Below, in pieces: positions 1 through 64,000 of a stretch of DNA of 64,000 nucleotides. This DNA is from Atopobium sp. oral taxon 416 (GTDB lineage: Bacteria; Actinomycetota; Coriobacteriia; Coriobacteriales; Atopobiaceae), in NCBI RefSeq assembly GCF_018128285.1, contig NZ_CP072380.1, positions 496,001 through 560,000 of the forward strand. The letters are read 5' to 3'. A program made the position numbers and the translations under genes. The notes beneath the pieces are model-generated. The model was not told where the DNA came from, did not search any database, and saw only the letters and a program-made list of their open reading frames with translations. Within the stretch, counting starts at the first letter, position 1. Each line of letters begins with the position of its first letter.

Positions 1-4
1 AACC

Positions 5-1411
5 GTGGCACAGCAGACCTACAGATTGCCTGACGACTTTTTCTTTGGCGCTGCAATGTCCGGTCCACAGACTGAGGGCCATTGGCGTAGCGGGGACAAA
101 CTCGAGAACCTGTGGGACACCTGGTCCAACCTTAGGATTGAGGACTTCCACAACCGGATTGGCTCCTATGGCGGCAATGACTTCACGAACCGCCGCCACG
201 AGGACTTGGTATCGCTCAAGTCATTGGGGCTGGACTCGGTCCGCACCTCCATCCAGTGGAGCCGGCTGCTCGATCAAGACGGCAATATCAACCCGGCAGG
301 GGAGCAGTACTACCACGATCTTTTTGCCGACGCCCGTGAGGTGGGCATCGAGATTTTCGTGAACCTCTACCACTTTGATATGCCGACCTACCTCTTCCGC
401 CGCGGCGGCTGGGAGAACCGTGAGGTTGTGGAAGCCTATGCGCACTATGCAAGCAAAGCCTTCCGCACCTTCGGCAAAGAGGTCCATTACTGGTTTACGT
501 TCAACGAGCCGATCGTCGAGCCTGAGCAGCGCTACACCTCCGGCTACTGGTATCCGTTCATTAAGGACTACGCGCGCGCCTGCGCGGTCCAGTACAACAT
601 CTCGCTGGCCCATGCGCTGGCAGTGCGTGAGTACCGTGCCGCAAAGGAAGAAGGTTACCTGCACGACAGTTCCCGTATCGGCCTGATCAACTGCTTCACA
701 CCGCCCTACACCCATAAAAACCCGAGCAAAGCGGATCTCGAGGCGGTGCGCATGACCGACGGGGTTTCCAACCGCTGGTGGCTCGACCTCGTGACCAAAG
801 GAGAGCTTCCCCAGGACGTGATCGACGCCCTGAACTCTCGGGGCATCGAGCTCCCAACTCGCCCGGAGGATAAGTACATCCTCGCTGACGGTAAAGTCGA
901 CTGGTTGGGGTGTAACTACTATCACCCCGAGCGTGTCCAGGCCCCCGCAAGCGACACAGACGAGAACGGGATCCCCAAGTTCGCTGACCCTTACGTGTGG
1001 CCGGAAGCGGAGATGAACACAAGCCGTGGCTGGGAGATCTACCCTAAAGGGCTCTACGACCTGGCTTGTAAGTTCCGCAATGAATATCCTGACCTCGAGT
1101 GGTTCGTCTCCGAGAACGGAATGGGGGTTGAGCGCGAGGACCTCAAGAAGGATAAGAACGGCGTGATCCAGGACGATTACCGCATTGACTTTGTCCGCCG
1201 TCACCTCGAGTGGCTCGCCCGCGCCATCCAGGAAGGGGCCAAGTGCCGCGGCTACCACTACTGGGCCGTGATTGACAACTGGTCCTGGAACCATGCATTC
1301 AAGAACCGCTACGGATTTGTCGAGGTTGACCTCGAAGACAACTACAGAAGACGTCCAAAGAAGTCTGCAGCGTGGCTCAAAAAGGTAGCAACGACCCACA
1401 TGGTCGAGTAA
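5..1411 (+). CDS. 6-phospho-beta-glucosidase, GH1
   Basis: Glycoside hydrolase family 1 protein of 468 aa, expected to split phosphorylated beta-glucosides (cellobiose-P, salicin-P, arbutin-P) brought in by the PTS encoded next to it. The acid/base sits in the NEP motif at 167-169 and the nucleophile in SENGMG (E370). Near the C-terminus a Ser, a Lys and a Tyr lie in the WSWNHAFKNRYGF stretch, the pattern of phospho-specific GH1 enzymes. Starts with GTG at base 5; its ribosome site lies outside the window. First visible gene of a four-gene operon. Exact sugar is not decidable from sequence. Confidence 0.93.
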   Translation: MAQQTYRLPDDFFFGAAMSGPQTEGHWRSGDKLENLWDTWSNLRIEDFHNRIGSYGGNDFTNRRHEDLVSLKSLGLDSVRTSIQWSRLLDQDGNINPAGEQYYHDLFADAREVGIEIFVNLYHFDMPTYLFRRGGWENREVVEAYAHYASKAFRTFGKEVHYWFTFNEPIVEPEQRYTSGYWYPFIKDYARACAVQYNISLAHALAVREYRAAKEEGYLHDSSRIGLINCFTPPYTHKNPSKADLEAVRMTDGVSNRWWLDLVTKGELPQDVIDALNSRGIELPTRPEDKYILADGKVDWLGCNYYHPERVQAPASDTDENGIPKFADPYVWPEAEMNTSRGWEIYPKGLYDLACKFRNEYPDLEWFVSENGMGVEREDLKKDKNGVIQDDYRIDFVRRHLEWLARAIQEGAKCRGYHYWAVIDNWSWNHAFKNRYGFVEVDLEDNYRRRPKKSAAWLKKVATTHMVE

Positions 1412-1448
1412 CAACGATTCGAAAGAACTAGCTGAAGGGGGAGGTACC

Positions 1449-2912
1449 ATGGCCGAGGATAGTGCCGAGAAGAAGTCATTTCTCGATAGCTTTGCGGAAT
1501 TCTCCGCAAAGATCGGTAACCAGGTTCACCTAAGGAGCCTGCGCGACGCATTCGCCACCGTCATGCCGATCTACATTCTGGCGGGCATCGCAGTCCTTAT
1601 CAACAATGTCGTGCTCCCGCTGTTCCTACGTGGGGATGTCCTGCTCAACGCCCAGTACTGGGGTACTGCAATCACTCAGGGCTCGCTCAATATCGCGACG
1701 GTCGTGCTTGCTGGCATCTTGGGCTACTGCTTAGCCAAGAACAAGCGCTTTGAGAACGCGATCGCCTGCGTCGTCGTGAGCATCGCCGCGCTCTGCATCA
1801 TCATGCCCCAGACCATCAGTGGCGCTGCAGTGACCATCCAAGACTTTACCGAGCTTTCCTATTCCGATCCGAACGACTCACTCTCTGAACCCTACACCGT
1901 GTCCCGTGAGGACATCGAAAAGAACCTCGATATCCCTGAGGGCTACGAGCTCACTGAGGTTGACTCTGACACCGTTTCCGGTGTCTTCTCCAAGACCTAT
2001 ACCGGCACTAATGGCCTCTTCGGCGCTATCATTGTCGGCCTGCTTTCCACGACTCTGTTTATTAAACTCTCTGAGAATAAGAAGCTTCAGGTGAGCTTGG
2101 GTGAGGGGATTCCACCTGCGGTCGGTGACTCTTTCAATACGATGTTCCCAATGCTGATCACGCTTGCGATCTTCGCACTCGGCGCGGCAATCCTGCACGG
2201 CTTATGGCAGACGGATCTTATGACCATCATCAACACCGCTGTCGCAGAGCCGCTCAAGGGCTTCGCAAACGCCGGTCCTTGGTATATCATTCTCGTCTAC
2301 ACCCTGGCTAACCTGCTCTTCTGCTTGGGCGTCCACCAGTCCACGATCTCTGGTGTCTTGGCTGAGCCGATCCTCACCATCCTCATCACTGAGAACATGG
2401 CTATGTTTGCGGCCGGCCAGCCGATCCCGCCCGATCACTACATGAACATGCAGATCGTGAATACCTTTGCTCTGATCGGTGGCTCCGGCTGCACCCTGAT
2501 GCTCCTGCTCGACACCTTGCTGTTCTCCAAGAGCAAGGCTTCCAAGGACGTCACCAAGCTGGCACTGCTCCCGAGCATCTTCAACATCAATGAGCCGGTC
2601 ATCTATGGCTACCCGATCGTCTACAACCTGCCCCTGATCATCCCGTTCGTGCTTGTTCCTGACCTCTTTATCGGCCTCACCTACTTCTTGACTGCTGCCG
2701 GCATCCTTGCCCCCTGTGTGGTTATGGTTCCTTGGACGACCCCGGTCTTCATCTCCGGGTTCCTGGCCGTCGGTGGTGGCTCCGCCGGTGTCGTCGCAAT
2801 CATCTGGCAGGCCATCGAGGTCGCTCTCGGTATGCTTATCTACTTGCCGTTCATGAGGGTCTCTGAGCGCGCTCAGGCCAAGCAGGCAGAGCTTGCCGAT
2901 GAGGAAGTCTAA
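1449..2912 (+). CDS. PTS lactose/cellobiose-family EIIC permease
   Basis: Membrane component of a lactose/cellobiose (Lac) family phosphotransferase system, 487 aa, about ten hydrophobic segments. The N-terminus (SFLDSFAEFSAKIGNQVHLRSLRDAF) and the conserved region around FNINEPVIYGYPIVYNLPL match the EIIC family. An insert around 140-180, rich in acidic and Ser/Thr residues, lies between membrane segments and is longer than usual. Starts with ATG after GGGGGAGG, 37 bp behind the glucosidase. It forms one transporter with the separate EIIB and EIIA downstream. Confidence 0.92.
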   Translation: MAEDSAEKKSFLDSFAEFSAKIGNQVHLRSLRDAFATVMPIYILAGIAVLINNVVLPLFLRGDVLLNAQYWGTAITQGSLNIATVVLAGILGYCLAKNKRFENAIACVVVSIAALCIIMPQTISGAAVTIQDFTELSYSDPNDSLSEPYTVSREDIEKNLDIPEGYELTEVDSDTVSGVFSKTYTGTNGLFGAIIVGLLSTTLFIKLSENKKLQVSLGEGIPPAVGDSFNTMFPMLITLAIFALGAAILHGLWQTDLMTIINTAVAEPLKGFANAGPWYIILVYTLANLLFCLGVHQSTISGVLAEPILTILITENMAMFAAGQPIPPDHYMNMQIVNTFALIGGSGCTLMLLLDTLLFSKSKASKDVTKLALLPSIFNINEPVIYGYPIVYNLPLIIPFVLVPDLFIGLTYFLTAAGILAPCVVMVPWTTPVFISGFLAVGGGSAGVVAIIWQAIEVALGMLIYLPFMRVSERAQAKQAELADEEV

Positions 2913-3009
2913 ACTGAACTGACCAGTGCAGTTTCACTGCGCTAACGCAAGACATACACAATAGGTCCTAGCAGGGTCCTGCCGGAACCTTCAAAAAAGG
3001 AGATTAATC

Positions 3010-3312
3010 ATGAAAACGATTATACTTGCCTGCAATGCCGGTATGTCCACCAGCCTGCTCGTCCAGAAGATGCAGAAGGAAGTCAAGGCACAGGGATTAG
3101 ATGTCGAGATCAAGGCCGGCCCACTCAACAAGGCACTCGAGCGGATCGACAATGCAGATTGTCTGCTCTTGGGACCTCAGATCGCCTACGCGAAAAAAGA
3201 TGCCGTCGAGGCTGCCAAAGGTAAGCCGGTAGCAGTGATCGCAATGACCGACTACGGCCGCATGAACGCTAAGAAGATCCTTGCTGACGCAATGAAGCTC
3301 ATGGGTGAGTAA
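3010..3312 (+). CDS. PTS lactose/cellobiose-family EIIB
   Basis: Cytoplasmic EIIB of 100 aa that takes phosphate from EIIA and passes it to the sugar. The P-loop-like start KTIILACNAGMSTSLLV carries the phosphorylated cysteine at C8. Preceded by AAAAAAGGAG. The 97-bp gap after EIIC contains a small GC-rich inverted repeat (GCAGG/CCTGC) that could tune expression; that role is only a guess. Confidence 0.95.
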   Translation: MKTIILACNAGMSTSLLVQKMQKEVKAQGLDVEIKAGPLNKALERIDNADCLLLGPQIAYAKKDAVEAAKGKPVAVIAMTDYGRMNAKKILADAMKLMGE

Positions 3313-3354
3313 CGCCTACCGATGAATTCGCGCAACCGCGCAGAAAGGTGTGAT

Positions 3355-3696
3355 ATGGTCACAGAAGATGAGGACCTCGAGAAAATCCAGGAGATAGCAG
3401 TCCAGATTATCGCCACCGTGGGTTCCGCAAAGTCCCACTACATCGAAGCTATCCAGACGGCAAAGAGGGGCGATATCAAGGGTGCTCGGGCGATGATCGA
3501 GAGCGGCACCAAGGAGTTCAACAAAGGCCACTCCGCCCACCTGAAGCTTCTCCGGCAGTCTGCAATCGACAACAAGAACGTTGCTTTCTCACTCATCTTG
3601 GTGCACGCGGAGGATCAGCTGATGGAAGCTGAAACCTTCAGGGTTGTCGCCCAGGATTTCATCGACGTGTACGAGCGCCTAGATGAGAAACAATAA
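3355..3696 (+). CDS. PTS lactose/cellobiose-family EIIA
   Basis: All-helical EIIA of 113 aa, accepting phosphate from HPr. The active histidine is H84 in the VHAEDQLM motif; H59/H62 lie in KGHSAHL. An upstream ATG at 3322 gives an 11-residue extension, but the AAAGGTG site lies just before ATG 3355, so that start was chosen. Last gene of the beta-glucoside operon. No regulator (LicR/BglG type) is visible in the window. Confidence 0.93.
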   Translation: MVTEDEDLEKIQEIAVQIIATVGSAKSHYIEAIQTAKRGDIKGARAMIESGTKEFNKGHSAHLKLLRQSAIDNKNVAFSLILVHAEDQLMEAETFRVVAQDFIDVYERLDEKQ

Positions 3697-3743
3697 CGAG
3701 ATAACCCCCTTCAGCTGATAAGGCCTCCCACTGTCGCCTTTCA

Positions 3744-3776
3744 CTCCCGCTGGCCTTGCGCTGGCGGGAGCTCTCT
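3744..3776 (+). terminator. Terminator of the beta-glucoside operon
   Basis: Inverted repeat CTCCCGC/GCGGGAG (3744-3750 and 3764-3770) followed by CTCTCTT, 48 bp after the EIIA stop. Confidence 0.6.
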
Positions 3777-3860
3777 TAGGTAGGAGCTAGATATCGATAG
3801 GGATTGCGATAGTAGCAATAATGCTAGGGCTCGCGGCTAACGACGTAGCTGTGAAACGCG

Positions 3861-3895
3861 AAAAGGCCCCGTCCCCTAAAGGAGGGCGGAGCCTT
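3861..3895 (-). terminator. Terminator downstream of tRNA-Gln
   Basis: Read on the minus strand, a GC-rich hairpin (AAGGCTCCGCCC.../...GGACGGGGCC) followed by TTTT lies about 10 bp past the tRNA 3' end. Confidence 0.75.
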
Positions 3896-3905
3896 GGGCC
3901 TACAG

Positions 3906-3980
3906 TGGCTGGTGCAAAGGGATTCGAACCCCTATTGCGGGCACCAAAAACCCGAGTCCTAGCCATTGGACGATGCACCA
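3906..3980 (-). tRNA. tRNA-Gln (anticodon TTG)
   Basis: 75-nt cloverleaf on the minus strand. Acceptor stem TGGTGCA/TGCACCA, D-stem GTCC/GGAC, anticodon stem CGGGT/GCCCG with loop TTTTGGT, so anticodon TTG at positions 34-36. T-arm carries GTTCGAAT. The 3' CCA is encoded. Flanked downstream by its own terminator. Confidence 0.95.
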
Positions 3981-4053
3981 CTGTATCAACTGAAGAAGAA
4001 TTTCAGCGCTTCCTTAGTGTAGCAAAGGTACCTCTCTTGCGCTACACCAGGGT

Positions 4054-4989
4054 TCAACCATTTTGGGCAAAGGCAGAGCAAATCGCGTCAAGCAGAAAGA
4101 CCGCTAAGGTCTGCGCATCGCTCGTGGTAAAGGTGCCATTGTAGTGGTCTCCCACTGGCAGTTCAACGCGCAAGAGCGGCTGTTTCTCGACGGAGGAAGC
4201 AAGCGCAGTGTGGATACGTCTACCCAGCGTGTCGATATCATCGAGCACAATATTCGGCACATTGGTGGAGTTTTCCGGAAGCGGTTTTGAGCTAATCATG
4301 AAGATTGCCTGGCAGTCTTTTGAAACGTGGTCCGGGTCATCTACGAGCTCCAAGCCGGAGTCGTTGGCGGTGGCGCTGGCGAGGTTGAAGATACGGCCTG
4401 CCACATTTCTGCTGATCGGGTCATCACCGGTGATCGCGATATGTACGCTCTCCAACACATTAGCGGCGCGGGCATAGCCGATAGCGCCCATCGGATGGGG
4501 GCCCGCGGCCGGCTTGCCGGCCCAGACATGGTGGAGGCGCTCGATTGCGTCAAAGGTCTCCGGGAAGGCCATGCCGTCAGCGAGTTGGCCCACGCTCTCC
4601 TGAAAGGATTTCACTGCCGCTTCAGTGTGTGCATCGTAGTAGCCACCCGCCTCGCCGCAAGAGAAGCCGAGGATGTTGAGGGCATTCTGGAGCTCTCGCA
4701 CGTCGTTGCCATGGAAGTTCGGCAGGCGCAGATAGAGGGTACGGTCGCCCATCTCATAGCACTCATCGACGAGCGTGATCCAGGTGTCCTTATCCACCTC
4801 CTGCCCGACGGGCAGATTGTGCTCCACTCTGAATTTCACAATCGCGTTGGCGGTTGAGGGGCCAAAGTACTTGCTGTCTCGCTCCTTCTTGTCAATCTCG
4901 TAGTGCAGATGGGTGAGACGGTCCTGAATGTCTTCGACGGCGACGCCTTTCATGCCCTCAAGAATCGGGTCCATTTTATTTTCTTTCAT
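4054..4989 (-). CDS. Peptidoglycan-binding-domain protein, no catalytic domain recognised
   Basis: Predicted protein of 311 aa from ATG 4989, chosen for the GAGGTG upstream; an in-frame start at 5046 would add 19 residues. Two peptidoglycan-binding_1-like helical repeats occupy about 5-75 and 80-150 (VEDIQDRLTHLHYEID...; VRELQNALNILGFSCGEAGGYYD...AVKSFQ). The C-terminal about 140 aa resembles no catalytic domain I can name; the order of domains recalls CwlM-like proteins, where an amidase domain follows, but the zinc ligands of Amidase_3 are not visible. No signal peptide, so it may act in the cytoplasm. Lies 90 bp behind the polyprenyl synthase, a lipid-carrier-related gene, suggesting an envelope-synthesis role by analogy. 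Confidence 0.75.
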   Translation of the reverse strand: MKENKMDPILEGMKGVAVEDIQDRLTHLHYEIDKKERDSKYFGPSTANAIVKFRVEHNLPVGQEVDKDTWITLVDECYEMGDRTLYLRLPNFHGNDVRELQNALNILGFSCGEAGGYYDAHTEAAVKSFQESVGQLADGMAFPETFDAIERLHHVWAGKPAAGPHPMGAIGYARAANVLESVHIAITGDDPISRNVAGRIFNLASATANDSGLELVDDPDHVSKDCQAIFMISSKPLPENSTNVPNIVLDDIDTLGRRIHTALASSVEKQPLLRVELPVGDHYNGTFTTSDAQTLAVFLLDAICSAFAQNG

Positions 4990-5079
4990 AGTTCTTAAAG
5001 ACACCTCGCATATCAAGGCTGGAATGGGGTGGCTGTCCGCATACAAATCAACAAGGTCGTTGCATATGGCTAACGTAAA

Positions 5080-6120
5080 TCATGCGCGTCGGCTGATGAA
5101 GTAGTTGGTCATTGCCACCAAAATGTCACGGGTATTCCCCTCAAAGTGTACGCCTTCCAAGCGGTTCTGTGCGGAGTGAACGAGCTTGAGCGCATAGTTG
5201 CGCACCGCGTCGATGGCGCCCACGCCTTCGATCAGATCGAAGGCACGGTTGAGTTCTTTGGGGTCGGTGGTATGGGAGGAGAGCAGCCCAATCAGTTCCT
5301 GCTTGTGCTGCTCGTCGAGGTGGGAGAGTGCCCACACGACCGCGAGCGTCCGCTTGCCTTCGGTGAGGTCGCTTCTGAAGTCTTTGCCTTGGGACTCCTC
5401 ATCCCCCACGAGGTTCAAAAGGTCATCCTGCAGCTGGAAGGCAAGGCCGGCGTCCAGGCCGAATCCGTGGAGCGTCTCGATCTGTTCTGCTGTGCCCTGT
5501 CCGATCAGGGCCCCCAACGCCAACGGGGTAGCGGCAGAGTAGTAGGCAGTCTTATGCCTCGCCATGCTCAGATAATCTTCGCAGGTGAGGTCCCAGCGCC
5601 CATCGCGGACCCAGCCCAGATCGAGTGCCTGACCCTGCACTGTGCACTCCTCCATGGTCGCGAGATAGCGCAGGGCGTCGAGCTTGGTCTCCGTCGGGAG
5701 GCTGTCGTCCTCGATCACGCCCGCAAAGGTGCGCACGATCCCGAGATCGCCCACATTGATTGCGACACCCACGCCCTCGGTGAGATAGGTGCAGGGCTCA
5801 CCGCGGCGGATCTGCCCTTTGTCGGCGATATCGTCGTGGATGAGGGCGGCGGACTGGAAGTACTCCAGCGCCTGTGCGCAGGAGAGCGCCTGCTCGTCCT
5901 TTCCACCGACGGCCTCACAGCCGAGCAGTACCAGCGCGGGGCGGGTCCGCTTGCCGCCGCTTGCGGTGAAGCGGCGCAGCGGACCATACGCGTAGCGGTT
6001 CATATCTGAGGCGGTGCGGTCCTCAGAGTTGGGGATTGCGGCATGGGTCTCGAGATAGTCTTCGATCAGGGGACGTTTCTGAGCCAGGTAGGCTACAAAC
6101 GGTTCACTTTCTGATCCCAC
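5080..6120 (-). CDS. Polyprenyl (isoprenyl diphosphate) synthase
   Basis: Trans-isoprenyl diphosphate synthase of 346 aa that condenses isopentenyl-PP with allylic diphosphates. Visible motifs: GGKRTRP (55-61), first aspartate-rich motif HDDIAD (D96, D97, D100) and second motif FQLQDDLLNLVGD (D232, D233) followed by GKDFRSDL. The product chain length (C15, C20 or longer) cannot be fixed from these motifs. Its start is 2 bp from the galE stop, so the two are translationally linked. Confidence 0.92.
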   Translation of the reverse strand: MGSESEPFVAYLAQKRPLIEDYLETHAAIPNSEDRTASDMNRYAYGPLRRFTASGGKRTRPALVLLGCEAVGGKDEQALSCAQALEYFQSAALIHDDIADKGQIRRGEPCTYLTEGVGVAINVGDLGIVRTFAGVIEDDSLPTETKLDALRYLATMEECTVQGQALDLGWVRDGRWDLTCEDYLSMARHKTAYYSAATPLALGALIGQGTAEQIETLHGFGLDAGLAFQLQDDLLNLVGDEESQGKDFRSDLTEGKRTLAVVWALSHLDEQHKQELIGLLSSHTTDPKELNRAFDLIEGVGAIDAVRNYALKLVHSAQNRLEGVHFEGNTRDILVAMTNYFISRRA

Positions 6121-6122
6121 AG

Positions 6123-7178
6123 CTAGTCTCCATAGCCATTCGGATTCTTAGACTGCCAGTTCCAGCTGTCGCGGCACATATCGTCGATGTTGTACCTGGC
6201 GGTCCAGCCCATCTCACGTTTAGCTTTTGAGCAGTCAGCGTAGTTGGCAGCGACGTCGCCGGCGCGGCGTCCCTCGATCTTGTAGGGGATATCGTGGCCA
6301 CAGGCCTTGCTGAAGGCCTTGATGATCTCGAGGACTGAGGTGCCCCTGCCGGTACCCAGGTTGAAGATCTCAACGCCGGTACGGCCGTTCATCCATCTGA
6401 GCGCTGCCACATGGCCGGTGCCGAGGTCGCAGACGTGGATGTAGTCGCGCACGCCAGTGCCGTCTGGGGTGTCATAGTCGTCGCCGTAGACATGGACGTA
6501 CGGACGCAGGCCGATGGCGGTCTGTGCGACATAGGGGAGCAGGTTGTTGGGAATGCCTTTCGGATCCTCACCCATGAGTCCTGAAGGATGGGCACCGATC
6601 GGGTTGAAGTACCGGAGCAACACGACGTTCCACTCGGGGTCTGCGGTGTGGAGGTCGGTCAGGATCTGCTCGATCATCCACTTGGTCCAACCGTACGGGT
6701 TGGTTGCAGGCTTCTTAGGGGACTTCTCGGTCAGGGGAAGCTTGTCAGGCACCCCGTAGACGGTTGCGGAGCTTGAGAAGATGATGTCCTTGCAGCCGTG
6801 CTTGCGCATCGTATCGACGAGTACCAGGGTGTTGCCGAGGTTGTTGGAGTAGTACTCAATCGGCTTCTGCACGGACTCACCGACTGCCTTGAATCCTGCA
6901 AAGTGGATGACGCGCTCGATTGGGTTTTCATCGAAGATCCGATTCATTGCGTTGCGGTCATTGCAGTCTGCCTTATAGAAGGTCAGGTTCTTTGCCTTGT
7001 CCGGTCCGACAATCTGATCGATGCGGTCGATGACTTTTTCCGATGCATTGGAGAGGTCGTCGACGATTACGACCGTGTAGTCATTGTTGAGCAGCTCTAC
7101 CACCGTGTGACTGCCGATAAAGCCTGCTCCGCCGGTAACGAGTACGCAGGTGTCCTTGGGGTCCTTCTTCTGACTCAT
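6123..7178 (-). CDS. galE: UDP-glucose 4-epimerase
   Basis: Extended short-chain dehydrogenase of 351 aa interconverting UDP-glucose and UDP-galactose. NAD-binding GGAGFIGS (16-23), Ser/Thr in SSSATVYG (135-142) and the Y162-xxx-K166 pair in NPYGWTKW. Length is a little above the usual 330-340 because of a charged N-terminal tail (MSQKKDPKDT). Preceded by GAAGGAGGGC. First gene of a galE-prenyl synthase pair on the minus strand. Confidence 0.95.
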   Translation of the reverse strand: MSQKKDPKDTCVLVTGGAGFIGSHTVVELLNNDYTVVIVDDLSNASEKVIDRIDQIVGPDKAKNLTFYKADCNDRNAMNRIFDENPIERVIHFAGFKAVGESVQKPIEYYSNNLGNTLVLVDTMRKHGCKDIIFSSSATVYGVPDKLPLTEKSPKKPATNPYGWTKWMIEQILTDLHTADPEWNVVLLRYFNPIGAHPSGLMGEDPKGIPNNLLPYVAQTAIGLRPYVHVYGDDYDTPDGTGVRDYIHVCDLGTGHVAALRWMNGRTGVEIFNLGTGRGTSVLEIIKAFSKACGHDIPYKIEGRRAGDVAANYADCSKAKREMGWTARYNIDDMCRDSWNWQSKNPNGYGD

Positions 7179-7401
7179 ATGCCCTCCTTCGAGATTATTT
7201 AAGGTCTGATTGCCCGAAAGCTCCTTTCAGTTCCTCTCAGTATATCAAGTGCCTCACTTGGGCGACGCGATTACGACAGGGGCGTGCAGAATTTGGGGAG
7301 AGAAACCAAATATGGCCAGCTCTCAGGACTCAGCACACTACACGGCGACCACCTGGCCTGTCGCTATGCCGCTGGCTCAGGCCTTCGACGAGAGAAAAGC
7401 C

Positions 7402-8045
7402 TTACTTCTCTACGGCAAAGATGCGCTTCTGGATGGAGGCACCATCGGTGTGCTCAGCCTCGTCGACCACCGTGATTGCATAGTCCGCATAGCTGATCTG
7501 GGACTTGCTCGCTGCATTGTATGGAACCTTCTCGCCGCCGAGCTGATAGGAGCCGGGACGCTTGCCGTCAGCCTGGAAGTCTGCAGTCGGGGAGATGTGG
7601 GTCCACTTGACGTCGGTGCGCTTGTGCAGCTCAGCCAGCGTCTTCGCCATATTGGTTACCAGCGGCTTGAAGGTGTTTGGGAAGTCAGGGCTGTCTGCGA
7701 GCTATTTGGTCAGTGCGCCATCCACATAGAGACTGCCGGCGTCGCCGACAACGATAAGGTGGACATTGGCACCAGAAAGGATATCTGTAAGGTGCTTGAG
7801 GGGGATCTGGTGCTGCGACAGGGTCTCGGGGGTCCTCTCGCCGAAGGCGCCGACGATCACGTCGAAGCCCTTGAGGTCATTGGTCGTCAGATCGAAGAGA
7901 TCCTTCTGCAGGGCGTGCTGTGCCTGCGTCTTACTCTCGCGGCGGATAAGCGCGGTCGCATCGTGTCCGCGCTTGACGGATGTCCAGTCTTCCCGCTTTG
8001 TCGTTCGCTGCTACAACTGCGTAGCGTGCCTCCTCTCTGTTTGCT
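7402..8045 (-). pseudogene. NAD(P)H-binding oxidoreductase (NmrA/COG2910-like), broken
   Basis: Minus-strand remnant of a Rossmann-fold NAD(P)-binding protein. The N-terminal piece reads YAVVAANDKAGRL, then a frameshift near 7975 switches to SVKRGHDATALIRR, continuing to VVGDAGSLYVDGALTK, an in-frame TAG near 7702, then LADSPDFPNTFKPLVTNMAK to the TAA at 7402. A good AGAGGAGG ribosome site remains but the start codon after it is gone. So at least three lesions. It is divergent from an HxlR regulator remnant, the usual arrangement for this enzyme/regulator pair. Confidence 0.8.
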
Positions 8046-8189
8046 GTGCTCTTTTGAGCTAATTGATAGTTTGCCCTCAAAGGCATACAAACAGAAGTAG
8101 GCACAATAGAGCGCTGTAAATATCTAAAAGAAACTGATGAGGTAGGTATAAGAGAATCCTCTTCACAGACCGCGCACAGATTCGCCTTA

Positions 8190-8564
8190 GTGCCAAAACC
8201 GGCGCCGAAATTCCTGCCAGAGAAGCTCTTGGCCTGCTCAGTCGAGACCACGCTTACGCTTATCTCAAAGCGTTGGCGCGTCCTGATCATCTGGGAGCTC
8301 CTGAACGGCAAGATGCGCTTCGGGGAGCTCAAGAAAGCGGTCGAGAAGATCTTCCAGAAGGTCTCGACGCAGAGCCTGCGTGCGATGGGGGGCTGTTGAC
8401 CCGCACGGTGTTATCCGGAAGTCTCTTTTCGGGTGGAGTATGAGCTTACTGATCCGGGCTACGCACTGCGCCCCGTGCTCGACACGCTCAACGTGTGGGG
8501 AGAAGACTATCAGCAGGCGGTCGCTGAAGCGAGAGAGGATGAAGCTCAGGCGCAGGTACTGTAG
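8190..8564 (+). pseudogene. HxlR-family regulator, frameshifted
   Basis: Winged-helix HxlR-type regulator. The first 69 residues read SVETTLTLISKRWRVLIIWELLNGKMRFGELKKAV..., then a stop comes after SLRAMGGC. The rest continues in other frames (LTRTV..., then RVEYELTDPGYALRPVLDTLNVWGEDY) to a TAG at 8564. At least two frame changes around 8385-8435 break it. It would have controlled the divergent NAD(P)-binding gene, also decayed. Confidence 0.8.
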
Positions 8565-8712
8565 GGCAGCTAATCGTTGCGTTGAGTTGTGAACCTCGGG
8601 GCTCAGCACAACACCTGAAGAGAACCCAGACCACCACAAGAGAACAGGCGCGGGAACCGAAGAGCTCCTGCGCCTGCAGATGGGGTACACATGGAAGGTG
8701 TCGAGTTGGGGG

Positions 8713-9891
8713 CTAACCCTTCAACACTGCCTGATACGATACCATCCTATAGTAGTTATAGGGCTGATTGAAGGGCGGCAGGAAGAAGATATCCGTGAGC
8801 GCCCGTCTATCGATGGTGAGATGCTCCTGGGGCACCAGTGAGAACATATGGATGTCTGCGGGCATGTCGTACGTTGACGCTACCTGCGCACCCAGAAGAC
8901 GTCTCGTCGTCGCGGCGTAGACGATGCGGACTGTGAACTCCAGGTTCGAGGTCTCGATGAAGGTAGCCTTCTGGACCTTGGTGTAGTCGGAGATCACCGC
9001 GTTGTAGTCCGCCACGTCCCGCGCCCTGGGCCAAGCCGGTGGAGACCATCTTGAAGTCGTAGATGCAGATGCCGGAGGAGTCGTTCTCACCTAGATTCTC
9101 GAGCGCGGTGTCTGCCGCCGCTGTGGCCCATGCCGGAACAGGCTGCGTGGGTGGCCAGAGCGATGTAGGCGCGCTCGCCGTCTTTTGCGTTGTCGAAGCA
9201 GGAAGAGCAGTTGCCGATTGCGTAGACACCTGGCTTTGAGGTCTCCTGATGATGGTTGACAACGAGCGCCCTGTTCGGCGGCACCGTGAAGTCGGCGTCC
9301 TCATAGAGCGCGCTGTTGGGCTTGAAGTTGACGCAGAGTGTCACGATGTCCGCAGGATAAGTGCCCTTGTCGGTGACGACAAGGGCGACCTTGCCGTTCT
9401 CACCGAAGGCGAGATTGATACCGTGACGACTACGCCAGCGTTCTTGATGCCACCTCGTCGAGCTTGTTGGTGGCGGCTTGGGCATCCTGGAATAGCTTCA
9501 CTTTCTAGATATTCTCGAGGTTGCAACCTGGGAACTTGGGGAGCGCCGGGAGGGATCCGGTTGCGAAGATGAGCTTGTCGTAGGACTCGCCGAAAAAGTC
9601 CCCGTCGCTCTCAACGGCGTGGACGACCTTGTTGTCGTAGTCGATGGACTCCACATGGATCTCCATGTGGATCGTAGCACCCTTAGCTCTGAAGTCATTG
9701 GCAGTCTGGTAGAGTAGGCCATCAGGCTTCAAGATCTGTTTGCCGATCCAGAGGGCCATGTCGCCGCCGGGGGAGCTGATGTTCGTGTTCTCATCGAGAA
9801 TAGTGACCTCGTCTCTGGGATGGCTATCGAGAATCGCATTGGCTGCAGCCGTTCCTGCATGGTTGGCGCCAACGATGACAATCTTGCCCAT
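8713..9891 (-). pseudogene. NADH oxidase / FAD-disulphide reductase family, broken
   Basis: Remnant of an FAD-dependent NADH oxidase (Nox-like). The start (GKIVIVGANHAGTAAANAIL) is an intact FAD-binding motif, and 128 aa run to a stop after PGCNLENI. Further pieces follow in other frames: KLFQDAQAATNKLDE, then INLAFGENGKVALVVTDKGTYPADIV...GVYAIGNCSS...GERAYIALATHA, then DVADYNAVISDYTKVQ...LTDIFFLPPFNQPYNYYRMVSYQAVLKG. Much of the NADH-binding Rossmann domain in the middle is missing. The redox cysteine expected in NISFLSCG is also gone (NISSPGGDMALW). Non-functional. Confidence 0.85.
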
Positions 9892-9993
9892 AAGTCTTGT
9901 CCTATCCTGGAGGTATAGTTATCGTATCCTGCAATGACGGAATACGCCCGGTTATCTTCAAGGTGGAGCGAATCGATATGGCGGCCGATACCT

Positions 9994-10281
9994 GGAATGA
10001 AGGCCTTGACCACTGCCGGGGAGAGCATCACGATCCCACAGATACCTCGACAAAGAGGGCATGCTAGTGTGGCTTTCTCTCGTCTGTTTGATGGACGGCT
10101 GTGTCGCCTCGTGTGATCTGGCGCGATCCGTATGCTTGGCGATCATGGATTTTGATCGGGGACAGTCAGGACACACGTGTGGTGGGAATAGCGTAGGTGG
10201 TGGAGCCCTTTAGGGAAGGGCGCACACTCAAGGAGGCACAATCTCATGCGTATTGTACTTTTGGAACCGCTCGGCATCTCA
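9994..10281 (+). repeat. Left copy of 288-bp direct repeat flanking the IS1634-like element
   Basis: About 98% identical to 12269-12557. It carries the promoter region, ribosome site (AAGGAGG) and first codons (MRIVLLEPLGIS) of the D-2-hydroxyacid dehydrogenase gene, then stops at the element edge. About six differences separate the copies, so the duplication is not brand new. Long, variable target duplications are a known trait of IS1634 and IS1549. Confidence 0.85.
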
Positions 10282-10318
10282 CCGGACTTTGGTTTTTCGA
10301 TCCCCGATATGGTGCTAT

Positions 10319-10362
10319 GAGGCCCCTCAGCCGCGCTTCCTGCCGGCAGAGGGGCCTTTCCC
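10319..10362 (-). terminator. Terminator at the transposase 3' end
   Basis: Inverted repeat AGGCCCCTC/GAGGGGCCT overlaps the transposase stop codon inside the element. Confidence 0.5.
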
Positions 10363-12126
10363 TTCGCCGCGGAGCATGGAGAGCGTGCAGGAGGAGATCG
10401 CCTTCACGTCGCCCTCGGTGAGGTTAAAGTGAAGCAGCGGAGGCCCTGTCCTTGACGCCAGCTCCTCGATGATGGGGCTTCTCCTGGATATGTTGGCATA
10501 CCTCCTGTCGGAGGTGCGGCACACATCGAGGCCGCGACAGAGCCCCATGATGTCCTTGGAGGAGAAGCTATCTCCCAGCACCTTCATCTGCAGGAGCCTC
10601 ATGAGCAGCACGGCGATGTAGCACACGAGGAAGTGGCCCGTGATCGTGCTCTGCCTCTGAAGGTAGACAGGCCTCGCATCGAGCTTGGACTTCATCACCC
10701 TGAAGCTCTCCTCGATCCTCCAGAGCCTGTGGTAGGTGCTGTATATGGCGCGGGGGTCCATCGTGGTCTTCGAGGTCACGATCATGTTGTAGCCGGCAAG
10801 GGCCCTGGCCTTCCTTATCGCCTCGTGGTTGAGCGTGGCCGCGACCTTCATGTCCTCCCTGACCTCGCCCTCGCCGTCGACGGGGGAGAAGGTGACATAC
10901 TTCGCGCTGTCGCCGTACTCGGACCTCTTCGCCGCTGCCGCCTTAAGCGACCTCGCCTTCTCCACCTGCCGGTCTATCTCGTATTTCTGCTTCCTGGCAA
11001 GCGAGGGGCTGTACGTGACGACGCGCCTCTCTAGGAGCTCGACCTTCCTCTTCCTTCCGTCCTCTCCCTCTACCGTGTACTCGAAGTCGCCGTCCGCCAT
11101 CTTGTAGCGAAACGATGTCTCGCCCTTCCCGTCGGCGACGTCCGTCCAGCCATCTCCCGAGAGCGCCCACGTGCGCTCCTTGGCAGGGAGCGCCTTCACC
11201 GACTTCGAGAATATGTAGCCGTCCCCTGCAAGCACCGCCTCCGCGATGTTGGCTGCGCAGCTGAGCCCCTTGTCGGCGACCCTCACGGTCCTGCCGGATA
11301 TGGAGCCCCTCTCCTTCATCTGGGCGATGCATCTCCCCAGCTGCGGCTTCTCGCTCTCGTTGCCGGGAAACAGGCTCATCGCCACCGGGATGCAGTTGGC
11401 GTCGAGGAGAAGCCCTATCGCGACTGTCGGCTTTGGCCTGTGCTCCTTGGAGGGCCCCTTCCTCCTGAAATCGTCCTTGCGGTCGATCTCGAAGTAGAAG
11501 TTCGTGCAATCGAAGTAGGCCAAGGACATGTCGTGGCCGAAGGCCTCCTCCACGTGCGCATTGTAGATCTCGACGACCTTGTCGTACTCATCGCCCAGAT
11601 AGGCGAGCCCGTCTCAGAGCTGGTCCAGCGTGAACTGCGCATCGATGCCCTCCATCTGGGGCAGCACGCCCTCGAATGTCCTGAGCTTCGAGCAGGGGGC
11701 GACGGCCCTCGCATAGACGAGCGAGGAGAGGAGATCGTGCAGCGAGAAGCGCAAGCCCGAGGGGGTCTGGAGCAGGGCCATGTCGCCTGCAGCTACAAGC
11801 GCCGTGTCCTCCGCCTTCAGGGCGAAGTGGCCGAGATGCCTCGTCGCCGGGACATCGGAGATCTCCCGCACCCTCTCCCTCTCCATGCCGGCCTTGCGCT
11901 CGGCATTCATGCGGGCCACCTCGCGCTTGTAATGGGAGACGGGATCGGCGATGCCCTTCTCCATCAGCGCGTCGGCATAGCCCAGCGCCTTCACGGACCT
12001 GTGCGCGGTATGCCTTCGCTCGGGGTCCCAGTGGCTCTCGTAGATCTGGAGATAAAGCCCCTTCTTGTTGCGCGTCTGCTTGAGGAAGTAGGCCATCGCA
12101 GCCTCCCTGTCAACGTAAAGCACCAT
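10327..12126 (-). pseudogene. IS1634-family transposase with one in-frame stop
   Basis: DDE transposase of about 599 codons. The N-terminal 170 aa (MVLYVDREAAMAYFLKQTRN...) and the C-terminal 408 aa (from MEEAFGHDMSLAYFDCTNFYF) are in the same frame, separated only by one TGA at 11614-11616 (FTLDQL*DGLAYLG), probably a former CGA. Catalytic signatures are present: FDCTNFYFE, VADKGLS, and the YHRLWRIEESFRVMK (YREK-type) motif. Either a recent nonsense mutation or a sequencing error; the rest looks intact. Confidence 0.85.
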
Positions 12127-12183
12127 AGCACCATGTATATATTCTATCAGGGAGCGATTTCCGGATCAAGCATACAGGCATGA

Positions 12184-12209
12184 AAAAAGCCAGCTCAGGG
12201 CTGGCTTTT
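12184..12209. terminator. Bidirectional hairpin inside the IS1634-like right end
   Basis: AAAAGCCAGC-TCAGG-GCTGGCTTTT hairpin with A/T tracts on both sides, upstream of the transposase gene; it would block outside transcription entering the element. Confidence 0.65.
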
Positions 12210-12268
12210 GCGGTTCCGGGCCATGTCCCGGGTCCTGAAGAATCGTGGTGCTAAACGCTAAAGACGGG

Positions 12269-12557
12269 GGAATGAAGGCCTTGACCACTGCCGGGGAGAG
12301 CATCACGATCCCACAGATACCTCGACAAAGTAGGGCATGCGCGTATGGCTTTCTCTCGTCTGTTTGATGGACGGCTGTGTCACCTCGTGTGATCTGGCGC
12401 GATCCGTATGCTTGGCGATCATGGATTTTGATCGGGGACAGTCAGGACACACGTGTGGTGGGAATAGCGTAGGTGGTGGAGCTCTTTAGGGAAGGGCGCA
12501 CACTCAAGGAGGCACAATCTCATGCGTATTGTACTTTTGGAACCGCTCGGCATCTCA
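12269..12557 (+). repeat. Right copy of 288-bp direct repeat
   Basis: Matches 9994-10281. This copy joins the intact dehydrogenase gene, so the insertion left that gene with a complete upstream region. Confidence 0.85.
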
Positions 12558-13478
12558 GAAGAGAAACTCAATGAGCTGGCACAACCGTTGAAGGATGACG
12601 GCAACGAATTTATTGCTTATCCGGATAAAACTAGTGATGAGGATGAATTGGTATCGCGTGCCCGTGGTGCTGAGATCGTAATGATCGCAAACAACCCGCT
12701 ACCTGATTCTGTGATCACCCAACTCCCACAGCTGAAATACATCGCAGTCGCTTTCACTGGGATCGATCACGTGGGGCTCAACGCCTGTAGGAAGCAGCAT
12801 GTTGTCGTGAGCAACTGTGCTGGGTACTCTGACACGAGTGTGGCAGAGCTCACCGTAGGGCTCACGCTCGATGTTCTGCGCAAAGTGCTGTTGGGAGATA
12901 CCGCAGCCCGTATGGGGAAGACCTCTGCAGGGCTTGTTGGGCAGGAGATCACCGGCAAGACGGTAGGTCTGATCGGGACCGGTCACATCGGCAGCGCGGT
13001 TGCCAAACTCTTTACTGCGTTCGGCGCAACAGTGCTCGGGTATGCGCGCCATACTTCTCAAACCGCGATCGATGCAGGAGTCACTTTTGTTTCAGAAGAG
13101 GAGCTCCTGAAGCAGAGCGATATCGTGTCGCTGCACCTGCCGCTCAATGATCAGACAAAGAAGAGCTTTGGTGCGGCTCAGTTTGCTCAGATGAAGGATG
13201 GCGCGGTCTTTATCAACTGTGCCCGTGGTGCAATCGTCGATAACGAAGCGTTGGCATACGCGCTAAGGAGTGGGAAACTCGCGGGTGCCGGCGTCGATGT
13301 CTTCGATGTGGAGCCACCCCTGCCTGCTGACTATCCGCTGCTGCATGCGCCGAATCTGGTGCTCACACCGCACGTTGGGTTCCTCACGAAAGAGGGGCTG
13401 GAGAGAAGAGCCCAGATCGAGTTCGACAATGTACAGAACTATCTGGCAGGGAGACCCACCAATGTCTGTGAGCTGTAG
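12522..13478 (+). CDS. D-isomer-specific 2-hydroxyacid dehydrogenase
   Basis: NAD-dependent dehydrogenase of 318 aa acting on a 2-keto/2-hydroxy acid; substrate not assignable. NAD-binding GTGHIG (152-157), catalytic R235 in NCARG, E264 in DVEPP and H284 in TPHVGF are all present. ATG with AAGGAGG 8 bp upstream. Its promoter region lies wholly inside the right copy of the IS target duplication. It is intact amid several decayed neighbours. Confidence 0.93.
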   Translation: MRIVLLEPLGISEEKLNELAQPLKDDGNEFIAYPDKTSDEDELVSRARGAEIVMIANNPLPDSVITQLPQLKYIAVAFTGIDHVGLNACRKQHVVVSNCAGYSDTSVAELTVGLTLDVLRKVLLGDTAARMGKTSAGLVGQEITGKTVGLIGTGHIGSAVAKLFTAFGATVLGYARHTSQTAIDAGVTFVSEEELLKQSDIVSLHLPLNDQTKKSFGAAQFAQMKDGAVFINCARGAIVDNEALAYALRSGKLAGAGVDVFDVEPPLPADYPLLHAPNLVLTPHVGFLTKEGLERRAQIEFDNVQNYLAGRPTNVCEL

Positions 13479-13515
13479 TTTCTGAGAGAGCTGTCAATAT
13501 AAATACATCCATGAA

Positions 13516-13543
13516 ATCAGGCAGCAGAAAACTGCTGCCTGAT
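13516..13543. terminator. Hairpin after the dehydrogenase
   Basis: Perfect 11-bp inverted repeat ATCAGGCAGCA/TGCTGCCTGAT with a 6-nt loop, placed between the dehydrogenase stop and the glycosylase remnant transcribed toward it. No strong T-run on either side. Confidence 0.55.
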
Positions 13544-13547
13544 GTGG

Positions 13548-14575
13548 TTAAAGGCCCAATTGCTCTTTCACGTCGCCTGCGTCGATCGGCCCATCGTCGA
13601 GGGCATGGTAGAGATAGCGGGAAGCGTAGGAGCTGTAGGGATTCCAGAGATCGCAGACGACAAGCTGTACCTTTTCGTCGGTCATTGAAGCACCATAGAG
13701 CCACTCAAATGGTTGACTCTGTTAGACCGTTGTGGATATGAGGTCATATCGCCTGCTCCCAGTACTTAGGGAACGCAGTCGGCATGCCCACGTAGCCTCT
13801 CTGGGTGGTCTGGTAGACGCCGTCGTGCCCGCGCCTGGTGAACTCAGGGCATCCGCAGTGTGGGCATGTGGCGGACTTGTCGGCCTGCGATGTTAGCTTC
13901 TCGGCTATCATGCGCTTGAGATCGGCGATAAGTGCGACCTTCTCCTCGTAGGTCAGCTACTTTGCTAGTTGTCGTATCATGTCGAGCATACGGGGCCTTC
14001 TTCAGGTCGGTTTCTTAGTCGAACCCGATTGTAGGGTGACCCCGTGACATCTTTTCGCTTCCCTATATCCACAGTGGTCTAACAGGGTCAAATGATTTGC
14101 GGAAGGTAAGGTCACTTACCGGCAAAATGTCCAGGCGGTTCAGATGGAAGATCATGAACATGTGCACGGTCCACTCATCGATGTCCGGCAGTGCGGTGAG
14201 CCACGTGTAGACTTCTTTATCATCTTTGCCTGTCAAGGTGTTCAGATCCTCGTTGGTCACATGGGCCGCCAAGTAATTCAGATTCTTGGCCTTACGCATG
14301 GACACCCCGATTGTCTTAATTTCCTCAGGGGAGTGCGCGCTGAGTGTTTCCGGCGTGATTTCGCCGCCACAGAGCGTTTTCAGCCGTTTCTCTATCATGG
14401 TTGCGACTTTGGTAGAGAGAATTTGCTCGATAGTGGAGCCGACCAGGTTGAGAAATCCATCACGGTCGATGCATCCTTGATGTATCCAAAGTGACCGATC
14501 AGTTTTGCAAGACGAAATCCCGTTCACGCAAGTAGTCGATGCGCTGTTGACTGGTCGAAGTTGTCGTACCTCCCA
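13548..14575 (-). pseudogene. DNA-3-methyladenine glycosylase II (AlkA-like), interrupted
   Basis: HhH-GPD base-excision glycosylase on the minus strand. The N-terminus survives in several frames (YDNFDQ, QRIDYLRERDFVL, KLIGHFGYIKD, then RDGFLNLVGSTIEQILSTKVATMIEKRLKTL) and runs as one frame through the helix-hairpin-helix region (LPDIDEWTVHMFMIFHLNRLDILPVSDLTFRKSF). There it is cut by a 377-bp element; the tail (EWLYGASMTDEKVQLVVCDLWNPYSSYASRYLYHAL) lies beyond it at 13548-13705. Frameshifts plus insertion: not functional. Confidence 0.85.
13712..14088 (-). mobile_element. 377-bp non-autonomous element with transposase zinc-ribbon remnant
   Basis: Inserted in the glycosylase gene with a CAAATG target duplication (13706-13711 and 14089-14094). 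Inverted ends share CTGTTAGACC and continue to TGTGGATAT about 12 bp further in. On the minus strand a short coding stretch (MLDMIRQLAK*LTYEEKVALIADLKRM...) reaches TCPHCGCPEFTRRGHDGVYQTTQRGY, a CxxC zinc ribbon typical of IS1595/IS1-like transposases, then stops; the catalytic domain is absent. So it is a deletion derivative that needs a transposase from elsewhere. Confidence 0.75.
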
Positions 14576-14632
14576 CATATTATAGTACCTGCTTTTGAAA
14601 AAAGATGTTAGATGGAGTTGGCAATAAGGCTA

Positions 14633-15064
14633 TCAGCCTGTATAGGCGTCATTGGCGCTATTCTTGAAATTCTGTTGGGACAACCCTTCCTTTTCCTGCT
14701 CGTTCTCAGGGATGTCGATACGCTCCAGCTTGAAGATGACGGGACGGGTGCCATCGTTGCAGCAGGTGATCATAACGCGCTCGTCGTTAGTCCATCTGTG
14801 CATGATGGAGCCGCCTTGCAGCGCTGTGTAGATGTAGCGTGAAACGCAGTCCCAGGCTTCACCACAGGGGAAATCGCCGCCATCCGTACGGGTATGGCGG
14901 CCCAGGTGGTAGAAGCTATCGTCCTCCTCGTCGCGCTTGAAGAGGAATTCCTGCCCCGGTTTGAAGCAGGGGCACGGTCCGCTCTTGGGATCGGCGAGAT
15001 ACTTTTTCTGCAGTTGAGGAAAGCATTTGGCGTCAAGTACTGTTACCTTGCATTGGTATTTCAT
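14633..15064 (-). CDS. TIGR04076-like small cysteine-rich protein
   Basis: Protein of 143 aa with the pattern of the TIGR04076 family: KVTVLDAKCF at the start, GPCPCFKPGQEF at 29-40, PCGEAWDCVSRYIYTALQGG in the middle and CCNDGTRPVIFKLERI near the C-terminus. Function of the family is not known to me; the conserved cysteines suggest metal or redox chemistry. Stand-alone gene between the glycosylase remnant and a divergent phosphatase. Confidence 0.8.
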   Translation of the reverse strand: MKYQCKVTVLDAKCFPQLQKKYLADPKSGPCPCFKPGQEFLFKRDEEDDSFYHLGRHTRTDGGDFPCGEAWDCVSRYIYTALQGGSIMHRWTNDERVMITCCNDGTRPVIFKLERIDIPENEQEKEGLSQQNFKNSANDAYTG

Positions 15065-15233
15065 AGTCGTCCCCTCTCACATGTTCCCCGATATTATATT
15101 CAAGCGTATGGGCGTGCCGAGGGATTGTGTCGGCGACTGACACAGGTTTTTGAAACCGTGGTGAGGATGCGCAGAGCAGCGCAGACCTCACGTATTTAGG
15201 TATATAGTCCAGTTGTTTTAGGAAAGGTGGACC

Positions 15234-15869
15234 ATGAGCAAGAAAGTCGTGTTTTACTACGTCCGGCACGGGGAAACCCTGTACAACAAGGATCACATTA
15301 TCCAAGGCGGAAGGGTCGACTCAGAGCTTGCCCCGCAAGCCTATCCGGTTCTCGATGAAACCGCTCAGGCGCTCAACAAAATCAAGCTTGCTGCCTGCTA
15401 TTGCTCGCCCCTGCCGCGTGCGGTTGCCTCTGCGAAGCGCCTCATCCAGAGCCTCGATCTCCCGATCAAGAAGATGGATAATCTGGCAGAGTTTGATTTC
15501 GGGGAGCTGGACGGTAAACCCTACAAAAGGAATCGGCGTGCCTTTGTGCACTGCTTTATGCAGCAGGACTTCTCTGAAGTCGGGGGAGAGACCGGCGAGC
15601 AGGTACGTAGACGGGCCCGCAAAGCTTTCAAGAAGATGTACCAGCAAGCTCACAGCGGGGACAGCATCCTCGTGGTGGGGCATGGGGCGTATCTGCGCTC
15701 AGTTCTGAGGGAGTTTAGCGAGATGACAAAGACGTCGCGGTTGCTCACGAGTCTGACGATGCGGGTGCCAAACGGGTCGATCACCACGATCGTGGGTCAG
15801 AACAGTGAGATCCTCGTGACCCAGATGCCCCAGAGAGCGAAGAATTTTTTTCCGACGTTTGCGGGTTGA
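15234..15869 (+). CDS. Histidine phosphatase family protein
   Basis: Phosphoglycerate-mutase-like phosphatase of 211 aa. RHGET (R11, H12) supplies the phosphohistidine and VVGHGAYLRS the second catalytic histidine; NKDHIIQGG and YCSPLPRAVASA fit the family. Good AGGAAAGGTGG ribosome site. Substrate not assignable; the C-terminal tail (QMPQRAKNFFPTFAG) is basic. Converges with the SDR gene, with 1 bp between stops. Confidence 0.88.
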   Translation: MSKKVVFYYVRHGETLYNKDHIIQGGRVDSELAPQAYPVLDETAQALNKIKLAACYCSPLPRAVASAKRLIQSLDLPIKKMDNLAEFDFGELDGKPYKRNRRAFVHCFMQQDFSEVGGETGEQVRRRARKAFKKMYQQAHSGDSILVVGHGAYLRSVLREFSEMTKTSRLLTSLTMRVPNGSITTIVGQNSEILVTQMPQRAKNFFPTFAG

Positions 15870-15870
15870 T

Positions 15871-16653
15871 CTAAATCCTGCGGAGTCCTTCCCAGATCCA
15901 CATGATCGCCGGGTTGGGGAGGATCTTGTCGCATATGCGCATCAGGAATGCCGGGACACAGCAGGTTGCGATCGGGTAGTTGGTTGCATTGATCTTCATG
16001 GACCAGCTCACCACATGCTTGGGGTTAAGCATGGGCCATGGGTGCTTGACGGTCTGTCCGTTCTGTGTCTCGCGGGCGACCTTGATGAACTCAGTTTTGA
16101 CCCACAGGGGGCATACCGCCGTGAGGTGGATGCCTTTCCCCATCAGCTCAAACCGCAGTGCTCTCGTGTAGAACCTTACGAAAACCTTTGAGGCGGCATA
16201 GACATTGAGCCCCTGCAGTGGCTGGAAGGAAGCGCTCGAGGCAACCTCGATGATGCGGGACCCTTTGTGCATGAAGGGAAGGGAAATCTGTGTCAAGTCC
16301 ACGAGCGCGCGGCAGTTGAGGTCGACCATCGAGTCCACCTCTTGCCGGGTCATATCCGCATAGGTACCGAACTTACCGAAGCCGGCGGCATTGATCAGAA
16401 ACGAAACATCGAAAGCAGGGTCTTTGGCGGCGCTCTCTCTGAGCATATGCTCGACGGTGTCGATGGAGTGGGTGTCGGTCAGGTCGAGCGGGAGTGGCTT
16501 AGTTGTCGTCTTGAGTTCCTTCTTGAGCTCTTCGAGGCGCTCAGCCCTGCGGGCGATGATCCAGATCTCATCGACATTTCCGTGCTCGTCGATCCAACGG
16601 GCATACTCTCTCCCGAGGCCTGAAGAGGCTCCGGTGACTATTGCGATACGCAT
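15871..16653 (-). CDS. SDR family oxidoreductase
   Basis: Short-chain dehydrogenase of 260 aa: TGASSGLG (7-14), NAAGFG (88-93), catalytic Ser near 139-141 and YAASK (Y152, K156). The C-terminus has a hydrophobic amphipathic stretch (ATCCVPAFLMRICDKILPNPAIMWIWEGL) as in membrane-associated lipid-type SDRs. Start lies 7 bp from the SRAP stop; third gene of a cobW-SRAP-SDR run. Confidence 0.92.
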   Translation of the reverse strand: MRIAIVTGASSGLGREYARWIDEHGNVDEIWIIARRAERLEELKKELKTTTKPLPLDLTDTHSIDTVEHMLRESAAKDPAFDVSFLINAAGFGKFGTYADMTRQEVDSMVDLNCRALVDLTQISLPFMHKGSRIIEVASSASFQPLQGLNVYAASKVFVRFYTRALRFELMGKGIHLTAVCPLWVKTEFIKVARETQNGQTVKHPWPMLNPKHVVSWSMKINATNYPIATCCVPAFLMRICDKILPNPAIMWIWEGLRRI

Positions 16654-16660
16654 ACGGCTA

Positions 16661-17266
16661 TTACTCCTTCTCTACTGCATAGGTAAGGTTGATGCCGCTT
16701 CTGTCGGCTAAATCCGCGAAGTTGGGACTCAACCAGATACTCGACTCCCCGGGACCCAAGACGAGCGGCATGCGGTTATGAAACTGATTGACGGCGGCGT
16801 TCGGCGTCGTAGTGATTATTGAGCACAGTCCATCCTGGCGGATGCCCGCAAGCAGGAAGAACTTGAAGCCTGCCAGGCTGAATTGCACCTGGCTGTGTGC
16901 AGAGGGCCGCTCTTTGCTGGGGCGGGTCCAGGCTTCATAGAATGAGCGGACCGGAATCAGGCAGCGTCCCTGTGAGATCGGGTCGGCCCACATCCCGTAG
17001 TCTCCCCGCTGCTCTTTCAGAGCGGTATCGAGCCGGGTATTGAAGATGCGGCGGCTCGGTTGCTTAGGGGAGGGGAAGCCCCAGGTGTCCTCGACCGCTA
17101 CCAGCTGTTGCTCATCGCCCGGCGCAATCAAGGGCAGTTTGGAGCCGGGATAGGCGTCCTTCGGAGGATCTGGAGCCGGCTTGACCCGAGCATGCCCGGT
17201 CTTTCGATACAGATCGAGTGCCATCTGGAGCTGCGGCAACCTGAGTGGCTGCACACGGTAACACAT
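16661..17266 (-). CDS. SOS response-associated peptidase (SRAP, YedK/HMCES-like)
   Basis: Protein of 201 aa that by family knowledge crosslinks to abasic sites in single-stranded DNA and shields them. Key residues are visible: C2 (after Met removal, the crosslinking thiol), N76 in FNTRLD, E111 in SFYEAW and H163 in HNRMP, matching YedK C2/N75/E105/H160. Sits between a COG0523 GTPase and an SDR in one minus-strand run. Confidence 0.93.
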   Translation of the reverse strand: MCYRVQPLRLPQLQMALDLYRKTGHARVKPAPDPPKDAYPGSKLPLIAPGDEQQLVAVEDTWGFPSPKQPSRRIFNTRLDTALKEQRGDYGMWADPISQGRCLIPVRSFYEAWTRPSKERPSAHSQVQFSLAGFKFFLLAGIRQDGLCSIITTTPNAAVNQFHNRMPLVLGPGESSIWLSPNFADLADRSGINLTYAVEKE

Positions 17267-17306
17267 GACAGAATCCCTTCCTTAAGCAATAAATATGTAT
17301 GTCTGA

Positions 17307-18437
17307 TTACGCCTCGTCGGCCTCGGGGGTCCAGGCAACCAGGCAACCGTCGAGGGCTTTGGTGATTGCATCTTGGTCCATATCGCGGCCGATGAAGCAG
17401 AGCTTGGTCTCACGGTCTTCGGTGACGGGGTCCCAGTCATCGAGCAGCTCAGGGGTCTCTTTGATCATGGCTTCCTGCTCCTCTTTCGGGGCGCAGGCTA
17501 CATAGAGCCCGTTGTCGGTCAGTGAAACCTGATGACCCGCCTGCTCAAAGATGTAGGACATATCGGGATCCTGCGCGCACCAGAACTCACCCTTGCAGCG
17601 GATGATCGCGGAGGGCCACTGCTGCAGGTACTCATTGAACCTGTCGACGTCCACCGGCTGGTGACGCTGATAGATGAAGGTGGAGATGCCGTACTCCAAG
17701 ACTTCCGGATTCTCATGCTCCTCGGGGTGATCCATCGCATCGAGCCAGGCAGCAGAGGTATAGGCCTTTGAGAAGTCAAAGCGGCCGGTGTTTAAGAGCT
17801 CGCCCATCGGGACGTTGCCATGGTCAGCCACAACGATCTTCGCATCCTTCTGCAATCCCCTGACGATCGCTTTGAGCTCTTTGATCTGCTTCGGGGTCAC
17901 GAGATCGGACTTGTTGAGCACCACCGTGGTACAGAACTCGAGCTGCTGAATCAGCAGTGACTCGATATCATCGTCGTCGATGTCCTTGCGCAACAGATCT
18001 TTGCCACCGCCGAACTCGTCGTACATGCGGGCGCAGTCGACGACTGCCACGATATTGTCGAGGGCAAGCGGGGCCGCACCGGTCGCCTCATCGCAGAAAC
18101 TCGAAATCGTGTAGGCGATGGGGATCGGCTCGCAGATGCCGGAGGCTTCGATAATGATGTAATCGAAATCGTTGGACTGGGCGATCGAGTCCAGCTGCTT
18201 CTGCAGGTCCGCGGAGAGCGTGCAGCAGATGCAGCCGTTGGTGAGTGGGATCAGCTTGTCAGCCTTGGAGAGCCCGCCGGAGCTGATCAGACTTGCGTCG
18301 ACGTTGACTTCGCCGATATCGTTGACGATGACGGCCGCACGAATCCCCTGTTCGTTGTTGAGGATATGGTTGAGGATCGTGGTCTTGCCGGCACCGAGGT
18401 AGCCGGTCAGTAGGATGATCTTTACCTGTTTAGCCAT
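17307..18437 (-). CDS. COG0523/CobW-family GTP-dependent metal chaperone
   Basis: G3E GTPase of 376 aa: Walker A GYLGAGKTT (12-20), CxCC metal motif NGCICC (C69, C71, C72), base-recognition NKSD (175-178) and a C-terminal CobW_C domain (from about 250). Family members deliver Zn or other metals to client enzymes. ATG follows GGGGATG. Precedes the SRAP gene by 40 bp. No Zur box was recognised upstream. Confidence 0.92.
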   Translation of the reverse strand: MAKQVKIILLTGYLGAGKTTILNHILNNEQGIRAAVIVNDIGEVNVDASLISSGGLSKADKLIPLTNGCICCTLSADLQKQLDSIAQSNDFDYIIIEASGICEPIPIAYTISSFCDEATGAAPLALDNIVAVVDCARMYDEFGGGKDLLRKDIDDDDIESLLIQQLEFCTTVVLNKSDLVTPKQIKELKAIVRGLQKDAKIVVADHGNVPMGELLNTGRFDFSKAYTSAAWLDAMDHPEEHENPEVLEYGISTFIYQRHQPVDVDRFNEYLQQWPSAIIRCKGEFWCAQDPDMSYIFEQAGHQVSLTDNGLYVACAPKEEQEAMIKETPELLDDWDPVTEDRETKLCFIGRDMDQDAITKALDGCLVAWTPEADEA

Positions 18438-18628
18438 GGATACATCCCCATCTGTTGCCCGCGTATCATAGGAATGTGGACATACGTATAGTTACTGCTA
18501 CGCATGATACCCAAATGTATTCTTGTGGTCTTTGTTAAAGCGGCAATATCCTCCAAATCTGTGCCAATAGGCATCAGAATGGGTGTAAGAGACTAACTGC
18601 ATCTCACCGGTGTTGAACGGAGGTAGTT

Positions 18629-19474
18629 GTGATCAAGCTTGTGCTGACTGACCTGGACGATACACTCATTCCCCATAGTGCACCCGGCATCTCACCTCGC
18701 GCTGCAAAGGCGATGCATACGTTGCTCGATGACGGGGCCTGCGTCGGTCCGGTGTCCGGTAGGGTACCGAAGGCGATGGGGTGGATGTTGGGCGGCGACG
18801 AGTCGCTCTACCAGACTGGCGCCTTCTGCAACGGACAGATCGTCTACCTGAATGGCAAAAAGCTCGCCGAGGTCCCTGTCGACTCGGACCTGCTCACGCA
18901 GGTCGTCTCCTATCTCGATGAGCTTGGGGACGCAGCACTCGGTGTCTACGGCGTGGCGGCAGATAAGGGGGCTACCCTGATCACACAACATCCTGAGCGT
19001 CTCTATGGCCACCCGGTCATCTTCTCTGAATCAGAAGGGGAGGTGAGCACGAAGGTACCTGAGCGGGTAATCAAGTGCAACGTCCACATCGAAGGGGACT
19101 ACCAGCACCGCTGCGAGGTCCGTGATCAACTGTGCGAAGCCTTCCCCGACTTGAGCTTTGTCCTGCCTTCGCTTATCGCCCCTCTGATCGATATCTGCCC
19201 GGCTGACTGCGACAAAGGGACTGCCGTCAAGACTCTGATCGAGGCTCTGGGCATCGACAATGAGCAGGCTGTGTGCTTTGGGGACTCAGAGAACGATCTT
19301 GCAATGCTCGATGCGGTCACGAACAGTGTTGGGGTAGCCAATGCGGATGAGACTGTCGCTTCCCGGGTGAAGTGGCATATCGGCCCTAGTGACCAAGACA
19401 GCGTCGCTCAGGCCATGGAGCAGATTGCAACAAGTATCGAAACAAAAACAGTTCCCAGTTTTATGAGGGAATAG
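18629..19474 (+). CDS. HAD-family (Cof-type) hydrolase
   Basis: Haloacid-dehalogenase phosphatase of 281 aa with a Cof-type cap. Nucleophile motif TDLDDTL (D8, D10), Ser in VSGR, Lys in the DKGTAVKTL region and GDSENDLAML with metal-binding aspartates near the end. GTG start after GGAGG. Sugar-phosphate or nucleotide substrate cannot be named. Stands alone between divergent and convergent minus-strand genes. Confidence 0.92.
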   Translation: MIKLVLTDLDDTLIPHSAPGISPRAAKAMHTLLDDGACVGPVSGRVPKAMGWMLGGDESLYQTGAFCNGQIVYLNGKKLAEVPVDSDLLTQVVSYLDELGDAALGVYGVAADKGATLITQHPERLYGHPVIFSESEGEVSTKVPERVIKCNVHIEGDYQHRCEVRDQLCEAFPDLSFVLPSLIAPLIDICPADCDKGTAVKTLIEALGIDNEQAVCFGDSENDLAMLDAVTNSVGVANADETVASRVKWHIGPSDQDSVAQAMEQIATSIETKTVPSFMRE

Positions 19475-19598
19475 TGAATTATGGTAAGTCAGTAACATTT
19501 TTTTAGTACTGGGAGGAACTACAAATAATGTACTGTAACAAATCAGCTGTGGCACGTTTGCTCTAAAAGGGCCGAATGGAGGAGGTAGTCAGGAGCGC

Positions 19599-20159
19599 TT
19601 ACTCGTTGAAATAGCGCTTCAGTAGACCCTCAAAAGCACGACCGTGGCGCGCCTCGTCCCGAGCCATCTCGTGGACGGTGTCATGGATTGCGTCAAGCCC
19701 TGCAGCCTTCGCACGTTTAGCCAGATCAGTCTTGCCGTTGGTAGCGCCATTCTCGGCCTCAACGCGCATCTCGAGGTTCTTCTTGGTGGAGTTGGTGAGC
19801 GCCTCACCGAGCAGTTCTGCGAAGCGGGAAGCGTGATCTGCCTCCTCGCTGGCTGCCTGACGGTAGTACAGGCCGATCTCGGGGTAACCCTCGCGCATTG
19901 CGACGCGACTCATTGCGAGGTACATACCGACCTCAGAGCACTCGCCGGTGAAGTTGGCGCGCAGGTCATCAACGATGTCCTGCGGGACGTTCTTGGCCTT
20001 GCCGATGCCTAACACATGCTCGGAGTCCCAGGTGTTTTTGTCGTCCTTCTTGGTGAACTTGTCACCAGGGCAGCCACATTGGGGGCACTTGAAGTTGGCC
20101 GGAAGCTCGTCTCCGTCGATCTCTTCCACATAACCGCAGATTGGGCATACAAACTTCAT
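19599..20159 (-). CDS. Reverse rubrerythrin
   Basis: Peroxide-scavenging non-haem iron protein of 186 aa with the rubredoxin domain first (C5-x2-C8, C25-x2-C28) and the ferritin-like diiron domain after it ([20 protein letters not shown]..., [32 protein letters not shown]). This order is the reverse of classical rubrerythrin and matches the clostridial revRbr, an oxidative-stress enzyme in anaerobes. A PerR-type box lies 100 bp upstream, with a divergent perR-like gene behind it. Confidence 0.95.
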
Positions 20160-20258
20160 AATTCAATCCTCTCTTCTCTGGGGCACCTTGTGCTTCAGGT
20201 TTGGGGTCGCAGCAGTACCTCTGACCTGAGGTTCTGTAACTGCCCCTTCTTTCATTAG

Positions 20259-20273
20259 GAATGATTATTATAA
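20259..20273 (-). promoter_or_regulatory. Candidate PerR box
   Basis: Minus-strand sequence TTATAATAATCATTC matches the PerR consensus TTATAATNATTATAA at 11 of 14 defined positions. It sits about 100 bp upstream of the rubrerythrin start, in the space shared with the perR-like gene. Confidence 0.6.
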
Positions 20274-20378
20274 TAGATAAAATAAAGAATTAGTCAAGCA
20301 ATATTTTTTCTGGAATAAAAGCATGGCATTATTTCTCTAGAGAGGTATGTTATTAGTACTGAGAAACGCTATTCTCGC

Positions 20379-20474
20379 CTAGGGAAATGATGATTAATGC
20401 CTATGCCAGCCGCGAAAGGCCACGTGGCTGGCCCTTTCTAGCACATCATTGGGGATTAATCATCGTTTCCCTAG
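20379..20474. mobile_element. 96-bp MITE, copy 1
   Basis: Begins CTAGGGAAATGATGATTAAT and ends with its near-exact inverted complement; an inner palindrome GGCCACGTGGC lies in the middle. 89 of 96 bases match the copy at 39719-39814. The same terminal sequence bounds a 1.3-kb element at 55621-56958, the likely parent. It lies just upstream of the perR-like gene. Confidence 0.9.
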
Positions 20475-20500
20475 TTTTAAGTGACCGTTTTAAGTGACCG
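20475..20500 (+). repeat. 13-bp tandem duplication at the perR leader
   Basis: TTTTAAGTGACCG occurs twice in direct succession between the MITE and the perR ribosome site. The second copy touches AAAGGAG. Confidence 0.85.
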
Positions 20501-20517
20501 AAAGGAGTGTGAGCGTT

Positions 20518-20961
20518 TTGACTGAGAGAAGGAATACGCGACAGCGCCGGCTCGTCCTCGAAGAGGTCCGTTCACGTACCGATCATCCGACTGCAGAGCA
20601 GGTTTATATCTCTGTGCATGAAAAGGATGAGCATCTGAGTCGTGCCACCGTCTATAGAAATCTTCACCTTCTGGCGGAAGAAGGTTTGATTCTCTCGATT
20701 AAAGCTCCTGGCGGGGAACGTTTTGACCTGAGAACCGACAACCATGCGCATGTGATCTGCATTGAGTGCGGAAGGGTGTGGGATGTGCCGCTGAAAGAAG
20801 ACACGACTCTCGACTCCCAGGCCACGGCGGCCCTAAGACCGAAGGCCAAAGGCGGTTATCCGTGGACCGTTTATTCGCACACGACCATCTTTAACGGCCT
20901 CTGTCCGGAGTGCGCTGCCAAGAAAGAGGCTGCCCGCCATGGAGGGAAGAAGAACGAATGA
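20518..20961 (+). CDS. perR: Fur/PerR-family metalloregulator
   Basis: Fur-superfamily repressor of about 147 aa. Winged helix at 5-75 (TRQRRLVLEEVRSRTDHPTAEQVY...LSRATVYRNLHLLAEEGL). Two CxxC zinc motifs (CIEC, CPEC) and His/Asp ligands (FDLRTDNHAH). TTG at 20518 fits the AAAGGAG spacing best; an earlier GTG at 20494 lies in the tandem repeat upstream of that site. PerR rather than Fur is inferred from the adjacent rubrerythrin and PerR-like box. Confidence 0.82.
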   Translation: MTERRNTRQRRLVLEEVRSRTDHPTAEQVYISVHEKDEHLSRATVYRNLHLLAEEGLILSIKAPGGERFDLRTDNHAHVICIECGRVWDVPLKEDTTLDSQATAALRPKAKGGYPWTVYSHTTIFNGLCPECAAKKEAARHGGKKNE

Positions 20962-21088
20962 CCTATCTTTACGATTGGTTAACTATTTTCACCATCCCTG
21001 GGCACATTTATCGCTGAGACTGTGAAAAGTTGGTTTACACTGAGATCAGTGGTATAGACGGCGCACATAAGAGAGTAGGGTGAATGCC

Positions 21089-21616
21089 ATGGGGTTCTTT
21101 GATCGGTTCAAAAAAGCGTCTAAGCCTGCTCGCCCGGAAGCGTTGAGCGTATCCGCTGCTGCAGGAGAAGTCCTGGCTCCAGTAAATGGCGATGCGATCG
21201 AGTTGGCGAAAGTATCCGACCCTGTGTTCAGCGGCGGTGTAATGGGTAAAGGCTGCGGCATCAAGCCATCGGGCGAGACTGTGTACGCACCGGTGGCTGG
21301 CGAACTTGCGGCTATCGGAGCTCCTAACCTCCATGCGATCGCGATTAAAGGCGATGACGGAGCTGAGGTATTGATCCATGTCGGTGTCGATACCGTTGAG
21401 ATGAAAGGTGACGGTTTTACGGCGTTCGCCAAGCAGGGTGACCACGTCGAGGCAGGCGAAGCACTGCTGACCTTCTCAGACGATAAGATCAAGAAGGCCG
21501 GTTACGACGATGTAGTCGTTATGGTCATCACCAACACTGACGATCTCAAGTCTGTCGATCAGATCAAGACCGGTACAGTTCAGGCAGGAGAAGCTGTCCT
21601 CACCTATAAGAAGTAG
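21089..21616 (+). CDS. crr: PTS glucose-family EIIA (Crr-like)
   Basis: Stand-alone EIIA-Glc of 175 aa. Phosphorylated histidine H97 in VLIHVGVDTVEMKG, partner H82 nearby; FxxPVxGxxxxLxxVxDPVFSxGxMGxG pattern at 30-55. ATG 21089 preferred over GTG 21080 because of AGGGTGA spacing and the typical MGFFDRFKK start. Serves glucose-type EIICB proteins encoded elsewhere and may influence carbon regulation; that is family knowledge. Confidence 0.93.
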   Translation: MGFFDRFKKASKPARPEALSVSAAAGEVLAPVNGDAIELAKVSDPVFSGGVMGKGCGIKPSGETVYAPVAGELAAIGAPNLHAIAIKGDDGAEVLIHVGVDTVEMKGDGFTAFAKQGDHVEAGEALLTFSDDKIKKAGYDDVVVMVITNTDDLKSVDQIKTGTVQAGEAVLTYKK

Positions 21617-21641
21617 TCGTAACGACTCAGATTGAGACAAG

Positions 21642-21675
21642 GAGGGGCGCCGTTCCGATGAACTGCGCCCCTCAA
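21642..21675 (+). terminator. Terminator after the glucose EIIA gene
   Basis: Perfect 9-bp stem GAGGGGCGC/GCGCCCCTC with a 14-nt loop between two convergent genes. Confidence 0.65.
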
Positions 21676-21698
21676 TGTAGGTATCGGTCATCCATATA

Positions 21699-22877
21699 TT
21701 AGTGATGGAACAGGCGCAGCCCGGTGAAGCACATGACCATGTTGTACTTGTCGCAGGTCTCAATCACGTTGTCGTCTCTAATAGAGCCACCCGGCTCTGC
21801 GACGTAGCTGACGCCCGACTTGTGGGCGCGCTCGATATTGTCGCCGAAGGGGAAGAAGGCATCGGAGCCCAGCGTGACGCCGGTCTGGGTGGCCACCCAC
21901 TCCTCCTTCTCTTCCTGGGTCAGTACCTCAGGCTTTTCGGTGAACCACTTCTGCCACTCACCGTCACGCAGCACGTCGTCGTGCTCGTTTGAGATATAGA
22001 TGTCGATTACATTGTCGCGGTTGGCGCGGCGGATGTCGTCGACGAAGGGGAGCGCCAACACTTTCGGATGCTGACGCAAGTACCAGGTATCGGCCTTGTT
22101 GCCTGCGAGACGCGTGCAGTGGATGCGGCTCTGTTGTCCGGCGCCCACGCCGATCGCCTGTCCGTTCTTCACGTAGCACACTGAGTTGGACTGCGTGTAC
22201 TTGAGCGTGATGAGGGAGACGATCATATCGCGCTTGGCTTCAGGGGTCAGGTCCCTGTTCTTTGTGACGATATTGGTAAGCAGGTTCTCATCGATCTTTG
22301 AGGTGTTGTGGCCCTGCTCAAAGGTGATGCCGAAGACATCCTTCTGCTCAACTGGGGCAGGCTTGTAGGAAGGATCAATCCGCACGATGTTGTAGTTGCC
22401 CCTCTTTTTCTGTTTCAGGATGGTCAGTGCCTCATCGGTGTAGCCCGGGGCGATGATACCATCTGAGACTTCATGCTTGAGGTACTGGGCGGTGCGCTTG
22501 TCGCAGACTTCAGAGAGTGCAGCCCAGTCGCCGTAGGAGCTCATGCGGTCCGCGCCGCGGGCGCGGATATAGGCAGAGGCGATCGGGGTAAGTGGTCCCT
22601 CCTCGTCGACGAAGTAGATCCTCTTTTCAGTCTCAGAGAGGGGTAGGCCGACCGCGGCTCCGGCGGGGCTCACGTGCTTGAAGGAGGCTGCGGATGGCAG
22701 ACCGGTTGCGGCTTTGAGCTCACCTACGAGCTGCCAGGAGTTCAGGGCATCGAGGAAGTTGATGTAGCCGGGTTTGCCGTTCAAGACTGTGACCGGCAGA
22801 TCGGAGCCATCCTTCATAAAGATGCGGGACGGTTTTTGGTTGGGGTTGCAGCCATATTTAAGCTCGAGTGAATTCAT
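21699..22877 (-). CDS. AICAR transformylase (stand-alone PurH C-terminal domain type)
   Basis: Phosphoribosylaminoimidazolecarboxamide formyltransferase of 392 aa: transfers formyl from 10-formyl-THF to AICAR in the ninth step of IMP synthesis. KYGCNPNQ at the start, K67-H68 in SFKHVSPAGAA, and RSDAFFPF-like GSDAFFPFGDN, EPGGSIRD near the end fit the AICARFT fold. The usual fused IMP cyclohydrolase domain is absent; a separate PurO-type enzyme lies 9 bp upstream and supplies that step. Confidence 0.92.
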   Translation of the reverse strand: MNSLELKYGCNPNQKPSRIFMKDGSDLPVTVLNGKPGYINFLDALNSWQLVGELKAATGLPSAASFKHVSPAGAAVGLPLSETEKRIYFVDEEGPLTPIASAYIRARGADRMSSYGDWAALSEVCDKRTAQYLKHEVSDGIIAPGYTDEALTILKQKKRGNYNIVRIDPSYKPAPVEQKDVFGITFEQGHNTSKIDENLLTNIVTKNRDLTPEAKRDMIVSLITLKYTQSNSVCYVKNGQAIGVGAGQQSRIHCTRLAGNKADTWYLRQHPKVLALPFVDDIRRANRDNVIDIYISNEHDDVLRDGEWQKWFTEKPEVLTQEEKEEWVATQTGVTLGSDAFFPFGDNIERAHKSGVSYVAEPGGSIRDDNVIETCDKYNMVMCFTGLRLFHH

Positions 22878-22886
22878 GCGTGTCTC

Positions 22887-23528
22887 CTAGTCTCCCGTGT
22901 GGGCATTGAACAGCGTGACGTTGCCATCAACATTGGCATACAGGCTCACTTTGTTGTCCTCATCGAGGGCTTCCCAGACCTCTTTCGGTTCGCCCATACG
23001 GATGTGGATAGGCTCTCCCGCAAAGCTCGGGAGAGGATCGCCGTCGTGTTGGTAGGTGCTGATAAAGTAGCCTTCACCTGCATCGACGCCCTCATAGAAG
23101 AAGAACTGCCGCTCGCAGCGGTCGGCCTCTCCTGCCTGATGCTTCAGGATAGAGATCGCAAAGGAGCCGTCGGAGTGCAGGATGGAAGAGATCCGTGGGG
23201 TGAAGTTCGGCGCATCCGGCTCAAAGCGGCGTGCCCGGCAGCCGGCGACGAAGTCCTTTTTCTCGACGATCGTGTCCGTTTGATTGCCGTTCGTAACGAC
23301 GAGATCATCGTCCATAGTCCGTACTGGATGATAGATGATCAGTGAGGGGTCTTCGAGCTTTGAGGGGTCGTAGGCTTCAGTCTTGATTCCGTCACCAGTG
23401 AGGGTAAAAACACGGTTCCGGCTGTTGACGCTGCGTCCCATGATCCAGTAGTAGACGCGATTGTATCCGACCACAATACCGCGGCCCGGATAGGAGTTGG
23501 CGCGAAGCAACTCACATAAGTCCTGCAT
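22887..23528 (-). CDS. purO: IMP cyclohydrolase, PurO-type
   Basis: Protein of 213 aa of the PurO family (first known from archaea), closing FAICAR to IMP. Family pattern NSYPGRGIVVG, YYWIMGRSVNSRNRVF and YHPVRTMDDDLVVTNGNQTD is visible. ATG 23528 chosen for AAAGGGAG at the right distance; ATG 23555 would add nine residues. Operon with the AICAR transformylase, so both last steps are made together from two single-domain proteins rather than a fused PurH. Confidence 0.92.
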   Translation of the reverse strand: MQDLCELLRANSYPGRGIVVGYNRVYYWIMGRSVNSRNRVFTLTGDGIKTEAYDPSKLEDPSLIIYHPVRTMDDDLVVTNGNQTDTIVEKKDFVAGCRARRFEPDAPNFTPRISSILHSDGSFAISILKHQAGEADRCERQFFFYEGVDAGEGYFISTYQHDGDPLPSFAGEPIHIRMGEPKEVWEALDEDNKVSLYANVDGNVTLFNAHTGD

Positions 23529-23870
23529 GGTCTCCCTTTCTGTGTTGTGCGACACAATGCAACGAAGACACGTAGAGACATTCCCCTCTGAGCTTCATCG
23601 TATTGTGTACAAGAGATTGCCCAGACGGTCGGCTTGTTTTAGTGTGCCGTTTCCCCATGGTAGCCCACGTTTTATCCGTCAGTCGCGGCACGCCTTTCAC
23701 AGTTCAGCCTAGCACGAATAAGGCGATAAACTTGTGCCGTTTCGTTTGATTTTTGTGGCTGTGGGTACAATGCGGGGGTCCGTGGGATGCCAAGACCAAA
23801 AAGATGCGTTAACCTTGAAAAGTTATAGGGAATAGTGCATCATCCTCTTCACGCGTAAGGAAGGTTGGTT
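23529..23870. other. Intergenic region between purO and pyridoxal kinase
   Basis: About 340 bp between divergent genes, expected to hold both promoters. No riboswitch, strong hairpin or repeat was recognised. A TTGATT and a TACAAT lie near 23747-23772 with too short a spacing to call a promoter. Confidence 0.4.
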
Positions 23871-24707
23871 TTGAAACAGCGCATTTTGCTCATCTCAGAT
23901 TACTGCAGCTATGGAACGATCTCTCTGGGAGCCTCAATCCCTATCCTGGAGCGGATGGGATTTAGGGTGTCGGTGTTGCCGACCGCACTCGTGAGCTCGA
24001 CCTTCTCAAAGGAAAAAGTAGCTCAGATGGATACGACTCTCTATGTGCGCGACGCCCTCGCCGCATGGGACGCGATGGGCTTCCAGTTTGACGCTATCTT
24101 CTCCGGCTTTGTGGTCTCCGACGAGGAGTCCAAGATTATTGCTGATTTCTGCGAGCGTAAGGGAATTGAAGGTGCCCGCATCTACGTCGACCCGATTATG
24201 GGGGATGACGGGGCGCTCTACGACGGAGTATCCAAGTATGCGGTCGACAGAACGCGGCGCATCATGGAGGTCGCTGACTACGCGATCCCTAATGTGACGG
24301 AAGCTTGCCTGCTGTCAAGCCGGGATCCTTCGAAGGCAAAGCACTCCTTCAGCCAGCTTCACGCTAACTCGATCGTGGACAATCTGCGCTCTCAGGGCGT
24401 CCGCTCAGTGGTGATCACGAGCTGCATTGTCGAAGAGCAGCCTTCGGTGGTGGGGTACGACGCGGAGAGCGAGCAGTACTTTACCTATCCGATCCACGTC
24501 GTCCCAAAGTATTTCCCGGGAACCGGTGACATCTTCTCGAGTCTGATCATGGGGCTTACGATGTACGGTGACAGCCTCCCGGTAGCCACGCAGAAAGCGA
24601 TGGATGCGGTCCATACCTTAGTTGAGCGCAACAAGGATGTGGAAGACACCGACAACGGTATCGATCTCAGTGCCTCCATGGACGTTATCGATGCCCTCAT
24701 CAAATAG
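23871..24707 (+). CDS. pdxY: Pyridoxal/pyridoxine kinase
   Basis: Ribokinase-superfamily kinase of 278 aa phosphorylating B6 vitamers. SDYCSYGTISLGASIPILERMG at the start, YVDPIMGDDGALY in the middle, and the catalytic anion-hole motif PGTGDIFSS near 225. TTG 23871 fits the AAGGAAGG site; TTG 23865 is too close to it. The exact vitamer preference is inferred from family resemblance. Confidence 0.87.
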   Translation: MKQRILLISDYCSYGTISLGASIPILERMGFRVSVLPTALVSSTFSKEKVAQMDTTLYVRDALAAWDAMGFQFDAIFSGFVVSDEESKIIADFCERKGIEGARIYVDPIMGDDGALYDGVSKYAVDRTRRIMEVADYAIPNVTEACLLSSRDPSKAKHSFSQLHANSIVDNLRSQGVRSVVITSCIVEEQPSVVGYDAESEQYFTYPIHVVPKYFPGTGDIFSSLIMGLTMYGDSLPVATQKAMDAVHTLVERNKDVEDTDNGIDLSASMDVIDALIK

Positions 24708-24977
24708 ATAACTTGCTCATTCTTGAAATAATTTGCACGAATTTGCAAAGAATCGGTGAATGGTTGAAAAAATACCGCCAAATACTTGTCAAAAGTGCGC
24801 AAAAGTAGTCGAATATAGCCAATGGACGTTGCTCATCCGATGGATGGGAGTTGGCATGGCTTTGCGTACACATTTTGCCCTGGTACCGGTGACGGCGGTT
24901 GGCTCTGTGATGCACAAAAAGCCATCCGTGTTGGACTTTGTCAGTGCGTTTTTTATGGGATGGTGGGGGTGGTCGCT

Positions 24978-25727
24978 ATGATTGCGCGCCAACGCCAAAA
25001 CGAAATCCTTCATTCCCTCAAAGAGGAGGGCACGGTCTCTGTCTCCGAACTCGCCGACAAGCTGGGCGTTTCAGAGTCTACCGTCCGGCGTGATCTGGGC
25101 GAGCTGTCCTCCATGGGGCTGCTTGAAAAGGTGCACGGCGGGGCGACTGCGCTCGATGACGAGCAGGCACTCAGAGATCTGACGCTTGATGAGCGGGTAG
25201 GCCTGCATAAGGATGACAAGCAGGAGATTGCCCGCTTTGCCGCGAAACTCGTCGGCCCTAACGACTGTGTGTACCTGGATGCGGGGACGACGACCCACCT
25301 GATTGTGGAAGCGCTCGATGGGACAAAGGCACGCTATGTCACCGATTCAGTGACCAATGCGCTTTCTCTCGCTGAGAAGAACATGAAGGTCGTGCTTGTC
25401 GGTGGGGAGCTCAAGAGCGCAACCGAAGCCCTCGTGGGCCCGGAGGCGTTGGAGACCCTGCTGCGCTACCATTTCACCCTTGGCTTTTGGGGCTCCAACG
25501 GGATCGACGCGACGCAAGGTTTTACCACCCCTGACTGCTCTGAAGCGATGGTCAAGCGGATCTCGCTTGAGCACTGTGAGCGCCCCTATGTGGTAGCGGA
25601 TCCGAGCAAATTCGGTCACTGTGCTGCAGTCTCGTTTGGGGACCTTGAGAAAGCGACCGTCCTCACGACGCAGGTACCCCCTGCATTTCAGCGGTTTAAG
25701 AACATCAAAACCGTGCTTAAGGGCTAA
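24978..25727 (+). CDS. fruR: DeoR-family regulator of the fructose operon
   Basis: DeoR repressor of 249 aa. N-terminal winged helix (RQRQNEILHSLKEEGTVSVSELADKLGVSESTVRRDLGEL) and a C-terminal sugar-phosphate sensor (DAGTTTHLIVEAL, VLVGGELKSATEALVGP). The first gene of fruR-fruK-fruA, so it probably responds to fructose-1-phosphate and controls its own operon. ATG 24978 chosen for the G-rich site GGTGGGGGTGG; a much earlier in-frame start is unlikely because that extension shows no domain. Confidence 0.9.
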   Translation: MIARQRQNEILHSLKEEGTVSVSELADKLGVSESTVRRDLGELSSMGLLEKVHGGATALDDEQALRDLTLDERVGLHKDDKQEIARFAAKLVGPNDCVYLDAGTTTHLIVEALDGTKARYVTDSVTNALSLAEKNMKVVLVGGELKSATEALVGPEALETLLRYHFTLGFWGSNGIDATQGFTTPDCSEAMVKRISLEHCERPYVVADPSKFGHCAAVSFGDLEKATVLTTQVPPAFQRFKNIKTVLKG

Positions 25728-25814
25728 TATCTGCACGGCTGCGGAGTTGTGCGCCGATTGGCGTATATGGTGCGTTACTGTTGGATACAACTGGGAGGCT
25801 TTGGAGGAAAAGAC

Positions 25815-26723
25815 ATGATTTATACTGTCACGTTCAACCCATCGATCGACTATATTGTTCGCCTCGACAATATGCAGGTAGGTGAGATCAACCGCGTCAC
25901 CTACGAGGACATGCTGCCAGGCGGCAAAGGCATCAATGTCTCCATCGTCCTTTCCAACCTCGGCCACGAGTCCACTGCGCTCGGCTTTGTCGCGGGCTTC
26001 ACGGGTAAAGAGATCGAGCGTATGATGGGCAACTACGGCGCCAAGACCGACTTCATCCAGGTCAAAGAGGGCAGAAGTCGCATCAACATGAAGATCAAGG
26101 CCAAGGAAGAGACCGAGATCAACGGCATCGGCCCCAAGATTACCGATGAGGACATCGAGGCCCTCTACCAGAAGCTTGATACGATACAGAAGGGCGACAC
26201 CCTCGTTATCGCCGGCAGCGTCCCCTCGATGCTTCCGAGTGACATCTATGAGCGCATCACAAGCAGGCTCGACGGCCGCGGCATCAACGTGATCGTCGAT
26301 GCCGAGCGTAACCTACTGGTCAACGTTTTGCCGTTCCACCCGTTCCTGATCAAGCCGAACAACCACGAGTTGGGCGCCATCTTCAATGTTGAGCTCAACG
26401 ACCGTGACTCCGTCGTACCCTACGCAAAGAGACTCCAGGAGAAGGGTGCCCGCAACGTGCTCATCTCTATGGCCGGCGAGGGCGCAGTGTTGGTCGCAGA
26501 GAATGGTGACATCCTCAAGAGCGAAGCTCCGAAGGGCAGCGTTGTAAACTCTGTCGGCGCTGGCGACTCGATGGTCGCAGGCTTCATCACGGGATTCGAA
26601 GAGAGTAAGGGCGACTACGAGACCGCCTTCAAGATGGGTCTGTGCACGGGTTCCGCAAGCGCCTTCTCCTCGAAGCTGGCAACCCGTCCTGAGGTCGAGG
26701 CGCTGCTGAAGACGCTCAAATAA
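25815..26723 (+). CDS. fruK: 1-phosphofructokinase
   Basis: PfkB-family kinase of 302 aa converting fructose-1-P to fructose-1,6-bisP. TFNPSIDYIVRL start, GGKGINVS (36-43) and the C-terminal catalytic NSVGAGDSMVAGF. GGAGG lies 7 bp before ATG 25815. Central gene of the fructose operon; its substrate is produced by the EIIABC encoded next. Confidence 0.95.
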   Translation: MIYTVTFNPSIDYIVRLDNMQVGEINRVTYEDMLPGGKGINVSIVLSNLGHESTALGFVAGFTGKEIERMMGNYGAKTDFIQVKEGRSRINMKIKAKEETEINGIGPKITDEDIEALYQKLDTIQKGDTLVIAGSVPSMLPSDIYERITSRLDGRGINVIVDAERNLLVNVLPFHPFLIKPNNHELGAIFNVELNDRDSVVPYAKRLQEKGARNVLISMAGEGAVLVAENGDILKSEAPKGSVVNSVGAGDSMVAGFITGFEESKGDYETAFKMGLCTGSASAFSSKLATRPEVEALLKTLK

Positions 26724-26796
26724 GCTTTATCCAATCGTATCTGCAAAGAGCGAATGAAGGATAGAAAAGCAAAGCGTGGTGAAAGGAAGGAGCATC

Positions 26797-28791
26797 GTGA
26801 AGATCACTGATCTGCTCAAGCCTGAAGGCATCAAGATCAACGCTTCGGCGAAAGATCAAGATGACGCAATCAACCAACTGGTTGCGCTGCAGGACGCTTC
26901 AGGCAACATCAATGATAAAGTCGCCTACAAAAAGGCAATTCTGGCCCGCGAGTCAGAATTTTCGACAGCGGTCGGGGATGGTATCGCAATCCCGCATGCA
27001 AAGACGGCTGCGGCGAACCGTCCCGGTTTGGCAGCGATGACGCTGCCGGGCGGCGTCGATTGGAACTCCCCGGACGGGGATCCGGCCACCCTGGTATTTA
27101 TGATCGCCGCCCCGGAGGGCCAGAACAACACGCACCTGGAGATGCTCGCGCAGCTCTCAAGACTCCTGATGCATCAGGAGTTCGCGGATGCCCTGCGTGC
27201 TGCCAAGACCCCAGAGGAGTTCTTGGCTGTGATCGATAAGGGTGAGAAGGAGCGTGATACGCAGGAGGCCGCCAAGCAGCAAGCCTCTCAGAAGGCCGAG
27301 CAGCAGGCTCAGGTGACCAGCTCCGACTCAGGCTTCCCTGAGGTCCTCGCAATCACCGCCTGCCCGACCGGCATTGCGCACACCTACATGGCGGCAGAGA
27401 ACCTGGAGAAAAAGGCTAAGGAGATGGGCGTTACCCTCAAAGCTGAGACTCAGGGTTCCGTTGGCGCCAAGAACGTGCTGACCCAGGAAGAGATCGAGCA
27501 CGCAAAGGGCATCATCATTGCCGCAGACAAGGACGTCGACCGCTCTCGCTTTGCGGGCAAGCAGGTGCTCTCCACCAACGTCTCCGCCGGCATCAATGAG
27601 CCGGAGAAGCTGATCGATGACATTCTGCAGAACAAAGCTCCGATCCAGGAGGGCAGCGTTGTCCACGCTACCGAGGGTGAGGAGAAGGATTCCGCCTGGC
27701 ACGTGATCTACAAGCACCTGATGAACGGCATCAGCCACATGCTCCCCTTCGTTATCGGCGGCGGCATCCTCACAGCTATCGCCTTCCTGATCGACCAGCC
27801 TGGTTTGGGTACTGCAAACTACGGCTCTTCAATCCCGGCGGCAGCCTTCTTCAAAACGATCGGCTCTGAAGCCTTCAATATGATGCTGCCGATCCTTGCG
27901 GGGTTTATCGCGATGTCCATCGCAGACAGACCGGGCCTTGCCCCTGGTATCGTCGGCGGCCTCTTCGCCCGTACCGGCTACAGCATCGCCTACCTCTCCG
28001 TTCTGAACGGGGATCCGGATGTAGCGGCTGCCACCTGCGTCTCCGGTGGCTTTATTGCGGCGCTCTTTGCCGGCTTTGCTGCAGGCTATATCACCTTGGG
28101 TATAGAGAAGATGTGCGATAGAATGCCCTCCTCGCTTGAAGGCATCAAGCCGATGCTCATCTATCCTTTGCTCGGCACCTTGGCAATCGGTGCAGTCATG
28201 TTCATCCTGAATCCGCTCTTCGGTGCGATCAACACTGGACTGAATAACTGGCTGAACGGCATGGGCACCACCAACATGGTCCTGCTCGGCGCTATCGTCG
28301 GCGGCATGATGTCCATCGATATGGGTGGCCCGTTCAACAAGGCAGCCTATGTCTTCGGCACCGGTGCACTTGCTGCCGGTACCACCTCCGGCCAGATCAT
28401 TATGGCTTCCGTTATGGTCGGCGGCATGGTTCCGCCTCTGGCAATCGCCCTTTCCACCACCTTCTTCAAGAACAAGTGGTCTGCGGCTGATCGCAACGCA
28501 GGCATTGTGAACTACATCATGGGCCTCTCCTTCATCACCGAGGGCGCTATTCCATTCGCCGCAGCTGACCCGGGCCATGTCCTTCCGTCCTGCATCATCG
28601 GCTCCGCAATCGCCGGCGCTCTGTCGGCAGCCTTCGGCTGCACGAGCCCTGCTCCTCACGGCGGCGCGTGGGTTGTCGCCGTTATCGGCAACCCGGGCAT
28701 GTATCTGCTCGCGCTTGCAATCGGCTCCATCGTGGCAGCACTGATCCTGTCACGTTGGAAGAAGCCCTATGCCGGCCAAGAGACCGCATAA
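26797..28791 (+). CDS. fruA: PTS fructose EIIABC
   Basis: Three-domain fructose permease of 664 aa. EIIA at 1-150 with phosphorylated H67 in IPHAKT; an Ala/Gln-rich linker at 150-178; EIIB with C189 in ITACPTGIAHTYMAAE; then EIIC with about nine membrane segments from about 320. GTG 26797 follows AAAGGAAGG. No HPr-like (FPr) domain is present. Transports fructose with 1-phosphorylation, feeding FruK. Confidence 0.95.
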   Translation: MKITDLLKPEGIKINASAKDQDDAINQLVALQDASGNINDKVAYKKAILARESEFSTAVGDGIAIPHAKTAAANRPGLAAMTLPGGVDWNSPDGDPATLVFMIAAPEGQNNTHLEMLAQLSRLLMHQEFADALRAAKTPEEFLAVIDKGEKERDTQEAAKQQASQKAEQQAQVTSSDSGFPEVLAITACPTGIAHTYMAAENLEKKAKEMGVTLKAETQGSVGAKNVLTQEEIEHAKGIIIAADKDVDRSRFAGKQVLSTNVSAGINEPEKLIDDILQNKAPIQEGSVVHATEGEEKDSAWHVIYKHLMNGISHMLPFVIGGGILTAIAFLIDQPGLGTANYGSSIPAAAFFKTIGSEAFNMMLPILAGFIAMSIADRPGLAPGIVGGLFARTGYSIAYLSVLNGDPDVAAATCVSGGFIAALFAGFAAGYITLGIEKMCDRMPSSLEGIKPMLIYPLLGTLAIGAVMFILNPLFGAINTGLNNWLNGMGTTNMVLLGAIVGGMMSIDMGGPFNKAAYVFGTGALAAGTTSGQIIMASVMVGGMVPPLAIALSTTFFKNKWSAADRNAGIVNYIMGLSFITEGAIPFAAADPGHVLPSCIIGSAIAGALSAAFGCTSPAPHGGAWVVAVIGNPGMYLLALAIGSIVAALILSRWKKPYAGQETA

Positions 28792-28827
28792 GCGACACTA
28801 AGAGATAGAACCGTACAGGTTCGTTTG

Positions 28828-28857
28828 GTGGGGATATCCTGGAAGGGGTATCCCCAC
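28828..28857 (+). terminator. Hairpin after fruA
   Basis: Perfect 9-bp stem GTGGGGATA/TATCCCCAC with a 12-nt loop, 37 bp after the fruA stop; no clear T-run follows. Confidence 0.5.
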
Positions 28858-28880
28858 TATGGTCTAAGAGGGTGATTGGT

Positions 28881-29273
28881 ATGGTTGGATTTCATTTTCC
28901 GTGGAGCCGTAAACGCCGCGCACAGGCTTCAGATACGTCCTCAACAACAGAGCCCCAACACAAACCGATCCGCTACACAGGGCCACTGCGGCGGGTGTCA
29001 CTCAGGTACCGCGGCAGGGTACAGGCCGTTGGGTTCCGCTACCAAGCGGAGATATTGGCCCAATCTGTCGGGGTGACCGGTTGGGTCAGAAACGAGGACA
29101 ACGGCGACGTGCTGCTCCACGTCCAAGGAACCCCTCAGCAGATTGAGCGGTATAAGGAGGGCATCCAGGAGCTCTCTGCCAGCCGCAACACCTGGATTGA
29201 GGCGGCGCTCGTCGAAGAGAAACCGCTCGGGGTTGTGGATGGGGAACGGAAGTTTTCGGTCGCCTATACCTGA
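28881..29273 (+). CDS. Acylphosphatase with N-terminal extension
   Basis: Acylphosphatase domain at about 38-125 of a 130-aa protein: VSLRYRGRVQAVGFRYQAE carries the phosphate-binding loop with catalytic Arg, and GWVRNEDNGDVLLHVQG the catalytic Asn. It hydrolyses acyl-phosphates such as acetyl- or carbamoyl-phosphate. The basic, low-complexity first 35 residues (FPWSRKRRAQASDTSSTTEPQ) are an add-on to a domain normally about 90 aa. ATG 28881 fits AGAGGGTGA. Confidence 0.88.
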   Translation: MVGFHFPWSRKRRAQASDTSSTTEPQHKPIRYTGPLRRVSLRYRGRVQAVGFRYQAEILAQSVGVTGWVRNEDNGDVLLHVQGTPQQIERYKEGIQELSASRNTWIEAALVEEKPLGVVDGERKFSVAYT

Positions 29274-29364
29274 GTGTTTTTGCCCCTCTACCTGCTTTCT
29301 TTGAAGATGTGCGCTCCGCGTGTCATACTAGGAGGGCTAACACAACAAGGAGGGGAATCTGGAG

Positions 29365-29784
29365 ATGGTATGCGACTTAGTGAAAGACCGGGCAGAGCTG
29401 ACGAAAGCGGCGCAGCCTGCTACAGCTGAAGACAGCGCAGTAGCCCAGGATGTTGAGGATACCCTGGTCTCACTGGATGACGCTTCATGCCTCGCGGCGA
29501 ACCAGATCGGGTACCCGAAGGCGATCGGCGCATACCGGGACAACCGGGGACGCATCCACGTACTGTTCAATCCGACGATTACCTTCAAAATGCAGCCCTT
29601 CAAGACCCAGGAGGGGTGTCTCACGAAGGATGAACCCTCACGGGTGACTCGCTATCGCAGGATCCGCGTGAGCTATGACGCTTTAGAGGCGGGGAAGCTC
29701 GTTCACCATGAAAAAGCATTCGGTGACTGGTATGCCGAAATGGTACAGCACATTGTAGACCATATCGCAGGTGCCTACGTCTAG
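29365..29784 (+). CDS. Peptide deformylase-like protein lacking the catalytic Glu
   Basis: Protein of 139 aa with the deformylase fold signature: motif 1 SCLAANQIG, motif 2 EGCLTKDE (the metal-ligand Cys) and a C-terminal motif 3 reading QHIVDHIAG where active enzymes have QHEIDH. The two metal histidines remain but the general-base Glu is replaced by Ile. It is also shorter than the main-type enzymes. Either an inactive paralogue or one with altered chemistry; the housekeeping deformylase is expected elsewhere. Confidence 0.82.
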   Translation: MVCDLVKDRAELTKAAQPATAEDSAVAQDVEDTLVSLDDASCLAANQIGYPKAIGAYRDNRGRIHVLFNPTITFKMQPFKTQEGCLTKDEPSRVTRYRRIRVSYDALEAGKLVHHEKAFGDWYAEMVQHIVDHIAGAYV

Positions 29785-29895
29785 CGCAGATGCAGGGCTT
29801 TGGCTCCAGAGCGGCTCAGATTTGAATCAGAAGAAAGACCTGTTATTTAAAGTCAAGGGGTAAACCCAAGATTTTCGATAGGAACCTTGAGAAGT

Positions 29896-31307
29896 GAATA
29901 TGGGATAAAGAGCAGACATACTGACGCGCGCCCCGCTGGGAGCGCAAGCGCGATTCAGATGTAGAAAAGGCTACTTGCCGCCCTCCTGAAGATGTTCGGG
30001 TTGATGGTGCCTAGAAGGCGTGGGCTCCCAGGGGCGCTGCTCCTTCATGAGGGCTAGACACACGCCCATGAGCTTGCAAGCAACACCTGCGAGGGCTACG
30101 CAGTGGTGTTTTTTGTCTTCGCCTTCCCTTCTGGCGTAGTAGTCGCCGAAGTTATGGGTCGTATCTGCGCACACAGTCTGTAGCCTGCATGAGGGCCCAC
30201 CTGAGATCTGCCGCAGCGCACTTGGACATGCTTTTACCCGATGCCACACTCTTACCGGACTCACTTTTGGTAGGGTCCATGCCAACATAGGCCAAGGACC
30301 TGATGGGCACCATCGAAGCGCTCAGCGCGCCGATCTCGCCTGCGATAATTAAGGCCAGCGCGATTCAGATGCCAGGGACGCTGAGCAGCCACCTACCGCT
30401 TGCCTTGTCGAGCAAGCGGGTAAGTTCAAATTCCACCTCGTCGATCTGGCTGCAGACGAGCTCAGACTCCTCATGGAAGAGTCTGAGCTCGAAGGTGAGC
30501 GTCTTTGAACCGAAGCCGACTGCAACCGACGCTTTCGTGGCGGCCTTCAGCTCCTCGGCCTTCTTTTGGCCGCAGTTGGAGCAGAAAGCTTCCTTCAGTG
30601 TGCACTCGAGCGTGCACATGTCGCTTGAGTGTGTCTGCTGCGGCGTGGCACAATGTTTGAGTAGCGAACCGCTGGGTGGGCCTAAACGAGCCGCTGAACA
30701 GGCCATCGAGGATGGCTGTGGCGCGGTTTTTGAGCATGGTCGAGCTCTTCGACGAGCGAGGTGCAGTAGCGCGCCCAAGCGCGAGCAGCTCTCCGGTCGC
30801 TCAGCGCGCAGGGCTCATAGCGCTTGTAGCGCATAAGGTCTGCGATCATGGCTGCGTCGATCGCATCGGTCTTGAGCGTGCGCTGCGTCATAGCCATGAG
30901 CGGCCATGAAGTTAAACAGGGCAACCCAGTAGTGCCCTGTGGCCTGCATACCGGCCTTCTTCAGCCGATCGAGCAGCTTTTTGAAGCCTGCCGGCAATGT
31001 TGGCAAATCTGAGTGACTCGATGAGGGTCCCTCCATCCTCACCCACGGCTGACAGCACATAGAAGCGCTTAGCGATGTCTATGCCGATATATACCATACA
31101 GCTATCTCCTACCTCTTACTTGACTGAGGGGCTAAGGTTTTCCTCTGGTCTTTGCAGGCACAACCTCATGGGACATCCATCGCCTAACGACATCTTGCCT
31201 AATTCGCGTCCAGCTGCGGGCCAAAGGCGCCAGCTTCTGCTCAAGCCAAACTCCAGCAGAACACGCCAAGTGCCCTGCGTCCCATGCACGCCCTTTATCC
31301 CATATTC
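29896..31307 (-). mobile_element. Decayed IS110-family element (IS1111-like)
   Basis: About 1.41 kb bounded by a perfect 15-bp inverted repeat (GAATATGGGATAAAG at 29896-29910 and its complement at 31293-31307). IS1111-type elements carry such subterminal repeats; classical IS110 members do not. Transposase remnant fills most of it. Ends 66 bp before the flavodoxin gene. Confidence 0.75.
29960..31097 (-). pseudogene. IS110-family transposase remnant
   Basis: Minus-strand DEDD-type transposase in many frames. Recognisable in order: MVYIGIDIAKRFYVLSAVGEDGG; FKKLLDRLKKAGMQATGHYWVALFNFM; TLKTDAIDAAMIADLMRYKRYEPCALSD; SKTLTFELRLFHEESELVCSQIDEVEFEL...LLSVPGI; SLAYVGMDPTKSESGKS. At least four frameshifts or stops. 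Confidence 0.8.
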
Positions 31308-31373
31308 GCGTCTACAGGAAAAGAGCGCGGCCACTGCGCGAGAAGTGGCAGAAAGAATATATGAGGAGGATAC

Positions 31374-31859
31374 ATGCCTCATCGTGAAATAGTGACATAC
31401 TTTTCCATCACCGGAACCACCGGAAGGATCGCGCAGAGCATTGCGAAACTGCGCAATGCGGATATTGCGGCGATCTTCCCGCAGGTGCCGTATAGCGTAG
31501 AGGACCTCAGATGGCCTGATTCAGCGAACTGCCGCAGTGCCCGGGAAATGAAGGACCTGAACGCCCGGCCGGCGATGGAGCCGCTTGCCACTGATCTTGC
31601 TTCCTACGACGTGGTGTTTTTGGGCTACCCCATCTGGTGGGGTATGGAGCCCCGCATCATCGACGCTTTCCTGGAAACCTATGACTTTAAAGGGAAGATC
31701 ATCGTCCCCTTTGCGACCAGCAATGGTTCAGGCATGGGCGACGGCCCGGCCCGCATTCAGGCTCTGACACCTGGATCGACCGTGCGCAGCGCCCGCCTGA
31801 TTCCGGGGGATGCGACTGACGACGCACTGCAGGCGTGGATGCACAGCATGCGCCTATAA
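31374..31859 (+). CDS. Flavodoxin-family protein
   Basis: Flavodoxin_4-like protein of 161 aa. YFSITGTTGRIAQSIA binds the FMN phosphate; LGYPIWWGMEPRIIDAFLETYDFKGKIIVPFATSNGSGMG is the diagnostic core. Strong GAGGAGG ribosome site. Cytoplasmic electron carrier or NADPH-linked reductase; partner unknown. The IS110-like element ends just upstream and may have removed or replaced its native promoter. Confidence 0.9.
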   Translation: MPHREIVTYFSITGTTGRIAQSIAKLRNADIAAIFPQVPYSVEDLRWPDSANCRSAREMKDLNARPAMEPLATDLASYDVVFLGYPIWWGMEPRIIDAFLETYDFKGKIIVPFATSNGSGMGDGPARIQALTPGSTVRSARLIPGDATDDALQAWMHSMRL

Positions 31860-31883
31860 GTACATAGTAAAGCATGAAAGGAT

Positions 31884-31914
31884 GGGGCCTGCACCGCTCA
31901 GCGGTGCAGGCCCC
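31884..31914. terminator. Terminator between flavodoxin and the SIS-like gene
   Basis: Perfect 14-bp stem GGGGCCTGCACCGC/GCGGTGCAGGCCCC with a 3-nt loop between convergent genes. Confidence 0.8.
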
Positions 31915-31936
31915 ACTGCAAACTCTGTAGTGTAAG

Positions 31937-32557
31937 CTATTTAAGCTGCGGATCGTAGGCGCGGGCGTACTGCGTAAAGAACCGGTCGAAGAAGTAGGTC
32001 ACACCGAAGGTCGCAAAGATCCGGTGGAGCGCGGAGCCTTCCCGCGCGCTGTCGCCGAGCTGTAGGACCTGGTTGAAGTGTGAGTGGAGTTCAGGGTCTG
32101 AGTTGGCAGTGACGATCGCCTTGTAGGCCATGCTCGCCTCGATGCGCTTTTGCTGGCGGCGGGCAAACCCGTTTGAGGTCGTCACGACGATCAAAAGGTC
32201 GCTCGGCATCATCGCTCTCACGCTGTTGATCTCGGAGGAAGACTCGGAGACGAGGCGGATCGTCTTGCCCTCGGCGAGCATCGCCTGCTGGAACTCACGC
32301 AGGGCGAGCGTTGAGGCGTCCGTCGCAAAGACCACGGTGTGAGCGGATTGGTTCATCGTCGAGACTAGGCGCAGGATGTCCCCATTTTCCGAAAGCGCAT
32401 CGATCTGGCTGTAGATCGTGTCCAGATCCTTGTGCAGGGAACGGTGCTCGTCGCGTTCTGCCTTTGCGTAGACGAGGTAGTGCTGACGTAAGGCTTCCCT
32501 CTCTTCGTCAGACAGCGGTTGCGGGAGGACTTCGATCTTAAAGCCAATCTCACTCAT
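31937..32557 (-). CDS. SIS-like domain protein (RpiR sensor-like)
   Basis: Protein of 206 aa. The middle (SAHTVVFATDASTLALREFQQAML... IRLVSESSSEINSVRAMMPSDLLIVVTTSNGFARRQ) resembles the SIS sensor half of MurR/RpiR regulators, which bind phosphosugars. The N-terminal 70 residues are charged and helical and do not look like the RpiR winged helix. ATG 32557 follows AAGGAG. Lies 29 bp behind glgB, so likely co-transcribed and linked to glycogen control; that role is inferred. Confidence 0.6.
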   Translation of the reverse strand: MSEIGFKIEVLPQPLSDEEREALRQHYLVYAKAERDEHRSLHKDLDTIYSQIDALSENGDILRLVSTMNQSAHTVVFATDASTLALREFQQAMLAEGKTIRLVSESSSEINSVRAMMPSDLLIVVTTSNGFARRQQKRIEASMAYKAIVTANSDPELHSHFNQVLQLGDSAREGSALHRIFATFGVTYFFDRFFTQYARAYDPQLK

Positions 32558-32586
32558 GTGTGTCTCCTTGGGTAGGGCCGACAGAT

Positions 32587-34386
32587 CTATTTGATGCTGA
32601 TCAGGATGCTTCCGAAAGCCGGAAGCGTGCATGCTATTTCCTGGGTCTTTTCATTATAGGTGATATCGGTTTTGCCCTGCGGCGTCGCTCCGTTGAAACG
32701 CTGCCAATCGGTATCCAAGAGGACGGAGATGCTCTTCGCATTCTTCAGCGGGACACGGTAGTCCTTTTGGGCGGCACCGGAGAAGTTCATCAACGCCGCG
32801 ACGCGCTCACCCCGCTTGCTGGTGCGCTCAATCGCGTAGCACACGCGGGTCTTAGAATCGACGTCGAGCCACTTGAACCCGGCCTGCTCGTAGTCCTGAT
32901 CCCAGAAGGCGGCAAGCGTCAGATAGAGATGGTTGAGCTCACAGCAGTAGTGATAGAAGGCGTCGTGGATCGGGTACTTGCGCAGGAACCAATCCTGCTC
33001 GCGGTCCTCATCCCACTCGCGCAGCTGCGCGATCTCAGAGCCCATGAAGTTCAGCTTCTTACCTGGGTGAATCATCATATAGAGGTAGAGCGTGCGCGCT
33101 TGGGGGAACTTCCTGTCGTAGTCGCCCCACATCTTCTGCGCGGTAGTTGCCTTACCATGCACATTCTCATCGTGCGAGAGCGGCAGCAGGTAGCGCTCGT
33201 TCCAAAAGTACATCATTGAGAAACTCAGCTTGTTGTAGTTGCCCGCGCGGAAGTAAGGGTCGGTCTGCATGAAGGAGAGGGTGTCGTGCATCCAGCCTAA
33301 GTCCCACTTGTAGTCGAAGCCCAAGCCACCCTCGTCGGTCGGTTTGGTGATGCCCTCGTAGTTCGTGGAATCCTCTGCGACAAGGAAGCTGCCTGGGTTG
33401 AGCTGCTTGAGTGCGGCATTCATCGTACAGATGAACTTGACGTTGTCGTTGTTCACCCCACGGTTCTCGTCACCCTGCCAGTAGATGATGCGGCTGATTG
33501 CGTCCATGCGCAGGCCGTCGAAGTGGTAAGTCTTGAGCCAGAAGTTGGCGGAGGACTGCATGAAGCTCCTCGACTCACCGCGTGAGTACATGAAGTTGTG
33601 GCTGCCCCACTCGGAGATGCCCACCGCGTCGTTGGGGTATTCAAAGAGGGCGGTGCCGTCGTAGTCGGCCAGGCCGTAGGAGTCCTTTGCGAAGTGGACT
33701 GGGACGATATCGAGGATGCAGCCGATGTTGGCCTGATGCAGCGTATCGATAAGCTTCATCAGCTGCTTCGGGGTGCCGAAGCGGGAGGTCGGGGCAAAAA
33801 AGCCGGTTGGCTGATAGCCCCAGGAGCCGTCAAAGGGATACTCGTTGAGCGGCATGAACTCAACAAAGTTATAGCCGGTCTCAGTAAGATACTTCGTGAG
33901 CGGCTCAGCGAGCTCCTCGTAGGTGTACCAATCCCTCGGATCCTGGGACTCTTTGTCGCCGGACTTCTTTCTCCAGGAGCCTAGCTGGATCTCGTAGATA
34001 TTCATCGGCTTGTCCGCAGCGTTGCTGCGCTGCTTCATCCAGGTAGCGTCGTGCCAGGTGTAGTCGTCGAGGCTTACGATGCGGGAGCGGTGCGCAGGGC
34101 GCAGCTCCATTGCAAACCCGTAGGGGTCGGCGTGGTCGACAGTGTTGCCGGCGTGGTCGATCGCATAGGTGTAGGCATCGCCGGGCTTGACTTTTGCCTG
34201 TGCCTCCCAGAAGTTGCCGTCCTCGATCTTGTGCATCGGGACTGAGGCGTCCTCGAGCTTGAGCACGATGGACTGCGCCGCCGGCGCGAAGGTCCTGAAG
34301 ACGTAGGTGTCATCTTGGATCTTGTGGGTACCGAGGAAGTCCTCAGCATTGAATTCGGTTCCGGCATAGAAATTAGAGAGTCTCAT
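32587..34386 (-). CDS. glgB: 1,4-alpha-glucan branching enzyme (GH13)
   Basis: Glycogen branching enzyme-like protein of 599 aa. N-terminal CBM48-type domain (about 15-105), then a GH13 barrel with VPVHF (229-233), nucleophile D295 in GLRMDAI, acid/base E338 in VAEDSTN, and LSHDENVHG, typical of GlgB. Start M at 34386 preferred (GAGG upstream) over an earlier Met 20 codons upstream. No other glycogen genes are in the window. Confidence 0.9.
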   Translation of the reverse strand: MRLSNFYAGTEFNAEDFLGTHKIQDDTYVFRTFAPAAQSIVLKLEDASVPMHKIEDGNFWEAQAKVKPGDAYTYAIDHAGNTVDHADPYGFAMELRPAHRSRIVSLDDYTWHDATWMKQRSNAADKPMNIYEIQLGSWRKKSGDKESQDPRDWYTYEELAEPLTKYLTETGYNFVEFMPLNEYPFDGSWGYQPTGFFAPTSRFGTPKQLMKLIDTLHQANIGCILDIVPVHFAKDSYGLADYDGTALFEYPNDAVGISEWGSHNFMYSRGESRSFMQSSANFWLKTYHFDGLRMDAISRIIYWQGDENRGVNNDNVKFICTMNAALKQLNPGSFLVAEDSTNYEGITKPTDEGGLGFDYKWDLGWMHDTLSFMQTDPYFRAGNYNKLSFSMMYFWNERYLLPLSHDENVHGKATTAQKMWGDYDRKFPQARTLYLYMMIHPGKKLNFMGSEIAQLREWDEDREQDWFLRKYPIHDAFYHYCCELNHLYLTLAAFWDQDYEQAGFKWLDVDSKTRVCYAIERTSKRGERVAALMNFSGAAQKDYRVPLKNAKSISVLLDTDWQRFNGATPQGKTDITYNEKTQEIACTLPAFGSILISIK

Positions 34387-34589
34387 GGGATGTGCCTCGC
34401 TTGTTGTCTGTGGGCGTGCTACTTGATCTCCTTGAGGATACGACACTGTATTTGTAACAGTACTGCTTCATGGTTGTTTAGAGCGTATAAGTTTGCCTAC
34501 GGTAGCAGCTGATACAAGCGTATCCTCTAAAGAGAACGATACCAAAAGAACGCCAAACTGCTCTGGGCGTTTCGGGAAGGAAACAGAGC

Positions 34590-35788
34590 ATGAGTGAAGT
34601 GTTCGATTACACCACGGATCCAGAGCGTGTCGGCCACGACGCAATGGCAGTCGACATTCTGGGGAAACGGGGAGCGCCGGGAGCTTCAAAGAGGGGTTTG
34701 ACCCGGTCCTCATGTGGGTGGCGGATATGAACTTCAAAGCCCCCTCCTACATTCCGGACGCGATGGTGGACAGGATCAAGTATCCGTTCTTCTGCTACGC
34801 TGCCCCACGCGATGAACACTCTGACACAATCATCAACTGGCAGCAAAATGGGGTTGAGGGCCTCACCCGTGAGGCGATCGGCTACGAGGGCGGTGTCTTG
34901 GGTGGTGTGATGTCTGCAAGCGCCGCCTTCACCGCTGCGGGTGACGCCGTCTTGGTGCACAGTTTGGCTTACATCGGTTTTACCGGCTGCCTCAAGCGTG
35001 TAGGATGCAGGATCACCCACTTACCGCTGGTGCGGGACAGCGAGGGCGTCTGGTGGATGGACTGTGAGGATATGGACCGCAAGCTCGAGGAGTACAAGAT
35101 CCACCTTATGATCTTCTGCAGCCCGCAGAATCCGGCCGAACGCGTGTGGACCACAGAAGAGCTCGAGAAAGCAGGCGAGGTCTTCGCAAAGCATCACTGC
35201 ATCGTGCTCTCCGATGAGATCTGGTCAGATCTCATCATGCCGGGCTACCGTCACATTTCCTATCAGTCAATCAACGAGGATGCCAAGATGCGCTGCATCG
35301 CCCTCTATTCCTCCTCCAAGCCCTTTAGCCTTGTGGGATTGGTGGGCTCCCGTCACACTATCTATAACCCCTATCCGCGTGACCGGATCGAGTCCGTGGC
35401 GGAGGGTACCCGCTACAACAAGATGGATATCCTTTCGAGGTATGCCCTGATGGGGGCCTACAGTGGCAAAGGGGCGGAGTGGATCAAAGGGCTGGTGTCG
35501 GTCTTGAGCGAGAATGTGGACATGGCTGGGCAGTACCTGCGTCCCTACCATATCCACGTTGCCCGTCCGGAGAGTATCTGCCTGCTCTTCCTTGACTGTT
35601 CAGGCTACCTGAAAGAGCATGGCATCACGATCAACAAACTGATTCGCGCAGGTTGGGACGTGAGCGTGATCTGGCAGGACAGACGTCTGCTCCACCCGGG
35701 TAACACGATCCGCATGAGCCTGGCCTCACCGACCGCACGCGTTGAAGAGGCATTCTCATGGCTCGATAAGTACGTGTTTACAGATTAA
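34590..35788 (+). pseudogene. MalY/PatB-type aminotransferase (cystathionine beta-lyase) with 1-nt frameshift
   Basis: PLP-dependent class I/II aminotransferase fold. The true start MSEVFDYTTDPERVGHDAMAVDILGKRGAPGAS begins at 34590 with GGAAGG upstream, but the frame is lost at an A-run (34688-34690) and the body continues in another frame: KEGFDPVLMWVADMNFKAPSYI... to 35788. Restoring one A gives a full 399-aa protein. Body intact: catalytic Lys in SSSKPFSL, SDEIWSDL, NPAERVW. Could be a recent mutation or a sequencing error. Followed 29 bp later by proC. Confidence 0.82.
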
Positions 35789-35817
35789 CTGTCACTACGA
35801 AATAAGAGGAGCTTAAG

Positions 35818-36600
35818 ATGGCAAAACTCGGCTTTATCGGAATGGGCAACATGGCGCTCGCGCTCACCGCGGGTTTTATCGAGACAGAGGCACTCAAGCC
35901 ACAGGAGATCGCAGCCTTTGCCCCGCACCAGGACAAACTGAAGAAGAATGCGGGGCGTCTCGGGTTTGTCCCCTGCACCTCCTTGCAGGAGCTTACGCAG
36001 TCAAGCGAGGCGCTGGTGATGGCCTGCAAGCCGGTGCAGGTGGAGGGGGTGCTCAAGGAGCTGGGGGAATCCCTCTCTGGGAAGGCGCTGCTCTCCATTG
36101 CCTCAGGGTGGGACTTTGAGGCCTATGCGAAGCATCTGCCTCAAGGCGCGCGCCTCCAGTTCATTATGCCCAACACCCCGGTCAAGGTGCACGAGGGGGC
36201 GCTGCTCTTCGAGGACAAGAACAGCCTCACGGAAGAGGAGCATGCTTGGGCAGTCAAGCTCTTCTCCTCAATCGGTAAGATCGTCGAGATCCCGAGCGAC
36301 CAGATGGATATCGCAAGCGCCATCACCGGTTGCGCTCCGGCCTTTGTTGATCTTTTCATTGAAGCCTACGCGGACGTCGCGGTAAAGTATGGGGTGAACA
36401 GGAGCCAAGCGTATACCTTGGTCTCCCAGATGATCGAAGGGAGCGCCGCACTCCAGCTTGCCACGGGCGAGCATCCCGCCGCACTCAAAGATGAGGTCTG
36501 CTCACCGGGCGGCACCACGATCCGCGGAGTCTGTGCGCTTGAGGAGCACGGGTTCCGTGCGGCCTGCGAAGCTTCCATTGACGCGATCATGAACTCCTGA
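35818..36600 (+). CDS. proC: Pyrroline-5-carboxylate reductase
   Basis: NADPH-dependent last enzyme of proline synthesis, 260 aa. FIGMGNM (6-12) binds the cofactor, MPNTPVKVHEG and the C-terminal DEVCSPGGTTIRGVCALEEHGFRAA are family hallmarks. GAGGAGC upstream. Follows the malY gene; proA lies 5 kb away, so proline genes are split. Confidence 0.95.
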   Translation: MAKLGFIGMGNMALALTAGFIETEALKPQEIAAFAPHQDKLKKNAGRLGFVPCTSLQELTQSSEALVMACKPVQVEGVLKELGESLSGKALLSIASGWDFEAYAKHLPQGARLQFIMPNTPVKVHEGALLFEDKNSLTEEEHAWAVKLFSSIGKIVEIPSDQMDIASAITGCAPAFVDLFIEAYADVAVKYGVNRSQAYTLVSQMIEGSAALQLATGEHPAALKDEVCSPGGTTIRGVCALEEHGFRAACEASIDAIMNS

Positions 36601-36657
36601 GAAGGGTGAGGAGATACACTTCTTATGAGACGTCTCCGCTACGGTTAGGACTGATAC

Positions 36658-37602
36658 GTGTTTTGGTCATTACTTTCCCTTGTCGTGCTCTTACTGCTCA
36701 TCAGGTTCGGCTTTTGGGTCGTCAAATCCTTCATGGCTTGGCTGGGCCGCGGTGAGCCGGTCAAGCGCGCAGTCAGAAAGCGCACTGTCTCCCCAGAAGT
36801 GATCGAGGCGGTCAACAACCTCGCCAAATATCGGGCAGCCAAGCATCTCGGCCAGCAGACAAAGAAGCCCGTGCACCTGGCCTGGAAGCAGATCGTGGGG
36901 ATTCAACGCTCCGAGCGTCTGGTGCGTGATGATTACGTCGACCACATGCACATGAGCTGGTACCAGTGTGTGATCATCTTTTTGCTCTGCGCTTTTGGTG
37001 GCCTCGTGCTTGAAGAGGTGTGGATGTTCATCTCTGCAGGGCTCACTCAAGGCCGCTACGGCCTCGTGTGGGGCCCCTTCTCACCGGTCTACGGCATCGG
37101 TGCGTTGTTCCTGACGGCTGCGGGCACGTTTGTGAGAAGAAAGAACATCAAACCGTGGGTTTTGTTTATCTCCTGCATGCTGATCGGCGGGGCGCTCGAG
37201 CAGCTGACTGGCTGGCTGATGGAGACCTACATGGGCGCGGTCTCGTGGGACTACATCGCCGGGCACGTCCCTGGTGCGATCACCAAGTGGGTTGCGGTCC
37301 CGTACCTCTTTGTATGGGGCATCCTGGGATGCCTCTGGACCTATATCATTATGCCCTGGTTCCTCTTCACGATCGGAGAGCCGACAACGAAGCGTCAGGT
37401 GGTCTTTGTCGCCCTCCTTATGATCTACGTTATTGCCGACTTTGCAATGACGCTCGTGTGCTTCAACCGCCGCACGGCACGCGATGAAGGCATCCCGCCG
37501 CAGAACAGCCTTGAGGAGTGGGTGGACGGACACTACTCCAATGAGTTTATGTCGCAGCGGTTCGAGAACATGGTGATCGAGCAGCGCGATCCTGATGAGT
37601 AG
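36658..37602 (+). CDS. Putative permease, CmpB-like membrane protein (PF06541 type)
   Basis: Membrane protein of 314 aa. A first segment (FWSLLSLVVLLLLIRFGFWVV) anchors a basic stretch of about 80 aa, then four or five segments follow. The motifs WGPFSPVYGIGAL, GGALEQLTGWLMETYMGAVSWDY match the family annotated as putative ABC transporter permease (CmpB). No ATPase gene is adjacent. GTG start with a weak ribosome site. Substrate unknown. Confidence 0.75.
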   Translation: MFWSLLSLVVLLLLIRFGFWVVKSFMAWLGRGEPVKRAVRKRTVSPEVIEAVNNLAKYRAAKHLGQQTKKPVHLAWKQIVGIQRSERLVRDDYVDHMHMSWYQCVIIFLLCAFGGLVLEEVWMFISAGLTQGRYGLVWGPFSPVYGIGALFLTAAGTFVRRKNIKPWVLFISCMLIGGALEQLTGWLMETYMGAVSWDYIAGHVPGAITKWVAVPYLFVWGILGCLWTYIIMPWFLFTIGEPTTKRQVVFVALLMIYVIADFAMTLVCFNRRTARDEGIPPQNSLEEWVDGHYSNEFMSQRFENMVIEQRDPDE

Positions 37603-37630
37603 TGGCGTCTGATAGCTGCGGTTACCAGAA

Positions 37631-37666
37631 GAAGCCGGGGCGCCTCATGAGAGATGCTCCGGCTTC
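37631..37666. terminator. Bidirectional terminator between permease and enolase
   Basis: Stem GAAGCCGG/CCGGCTTC with extra pairing (GGCGCCTC.../...GATGCTCC region) between convergent genes. Confidence 0.7.
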
Positions 37667-37696
37667 CTCATGTGTACAAACTTCTAAGCGTTCAGC

Positions 37697-39052
<1,356 letters not shown>

Positions 39053-39177
39053 CTAACTACCTTATCAATCATCATACCCACTGAGCGGCGCACTATACAG
39101 AAGAATCAACTAGTATGGGAAAGAATAAAAAATTCTGAGACGATCACACCTGATACGGCTGCAGAGAAGGGGTAAGC

Positions 39178-39648
39178 ATGCCGAACAAGCGCAAAGATTA
39201 TATATCGTGGGACGAGTTCTTTATGAAAATGGCAATGGCGGCACAGCAACGCTCTAAGGACCCCAACACACAGGTCGGGGCTTGCATTGCGGATACGAAC
39301 CACCGGATCTTGAGCGTCGGATACAACGGGACCCCTTCTGCCTTAAACGACGATGACTTCCCCTGGGGGCCTTCGGACGATCCTCTAAAGGACAAGCACT
39401 CCTACGTGATCCATGCGGAAGCCAATGCGATCCTGAACTTCAGAGGCTCCCTCAAGGATATGCAGGGAGCAACGGTCTATGTGACGCTGTTCCCGTGCCA
39501 CGAGTGTGCGAAGCTTCTGGTGCAGGCGGGCATCGGGGAAGTGGTCTACCGGGACAATAAGTATGCCGGCTCGATCGACAACCAGATTGCCTGCCGTATC
39601 TTTGACACTTGCGGTGTGAAGTACCGCCAGATGATCATCGACGAGTAG
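39178..39648 (+). CDS. Deoxycytidylate deaminase
   Basis: dCMP deaminase (ComEB-type) of 156 aa making dUMP for thymidylate synthesis. Zinc site: HAEANAIL and PCHECAKLL. WDEFFMKMAMAAQQRSKDPNTQVGA start and VGYNGTP are typical. GAAGGGG precedes ATG 39178. A MITE lies 70 bp downstream. Confidence 0.94.
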   Translation: MPNKRKDYISWDEFFMKMAMAAQQRSKDPNTQVGACIADTNHRILSVGYNGTPSALNDDDFPWGPSDDPLKDKHSYVIHAEANAILNFRGSLKDMQGATVYVTLFPCHECAKLLVQAGIGEVVYRDNKYAGSIDNQIACRIFDTCGVKYRQMIIDE

Positions 39649-39678
39649 TGGCGCACCCAAAACAAATCTGATATTCCA

Positions 39679-39706
39679 ACTGCGGCGGCCTTTGGACCGC
39701 CGCAGT
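39679..39706 (+). terminator. Terminator after dCMP deaminase
   Basis: Perfect 10-bp stem ACTGCGGCGG/CCGCCGCAGT with an 8-nt loop. Confidence 0.65.
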
Positions 39707-39718
39707 GCTGTAGAGATC

Positions 39719-39814
39719 CTAGGGAAACGATGATTAATGCCTATGCTGGCCGCGAAAGGCCACGTGGCTAGTCCTTTCTAGCACATTATTGGGAATTAAT
39801 CATCGTTTCCCTAG
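39719..39814. mobile_element. 96-bp MITE, copy 2
   Basis: Same length and ends (CTAGGGAAACGATGATTAAT and its complement) as 20379-20474, differing at seven positions. No coding capacity. CTAG at each edge is probably the duplicated target, as seen directly for the parent-type element at 55621. Confidence 0.9.
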
Positions 39815-40021
39815 ATGTAGTAGGGGGAGAGGAAACGGTATTCTAGAACGGATGTTGACAAAACGATGGAGTTTCTACCGCACACCGAAAAATAGGAGAC
39901 TTGGCAGGTGGCACAATCTCGCTTCAGCTTCCTCGATTTATGGGAAAGCGTAGTATCAGGGTTACGTCTGTTATTGACTTAAAGGTTTTGATCCGCTGTG
40001 TGACGAAACGAGGTAACGCAC

Positions 40022-40426
40022 ATGGTTGGCTATGTTGTAACGGGGCACGCAGAGTTTGCGCCGGGACTCGCAAGCTCGCTGAACCTTTTAGTATCGTCGC
40101 TTCCAGACTTTGACGCAGTGCCGTACCGCCTCGGTGAAGAATCAAGCTACCTCCAGCGTCTGACTGAAGCCGTGTCCCGTGTCGGACAGGATGAGGAAGG
40201 TGTCATTATCTTCTGTGATCTGATGGGGGGAAGCCCTTTCAATCAGGCGATGGCGCTGGCAAAACAGACTGACGGCGTCGAGGTTATCACCGGAGCAAAT
40301 CTCTCGATGCTGCTTGCCGCCTACAATGCGCGCGCCGAAGGTGTAACGATTGAGGAGCAGGTCGCGACGGCGCTCAAGGCCGGTAAAGACGGGATCAATA
40401 ACCCCACTGCAAAGGATGACGCATAG
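40022..40426 (+). CDS. PTS mannose-family EIIA (AgaF/ManX-like)
   Basis: EIIA of the mannose/fructose/GalNAc family, 134 aa. Active histidine H9 in VVTGHAEFAPGL; FCDLMGGSPFNQAM and VITGANLSMLL are the conserved loops. No EIIB, EIIC or EIID follows; instead nagA lies 118 bp downstream, pointing to an N-acetyl-amino-sugar. The other subunits must be encoded elsewhere. AGGTAACGC precedes ATG. Confidence 0.9.
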   Translation: MVGYVVTGHAEFAPGLASSLNLLVSSLPDFDAVPYRLGEESSYLQRLTEAVSRVGQDEEGVIIFCDLMGGSPFNQAMALAKQTDGVEVITGANLSMLLAAYNARAEGVTIEEQVATALKAGKDGINNPTAKDDA

Positions 40427-40543
40427 CCAGATACAATCAGGCGTGGCCATATAAGGTCTTGGAAGTACAAGAGGTTGCAGCGGATGCCCCAAGGACGGAT
40501 ACTGCAGCTGATAGTTTTTGACGCTGACCGAGAGGGGACCGGT

Positions 40544-41710
40544 ATGGCAGGCTACGCGCTTCACGCTCAACACGTTGTTCTTCCTTCGCATCTGAGTGGT
40601 GCAGGGTATCTGAGGATTGAGAATGGCAAGTTCCGGGAGTTCTCAGAAGAGAAGCCGGACTGCGATATTGTCGAGTTGGGCAATGCGATTGTAGGGCCCG
40701 GCCTCGTGGATACCCACATCCACGGTTTCTTCAATCACGCTACGACCGATGCGGATGCGGCGGGCCTGAACGAAGCGAGCCAGAGACTTGCAGAGCGCGG
40801 CACTACCAGCTGGTTGCCGACGACTTTCACCGATTCGGTCGAACACATCACCGATCAGTGCGCGGCGATCTATCAGGCTACACAAGCCCGCGATGGTTCG
40901 TTCCTAGGCGCCCGTATTGCAGGTATCTATCTTGAAGGCCCCTTCTTTACCTCAAAGCATGTGGGAGCGCAGAATCCCGAATACCTGATTGCCCCGAACT
41001 ATCGGGATTTGGAGCAGTGGCAGCTGGCTTCCCACAACATGGTGGTGAAGAGCGCACTGGCTCCAGAATACCCGGAGGCAAGTGCCTATATCGAGCAGGC
41101 GACTGCTTCAGGCGTGGTCTGTTCATTGGGGCACAGCGATGCCACCTATGATCAGGCGATGCGCGCGATTCACGCAGGTGCCACCTGCTTTGTGCATACT
41201 TACAATGGGATGCGTGGTCTCCACCACCGTGAGCCGGGTATCTTAGGCGCGGCGATGATCAGCAAAGAAGCCTACGCGGAGCTCATCTGTGACGGGCATC
41301 ACGTAGTGCCCGCAGCCTGCGAGGTCTTGGTGCGCGCGAAAGGTTGGGAGCACGTGGTGCTGATCACCGATTGCCTGGGCTGCGGTGGACTTCCCGAGGG
41401 TGACTACATGAGCGGCGGCCTGCCGGTTGTCCTGAAGGACAATCTCTGCTATCTAAAGAATGAGGATGGAACCCTCGGCAACATTGCGGGTTCGGTCCTG
41501 ACCTTGGCAGAGGGCGTCAAGAACATGGTGGATCGGGGCATCGTCACTCCGGAGCAGGCGATCCGCATGGGCTCTGAGATCCCCGCACGCTCCGCGCATC
41601 TGGATCGCACCGCAGGCTTTATCCTGCCGGGACGCAATGCCGACTTCAATGTCTGGGTACCGGATCTGTCACTTGAGGCCACCTACATCGGCGGCGTCAA
41701 GGTTGCTTGA
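40544..41710 (+). CDS. nagA: N-acetylglucosamine-6-phosphate deacetylase
   Basis: Amidohydrolase of 388 aa removing acetate from GlcNAc-6-P (or GalNAc-6-P). VDTHIHGF (H58, H60), YLEGPF with the metal Glu, SLGHSDATYD, and HTYNGMRGLHHREPG are diagnostic; the catalytic Asp is in LITDCLG. ATG 40544 follows AGAGGGGA; an upstream start at 40475 would add 23 residues without family match. Downstream of an orphan EIIA. Confidence 0.94.
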   Translation: MAGYALHAQHVVLPSHLSGAGYLRIENGKFREFSEEKPDCDIVELGNAIVGPGLVDTHIHGFFNHATTDADAAGLNEASQRLAERGTTSWLPTTFTDSVEHITDQCAAIYQATQARDGSFLGARIAGIYLEGPFFTSKHVGAQNPEYLIAPNYRDLEQWQLASHNMVVKSALAPEYPEASAYIEQATASGVVCSLGHSDATYDQAMRAIHAGATCFVHTYNGMRGLHHREPGILGAAMISKEAYAELICDGHHVVPAACEVLVRAKGWEHVVLITDCLGCGGLPEGDYMSGGLPVVLKDNLCYLKNEDGTLGNIAGSVLTLAEGVKNMVDRGIVTPEQAIRMGSEIPARSAHLDRTAGFILPGRNADFNVWVPDLSLEATYIGGVKVA

Positions 41711-41738
41711 TTGATCTAGCTACCTCTGCTGTATAAAA

Positions 41739-41761
41739 ACAGACCGCTTTTGGCGGTCTGT
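41739..41761 (+). terminator. Terminator after nagA
   Basis: Stem ACAGACCGC/GCGGTCTGT around TTTTG, 28 bp past the nagA stop. Confidence 0.65.
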
Positions 41762-41836
41762 AAGTCTGTAATAGGGTTGTGATGTTCCTTTGTTACACTA
41801 GGCGCAACTCTTGTAATAGCTGAAAGGATACATCCC

Positions 41837-43147
41837 GTGGAAATCGTAAAGACTGTTCACGCAATGCGTGGTGTCGCGCCCGCGCTTGCGGCCTCCTCAC
41901 TCGAAGCTAGAAACCAAGCGCTCGACAATATCGCCGAAGGACTCAAGAACCATGCACAGGCGATCTTTTCGGCTAACCGGGCAGACTGCAGCAACGCCCA
42001 GGCTGTGGGTATCGCTCCAACTATCTTGCATCGGCTGAAATACGATGAGAAGAGACTGCAGGAGAGCTTAGATCAGCTTGAGGAGCTCAAAGGGCTTGAA
42101 GACCCTATCGGCCGCCTCGAGATGGAGCGCAAGCTGGATAACGACCTGGTGCTGCGCCGGGTTAGCTGCCCGATCGGCGTCTTAGGCGTTATCTTTGAGG
42201 CACGTCCGGATGCGCTGATCCAGATCGGTTCGCTGTGCCTCAAGAGCGGCAATGTAGCTATCCTCAAAGGTGGCAGCGAGGCGAAGCGCACCAACGAAGC
42301 GCTGTTCGAGATCGTCCACGACGCCTATGTGTCAGCAGGATTGCCTGAGCTCTCCTTGTCCCTGGCGCAGACGCATGCTGAGATCGATGAGCTGTTGGCG
42401 TGTGACAAGGATGTTGACCTGCTGATCCCGCGTGGTTCCAACGCCTTTGTCCGCTACATTATGGACCACACCAAGATCCCGGTAATGGGACACGCAGAGG
42501 GCGTCTGCCACATCTATGTACATAAGGATGCGGATCCTAAGAGAGCCATCTCCATCGTGGTTGATTCAAAGACCCAGTATCCGGCGGTGTGCAATGCGGC
42601 AGAGACCCTACTGATCGATCGAGCGGTTGCCCCTGAACTGCTGCCGAAGATTGCGCAGGCGCTCGCACAGCGGGGAGCGCGTCTGAGAGGGACCCAGGAA
42701 GTCGTCCACCTGCTCAAGAGAACACCGGACATCCCGGCGGTGGAGCTGATGGGGGACAACGAGTTCCACACCGAGTACGGCGATCTTGTTATGAGCTGCA
42801 AGATCGTGGAGAATATCGAGGAAGCTGTCCAACACATCAACCGCTGGAGCTCCCACCACACCGATGCGATTGTCACGGAAGACGAGTGCGCCGCCCAGTT
42901 CTTTATGCGCTTTGTCGACTCTGCCGATGTATACCACAACTGCTCAACCCGGTTTGCGGACGGTTTCCGTTATGGCTTCGGCGCTGAGGTAGGCATCGCG
43001 ACCGGTAAGCTGCAGGCCCGCGGGCCGGTCGGCCTGGAGGGGCTTGAGAGCTATAAATATCTGTTGGAAGGCAACGGCAACATTGTGGCTTCCTACGCTT
43101 CGGGGAAGCGCCACTTCCACTTCAAGGACATCAAGCCGCTCTACTAA
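41837..43147 (+). CDS. proA: Glutamate-5-semialdehyde dehydrogenase
   Basis: Gamma-glutamyl phosphate reductase of 436 aa in proline synthesis. IFEARPDALIQIGSLCLKSGNVAILKGGSEA and LIPRGSNAFVRYI are conserved; catalytic Cys lies in YPAVCNAAETLL. GTG start after AAAGGA. No proB is adjacent. Its stop overlaps the convergent elp3 stop by 4 bp. Confidence 0.96.
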   Translation: MEIVKTVHAMRGVAPALAASSLEARNQALDNIAEGLKNHAQAIFSANRADCSNAQAVGIAPTILHRLKYDEKRLQESLDQLEELKGLEDPIGRLEMERKLDNDLVLRRVSCPIGVLGVIFEARPDALIQIGSLCLKSGNVAILKGGSEAKRTNEALFEIVHDAYVSAGLPELSLSLAQTHAEIDELLACDKDVDLLIPRGSNAFVRYIMDHTKIPVMGHAEGVCHIYVHKDADPKRAISIVVDSKTQYPAVCNAAETLLIDRAVAPELLPKIAQALAQRGARLRGTQEVVHLLKRTPDIPAVELMGDNEFHTEYGDLVMSCKIVENIEEAVQHINRWSSHHTDAIVTEDECAAQFFMRFVDSADVYHNCSTRFADGFRYGFGAEVGIATGKLQARGPVGLEGLESYKYLLEGNGNIVASYASGKRHFHFKDIKPLY

Positions 43148-44988
43148 TCGGTGAGGTCGATGCGCTGGTAGAGCCCATTGTCTTTAAAGCCCAGATGGCG
43201 GTAGTACTCGCGGGTTCCGACAGCGCTCACGACATTTAACTTAGAATATCCGGCGCCTCGCGCAATCTCTTTCGCGCGATCGATCAGCTGTCTGCCGAGC
43301 CCGCGGTGTTGAGCCGAAGCATCCGCTTTACCTAAGTGTGCTTCCTGTCCGTAGACGTGGACCTCGCGGATCATCGCTTCGCCGGGCTCGGTCGGCACTT
43401 CCTCGGCTGTGACATTGAGCGTGTGCGTGGCAAGCTCATCCCAGTGGGGGAGGGAGAGGCGCAAAAAGCCCACAATATGGTTGTCTGGCGTGACCCACTG
43501 CAGGAAATGCTCGCTTGAGGTCAGTGTCTTATAGGGCACATCGTCGAGCGTAAGCTGTGAGAGATCGACCGCTTTGCGGGCGATTTCACGGTAGCGGATA
43601 TCGTGGATGAGGCCGGATTCTCCAGCTTTCTCAATCTTCTGCTCCACCATTTGACGCAGGTTGGTTTTCTTGTTGCCGACCATAATGTCCTGTGCACTGA
43701 TGTCGCGGATCATGCGGGAGATTCTGACATAGGAAGGTGTCACGAGGGTGTCGTGCACAAGGACATCGAGGAGCTCGTCTTCGCTGTACGGCTTCCAGTG
43801 TTCCTCTTCATATTCCTTCACCAGGGCGGTCCCCTGAACCAAAGTGCAGGGGTAGAGCTTGATCTCGTCGGGTAGGAAGCGCTTGTCCTCAACGAAGGTC
43901 TCGAAGTCCTTTTTATCTGCCTCGGGGTCAGATCCCAGTAAGTTCACCATCAGATGCGTATGGATCTTGAAGCCGTAGAGCCGGATCAAGTTGAGTGTCC
44001 GGGAGATCTGCTCGATCGTCGTAGCGCGGTGGTTGATATCGAGGATCTGCTGACGGGTGGATTGGATACCCACCTGCACTTTGGTGCAGCCGAGGGTGCG
44101 GAAGAAGCGCAGGCTCTCGGGAGTGATCGCATCGGGACGGGTTTCGATTACGAGGCCGACCATACGCTGGGCGGCAGTCTCGTTCTTCTTCTGCTCTGTT
44201 TTGAGCTCCTCAAGGCTTGCTGCCATGCGTCTCCACACGGTCTGGTAGGGGACCGCATGGTCGTAGAGCTTGTGCCAAGCCTGATTGAAGGTCTCCTTAC
44301 CCTGATAAACTTTCTCTTGTTCGGTGGAGACGAAGTCCTGCAGCATAGCATCCTGATTGGAGAGCCCGGAGCCACGGTAGACCTGATAGCGGGAACGGAT
44401 CGTGCCAATATCGTTGGGCCACTCGTTGAGGGCTCGGAAGAGTTCCTTTATGAACCAGATCTGATAACTTTGGGGATAGTCGCTCCAGGTGCCGCCGAGG
44501 ACGATCAGCTCGATCTTGTCGGTTGCGTGGCCCATCTGGCGCAGGGCACGCAGACGCGTAGTGACCTGTAGGTAAGGATCGAAGTAGTTCTGCTCAGCCC
44601 GCTGACAGGCCGGCTCGTGGTAGAGGTAGCTTTTCGGCATCCGTAAATCGCACGGGCAGTACAGGCAGTTGCTCGAGCAGGTGTAAGGGCGGGTGATTAC
44701 GGTGATGGTGGAGACGCCTGAGGCGGTGCGCCGTGGTTTCATGCGCACACTCAGCAGGAAGCGGTGCTCCAACTCCGGATCGATATGCCAGCTTTCCCAC
44801 AGCTTTTTGCTGTGTTCTTTGATATGGAGGTAGGCGGGCAGGATATTGCGCTTCTTGTAGCGGTGATTTCCGTTGAGCTCACGGCTGTGTTTGCGGATCA
44901 GGTGATCCAACTCATCAGGAGTGAGGGGACGGGAGGTATTGCTCGTTGCTCGCAGTGTGGCAAATATGTCTTCTATCAGTGATTCCAT
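43144..44988 (-). CDS. elp3: Elp3-family tRNA uridine(34) cm5U-forming enzyme
   Basis: Radical SAM plus GNAT protein of 614 aa. Fe-S cluster motif C104-x3-C108-x2-C111 (YTCSSNCLYCPCD), radical SAM barrel to about 400 (GLVIETRPDAI, VQVGIQST, HTHLMVNLLGSDPEADK), and a C-terminal acetyl-CoA-binding domain (HRGLGRQLIDRAKE). Elp3 uses acetyl-CoA to build the carboxymethyl group on wobble uridine. A bacterial stand-alone Elp3. TATAAT lies 8 bp before the ATG, so the mRNA may be leaderless. A Trm9-like methyltransferase gene lies upstream beyond two insertion elements. Confidence 0.93.
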   Translation of the reverse strand: MESLIEDIFATLRATSNTSRPLTPDELDHLIRKHSRELNGNHRYKKRNILPAYLHIKEHSKKLWESWHIDPELEHRFLLSVRMKPRRTASGVSTITVITRPYTCSSNCLYCPCDLRMPKSYLYHEPACQRAEQNYFDPYLQVTTRLRALRQMGHATDKIELIVLGGTWSDYPQSYQIWFIKELFRALNEWPNDIGTIRSRYQVYRGSGLSNQDAMLQDFVSTEQEKVYQGKETFNQAWHKLYDHAVPYQTVWRRMAASLEELKTEQKKNETAAQRMVGLVIETRPDAITPESLRFFRTLGCTKVQVGIQSTRQQILDINHRATTIEQISRTLNLIRLYGFKIHTHLMVNLLGSDPEADKKDFETFVEDKRFLPDEIKLYPCTLVQGTALVKEYEEEHWKPYSEDELLDVLVHDTLVTPSYVRISRMIRDISAQDIMVGNKKTNLRQMVEQKIEKAGESGLIHDIRYREIARKAVDLSQLTLDDVPYKTLTSSEHFLQWVTPDNHIVGFLRLSLPHWDELATHTLNVTAEEVPTEPGEAMIREVHVYGQEAHLGKADASAQHRGLGRQLIDRAKEIARGAGYSKLNVVSAVGTREYYRHLGFKDNGLYQRIDLTD

Positions 44989-44996
44989 AGCAACTC

Positions 44997-45002
44997 ATTA
45001 TA
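44997..45002 (-). promoter_or_regulatory. Likely -10 box of elp3, leaderless
   Basis: Perfect TATAAT on the minus strand with 8 bp (GAGTTGCT) to the ATG and no ribosome site between. Transcription would start at or next to the start codon. The -35 region is weak. Confidence 0.55.
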
Positions 45003-45099
45003 AAGCCCTGACTGTACGCTCAGGAAGGCCAGCCGGGAAAAGTCAGGCCCTTTACAAGTCCCTGGAATGGACGTCCGTCTTGAGGATCGTGATAAGGGA

Positions 45100-46117
45100 T
45101 GCGAATCCTCATTGCTAGTGCAACAGCAAGGATTAAAGAACAGCGACCCGGGGTCTCTCACAATGTGATGGTATCCGCGAAAAAACAATCAAAGGAGGCT
45201 GCCCTGGGCTGCTACCATCATCTTAGCTTAGAGAAGCGAAAAGATGTCCCGCTTTCCCACACTGAAGGCAAAGACACATCCCAAGATTGTCAGAAAGCTA
45301 CACCGCAACAAGTCGACCATAGCTTGTAAGCTTGCAGCAAACTCATGCAACCAAGAAGTATCCGATATACGATACAGAGGCATCTGTTGTACAGGGGCAC
45401 TGCAACAGGCACAGGCAGTGAAGTCTCAAAGAGCCTCTGTGCCTGTGTGCAGGACAAGACTGTCAACTGTCAGCTATCACCACAACAGATCACAGGAAGG
45501 CCCACACTAAAGAAGGGATCATCTCCTGTAGCCTGTGCCACGCTCTGCAGAGCTATCAGTGATCGCACACTTAAAGATAGCTTGGCCTTGTACGTATCAA
45601 GTTCCCCGCGATGTCGCTGACAGACCTGATAAGGCAGATGAGCGCTTAAAGGATCAAAGGCTGAGAAGGCAGATAGCACACTGTGGGGAAAGATAAGGGG
45701 CCTCACACTTGTCGGCAGGAAGCACAAGATACCTAAGCGCTACCTCTTGGCACAGACACATACAGCACAAGCTGTAGCTAAGACAGGAAAGCTTGCTGTA
45801 TTTGGTTGTCCTGTCAAGACCAGCACACCAAAGAGAGACAAAAGGGTCTGCACAGCACAGAGATGTCACACAGACACTGAAAGCTGAGCTTCTCTTCTGT
45901 CTGCCTTATCACCCGTGGCAAAAAGCGAGCGTTGAAAGACAGCTATGGCCCTATCTAAGAGTATCTCCCAACGCGTACAAGCTTTCGTGATACCACCTTA
46001 TCTGAAGTCAGACAGCTCTATACGAATGCTACCAACCTAAGACCGAATAGATGCCTCGCTAACAAGACACCCTGGGACGTCTTTCACTTTCAGACGTTGC
46101 AGTTGGTAGGGGAATTA
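45100..46117 (+). mobile_element. Decayed IS30-family element (IS30-C)
   Basis: Left end GCGAATCCTCATTGCTAGTG followed by CAACAG matches the ends of two other IS30 elements in the window; a weaker matching end (AATTCCCC...CTGCAAC, minus strand) closes it near 46117. Transposase fragments in many frames: YHHLSLEKRKDV, then KLHRNKSTIACKL, and the C-terminal FCLPYHPWQKASVERQLWPYLR. Base composition is lower in GC than around it. Heavily degraded. Confidence 0.7.
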
Positions 46118-46120
46118 AAG

Positions 46121-47490
46121 GGGCTCTTCGACACGATGTGTGAATGAAAAATATGCGAATGTACAGGTGACACGGCACGTTCTCCTGTAGGTTTTAGGTG
46201 TGAAGTAAAGACCCGGCAAAAGGAGCGCACCGTGCGCGTCTCAAGCTTAGCCAAGATCATGATCGGCATCGAGAATATCGTCGTAAAGGATGTGTCCTTC
46301 GACGAGGACGCACAGGCGATCGTGATCGACGCCAAGGCCCCACTCCTGCAGATGCGGCAAGTGCGGGCAGAAGGCCCCCCTGCTACGATGCAGGCAGGGG
46401 AACCAGGCGCTGGAGATGCCCCGATGTCGTCGGGACGAAGGTGTATGTGCAGGCGGATACATTCAAGGTGAGGTGCCCGAAATGCGATACCGCGGTGCGG
46501 AAGCTGCCCTGGGCAGACCATGGTAGCTGGCAACCCGTGCCTTTGAGGACACCTGCTGCTGGCTTGTGCTGTCGATGAGCAAGCTTGCCTGTCAAAGGCT
46601 TCTGCGCATCTTGTGGAGGTGGGTGGGCGCGATATGCTCGCGCGTGCTGACAAGGCTCAATCTGGCGCAGCCGCCAAAGACGGCAGACCTCAGGTGGATA
46701 GGTGTGGACGAGACAAGCTACAAGAAGGGCCACAGCTACATGACGGGCATAGCCGCAAGGTCTTCGACGCCTTCTTCGAGCAGATCGCCGTTAAGGGAAG
46801 GGAGCCCATCGACCTTGTGAGTGCGGACGGAGCGCGTTGGGTGGACGATGCGATGAAGGAGTGGGTGGCACATGCGCTGCGCTGCACAGACACCTTCCAC
46901 ATCGTCCAGTGGACAGCAGAGCTGCTCGACGAGCTGTGCCGCCAGTCATGGAGGGCGGCCGTGCAGAAGGCCAAGGCAGCACCAAAGGGGAGGCGAGCCC
47001 CGAAAGGAAGGCCGCAACATCCGTGAAGGGCCCAAGGGACCCGCTCCTTCAAGAACCCAGAGAGCTTGACCGAAAGGCAGAAGGCAGCGCTTCAGCTCAC
47101 TGCGATCTTGCAGCCGCGCCTCCACAGGGCATATCTGCTGAAGGAAGGGTTGAGACTTGCCCTGAAGCTGCCTGCTAACGAGATCAGGGAGGGCATCGGG
47201 AAGTGGAGGGGCAGGGCCTAGCGCTCGAGGATCCCCTAAGTTCGTCGAGCTCTAAAAGAAGATCAGAAGGCATCTGGATACCATCGTCGCCACCTTGGAG
47301 AGCGGCCTGTCCAACGCACGCGTGGAGGCCATCAACAACAAGATCAAGCTGACCGTGAGGATGGCCTATAGCTTTCGCAGCCTCGACAACCTCTTCGCGA
47401 TAGTGATGCTCATATGCTCGGGGCTCCAGGTGCCGCTGCTGGGGAGGGCCTAAAGCTTACATTTCGGTTCACACATTGTGCAGGTGCCTC
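46121..47490 (+). mobile_element. ISL3-family element (ISL3-A), decayed
   Basis: Ends GGGCTCTTCGACACGATGTG and, on the other strand, GAGGCACCTGCACAATGTGT form imperfect inverted repeats running on into TGAA. Contains an ISL3 transposase remnant. Its right end abuts the start region of the methyltransferase gene. Confidence 0.7.
46232..47452 (+). pseudogene. ISL3-family transposase remnant
   Basis: Plus-strand fragments in order: SSLAKIMIGIENIVVKDVSFDE; zinc-ribbon region CPKCDTAVRKLPWADHGSW; WRWVGAICSRVLTRLNLAQPPKTADLRWIGVDETSYKKGHSYMT; FFEQIAVKGREPIDLVSADGARWVDDAMKEWVAHALRCTDTFHIVQW; C-terminal KLTVRMAYSFRSLDNLFAIVMLI. Several frameshifts and stops. Confidence 0.8.
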
Positions 47491-47507
47491 CAATAAAATG
47501 GCCTATT

Positions 47508-48332
47508 ATGAATCAGGAGTTTCGAGAAGAATCCGTTGACGGGGAAAGGCACCACGACAGTATGAACAACCAGGTAGCCCGACGCTTGGATGCTCTGACT
47601 GAGGAGTTTTATCAGCGTAATGCAGTGAGCTTTGATGCGACGCGGCAAAGCTCCTGGCCGGGATGGTCAAAGTGCCTTGAGGCAGCGGGACTGCAAGGAC
47701 AGAATCCTGAGCGTCTGAAGGTCCTGGATGTAGCTGCGGGTAATCTGCGCTTCGCCCGTTTTCTGAATGATGCCTTTCCAGACACAGAGCTGATCTATAC
47801 GGCGGTTGATTCCTGTGAACCATTGCTGGCGAATTCAAAGCCGATTTCGCATGGACGGGTAAACGTCCAGGTTATCGATCTGATCGAGGAGCTCCTGAAG
47901 GGGAATGAAGATTTGTTTAGTGCCTGTGGGCAGCAGGATTTAGCCGTTTGTTTCGGCTTTCTGCACCATACCCCCACTGAAGAGGCGCGTATACATCTAT
48001 TGCAGTCAATTGTGGAAGCACTGAAGCCCGGCGGCATCGCTGCGATCTCCTTTTGGCGGTTTATGGAAGTGCCTTCACTTGCAAAGAAGACTCAATGGAC
48101 AACACAGAAAGCGCTGCAGAAGCTCTGTCTCTCCGAAAGTGATCTAGATCAGGGAGACTATTTGCTCGGGTGGGGAGAGACCTCTGATTCCTGGCGGTAT
48201 TGCCACAATTTTAACGATGCAGAACTCAAGCGCTACTGTGAGGCACTGACGGGGAGCGCAGAGCTTGTACAGCATTTCCGCTCCGATGGTAGACCTGGAG
48301 ATCTCAATTCATATCTGGTGTTGAGGGCGTAA
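47508..48332 (+). CDS. Trm9/ALKBH8-like SAM-dependent methyltransferase
   Basis: Class I methyltransferase of 274 aa. Before the SAM domain it has NAVSFDATRQSSWPGW (39-53), close to the FSxTRxxxWP signature of Trm9-type tRNA wobble methyltransferases. SAM motif I is VLDVAAGNLRFARFL (72-86); later YCHNFNDAELKRY and the end DLNSYLVLRA parallel Trm9 tails. Trm9 esterifies cm5U34 to mcm5U34; elp3 makes cm5U. Start uncertain: ATG 47508 chosen because upstream codons lie in ISL3-A; ATG 47562 is also possible. Function is inferred from motif plus neighbourhood. Confidence 0.7.
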   Translation: MNQEFREESVDGERHHDSMNNQVARRLDALTEEFYQRNAVSFDATRQSSWPGWSKCLEAAGLQGQNPERLKVLDVAAGNLRFARFLNDAFPDTELIYTAVDSCEPLLANSKPISHGRVNVQVIDLIEELLKGNEDLFSACGQQDLAVCFGFLHHTPTEEARIHLLQSIVEALKPGGIAAISFWRFMEVPSLAKKTQWTTQKALQKLCLSESDLDQGDYLLGWGETSDSWRYCHNFNDAELKRYCEALTGSAELVQHFRSDGRPGDLNSYLVLRA

Positions 48333-48554
48333 TATCAGGTCAATCGAAGCATAGGAGAAGTATCTTGCACAATAAGCCATAAATGGGGAACGATGTATGA
48401 CTCCTAAGGCAGAGAAGTTCAGTATGTACATACCTCCTCAAGAGAAGAAAGAATTGGAAGCGCTGTTTGGTAGCCGGGGGATGACACTGCCGGAAGCAGT
48501 CAATATCCTCTTCTATAAGTCTCTTATGGTCGATGACATGCCTTTGATGCGCAG

Positions 48555-49666
48555 GGGACTCCAGACATTTTTCCGGATCTAGGCTGCATATGCGCAGCTA
48601 AGGCCCCTCCTGTGCTCCCTGAGCGTCCTCCACCCACAAGGCACGCTTGAGCTTGGTCAAACAATACCACTCGATGTAGCTGTCAAGACAGCTCTTGAAC
48701 TCCTCGAATGTGCTGTCAGCCCAATCCATGCCGGAAAAGAGGTCAGACTTGAGCGTGCCGAAAAAGCCTTTGGCACGGGCATTGTCAGGGGGCTTTTGTC
48801 CTTGGGCGACATCGAGCGGGCGGCGTTGCCCCCTGCTGCAGGCATCTGCCCGTTCGTCTGTCATATAGAGCGCACCGGTGTCCGTATGCACGACGAGGGG
48901 GCCTTCCCTCGAAGAGTCCTATCTTGCCCACCAGATCCTCGAGCATGTCGACCGCAAGCTCACAGTCGGGATGCATCGATACCTTCCAGCATACAAGCCA
49001 GCCGTTGAAGCAGTCGATGGCGGAAGAGAGATAGGCCTTGTAGCCATCCAGGGCGAACTTCGCCTCAGCGTTGACCACGAGCAGCCCTAGCTCCCCTGCG
49101 TGGAAGTCGTGGATGCCATCCTGTTTGAGTGGTACGTTCTCGGGCCTCACCGCCGCACTCACCTGCCTCGCTGCCTGGACCTGCCCTGGACTTCTCCGGG
49201 CTCGTTAAAAAGCCAGGGTCTGCTGCTTTTAGGGTATCCAGTACCGCCAATGCCCTACGAGCTTGACTTCGCTCATCTAGGCTCTCTCGGCCAAATCGTC
49301 GGGCAGCTTACGGCGAAGGCGCACCATGTGGTGTGCACGGGGTACCTATCGATATCTGATGCGGTCTGCCTGCCGTCTTGGACATGCGCTGTCACGGCGA
49401 GTATATCATGTCAGCCGTACCCATAGTTGGGACTGCCCTGTCCGTGGGTACAGTACATGCTGCTGTGTACAGGCCCGCCTCCTCCATGGGCAGCCAACCG
49501 CACAGAACGCTTGTGCTGGGCAAGCAGGCGCAGTGTGCGACAGACCTCCCCAGTCAACAGGCCGCTCTCGTAAAACTCCCGGAGCAATCCCCTTGCGCTC
49601 TTCTTTGGTATACATCCCGGACTCCGATTCCAAACCAGCTGGTCCGACTTTTTGTCCGGGGTCCCC
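48555..49666 (-). mobile_element. IS3-family element (IS3-B), decayed
   Basis: About 1.1 kb inside the antitoxin gene; ends GGGACTCCAGACA on the left and, reading the other strand, GGGACCCCGGACA on the right. Minus-strand orfA remnant at about 49411-49660 (MYTKEER..., LLREFYESGLLTGEVCRTL) and an orfB with integrase core at 48598-49162 (FALDGYKAYLSSAIDCFNGWLVCW; PDNARAKGFFGTLKSDLF; SYIEWYCLTKLKRALW). Multiple frameshifts. Confidence 0.75.
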
Positions 49667-49732
49667 ATAAGGCCAAATTTAATGAAGAGAATGAGGAGGC
49701 TTTGCAGGAAGCTAGAGATATTAAATTCCGGT

Positions 49733-50828
49733 CTCTCTGTTAGACCACGATTGATCTGAGAAGGGCCCAATGTTGTCCGGGCCTTTGCCTACAATGCATG
49801 TCGCCAAACAAAGACATCGAGAAACGGACGGGCCGGACTCAATGATACTGCAGCAGATCGAGAAGATAGGCATCGCTAAGAAGATGGCAGGATCCGCTCT
49901 CGCAGGTAAACCCAAAAGATATCCGAGGTATAGGTCTGCAGACCTCTTCTGTAAGGGGCACTCTGCACAAGGCCATCATGGAAGTGTCGCTCCTGTGGCA
50001 GGACCTTCTCGGTGAAGATAGGATCGGTCACAGCGATATCGAAGCTTTTCACCACCACAGGGACAAAGTATGCAAAAGACACGCTTGCGGGCATGTCACT
50101 TAAACCAGCTTATGAAGAGCAGCCATGTGAGCCTTAAGGACCTCGTGGGTTCCATGCACATGAGGCTCTTTGAGGCAGTGGGGTCTGCCCTGAAGTCTCC
50201 CAGGAGCGCCCATGTCGTCTGCTGCCAGGCAGAGGGGCTTGCCCTCGACGAGTCGCTTGTGGGCAGCAGGGCAAGGTCGGCTGTACAGATGCGCGATAGC
50301 ACACAGGCCACGGCCATACCGTGCACTCAAGCAGCATATCAAGTCTCAAGGTTTGCAAAGAGTGCTAAGCGAGTCGGGAGAGCGAGTATACAACACTTCA
50401 GGGGGCCCACCAATTCAAAGTTAAAGGTTGCCCTTTCAGGCATCGCCGACAGCTCTTGGGTCGCAACAGACAACCATGCAAGGTATGCGCGCATCCTTTC
50501 CTTACTCGGCGTTGTTGAGTACACGTCAAGCGTGGTGAAGGAGTCCAGGGACAGTGAGAAGCGACCTTGTCAATGCGATGCAGCGAAGGCTCAGGCAAGT
50601 TCTTGCTTTCCCTCTATGGGGTGTCGACGAAATGGCTGCAGTGCTTGCTTCGCCTGCTTGCTGTGGACAAAGCAGGCGAAGCATTCGAAGCAGGACAGCA
50701 AGGCGATGTCCTCAGGACAGCCCACAGAAGGCAGCTATGTACACACGAGGCGCACTTGTCGACATGCCCTAGCCTCTCTGGGACTGGTGGAAGGCAAGGG
50801 TCGATGTCAATGGTGGTCTTACAGAGAG
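49733..50828. mobile_element. Unclassified element with 22-bp inverted ends
   Basis: Ends CTCTCTGTTAGACCACGATT and, on the other strand, CTCTCTGTAAGACCACCATT pair almost perfectly; TTCCGGT lies at both outer edges (49726-49732, 50830-50836) as a 7-8 bp target duplication. I could not assign a transposase family: no frame gives a convincing domain, although open stretches exist on both strands. The left end also appears at 63957. Sequence is decayed. Confidence 0.65.
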
Positions 50829-50957
50829 TTTCCGGTAAGAAAGAAGCAATGTCGTATCGCTCTGCAAAAGAACTGTTTGAAGATTTGGGGATCTAAGCCT
50901 ATTGACATGTGCTATCGCAGCACAGTTAGAAATATATTGCTGAGATAGTGAAAATGA

Positions 50958-50991
50958 GAGGGAAGATACTCCGCTGGGAGTATCTTCCCTC
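50958..50991 (-). terminator. Terminator of icd
   Basis: Perfect 15-bp stem GAGGGAAGATACTCC/GGAGTATCTTCCCTC with a 4-nt loop, 22 bp past the icd stop on the minus strand, followed by TCATTTTCAC. Confidence 0.85.
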
Positions 50992-51013
50992 GAACTGGTC
51001 CTATGTAGCCAAA

Positions 51014-52222
51014 TTACATACGTTTGTCGAGCTCCTCTCTGATTGCCTTGATGAACTTCTCGGTGGAAAGCTTCTGCGGGTTGGGGAGTTTGGTGATACG
51101 TGTCAAGTCGCCGGTCATTCTCCCGCTTTCGATAGTGGCAAGTGTTGCCTTTTCGAGCTTGTCGGCAAAAGCTGCGAGGTTCTTGAGACCATCCAGCTCT
51201 GCGCGCTTTCTCAGAGCACCGGTCCAGGCAAAGATCGTGGCGACGGAGTTGGTTGATGTTTCCTCACCTTTGAGGTAACGATAGTAGTGGCGCTGGACGG
51301 TGCCGTGCGCTGCCTCGTACTCGTAATAGCCGTGTGGGCTCACCAACACTGACGTCATGAGCGCCAAGCTGCCAAAGGCGCTTGAGAGCATGTCGGACAT
51401 CACATCGCCGTCGTAGTTCTTACAGGTCCAGACGAAGCCGCCTTCGCTTTTCATGATTCTTGCCACTGCGTCGTCGATCAGCGTATAGAAGTAGGTGAGG
51501 CCGTTCTTCTCGAAATCCGCTTTGTACTCTTTGTTGTAGATCTCTTGGAAGATGTCCTTGAAGCGGTAGTCATAGATCTTGGAGATCGTGTCCTTGGAAG
51601 CGAACCATACGTCCCGCTTATTCTGCAGGCCAAAGGAGAAGCAGCTGCGTGCGAAGCTCTCAATTGAAGCATCGAGGTTGTGCATGCCTTCTACAACGCC
51701 GGGCTCATCGAAGTCGTGGATGAGGACGCGCTGCTCTTCACCCTTCTCGGGGGTATAGACGAGCTCAACTTTGCCCGGACCGGGGATGCGCATCTCCACG
51801 TCGCGGTACACATCGCCGTAGGCGTGACGGGCAATTGTGATTGGCTTCTTCCAGGTGGTTACCACCGGCTCGATACCCTTAACGATGATCGGGGTACGGA
51901 AGACAGTGCCATCCAAAATGGCACGGATCGTGCCATTGGGGCTCTTCCACATCTGGTGCAGGTTATATTCCTTCACGCGTGTTGCATTTGGGGTGATCGT
52001 CGCACACTTGACAGCGACGCCGAGGCGCTTAGTAGCGTTGGCGGCGTCGATCGTGACCTGATCTTGTGTCTCATCGCGGTGTTTGAGCCCCAGATCGTAG
52101 TATTCGGTCTTGAGATCGATGTAGGGCTCGAGCAGATTCTCCTTAATGAGCTTCCACATGATACGGGTCATTTCGTCGCCGTCCATCTCGACGAGCGGCG
52201 TCTTCATCTGAATCTTGGCCAT
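51014..52222 (-). CDS. icd: NADP-dependent isocitrate dehydrogenase, type II
   Basis: Protein of 402 aa like the eukaryotic/actinobacterial type II NADP-IDH (not the E. coli type). Start [26 protein letters not shown]; substrate residues in [35 protein letters not shown] and [30 protein letters not shown] near the C-terminus. ATG 52222 follows GGAGGGACT; the 10-residue longer start lacks a site. Makes 2-oxoglutarate and NADPH, here probably for glutamate synthesis in a fermentative cell. Confidence 0.96.
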
Positions 52223-52329
52223 AGTCCCTCCAGAAATCGGTGTCAAGTGCATTACTCTTCAGTGTATATGCAAATTTGGCACAGCGGCAAACCTGTTGCC
52301 AGAATGTAAACCTTGCGAGGGGACTTACG

Positions 52330-52806
52330 ATGAGTGAGCTTATGGAGTACCTCAAGAAGAAGGGTACCGTCGTGGTGTTCGATATCGACGGAGTGTTGGC
52401 CGCCTATGAGTTCGGCTATCACTGTCATGCTGCGGTACCTGGTGGGGACTGGAGAAGCTATGTTGAGATCTACCACCCCTATCTCAGCGCCAAACCCCTG
52501 CCCGCACTTGAGGACTTTGTCGTGCAGAAAGACCCCGATGAGCTCTATATCTGCTCGGTGGCAGCAGACTTTGAACAGCAGGATAAGAGAGTGTTCTGCG
52601 AGCGATGCTATGGGATCAACCCTGGCCACATCCACTTTGTGGCGAGCAAAGCGGAGAAGCTGCGGTATGTCACGGATTTGGCCGAGCAACTTAAGATCCC
52701 GCAGGAGCGTGTCGCGCTCGTTGAAGATAGTGTGAAAACACTCGATCAGCTTGCCGCTTTCTCGCGCTGCACAACTGTACATATTACTTCATTCTTCTAC
52801 GGATAG
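52330..52806 (+). CDS. Small HAD-superfamily hydrolase
   Basis: HAD-like protein of 158 aa without an evident large cap. VVVFDIDGVLA (two aspartates of motif I), Ser in YICSVAADF, Lys in FVASKAEKL and LVEDSVKTLDQL (motif IV). Probably a phosphatase; substrate unknown. Divergent from icd. ATG 52330 with CGAGGGG upstream; an in-frame start 30 codons earlier is unlikely. Confidence 0.82.
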   Translation: MSELMEYLKKKGTVVVFDIDGVLAAYEFGYHCHAAVPGGDWRSYVEIYHPYLSAKPLPALEDFVVQKDPDELYICSVAADFEQQDKRVFCERCYGINPGHIHFVASKAEKLRYVTDLAEQLKIPQERVALVEDSVKTLDQLAAFSRCTTVHITSFFYG

Positions 52807-53023
52807 CGTATCCTATGGGTAGGGCTGAAGGCAGTAAAGGGCATTGAGACGGTCGTGTGTACAGGAGTGTCCCCCTGGACATATGCCCTGGTTTCAGACT
52901 CATTGTGGCGGTAGATTACCGTTTGCCGGCATATTCAATCCATAAGCCAAGTTCTGATTCCAGTTCAGATTTTGAGACTAGTGAACTGCGCCCAAATCCT
53001 GGACGCCCTAATAGAGACTGCGC

Positions 53024-53203
53024 CTAGGCAGCCTCTCTCTTTCCGGTCTTTCCGGACCTCCCTAGGGCAGGCTGCACCCGGCACGCAGATCCTGCCTTGC
53101 CTGATGCGGAGATGGCCCCTCACGGGGCCATCTCCGCATCAGCCGTCTTTTCCTACTCTCATCTGGGTGTCTGTTGGAGATTCACCCACAGAACTATCGA
53201 AGA
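53024..53203. mobile_element. 180-bp deletion derivative of an ISL3-type element
   Basis: Its first 38 bp match 60051-60090 and the rest matches 60785-60921; the coding middle is missing. It ends in CCCACAGA-CTATCGAAGA like the longer copy. Contains no gene. Confidence 0.75.
53103..53150. terminator. Strong hairpin inside the 180-bp element
   Basis: Perfect 17-bp stem starting GATGCGGAGATGG with loop TCAC; followed by AGCCGTCTTTTCC, so it would stop plus-strand transcription. The longer copy at 60820-60860 has an imperfect version. Confidence 0.6.
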
Positions 53204-53309
53204 TCCAACAAAATAGCCTCCTTTGGTTGTTGGGCCCGAGAAGGTGTTTGAAAATTCGTCCTGTTTGTTCGCGTGAAAGTATTCTTAGCAATAAGCGAAC
53301 TGAAATGGT

Positions 53310-53588
53310 TTATTCAGCGAGCAATGCCTCTGCAAGTAAAGCACGTGCATAATTGCTGGTCGAAGTACCATGGCGCTTAGCCTCGGCAGCGATCTTTTGC
53401 TTCATTGCTACTGGGACCTTGATGGAGAGAGTAGCTGTCCCACCTACACTCAGTGGTGGTTTCCCATAAACAATATCGCTGCGATTCTTCCATCCCTCAG
53501 GCCATTCGTCGTGATCGAGGGCATCGCACCAGCCATTAATCATATCTTCTGTAACCACTGTGCCGTCAGCTGCCTTGAAATCCGCCAT
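53310..53588 (-). CDS. Ribbon-helix-helix-type antitoxin
   Basis: Protein of 92 aa. C-terminus GGTATLSIKVPVAMKQKIAAEAKRHGTSTSNYARALLAEAL is an Arc/CopG-like ribbon-helix-helix; the N-terminal part (ADGTVVTEDMINGWCDALDHDEWPEGW) is the toxin-contact type region. ATG 53588 has GAGGAG 9 bp upstream. The toxin-like gene before it overlaps and is frameshifted, so this antitoxin is an orphan. Family assignment rests on the pattern only. Confidence 0.7.
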   Translation of the reverse strand: MADFKAADGTVVTEDMINGWCDALDHDEWPEGWKNRSDIVYGKPPLSVGGTATLSIKVPVAMKQKIAAEAKRHGTSTSNYARALLAEALLAE

Positions 53589-53593
53589 GTTGC

Positions 53594-53879
53594 TCATCTC
53601 CTCATCATGCCGAGCTCGTACCTGAATTTCTTGGTGGGAGGGGCCATTGCATGGAATATGTGCCATCATCCCTGATTGTCTTCGAGTGCTACTAGCTCTG
53701 CCATACACCGGTCTGATAGTACACCGGTCTGATAGTACACCGATTGCGATCCAAATAGGAGGATCGTTCTCAGCGCTTCGCTGCCTGCAGGCGATTGGGG
53801 TATCCCATGCATACCGAATTTCTTCTGCGTTCAAACCATGTTTGAACGCATGTGGCTCGACGATTACTTCTCCAATCAT
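53594..53879 (-). pseudogene. Toxin-like gene, broken by a 16-bp tandem duplication
   Basis: Starts MIGEVIVEPHAFKHGLNAEEIRYAWDTP...PPIWIAIGVLSDRC, then leaves frame. ACACCGGTCTGATAGT is present twice in tandem (about 53704-53735); removing one copy restores DRCMAELVALEDNQG, followed by a TGA and then WHIFHAMAPPTKKFRYELGMMRR ending over the antitoxin start. So one frameshift and one nonsense codon. The PHAxKHGLxxEExxxAW pattern with a partner RHH protein suggests a type II toxin; the biochemical family is not certain. Confidence 0.65.
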
Positions 53880-54053
53880 TCTGCCCCCATCCGATATGCT
53901 GTAATTAGTATACCCATTAGAGTATAAAAAGAGATAACCACAATGTAATACAATGGCGAATTCTCAGAGCAAGTGCAACAGGGAAATACAAGGTAGCCGT
54001 CCAGGCACGACCTATGATGGTGCTTGCAAAGACATGCATCCATTGCAGGCACC

Positions 54054-54751
54054 ATGGACGGCTACAGCCATCTTAGCATCGAGAAGCGCGAGGACATCAT
54101 GGTTTGCTGGAAGGGCCATGAGGGCATCAGCCAGATACGAGGGAGCTCGGACGGGACAAGTCGACCATATCTCGCGAGATCAGGCGCAACGGATGGCAGG
54201 GGCCTACCGCGCATCGAGCGCGCAGAGGCGTGCGGATGTAAGGCGGCTGCGCTGCAGGCCCCAGGCTCATGGACGATCCGCATAGGTGCTCGCTGGTCCG
54301 TGAGGCTTATGCGGGACGAGCATTGGTCTTCGAAGGGGATATCAGGGCTGCATCGCGATGCAGTACTCAGACCTTGCCGCAAGCGACGACAGCATCTAGC
54401 GCACCGTGTGGTCGTGATCGCTCGACTGCGAGCTTTCAGGGCGCAGGAAGGCCACAAGGTTGCTCAGCCGTCACGGCAAGTGCAGGCACAGCAAGGGCAG
54501 CCAGAAGCGCACAGGCAAGCTGCGCATCACCCACGACATCTCGAAGCGCCCGAAAGAGGCATCCTTCAGGAGCCGGATCGGTGACTGGGAGGGCGATACT
54601 GTGGCAGGAAGGCGCCTGCCTTATCACCCAGGTGGATCACCTGAGCGGATACCTTGTCGGCGGCAAGGCGACCAGGGTCAACAAAGCCACGAAGAAGGCG
54701 TTTGCCGGTGAGGTTGTGCTGACCGTGACGCTCGACAGGGGCAAGGAGCTC
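54054..54751 (+). pseudogene. IS30-A transposase, N-terminal part
   Basis: Plus-strand start MDGYSHLSIEKREDIMVCWKGHEGISQI, HTH region, then after frameshifts KRTGKLRITHDISKRP, IGDWEGDTVAG and QVDHLSGYLVGGKATRVNKATKKAFAGEVVLTVTLDRGKE, the DDE core, cut by IS3-A. Frameshifts near 54130 and 54480-54600. Confidence 0.8.
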
Positions 54752-55620
54752 TGAGCCCTGTCAATATAATGGACAGAGGAATCTCAGATTTTTTATGCGG
54801 TCTGCATCACCTTTGGATCGTATGCAAGGCCTCTCTCGAAGCGCTCGAAGAACTCCTGCATCACCTCTTCCGGCACGCGATCTCCTATGGACTTATGCGG
54901 GCGGAAGCGGTTGTAGTACGACTCGATTAAACTCGTGTGCCTTGTGCTTGGTCGTTGCTGCATCTAAGAGGCGCTTGTAGTAGTACCACTCGTTCTTGAG
55001 CGTGGCGAAAAACGATTCGGCTACAGCGTTGTCGTGGCAGCTTCCGGTTCTCCCCACGGAGAGCCTCACGTCGTGTGCGGCTGAGCAGGCGGCCAGCTTT
55101 GAGCTTATGTACTGGCTGCCTGGGCTGCTTAGAATATGGCCCCTCCGGCCACGTATCCGCGCGAATATGCCATCTTCAGGGCAAAGACGACAAGGCCTGC
55201 CCTCATGTTGTCCTGTATGCTTCAGCCCACCACCATGTGTGTGCACAGATCGTGTGCGACGGTAAGATATATAAAGCCTGCCGTGGTCCTGCGATAGGTT
55301 GTATCGCCCACGAGCTTGGCTGTCGGAACGGGGCACGAAAAGCCGCGCCGGGTGAGGGCGGGGCGCTCGGGGGTATCAGGTGCGGGCAGCGTCGTCCTCT
55401 TGGAGGCATTGGATCAGATGCCCAAGCTTAGCCATGCACCTGCGCACGCGGTAGCGGGTCGTCACTGTAAATTTTGCGTAACTGCGGATCTCCTGTGAGC
55501 TTGGATCAGACCTTGCGGAAGCCGAAGCGCCTGTCGCTTTCCTCCCATATCGCGCAGATGGCTTCCTTGATAGGACCCCACGGATCCTCACCGCCTCCGG
55601 CCTTGAGCCATCGGTAGAAG

Positions 55621-56958
55621 CTAGGAAAACGATGATTAATGCCTCATAACGTGTCAGAGGGGACCGACCACACGACTTTTCGCGGCCGGCATGTGGGAAA
55701 GGCAGGGAAGGATGCCCATCCAGCACGTGCAGAAGCCGCCGTCCTGCCCCATGCACCGCAATAAGGCTCCAAGACGGATCAAGCGACGCTGGGAGCCGGG
55801 AGGTGCAGCCTGCCGGCAAAAGATGCACATGGCAAGGTTTGCAAGGGCGAGGCAGACTCGAGCATACAGGAGGTCTTCTCTATCCTTCTGTAGCGCTTCC
55901 TTAAGGGGTCGAAGCGCCGCTTCACGGTGAGGAAGGGATGCTTCTGCCTTTGAGCGGCCGGATGCCTTCCTGGACTCGATACCCTTCTCGGACAAGAGTG
56001 CACAGGCAAGGCCCTCTCTAGTCGAAGGCTTCCTTAGCAACGCTTTAGCGCATAGATGAGAGGTGTGGGTCTTTATGCGCCCTTAAGGGCGCTTCGCTAT
56101 ACTTATATAGCCTAAAGTCTGCGCAGCAGAACCTGTCATCTTCCCTTACGAGTGCATGTGCCACAGGATATGTCAGATACATTCTAAGCGATCGTCTCCA
56201 CACCATGCACAAGGCCACCTGCGGCGTCTACGCCGATATGCGCCTTGTATCAGATACGCCAGGACCCCCCTTTCTTGGACTGGTGCGCTTTAAGGGTCGC
56301 GCGCATGGTCCTTGTTCTTCGTTAAGCTTTAGGGCCCAGGTGAAGGTCGCATCCACCATGGAGCCGCCCCGCGCCGTGATCCCTGCCTTCTCGAGCTCTA
56401 AGTTCAGGCGCAAAGCACAAGCCTTACCGAGTCCCTGCCGCTCGAGGCTATGGCGGAATTTCGCAAGTGTCGTTGCATCTGGCACCTGCTCAGACATGAG
56501 GTCTGCGTGCACAGAAGCGCTGCCAGGAGCGGCAATCCAGGATAGCATCCTTAGGTTTCCTCGTCTTAAGAGCCCAAACATGACCTGCAGCAGATACATC
56601 CTTAAGCATCGTCTTTGCACCGCGCACATGCCTGCCACGCGCCTGAGAATGGTAGCTGGTATCTACCAGAACAATCCAGCTATCCCATGGCACGATTGTA
56701 TCCATCCGCTCCAGGTGTGCCTCTCGCCTGGTCTTTCTCCTCAGACCTTAGGATTTAAGGTCCTAAAAGCTCATCTGTCTGTCCATATCTGTCTTTTGGA
56801 TATGCTGGAATGTGTGGATGTAGCTATACCATATCCAGAAGACAGATAGGTATCTATGTGGATATGGGCACTGCGTGGTTCGAGACATTTTAAGCCGATG
56901 TCATACAGCGTGTGGCCCCACTGGCCTCATCGAGGCGAATTAATCATCGTTTCCCTAG
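55621..56958 (-). mobile_element. IS5-like element, likely parent of the 96-bp MITEs
   Basis: 1338 bp from CTAGGAAAACGATGATTAAT to the complement of CTAGGGAAACGATGATTAAT. Removing it and one CTAG rejoins the IS3-A orfB exactly in frame, so CTAG is the duplicated target. The MITEs at 20379 and 39719 have the same ends. Carries a degraded IS5/IS1182-like transposase. Confidence 0.85.
55700..56720 (-). pseudogene. IS5-family-like transposase remnant
   Basis: Minus strand, best frame at 56228-56638: LLQVMFGLLRRGNLRMLSW...SEQVPDATTLAKFRHSLERQGLGKACALRLNLELEKAGITARGGSMVDATFTWALKLNEEQG. The TTLxKFRHxLE and GGSMVDATF motifs are typical of IS5-group transposases. Later parts are out of frame; CPRTKTMLKDVSA-like pieces lie upstream at 56490-56705. 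Confidence 0.7.
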
Positions 56959-57083
56959 ACCTGCTCACCTCCAGTACGCGCGCCATCATCGAGACACAGT
57001 AGGTCGCCCGCTGCGCCAGCATGAGCCGAAACCTGTCCTTCGTCAGAGGCTCTTGGCGAAGAAGGCTGCCACTTTTTTAGGAA

Positions 57084-58162
57084 GGCGGATTGTCAAGCTG
57101 AGTGCAACATCTCCCTAAAGACCTCGTTGGCTGTCCTGTATTTCAAGACCTTCCTCGCCCTGTCGCAGATCAGCTCCACCGCATGCTGCACCTCCTCGCC
57201 TGTGACCTTTCCGAAGTCGCTGCCCTTAGGGGAAGAACTTTCGCAGGAGCCCGTTGGTGTTCTTAACTGTTAGCTTCTGCCATAGATGGTGGGGGTCGCA
57301 GAAGTAGAACTGCACGCCTCAAAGGGCCTTTGTGACATCTGCATGCCCTGCGAGCTGCTTGCCTCACTTAGGCGTGAGCGTCTCGAGGGGACGTCCCTGC
57401 AGCAGTCCGACCTCGGCCTTGAAGACGCTCCTGCTGTCACGGTGGCTCTCTTCGCGGCAAGCAGCCTCACTGCCCTGTCGGCAAGCACGAGCAGACACAC
57501 GGGACCGCTGCCACGAGCGTGTCGTCTACCCACTCTCCGAGGCGAGACCTCTCATCGGCCTGCTTTGGCCTCTCATCCACGCTGTGTAAGATCTCGATCT
57601 TGCCCCTCGTCTTAGGCCTCTTGCTGCGCAGGTGGTGCCGCACCTGGCCTTGCGGGCCGGATCCCAGCAGGTCGAGGGCGGCGGCTATGGACCTGCCTGT
57701 AAGAATAGTCGGCAGGCTCAACGGTGCACCTGCCGCCACCCTCGAGCCTGAGATATAGTCTATCTCCTCCAGGGACCAGTGTCTGTCCATGATGAGTAAG
57801 CGCACCTTCTGCGTAAGTACAGGGTCTGAAAGCCGCCTTTTCGCCCTGCATCTCCTGCGGTACTCATCCGCCCTCCTTTTGGGCAGCGCATGCCTTAAAG
57901 CATCCGTGGTGTGCGTTCCTCTTGAGCTTGTGGCAGACGCTGGAGCTGTCCTTGCCGATCTTTCCCGCGATATAGGCAATTGACCTTCCCTCTGCATGCA
58001 GCGTGGCTATGCAGTCCCTCTCCTATAGGCTTGAGATGCTTGTAGTGGCACATTCCTTTTAGCTTTCGACGTTGATTGAGACAACCAACATCGTAGCCTT
58101 CCGGAGTGTGCCACGCCTGCATTCAGCGGGCTATCCTGTTGCACTCAGAATGCTAATCCGCC
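57084..58162 (-). mobile_element. IS30-family element (IS30-B) inserted in IS3-A orfA
   Basis: 1079 bp. Ends GGCGGATTGTCAAGCTGAGT and GGCGGATTAGCATTCTGAGT (other strand) are inverted, both running into GCAACA. GAA is duplicated at each edge, and removing the element rejoins ENKF-LKKVAAFFAKS of the host element. Confidence 0.85.
57110..58090 (-). pseudogene. IS30-B transposase remnant
   Basis: Minus strand: MCHYKHLKPIERDCIATLH, then GRSIAYIAGKIGKDSSSVCHKLKRN, KVRLLIMDRHWSLEEIDYI, RSRLGEWVDDTLVAAVP and the C-terminal FYFCDPHHLWQKLTVKNTNGLLRKFF...AVELICDRARKVLKYRTANEVF, in several frames. Confidence 0.8.
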
Positions 58163-58563
58163 GAACTTATTTTCGCTCTCGAGCTCGTGTATGCGCTTGT
58201 TGGTCCTGTCAAGCTCCTTGTGCTCGTCTATCCTTTCCTGGGTGACCCTTCCGGTCTTTGAGTGCTTGATGATCCAGTCGTTTAGGGTCTTGTCGTTGGC
58301 CTCAAGCTTCGCGGCGCATCCTCTGATGCTCTTCTTCGGGTTGGCCTTACGTGCCTTCCTGTAGTACTCGATGGCCTCAAGGCAATACTTCTTCAGTGTA
58401 GTGTTTGGGTGTTTCCGGCTTCGTGCGGGACTTTGCCTTCTCTATCTCGCTTGCGCTTAGCGACATCTCATCTCTTCAATCTGCTGGTGTTGGTAGGTGG
58501 GTATCTGGACAGAGCATATCTGTTGCCAGTCCCTGCTGTCCCACTGTCCACCAAAAGATTACA

Positions 58564-58829
58564 GCTCATTCTTAGATGCAGAAGAGCTCCAGGAGGCGCT
58601 GGGGGCTCCCGTATACTTCTGCCATCCCCACCATCTCTGGGAGCGAGGAATCAATGAGAACACCAACGGCCTTCTCAGGGACTGGTTTTCGAAGGGCAAA
58701 AGCCTCGACGATGTCGACGACAGAAAGGTACAGGAGGTGTACGACTCGCTCAACCAAAGACCGCGCAAGCGCCTGGAGTGGAGGTGTCCCTGGGAGGTCT
58801 ACCATCACCAGTCGTTGCACTTGCTCTGA
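58564..58829 (+). pseudogene. IS30-A transposase, C-terminal part
   Basis: Plus strand: SSFLDAEELQEALGAPVYFCHPHHLWERGINENTNGLLRDWFSKGKSLDDVDDRKVQEVYDSLNQRPRKRLEW to a stop at 58829. This is the missing end of the transposase cut at 54751, moved 3.8 kb away by the insertions. Confidence 0.85.
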
Positions 58830-58842
58830 GGATTCGCCATTA

Positions 58843-60004
58843 AAATCCCTCCTTGCAGTCTGGAGGTATCCTCACTCCGTTGACCTGGGTTTCACGTTGT
58901 AGAAGCTGCGGAATCTGAGCGTTTTAGGGCATCGCATTGCTCTGTCGAGCACGAAGGCGGCCTTCTCCATCCTGTCTTTGGGCGGGTTCGAGATCACTTA
59001 GAACAGCTCCAGCTACCCCTGCAGGTCGCCCCTGTCGAACCCCGGATGAGAGCCGAGGAAGCATGCTCGGTTCACCGGGCGCAACGGGTTGAGGTCATCC
59101 GGGCCCTCTTCAAAAGCTTGGGCACTGTAGCTTTCGCTCGACAGCCCCAGGTCCTCCATGTCGTGGAGAAGCGTCGATCCCCTCTCGATGCGCACACCGA
59201 ACGTGGCGCGCGTCTTGGCCTTGCTGGTCTTGCCGAAGCCCTCGTGGAGGTAGATAGAGGTTCCCGAGTCGTCCACCCCGGCTCCTATGCACATCTGGTT
59301 GGCCGAAAGCCCCCAAAGCAGCTTCCTGACAGCATCTTTGGCGGTAAGCGGCCAGTACGTCTCGTCGATCCAGACCCTGCCCGACAGCACGATGCCCTCC
59401 TGGACACCCTCGAGCACGGCGAATAGCTTTCCCATCCAAAAGGTGGCATCAGACCTCCTTTCCTCTCTGCTCATTGACGCGAAGCTGTCACAGGAGAATA
59501 CCTGGAGCAGGAAATCGAAGCACACCGACAGCGGGAGCTTGCGGTCCTCGAAGATCGTGCCCGTCTGCGGGAAGAACGACTTCTTGCAGGCTGAGCAAAA
59601 AAATAGCGCTGGATGCCGGTCGCGTCCTTGCCGCGCTTGGACACCTCGGCGCTGTTGCATCTTAGGCAGGCGCGCCGTTCGCATCGCCGTTGAGGTGGCA
59701 ATGCCTGAACGAGTACATGCTTCTATGGCTCGCATCCACGAGCGCCTGGGTTGGTTTCAAGCTCGCTTTCTGCAAGGCCGTCCCAAGGCGTGACCGAAGC
59801 GGCGAGCCTTCGCTTCGCGTGTTCGCCCTTTGTGGTAGTCTTTGGCGGCCCGGAAGGATAGCGGGGGCCAGGGCTACCACATCTGCAAGAACCCCGCTGC
59901 CCATCCGGGCTTTCTTGTGGATAGACGAGCAATTCCCATGATTGTAGACCTGCTCTTATTAATGGGCTGCCCAGATTAGACCTCCAGACTGCAAGGAGGG
60001 ATTT
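58843..60004 (-). mobile_element. IS1595-family element
   Basis: 1162 bp with perfect 25-bp inverted ends beginning AAATCCCTCCTTGCAGTCTG. It abuts IS30-A (4 bp between). Holds a transposase with an ISXO2-like domain. A clear 8-bp target duplication was not found. Confidence 0.8.
58880..59945 (-). pseudogene. IS1595-family transposase, frameshifted and with two stops
   Basis: Best frame 59013-59735: FFCSACKKSFFPQTGTIFEDRKLPLSVCFDFLLQVF...GKLFAVLEGVQEGIVLSGRVWIDETYWPLTAKDAVRKLLWGLSANQMCIGAGVDDSGTSIYLHEGFGKTSKAKTRATF...NPLRPVNR...HPGFDRGDLQG. VWIDETYW starts the ISXO2-like DDE domain. Two stops near the end (LQG*LELF*VISNPPKD) and N-terminal frameshifts. Confidence 0.82.
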
Positions 60005-60024
60005 ACAATTTAATAGGGACTTCG

Positions 60025-60921
60025 TCAGCTTCTGTAGGTAAGGAGTTCATCTAGGCAGCCTCTCTCTTTCCGGTCTTTCCGGACCTCCCTGGGAGCGTCG
60101 GCTTGCAATTGGAGCATCTCAGTATGGGCAGCCCGACGAGGCTGCCGGCATCGCGGAAGCTGCAGCCCATCTTGACCGTCACCTTGATTTTGCTGCTGAC
60201 CGACTTGACACGACCGTCGCCCCGAGCACGGCGTGCAGGCCCTGGACAACCTCGACCCCGCCTTCTTCAGTGACTCGGTTTCGGCGCGTTGGACGCTGGC
60301 GAGTTCCTCGAGGCTCTTGACGAGTGTGGAGCTGCTGCCCTTGATCGCCCTGGTCCTGGGTGGCGTCTCCCGCCCTTCCGGGGCCAGGGCGGCCGTGTCT
60401 GGAGATCGCCGGTGGTGTGCTGCTCCATGCGCGTAAGCCCCACGACGGCGCTGGCCGTGCAGCACGCCGCCCAGCCCTCGAAGCCACGAGCGAAGCGGGA
60501 CCTGTGCCTGGCCCACGGGACCGGCTCGACGAGTACGTTGTGCTCCGTGCACATGGCCCGCCTCGTGGCGTATTCCAGGAAGCACATCGGCCTCGCCATG
60601 TCCATCGCCTCGGGGCCGGCGAGGCGTCACAGCACTCGTATCTGCGCCCGCACGCCAGACAGCGCAGGCCGTCCCGCTTCCACGGTCGCACCCCGACGAC
60701 GGTCCGATCTCCGCCGATGCGTACGTATCCGATCGCGGTGTGCGCCAGTGTGAGCGCGTAGCGTAGCATCCTGTTCATGTGCCGGGGCAGGCTGCGCCCG
60801 GCACGCAGATCCTGCCTTGCCCGATGCGGAAGCCCCTCACGGGGCCATCTTCGCATCAACCGTCTTTTCCTACTCTCATCTGGGTGTCTGTTGGAGATTC
60901 ACCCACAGAGACTATCGAAGA
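60025..60921 (-). mobile_element. ISL3-family element (ISL3-B), internally deleted
   Basis: Minus-strand ISL3 transposase remnants: YVRIGGDRTVVGVRPWKRDGLRCLACGRR (zinc ribbon), AMDMARPMCFLEYATRRAMCTEHNVLVEPVPWARHRSRF, then jump to KSLEELASVQRAETESLKKAGSRLSRA and the C-terminal SKIKVTVKMGCSFRDAGSLVGLPIL. The catalytic middle is missing. Right end ...CTATCGAAGAG resembles the ISL3-A end (GGGCTCTTCGA). It lies 32 bp from the ATPase operator. Confidence 0.7.
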
Positions 60922-60952
60922 GTGTAACTTTCTTATATACTCATGTATGAAT

Positions 60953-60972
60953 ATATGAGCAAATGGTCATAT
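60953..60972 (+). promoter_or_regulatory. Candidate ArsR/SmtB-type operator
   Basis: Imperfect palindrome ATATGAGC-AAAT-GGTCATAT (one mismatch per arm pair), 53 bp before the P-type ATPase start, in an AT-rich promoter stretch. Similar palindromes bind CadC/SmtB/CzrA regulators. No arsR-type gene is in the window. Confidence 0.5.
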
Positions 60973-61024
60973 ACTCAGATAAGGGGATAAAGTCTCATCA
61001 GAGGTATCCAAGAGAAGGAGGGCT

Positions 61025-63022
61025 ATGGCTTCGCAAACGGACACCGAACAGTATCCGAAGAAGGTGCCGAAGTCGGGCAGTTGCTCTTGCGCTACGGATA
61101 CACAGACGCATGAATTTGAGGAAGAGGAGGACGAAGACAAACTGGAGCCTGCAGTCCTCAAACGCAGAATTATCATCTCCGCAATCCTTCTAGTTGCAGC
61201 AATGCTGATCCAGCATTTCACTGATTTCAAACTGTTTATTCAGTTGCTGCTGTTTCTGCCGGCCTACCTTGTAGCAGGCTGGAACGTGTTGATGGCAGCG
61301 GGGAAGAACCTGGTTAGTGGGCACCCTTTCGATGAAGACTTTCTGATGTCGATCGCTACGATCGGTTCACTTCTGATCGGTTTCATCCCGGGCGGCGAGC
61401 CGATGTACGCAGAGGCCGTCTTCGTGATGCTCTTCTTCCAGGTCGGAGAGCTCTTTGAGGCTATTGCAGAAGGCAATTCCCGTAGATCAATCAGCCAACT
61501 GATGGATATCCGCCCGGACACAGCCAATGTGCAGCGTAACGGTAAAGTTGAAGTTGTGGATCCTAATACAGTCCAGGTCGGCGAGACTATCACAATCAGA
61601 CCGGGTGAAAAAGTTCCGATGGACGGTGTCGTTCTTACTGGCAATTCAAGTCTGAATACTGTTGCAATCACCGGTGAGTCTGCTCCGCGTGACATCGCTC
61701 CGGGGGACCAGATTATCTCTGGTTGCGTCAATGTCTCCGGCGTTCTGACCGTGAAGGTCACGAAGGCCTTCGGCGAGTCAACGGCTGCCAAAATCTTGGA
61801 TTTGGTGCAGAATGCGGGCAACAAGAAATCAAAGAGTGAGCATTTTATCACCCGCTTTGCCCGCGTCTACACCCCGATCGTGGTCTACGCCGCTATTGCG
61901 GTTGCGATCATCGGGCCGCTTGTGAGCGGTGACTTTGCCGCCAACTTCGCTACCTGGTTGCTCCGTGCATTGACCTTCTTGGTTGTCAGCTGCCCCTGCG
62001 CGCTGGTACTGAGCGTTCCGCTGGCATTCTTCGGCGGCATCGGCGGTGCTTCTAAGCACGGCATCCTGGTCAAGGGTTCTAACTTTATGGACCTTCTCGC
62101 TAACACTGACACCGTGGTCTTCGATAAGACCGGTACCCTTACCCGTGGCACCTTCGTCGTCAATACGGTGCATTCTGAGAGCAGCCTTCAGAAAAAGAAG
62201 CTCCTGCATCTGGCGGCACACGTTGAGCAGTACTCTACACATCCGATCGCGGCAGCGCTGCGCAATGCGTACAAGTGCGTGGGCGATGGCTGCGAGGTTA
62301 AAGATACTCACGAGATCGCGGGTAAAGGTATCGTCGCGACCGTATCCGGACAGCGTGTGGCAGTTGGCAATTCTGAGCTGATGGAGGCAGAAGGCGCCAA
62401 GTGGCACGTCTGCAGAGGGGATGTCGGCACGATCATCCACGTCGCAATCGACGGTAAGTATGCTGGCCATATCATCATTTCTGACGAGATAAAGGAAGAT
62501 TCCAGGCAGGCTATCCAGGACCTCAAGAAGGAGGGTGTCCACAGAGCGGTGATGCTGACTGGTGATCGTAAGGACGTTGCTGAGAAGGTCGCCACCTCAC
62601 TCGGGCTCGACGAGTACCACGCTGAGCTGCTCCCGACTGACAAGGTCGATCAGATGGATAGGCTCATGGATATCAAGAGAGATGACACCTCGCTTGCCTT
62701 TGTCGGTGACGGTATCAACGACGCGCCGGTTCTGGCTCGCGCTGATGTCGGTATCGCAATGGGTGCGATGGGTTCTGATGCCGCAATCGAGGCCGCAGAT
62801 GTAGTACTTATGGACGACAAGCCCTCTAAGATCGCACTGGCGATTAAGATTGCCCGCCGTACGACCAAGATCGCGCATGAGAACATTGTCTTCTCGATCG
62901 CAGTCAAGATCGCAATCCTGATCTTGGCCCTCTTCGGACTCGCTCCGATGTGGCTTGCGGTCTTCGGTGACGTGGGCGTGATGATCCTCTGCGTGCTGAA
63001 CTCCACCCGTACGTTGATCTGA
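61025..63022 (+). CDS. Zn/Cd/Pb-type heavy-metal P1B-ATPase
   Basis: Metal-exporting ATPase of 665 aa. About eight membrane segments; CPC metal motif in SCPCAL (323-325), phosphorylation D367 in DKTGT, HP motif in STHPIAAAL, and GDGINDAPVLARADVGIAMG. The N-terminus has no HMA fold but a short Cys/His and acidic tract (GSCSCATDTQTHEFEEEEDEDK, 18-39) as in some Zn/Cd exporters. AAGGAGGG before ATG. Likely induced by excess metal through the palindrome upstream. Confidence 0.93.
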   Translation: MASQTDTEQYPKKVPKSGSCSCATDTQTHEFEEEEDEDKLEPAVLKRRIIISAILLVAAMLIQHFTDFKLFIQLLLFLPAYLVAGWNVLMAAGKNLVSGHPFDEDFLMSIATIGSLLIGFIPGGEPMYAEAVFVMLFFQVGELFEAIAEGNSRRSISQLMDIRPDTANVQRNGKVEVVDPNTVQVGETITIRPGEKVPMDGVVLTGNSSLNTVAITGESAPRDIAPGDQIISGCVNVSGVLTVKVTKAFGESTAAKILDLVQNAGNKKSKSEHFITRFARVYTPIVVYAAIAVAIIGPLVSGDFAANFATWLLRALTFLVVSCPCALVLSVPLAFFGGIGGASKHGILVKGSNFMDLLANTDTVVFDKTGTLTRGTFVVNTVHSESSLQKKKLLHLAAHVEQYSTHPIAAALRNAYKCVGDGCEVKDTHEIAGKGIVATVSGQRVAVGNSELMEAEGAKWHVCRGDVGTIIHVAIDGKYAGHIIISDEIKEDSRQAIQDLKKEGVHRAVMLTGDRKDVAEKVATSLGLDEYHAELLPTDKVDQMDRLMDIKRDDTSLAFVGDGINDAPVLARADVGIAMGAMGSDAAIEAADVVLMDDKPSKIALAIKIARRTTKIAHENIVFSIAVKIAILILALFGLAPMWLAVFGDVGVMILCVLNSTRTLI

Positions 63023-63044
63023 GAACCTGCGTGACACAGTGGCG

Positions 63045-63078
63045 GCAAAAGGGCAGCTCTGCGGGGCCGCCCTTTTGC
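63045..63078. terminator. Bidirectional terminator between ATPase and trmB
   Basis: Stem GCAAAAGGGC/GCCCTTTTGC with inner GC pairing, giving A/T tracts on both sides for the two convergent genes. Confidence 0.8.
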
Positions 63079-63081
63079 TGC

Positions 63082-63897
63082 CTATCGGTTATGTTTAAAA
63101 TAGTTTTCGTGATGTTTGTGTTCGTAGTTCTTGAGGTTCACCACGGTGTTCTCCATCCCATAGGGGATGTAACCGAGATCATCCAAGTTCTCAGGCAGAT
63201 ACTTTGAGAGTGAAAGCTCTGCGGTCTGGACCGGATGCTCCGGAGCCGGATCCTGCGGGGTCGCCTTGAGCCCCAGGACATGGGCGCCCTGTGCGACAAG
63301 CCGCTCCTCGTACTCCGTTACTGGTTCGTCGGGCAACTTGCCTCGCGTGAAGCGGGTCTGCCAATCGAGGTGGTAGTTCACGAGCTTAAGCTGGGTCAGC
63401 GTGAAGTCGAAGTAGGGTTGGCTATCAGTCTTGAGAATCAAGCTACAGCCGGGCTTCAAGATTTTGCGGTAATCCAAGAGGCGCTCGAGAATCGTCAAGC
63501 GATACTCTGCGAGGCGTTTCTTGGGAAACGGTGTCGGGAAGTTGATGCGGATGGAGTCAAGCTCGTGCGGTCCAAAAAACTTTGTTACATCGGAGCCCAT
63601 CCCCGGCACCATCACTGCATTGGTGAGGTGGTGCTCACAGACATTCTGCGCTGCATAGGCGATACAGACGGGCTCGGTGTCCATTCCGATAAAGAGGATG
63701 TCAGGATGCATCGCAGCCATGCCGCAGGCAAAAGTGCCTTTGCCGCAGCCGAGGTCGAGTACGACCTTTTTATACGCCTCTCCGTCGTCCAGAGGATGGC
63801 AAGCTTGAGCCCAATGCCCTGCAAAGTGCTCCGGCTTGGTTTCAATTGCCGCAGCATAGCGGTTAAGGCGCTCCTCGAGGTTGAAGTTTTTCGGCAT
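63082..63897 (-). CDS. trmB: tRNA (guanine-N7)-methyltransferase
   Basis: SAM methyltransferase of about 271 aa forming m7G46 in tRNA. SAM motif LDLGCGKGTFACGMA, INFPTPFPKKRLAEYRLT (in place of the usual FPDPWPKKRH), and KTDSQPYFDFTL. The C-terminal about 70 aa extends beyond the usual end. ATG 63897 fits AAAGGA; ATG 63927 would add ten residues. Confidence 0.85.
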   Translation of the reverse strand: MPKNFNLEERLNRYAAAIETKPEHFAGHWAQACHPLDDGEAYKKVVLDLGCGKGTFACGMAAMHPDILFIGMDTEPVCIAYAAQNVCEHHLTNAVMVPGMGSDVTKFFGPHELDSIRINFPTPFPKKRLAEYRLTILERLLDYRKILKPGCSLILKTDSQPYFDFTLTQLKLVNYHLDWQTRFTRGKLPDEPVTEYEERLVAQGAHVLGLKATPQDPAPEHPVQTAELSLSKYLPENLDDLGYIPYGMENTVVNLKNYEHKHHENYFKHNR

Positions 63898-63956
63898 CCG
63901 TGCATGTCCTTTATGCAGCTTGTGCATCCAATGACTCCCTGTAATTCTTTATCTCG

Positions 63957-64000
63957 CTGTTAGACCACGATTGACCTGAGAAGGGCCCAAAAGTGTCCGG
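63957..64000. mobile_element. End of another element, continuing past the window
   Basis: CTGTTAGACCACGATTGACC and the next bases (CTGAGAAGGGCCCAA) repeat the left end of the element at 49733 almost exactly, 33 of 34 bases, here just upstream of trmB. The element runs off the window to the right. Confidence 0.7.

What the first reader, a model, noticed from the sequence alone, without database searches (positions are those of the whole stretch)
43144..48332. Bacterial Elp3 beside a Trm9-like methyltransferase: possible mcm5U wobble pathway
elp3 encodes an intact radical SAM/GNAT enzyme. The next surviving gene upstream, in divergent orientation, encodes a methyltransferase with SFDATRQSSWPGW ahead of its SAM motif, close to the FSxTRxxxWP signature of Trm9/ALKBH8. 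In eukaryotes Elp3 makes cm5U34 and Trm9 methyl-esterifies it to mcm5U34. Bacteria normally modify this uridine by MnmE/MnmG. The two genes would be adjacent but for IS30-C and ISL3-A. Seen: motifs and order. Known: the eukaryotic pathway. Inferred: that they act together here.
Basis: partly seen in the sequence, partly recalled or inferred. Interest (0 to 1): 0.78.

Follow-up and report, generated by a model that had tools for sequence, protein, structure and literature searches.

The report
Bacterial Elp3–Trm9-like tRNA wobble gene pair
Some bacteria appear to carry the two-enzyme route that eukaryotes use to decorate the wobble base of tRNA, as a pair of genes kept side by side across distant bacterial groups, which predicts a tRNA modification not listed for bacteria in the review read here.

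Summary
Window 43144-44988(-) encodes an Elp3 with every catalytic residue I checked. Window 47478-48332(+; likely start 47562) encodes a class I methyltransferase. IS30- and ISL3-type fragments lie between them. Four family profiles rank Trm9 (5cm2) first among 177,635 PDB sequences; the single window sequence does not. Four of five residues known to matter in yeast Trm9 are all present in 27 of 27 class relatives and in 0 of 14 other methyltransferases; Tyr243 is Cys. In 197 genomes of the class, 95 have both genes, one Elp3 alone, none the methyltransferase alone, 101 neither; 88 of 95 pairs are divergent within 6 kb. In 296 genomes of the phylum the same 23 carry both. A scan seeded only on the methyltransferase reached Patescibacteria: 28 of 33 loci have Elp3 divergently beside it. 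MnmG passes its cut-off in 1 of 197 class genomes. Best reading: Elp3 makes cm5U34 and this enzyme methyl-esterifies it to mcm5U34, apparently without a dedicated Trm112. Weak points: no activity data, no structure prediction (tool off), unresolved tree, an IS element abutting the methyltransferase gene. Ten literature searches listed no bacterial Trm9 report.

The parts
43144..44988 (-). elp3: radical SAM + GNAT tRNA U34 carboxymethylation enzyme, 614 aa
   Evidence: TIGR01211 413.7 bits; all nine PDB matches listed are Elp3 family; Fe-S Cys 104/108/111, Glu282, Lys377, Tyr379 and Tyr595 identical in all 38 Elp3 compared; Glu282/Lys377/Tyr379 put opposite Min E207/K302/Y304 by motif
47478..48332 (+). 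Trm9-like class I methyltransferase, 284 aa from GTG; likely true start ATG 47562 (256 aa)
   Evidence: frame; family alignment A1; family profile ranks Trm9 5cm2 first in PDB; Trm9 residues R29, H115, R241, N271 conserved
45778..45987 (+). piece of a degraded IS30-like transposase between the pair
   Evidence: NF033563 E 5.9e-5, below its cut-off; no Pfam match
46527..47453 (+). ISL3 transposase fragments in several frames, ending 24 bp before the GTG of the methyltransferase frame
   Evidence: PF01610 and NF033550 matches to separate pieces; sequence read
48785..49162 (-). IS3-like transposase fragment downstream of the methyltransferase
   Evidence: PF00665 below cut-off, NF033516 E 3e-7 below cut-off
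41837..43147 (+). neighbour of elp3 on its other side, Aldedh family (proA-like, name recalled); not part of the pathway
   Evidence: PF00171

Best explanation
The two genes are a bacterial wobble-uridine pathway. Elp3, acting alone, uses acetyl-CoA and radical SAM chemistry to put a carboxymethyl group on C5 of U34 (cm5U). The neighbouring Trm9-like methyltransferase then transfers a methyl group from SAM to that carboxylate, giving mcm5U34, probably mcm5s2U34 in tRNAs for Lys, Glu and Gln. Shown here: intact genes, conserved catalytic residues, homology to Trm9 by family profile, near-perfect co-occurrence and conserved divergent adjacency in two bacterial phyla, and no MnmG over its cut-off in 196 of 197 class genomes. 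Inferred: both reactions, the tRNA substrates, the thiolation step (no thiolase was searched), and independence from Trm112.
For: Co-occurrence: 95 of 197 class genomes have both, 1 Elp3 only, 0 methyltransferase only, 101 neither (Fisher p 1e-56, relatedness not corrected). 88 of 95 are divergent within 6 kb. In 296 phylum genomes the 23 with Elp3 at E<=1e-40 are exactly the 23 with a methyltransferase match at E<=1e-13; 17 are class members, some of them rows of the profile, and 6 lie outside it. Seeded on the methyltransferase alone, 33 loci were found, mostly Patescibacteria; 28 have Elp3 divergently beside it (one a fragment at a contig end), and in 4 of the other 5 the contig ends on that side; 31 of 33 genomes hold Elp3 over cut-off. 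Trm9 5cm2 is the top PDB match for four family profiles (1.9e-6, 1.9e-20, 3.9e-16, 3.1e-26). Class and non-class profiles align full length including the C-terminal RYxH motif (E 7e-34). All four of R29, H115, R241, N271 are present in 27 of 27 class, 6 of 6 other Actinomycetota and 24 of 27 patescibacterial proteins, and in 0 of 14 other methyltransferases. Yeast Trm9 as query finds only this gene in the window's genome (E 0.005) and finds the Elp3-linked gene best in 10 of 11 carriers outside the class. Elp3 catalytic residues are identical in 38 of 38. Elp3 and methyltransferase distances correlate (r 0.90 over 38 loci; 0.82 within 23 Patescibacteria).
Against: No activity, tRNA or structure evidence (structure prediction was off). 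The window sequence alone finds 9fce, 3gu3 and 2gh1 in the PDB, not Trm9. Trm9 Tyr243 is Cys in 27 of 27 class proteins. No dedicated Trm112, which eukaryotic Trm9 needs, was recognised (PMC5372719). The tree does not resolve Trm9 with the bacterial proteins and puts the class next to an unrelated row with weak support (62/94; AU p 0.47 for holding all together). With single-sequence Trm9 the linked gene was best in only 6 of 14 class carriers, another gene in 4, none in 4, and the non-carrier G056 had a match at 2.9e-6. With the A4 profile it was best in 25 of 36 carriers, another in 10, none in 1. G096 has Elp3 but no methyltransferase was found. In this genome an IS fragment lies directly before the methyltransferase, so its expression is uncertain.
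Confidence: 0.75

Rival explanations
1. The methyltransferase acts on the Elp3 product, but mcm5U is not the end point: the ester is an intermediate to ncm5U or another derivative, or a different group on the side chain is methylated.
For: The genetic linkage fits any enzyme acting after Elp3. A yeast trm9 mutant accumulates ncm5U (title and start of abstract of PMC3110198, search listings only). Cys in place of Tyr243 and Gly in place of the Pro at yeast position 167 suggest an altered pocket.
Against: R29, H115, R241 and N271 equivalents, which affect tRNA binding and activity in yeast Trm9, are kept (PMC5372719 section 8).
Confidence: 0.15
2. The pair works like the Gram-positive MnmL/MnmM route (a radical SAM enzyme plus a methyltransferase; recalled) and ends in mnm5U-type products.
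For: Elp3 has secondary similarity to MnmL/YtqA (TIGR01212, 68 bits against a cut-off of 180).
Against: The GNAT domain, absent from MnmL (recalled), is present with its motifs. The methyltransferase matches Methyltransf_11/12/23/25, not the rRNA_methylase family of MnmM (family assignment recalled), and the PDB entry 'putative rRNA methylase' 3eey comes far down (E 0.57).
Confidence: 0.04
3. The methyltransferase acts on something unrelated (small molecule or protein), and its place next to elp3 reflects a shared divergent promoter or gene order inherited without functional reason.
For: Class I methyltransferases are hard to assign by sequence. In G136, G163 and the locus L098 the genes are apart.
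Against: Joint presence in 95 of the 96 class genomes with Elp3 and 23 of 23 phylum genomes, the same arrangement in Patescibacteria, the Trm9 likeness, and conservation of the four Trm9 residues.
Confidence: 0.06

Closest known systems
Eukaryotic Elongator (Elp3) + Trm9-Trm112 / ALKBH8 pathway to mcm5(s2)U34
   Same: Same pair of enzyme types; Elp3 catalytic residues kept; four of five functional Trm9 residues kept; N-terminal F..TR...W and C-terminal RYxH...N motifs kept
   Different: Bacterial; other Elongator subunits were not searched; no dedicated Trm112 recognised; Tyr243 replaced by Cys in the class; genes adjacent and divergent; insert of about 65 residues in the class Elp3
Predicted archaeal Elp3/Trm9 sets (Haloferax volcanii; clustered in Sulfolobus solfataricus)
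   Same: Predicted mcm5s2U-like pathway from the same gene pair, clustered in at least one archaeon (PMC2584109, passages; PMC5372719, passages)
   Different: Archaeal; Trm112 widespread there, sometimes fused; here bacterial, in two phyla, with a nearly constant divergent arrangement
Bacterial Elp3 of Dehalococcoides mccartyi
   Same: Elp3 alone in a bacterium, structure solved (PMC6367351, passages)
   Different: No methyltransferase partner described in the passages read; whether it has one was not tested
Bacterial MnmE/MnmG (MnmC) and MnmL/MnmM routes
   Same: Modify the same base, C5 of U34
   Different: Different enzymes and products; MnmG over cut-off in only 1 of 197 class genomes; MnmE, MnmL and MnmM not searched in genomes

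Membership tests
Elp3 | Sequence model TIGR01211 over cut-off | tested here: met
   413.7 vs 350 bits
Elp3 | Radical SAM CxxxCxxC, tunnel residues E/K/Y (Min E207, K302, Y304), KAT Tyr | tested here: met
   Cys104/108/111, Glu282, Lys377, Tyr379, Tyr595; identical in 38 of 38 aligned Elp3; roles of E/K/Y from PMC13315578 section 10; positions matched by motif
Elp3 | Three Zn-binding cysteines of bacterial and archaeal Elp3 | tested here: not met
   Absent in the window; of four other class Elp3 shown three have none and one a single Cys; eukaryotic Elp3 lacks them too (PMC6367351 passages), so not required for membership
Elp3 | Forms cm5U34 in tRNA | not testable with these tools
   needs assay or mass spectrometry
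Trm9/ALKBH8 methyltransferase | Closer to Trm9 than to other class I methyltransferases of known structure | tested here: met
   5cm2 first of 177,635 with four family profiles, 30.8 to 95.3 bits; small margin (1.9e-6 vs 1.1e-4); not met with the single window sequence
Trm9/ALKBH8 methyltransferase | Residues R29, H115, R241, Y243, N271 of yeast Trm9 | tested here: inconclusive
   The four other than Y243 are together present in 27/27 class, 6/6 other Actinomycetota, 24/27 patescibacterial and 0/14 other methyltransferases; each alone occurs in 5 to 8 of those 14. Y243 is Cys in 27/27 class proteins.
Trm9/ALKBH8 methyltransferase | Has the activator Trm112 | tested here: not met
   In 24 carriers PF03966 passes the cut-off in 5, all in frames of 246 to 793 aa; G476, G228 and G130 read as a Zn knuckle ahead of a methyltransferase, the window genome's match as priA by eye. 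One match just below the cut-off (21.3 vs 22 bits, 19 positions) lies in a 79-aa frame of G264. Independence in vitro not tested
Trm9/ALKBH8 methyltransferase | Forms one clade with eukaryotic Trm9 | tested here: inconclusive
   deep branches unresolved; class joined to an outgroup row at 62/94; held-together tree not rejected, p-AU 0.472
Trm9/ALKBH8 methyltransferase | Methylates cm5U34 | not testable with these tools
   needs assay
MnmM (YtqB) | Member of the rRNA_methylase Pfam family (recalled) | tested here: not met
   Pfam hits are Methyltransf_11/12/23/25 only
CmoM | cmo5U carboxyl methyltransferase sequence group | not tested
   no labelled CmoM sequence was compared; 4iwn and 4gek, labelled tRNA (cmo5U34)-methyltransferase (CmoA, recalled), ranked below Trm9

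The most novel reading that the evidence does not exclude
Many bacteria (part of the window's class, a second actinobacterial group including Ca. Subteraquimicrobium, and several patescibacterial lineages) make mcm5(s2)U34 with a two-gene Elp3-Trm9 module in which a free-standing Trm9 works without Trm112. The eukaryotic wobble pathway would then be one branch of an older prokaryotic module, and within one bacterial class it has been kept or lost as a unit in lineages that have no MnmEG to fall back on.
Probability: 0.5. Interest if true: 0.82.

Novelty: new variant of a known kind. Interest (0 to 1): 0.74.

Why it matters
The review passages read here assign mcm5U to archaea and eukaryotes and the MnmEG products to bacteria (PMC7694415). 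If this pair makes mcm5U, a 'eukaryotic' wobble modification exists in bacteria. It would come with a minimal two-enzyme system that could show what Elongator's other subunits and Trm112 add, and with natural comparison sets: 101 of 197 class genomes have neither Elp3 nor the methyltransferase, and only one of these (G071) has MnmG over its cut-off. A tRNA LC-MS comparison of culturable relatives would settle it.

Tried and rejected
Structure prediction of the methyltransferase was attempted and is switched off for all sessions, so no fold comparison was made. Trm112 in the window's genome: a match over the cut-off lies in a 793-aa frame that reads as priA by eye, so it was rejected as a partner. 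The phylogeny does not resolve Trm9 among the bacterial groups; neither the clade of everything nor the clade without the window's class is rejected. MnmL/MnmM was considered and set aside. Pfam found no IS30 in the pieces between the genes; NCBIfam found a weak match in one of three pieces. A search of 45000-47478 and 48333-51000 for repeats elsewhere in the window showed no second copy of the fragments between the genes. Literature searches (ten of ten) showed no paper on bacterial Trm9 in their listings; several listings were capped at 10 to 20 of 50 to 389 papers, and the library holds open-licence PMC papers only, so this is weak evidence of absence. A Thorarchaeia elp3 mention (PMC10849945, passages) proved unrelated. 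Rows dropped: 3 of 30 class loci from alignment A1 (L017 and L023 near-duplicates, L026 truncated at the N-terminus); 14 of 27 class rows from the tree; in the distance comparison L088 and L089 (duplicates), L091, L102 and L106 (partial) and L144 (degraded copy), besides loci that lacked one of the two genes. One locus (L066) was given the wrong group and corrected.
Full report
What is there. The window (56% GC) is 64 kb of a single-contig 3.0 Mb genome. elp3 is an intact 614-aa frame at 43144-44988(-) and the methyltransferase an intact frame at 47478-48332(+). The Elp3 scores 413.7 bits to TIGR01211 against a cut-off of 350, and all nine PDB matches listed are Elp3. Its three radical-SAM cysteines, the Glu/Lys/Tyr of the acetate tunnel (roles from PMC13315578, section 10 read) and the acetyltransferase Tyr595 are identical in all 38 Elp3 I aligned. 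It differs from most other bacterial Elp3 shown in lacking the Zn cysteines and in an insert of about 65 residues, both seen in the four class relatives displayed, one of which keeps a single Cys. The 2.5 kb between the genes holds ISL3 transposase fragments and a weakly recognisable IS30 piece. The ISL3 fragment stops 24 bp before the GTG of the methyltransferase frame. The alignment places the likely start at ATG 47562.

Is the pairing real? In 197 genomes of the class, drawn from a larger group, the methyltransferase occurs in 95 and Elp3, counted as a strong TIGR01211 match (E<=1e-68; 92 over the curated cut-off), in 96. The sets coincide except for G096, whose Elp3 lies on a short contig that ends about 1.15 kb upstream of the gene and in which no methyltransferase was found anywhere. 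Of the 95, 62 pairs are divergent within 1 kb, 26 divergent at 1-6 kb, three near but called on the same strand, two on different contigs and two far apart. In 296 genomes spread over the phylum, 23 hold Elp3 at E<=1e-40 and the same 23 hold a methyltransferase match at E<=1e-13. The other 55 of the 78 genomes with a match at E<=0.001 are weaker (1.4e-8 or worse) and not counted. Some of the 17 class genomes are themselves rows of the profile; six of the 23 lie outside the class and are independent of it. Four of these six show the divergent pair on one contig, and in the other two the genes are on separate contigs.

Beyond the phylum. A scan of public genomes with the non-class methyltransferase alone found 33 loci. 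The other 30 are nearly all named as Patescibacteria or groups within it (Moran-, Peregrini-, Azam-, Nealson-, Portnoy-, Buchananbacteria and others); two bear no group name. Elp3 stands divergently next to it in 28 of 33, in L091 as a fragment at the contig end. In L093, L115, L117 and L120 the contig ends on that side; L098 is a real exception. Of the 33 genomes 31 have Elp3 over the cut-off. The query carried no Elp3 sequence, so the linkage was not selected for. Pairwise distances of the two proteins correlate (r 0.904 over 38 loci, 0 of 5000 permutations as high; 0.824 within 23 Patescibacteria, 0 of 5000; 0.424 within 11 class members, 18 of 5000), which fits joint inheritance.

Is it a Trm9? 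The window sequence alone does not find Trm9 in the PDB (three matches at E<=0.01, best 9fce at 5.5e-4). The class profile (27 proteins) has Trm9 5cm2 as best of 177,635 PDB sequences, narrowly (1.9e-6, next 1.1e-4). The profiles of the six other Actinomycetota proteins, of a mixed set and of 24 non-class proteins also put it first (1.9e-20, 3.9e-16, 3.1e-26). The class and non-class profiles align over their whole length, including the C-terminal RYxH stretch (hhalign E 7e-34). With the non-class profile A4, 31 matches in 48 class genomes reach profile position 200 or beyond, past the RYxH motif (192-195 in the first row of A4). All 31 are members already found, and none of the 12 genomes without the pair has one; six of the 36 carriers also have none (read from its table). 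As plain best hit the linked gene wins in 25 of 36 carriers, loses in 10 and is missed in one. With recalled yeast Trm9 as query it is best in 6 of 14 class carriers (another gene in 4, none in 4) and in 10 of 11 carriers outside the class; of four non-carriers one (G056) has a match as good as 2.9e-6 to another methyltransferase. Mutational work on yeast Trm9 names R29, H115, R241, Y243 and N271 (PMC5372719, section 8 read). All four apart from Y243 are present together in 27 of 27 class, 6 of 6 other Actinomycetota and 24 of 27 patescibacterial proteins, and in 0 of 14 other methyltransferases taken as outgroup, in which each alone occurs in 5 to 8. Y243 is Cys throughout the class, and most often His or Tyr in Patescibacteria. 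The maximum-likelihood tree cannot place Trm9 and joins the class to an outgroup row with weak support. So 'works like Trm9' is well supported and 'is a Trm9 orthologue' is probable but not shown.

Trm112. Eukaryotic Trm9 and ALKBH8 need Trm112 (PMC5372719). In 24 carriers PF03966 passes its cut-off in five, all in frames of 246 to 793 aa. Three of these (G476, G228, G130) read as a Zn knuckle ahead of a methyltransferase in one frame, and in the window's own genome the only match sits in a priA-like frame. In G479 the match and another methyltransferase-like match lie in frames of the same length on the same strand. One match just under the cut-off (21.3 of 22 bits, 19 positions) lies in a 79-aa frame of G264 and could be a divergent relative. 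So no dedicated Trm112 is shared by carriers; either the bacterial enzyme needs no activator or it uses something else.

Other U34 routes. MnmG reaches its cut-off in 1 of 197 class genomes (G071, a non-carrier), so the class sample as a whole lacks it, carriers and non-carriers alike. MnmE, MnmA and MnmL were not searched. The window carries a tRNA-Gln(UUG), a candidate substrate.

Known or new. Elp3+Trm9 is established for eukaryotes. It was predicted in 2008 for Haloferax and Sulfolobus, with the genes clustered in S. solfataricus (PMC2584109, passages; PMC5372719, passages). Elp3 alone is known in some bacteria (PMC6367351, passages). The review passages I read assign mcm5U to archaea and eukaryotes, not bacteria (PMC7694415). 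The listings of ten searches of the held library (some capped) showed no paper on a bacterial Trm9. I therefore call it a new variant of a known kind: a bacterial Elp3-Trm9 module, apparently without a dedicated Trm112.

Noticed in passing
L002 1501-1992 / L144 (G000:C1:2493015-2493506, minus strand): A second, degraded copy of the methyltransferase in the same genome (40% identical over 22-187, frame lost after the PGG motif), by eye closer to the copy of its genus-mate G194 than to the window's own gene.
   Followed up: partly
L143 (G071:C8:4785-6713): The only class genome of 197 with MnmG over the cut-off; contamination or transfer.
   Followed up: no
class sample: 101 of 197 genomes have neither Elp3 nor the methyltransferase, and only one of these has MnmG over its cut-off; how they modify U34 is open.
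   Followed up: no
L061 2043-2882 and 3887-5754: In G142 a TrmB-like gene (PF02390) sits directly behind the methyltransferase, and two extra frames (the first HTH regulator-like by eye) lie between it and elp3; 16 genomes show a gap of 2.1-2.2 kb. The window has a TrmB-like gene at 63085-63948, far from the pair.
   Followed up: partly
L146 (G479:C51:120-734): A patescibacterial 246-aa frame with a Trm112 domain (47 bits) and a methyltransferase-like match to Trm9, separate from the Elp3-linked gene.
   Followed up: no
L150 (G264:C17:18987-19055): A 79-aa frame with a short Trm112-like match just below the Pfam cut-off.
   Followed up: partly
G058:C4:255279-256100: A second full-length family methyltransferase in a genome that already has the Elp3-linked one.
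   Followed up: no
L051 8178-9992: A frame that reads as an NAD synthetase-like protein with a long insert resembling an intein (by eye).
   Followed up: no
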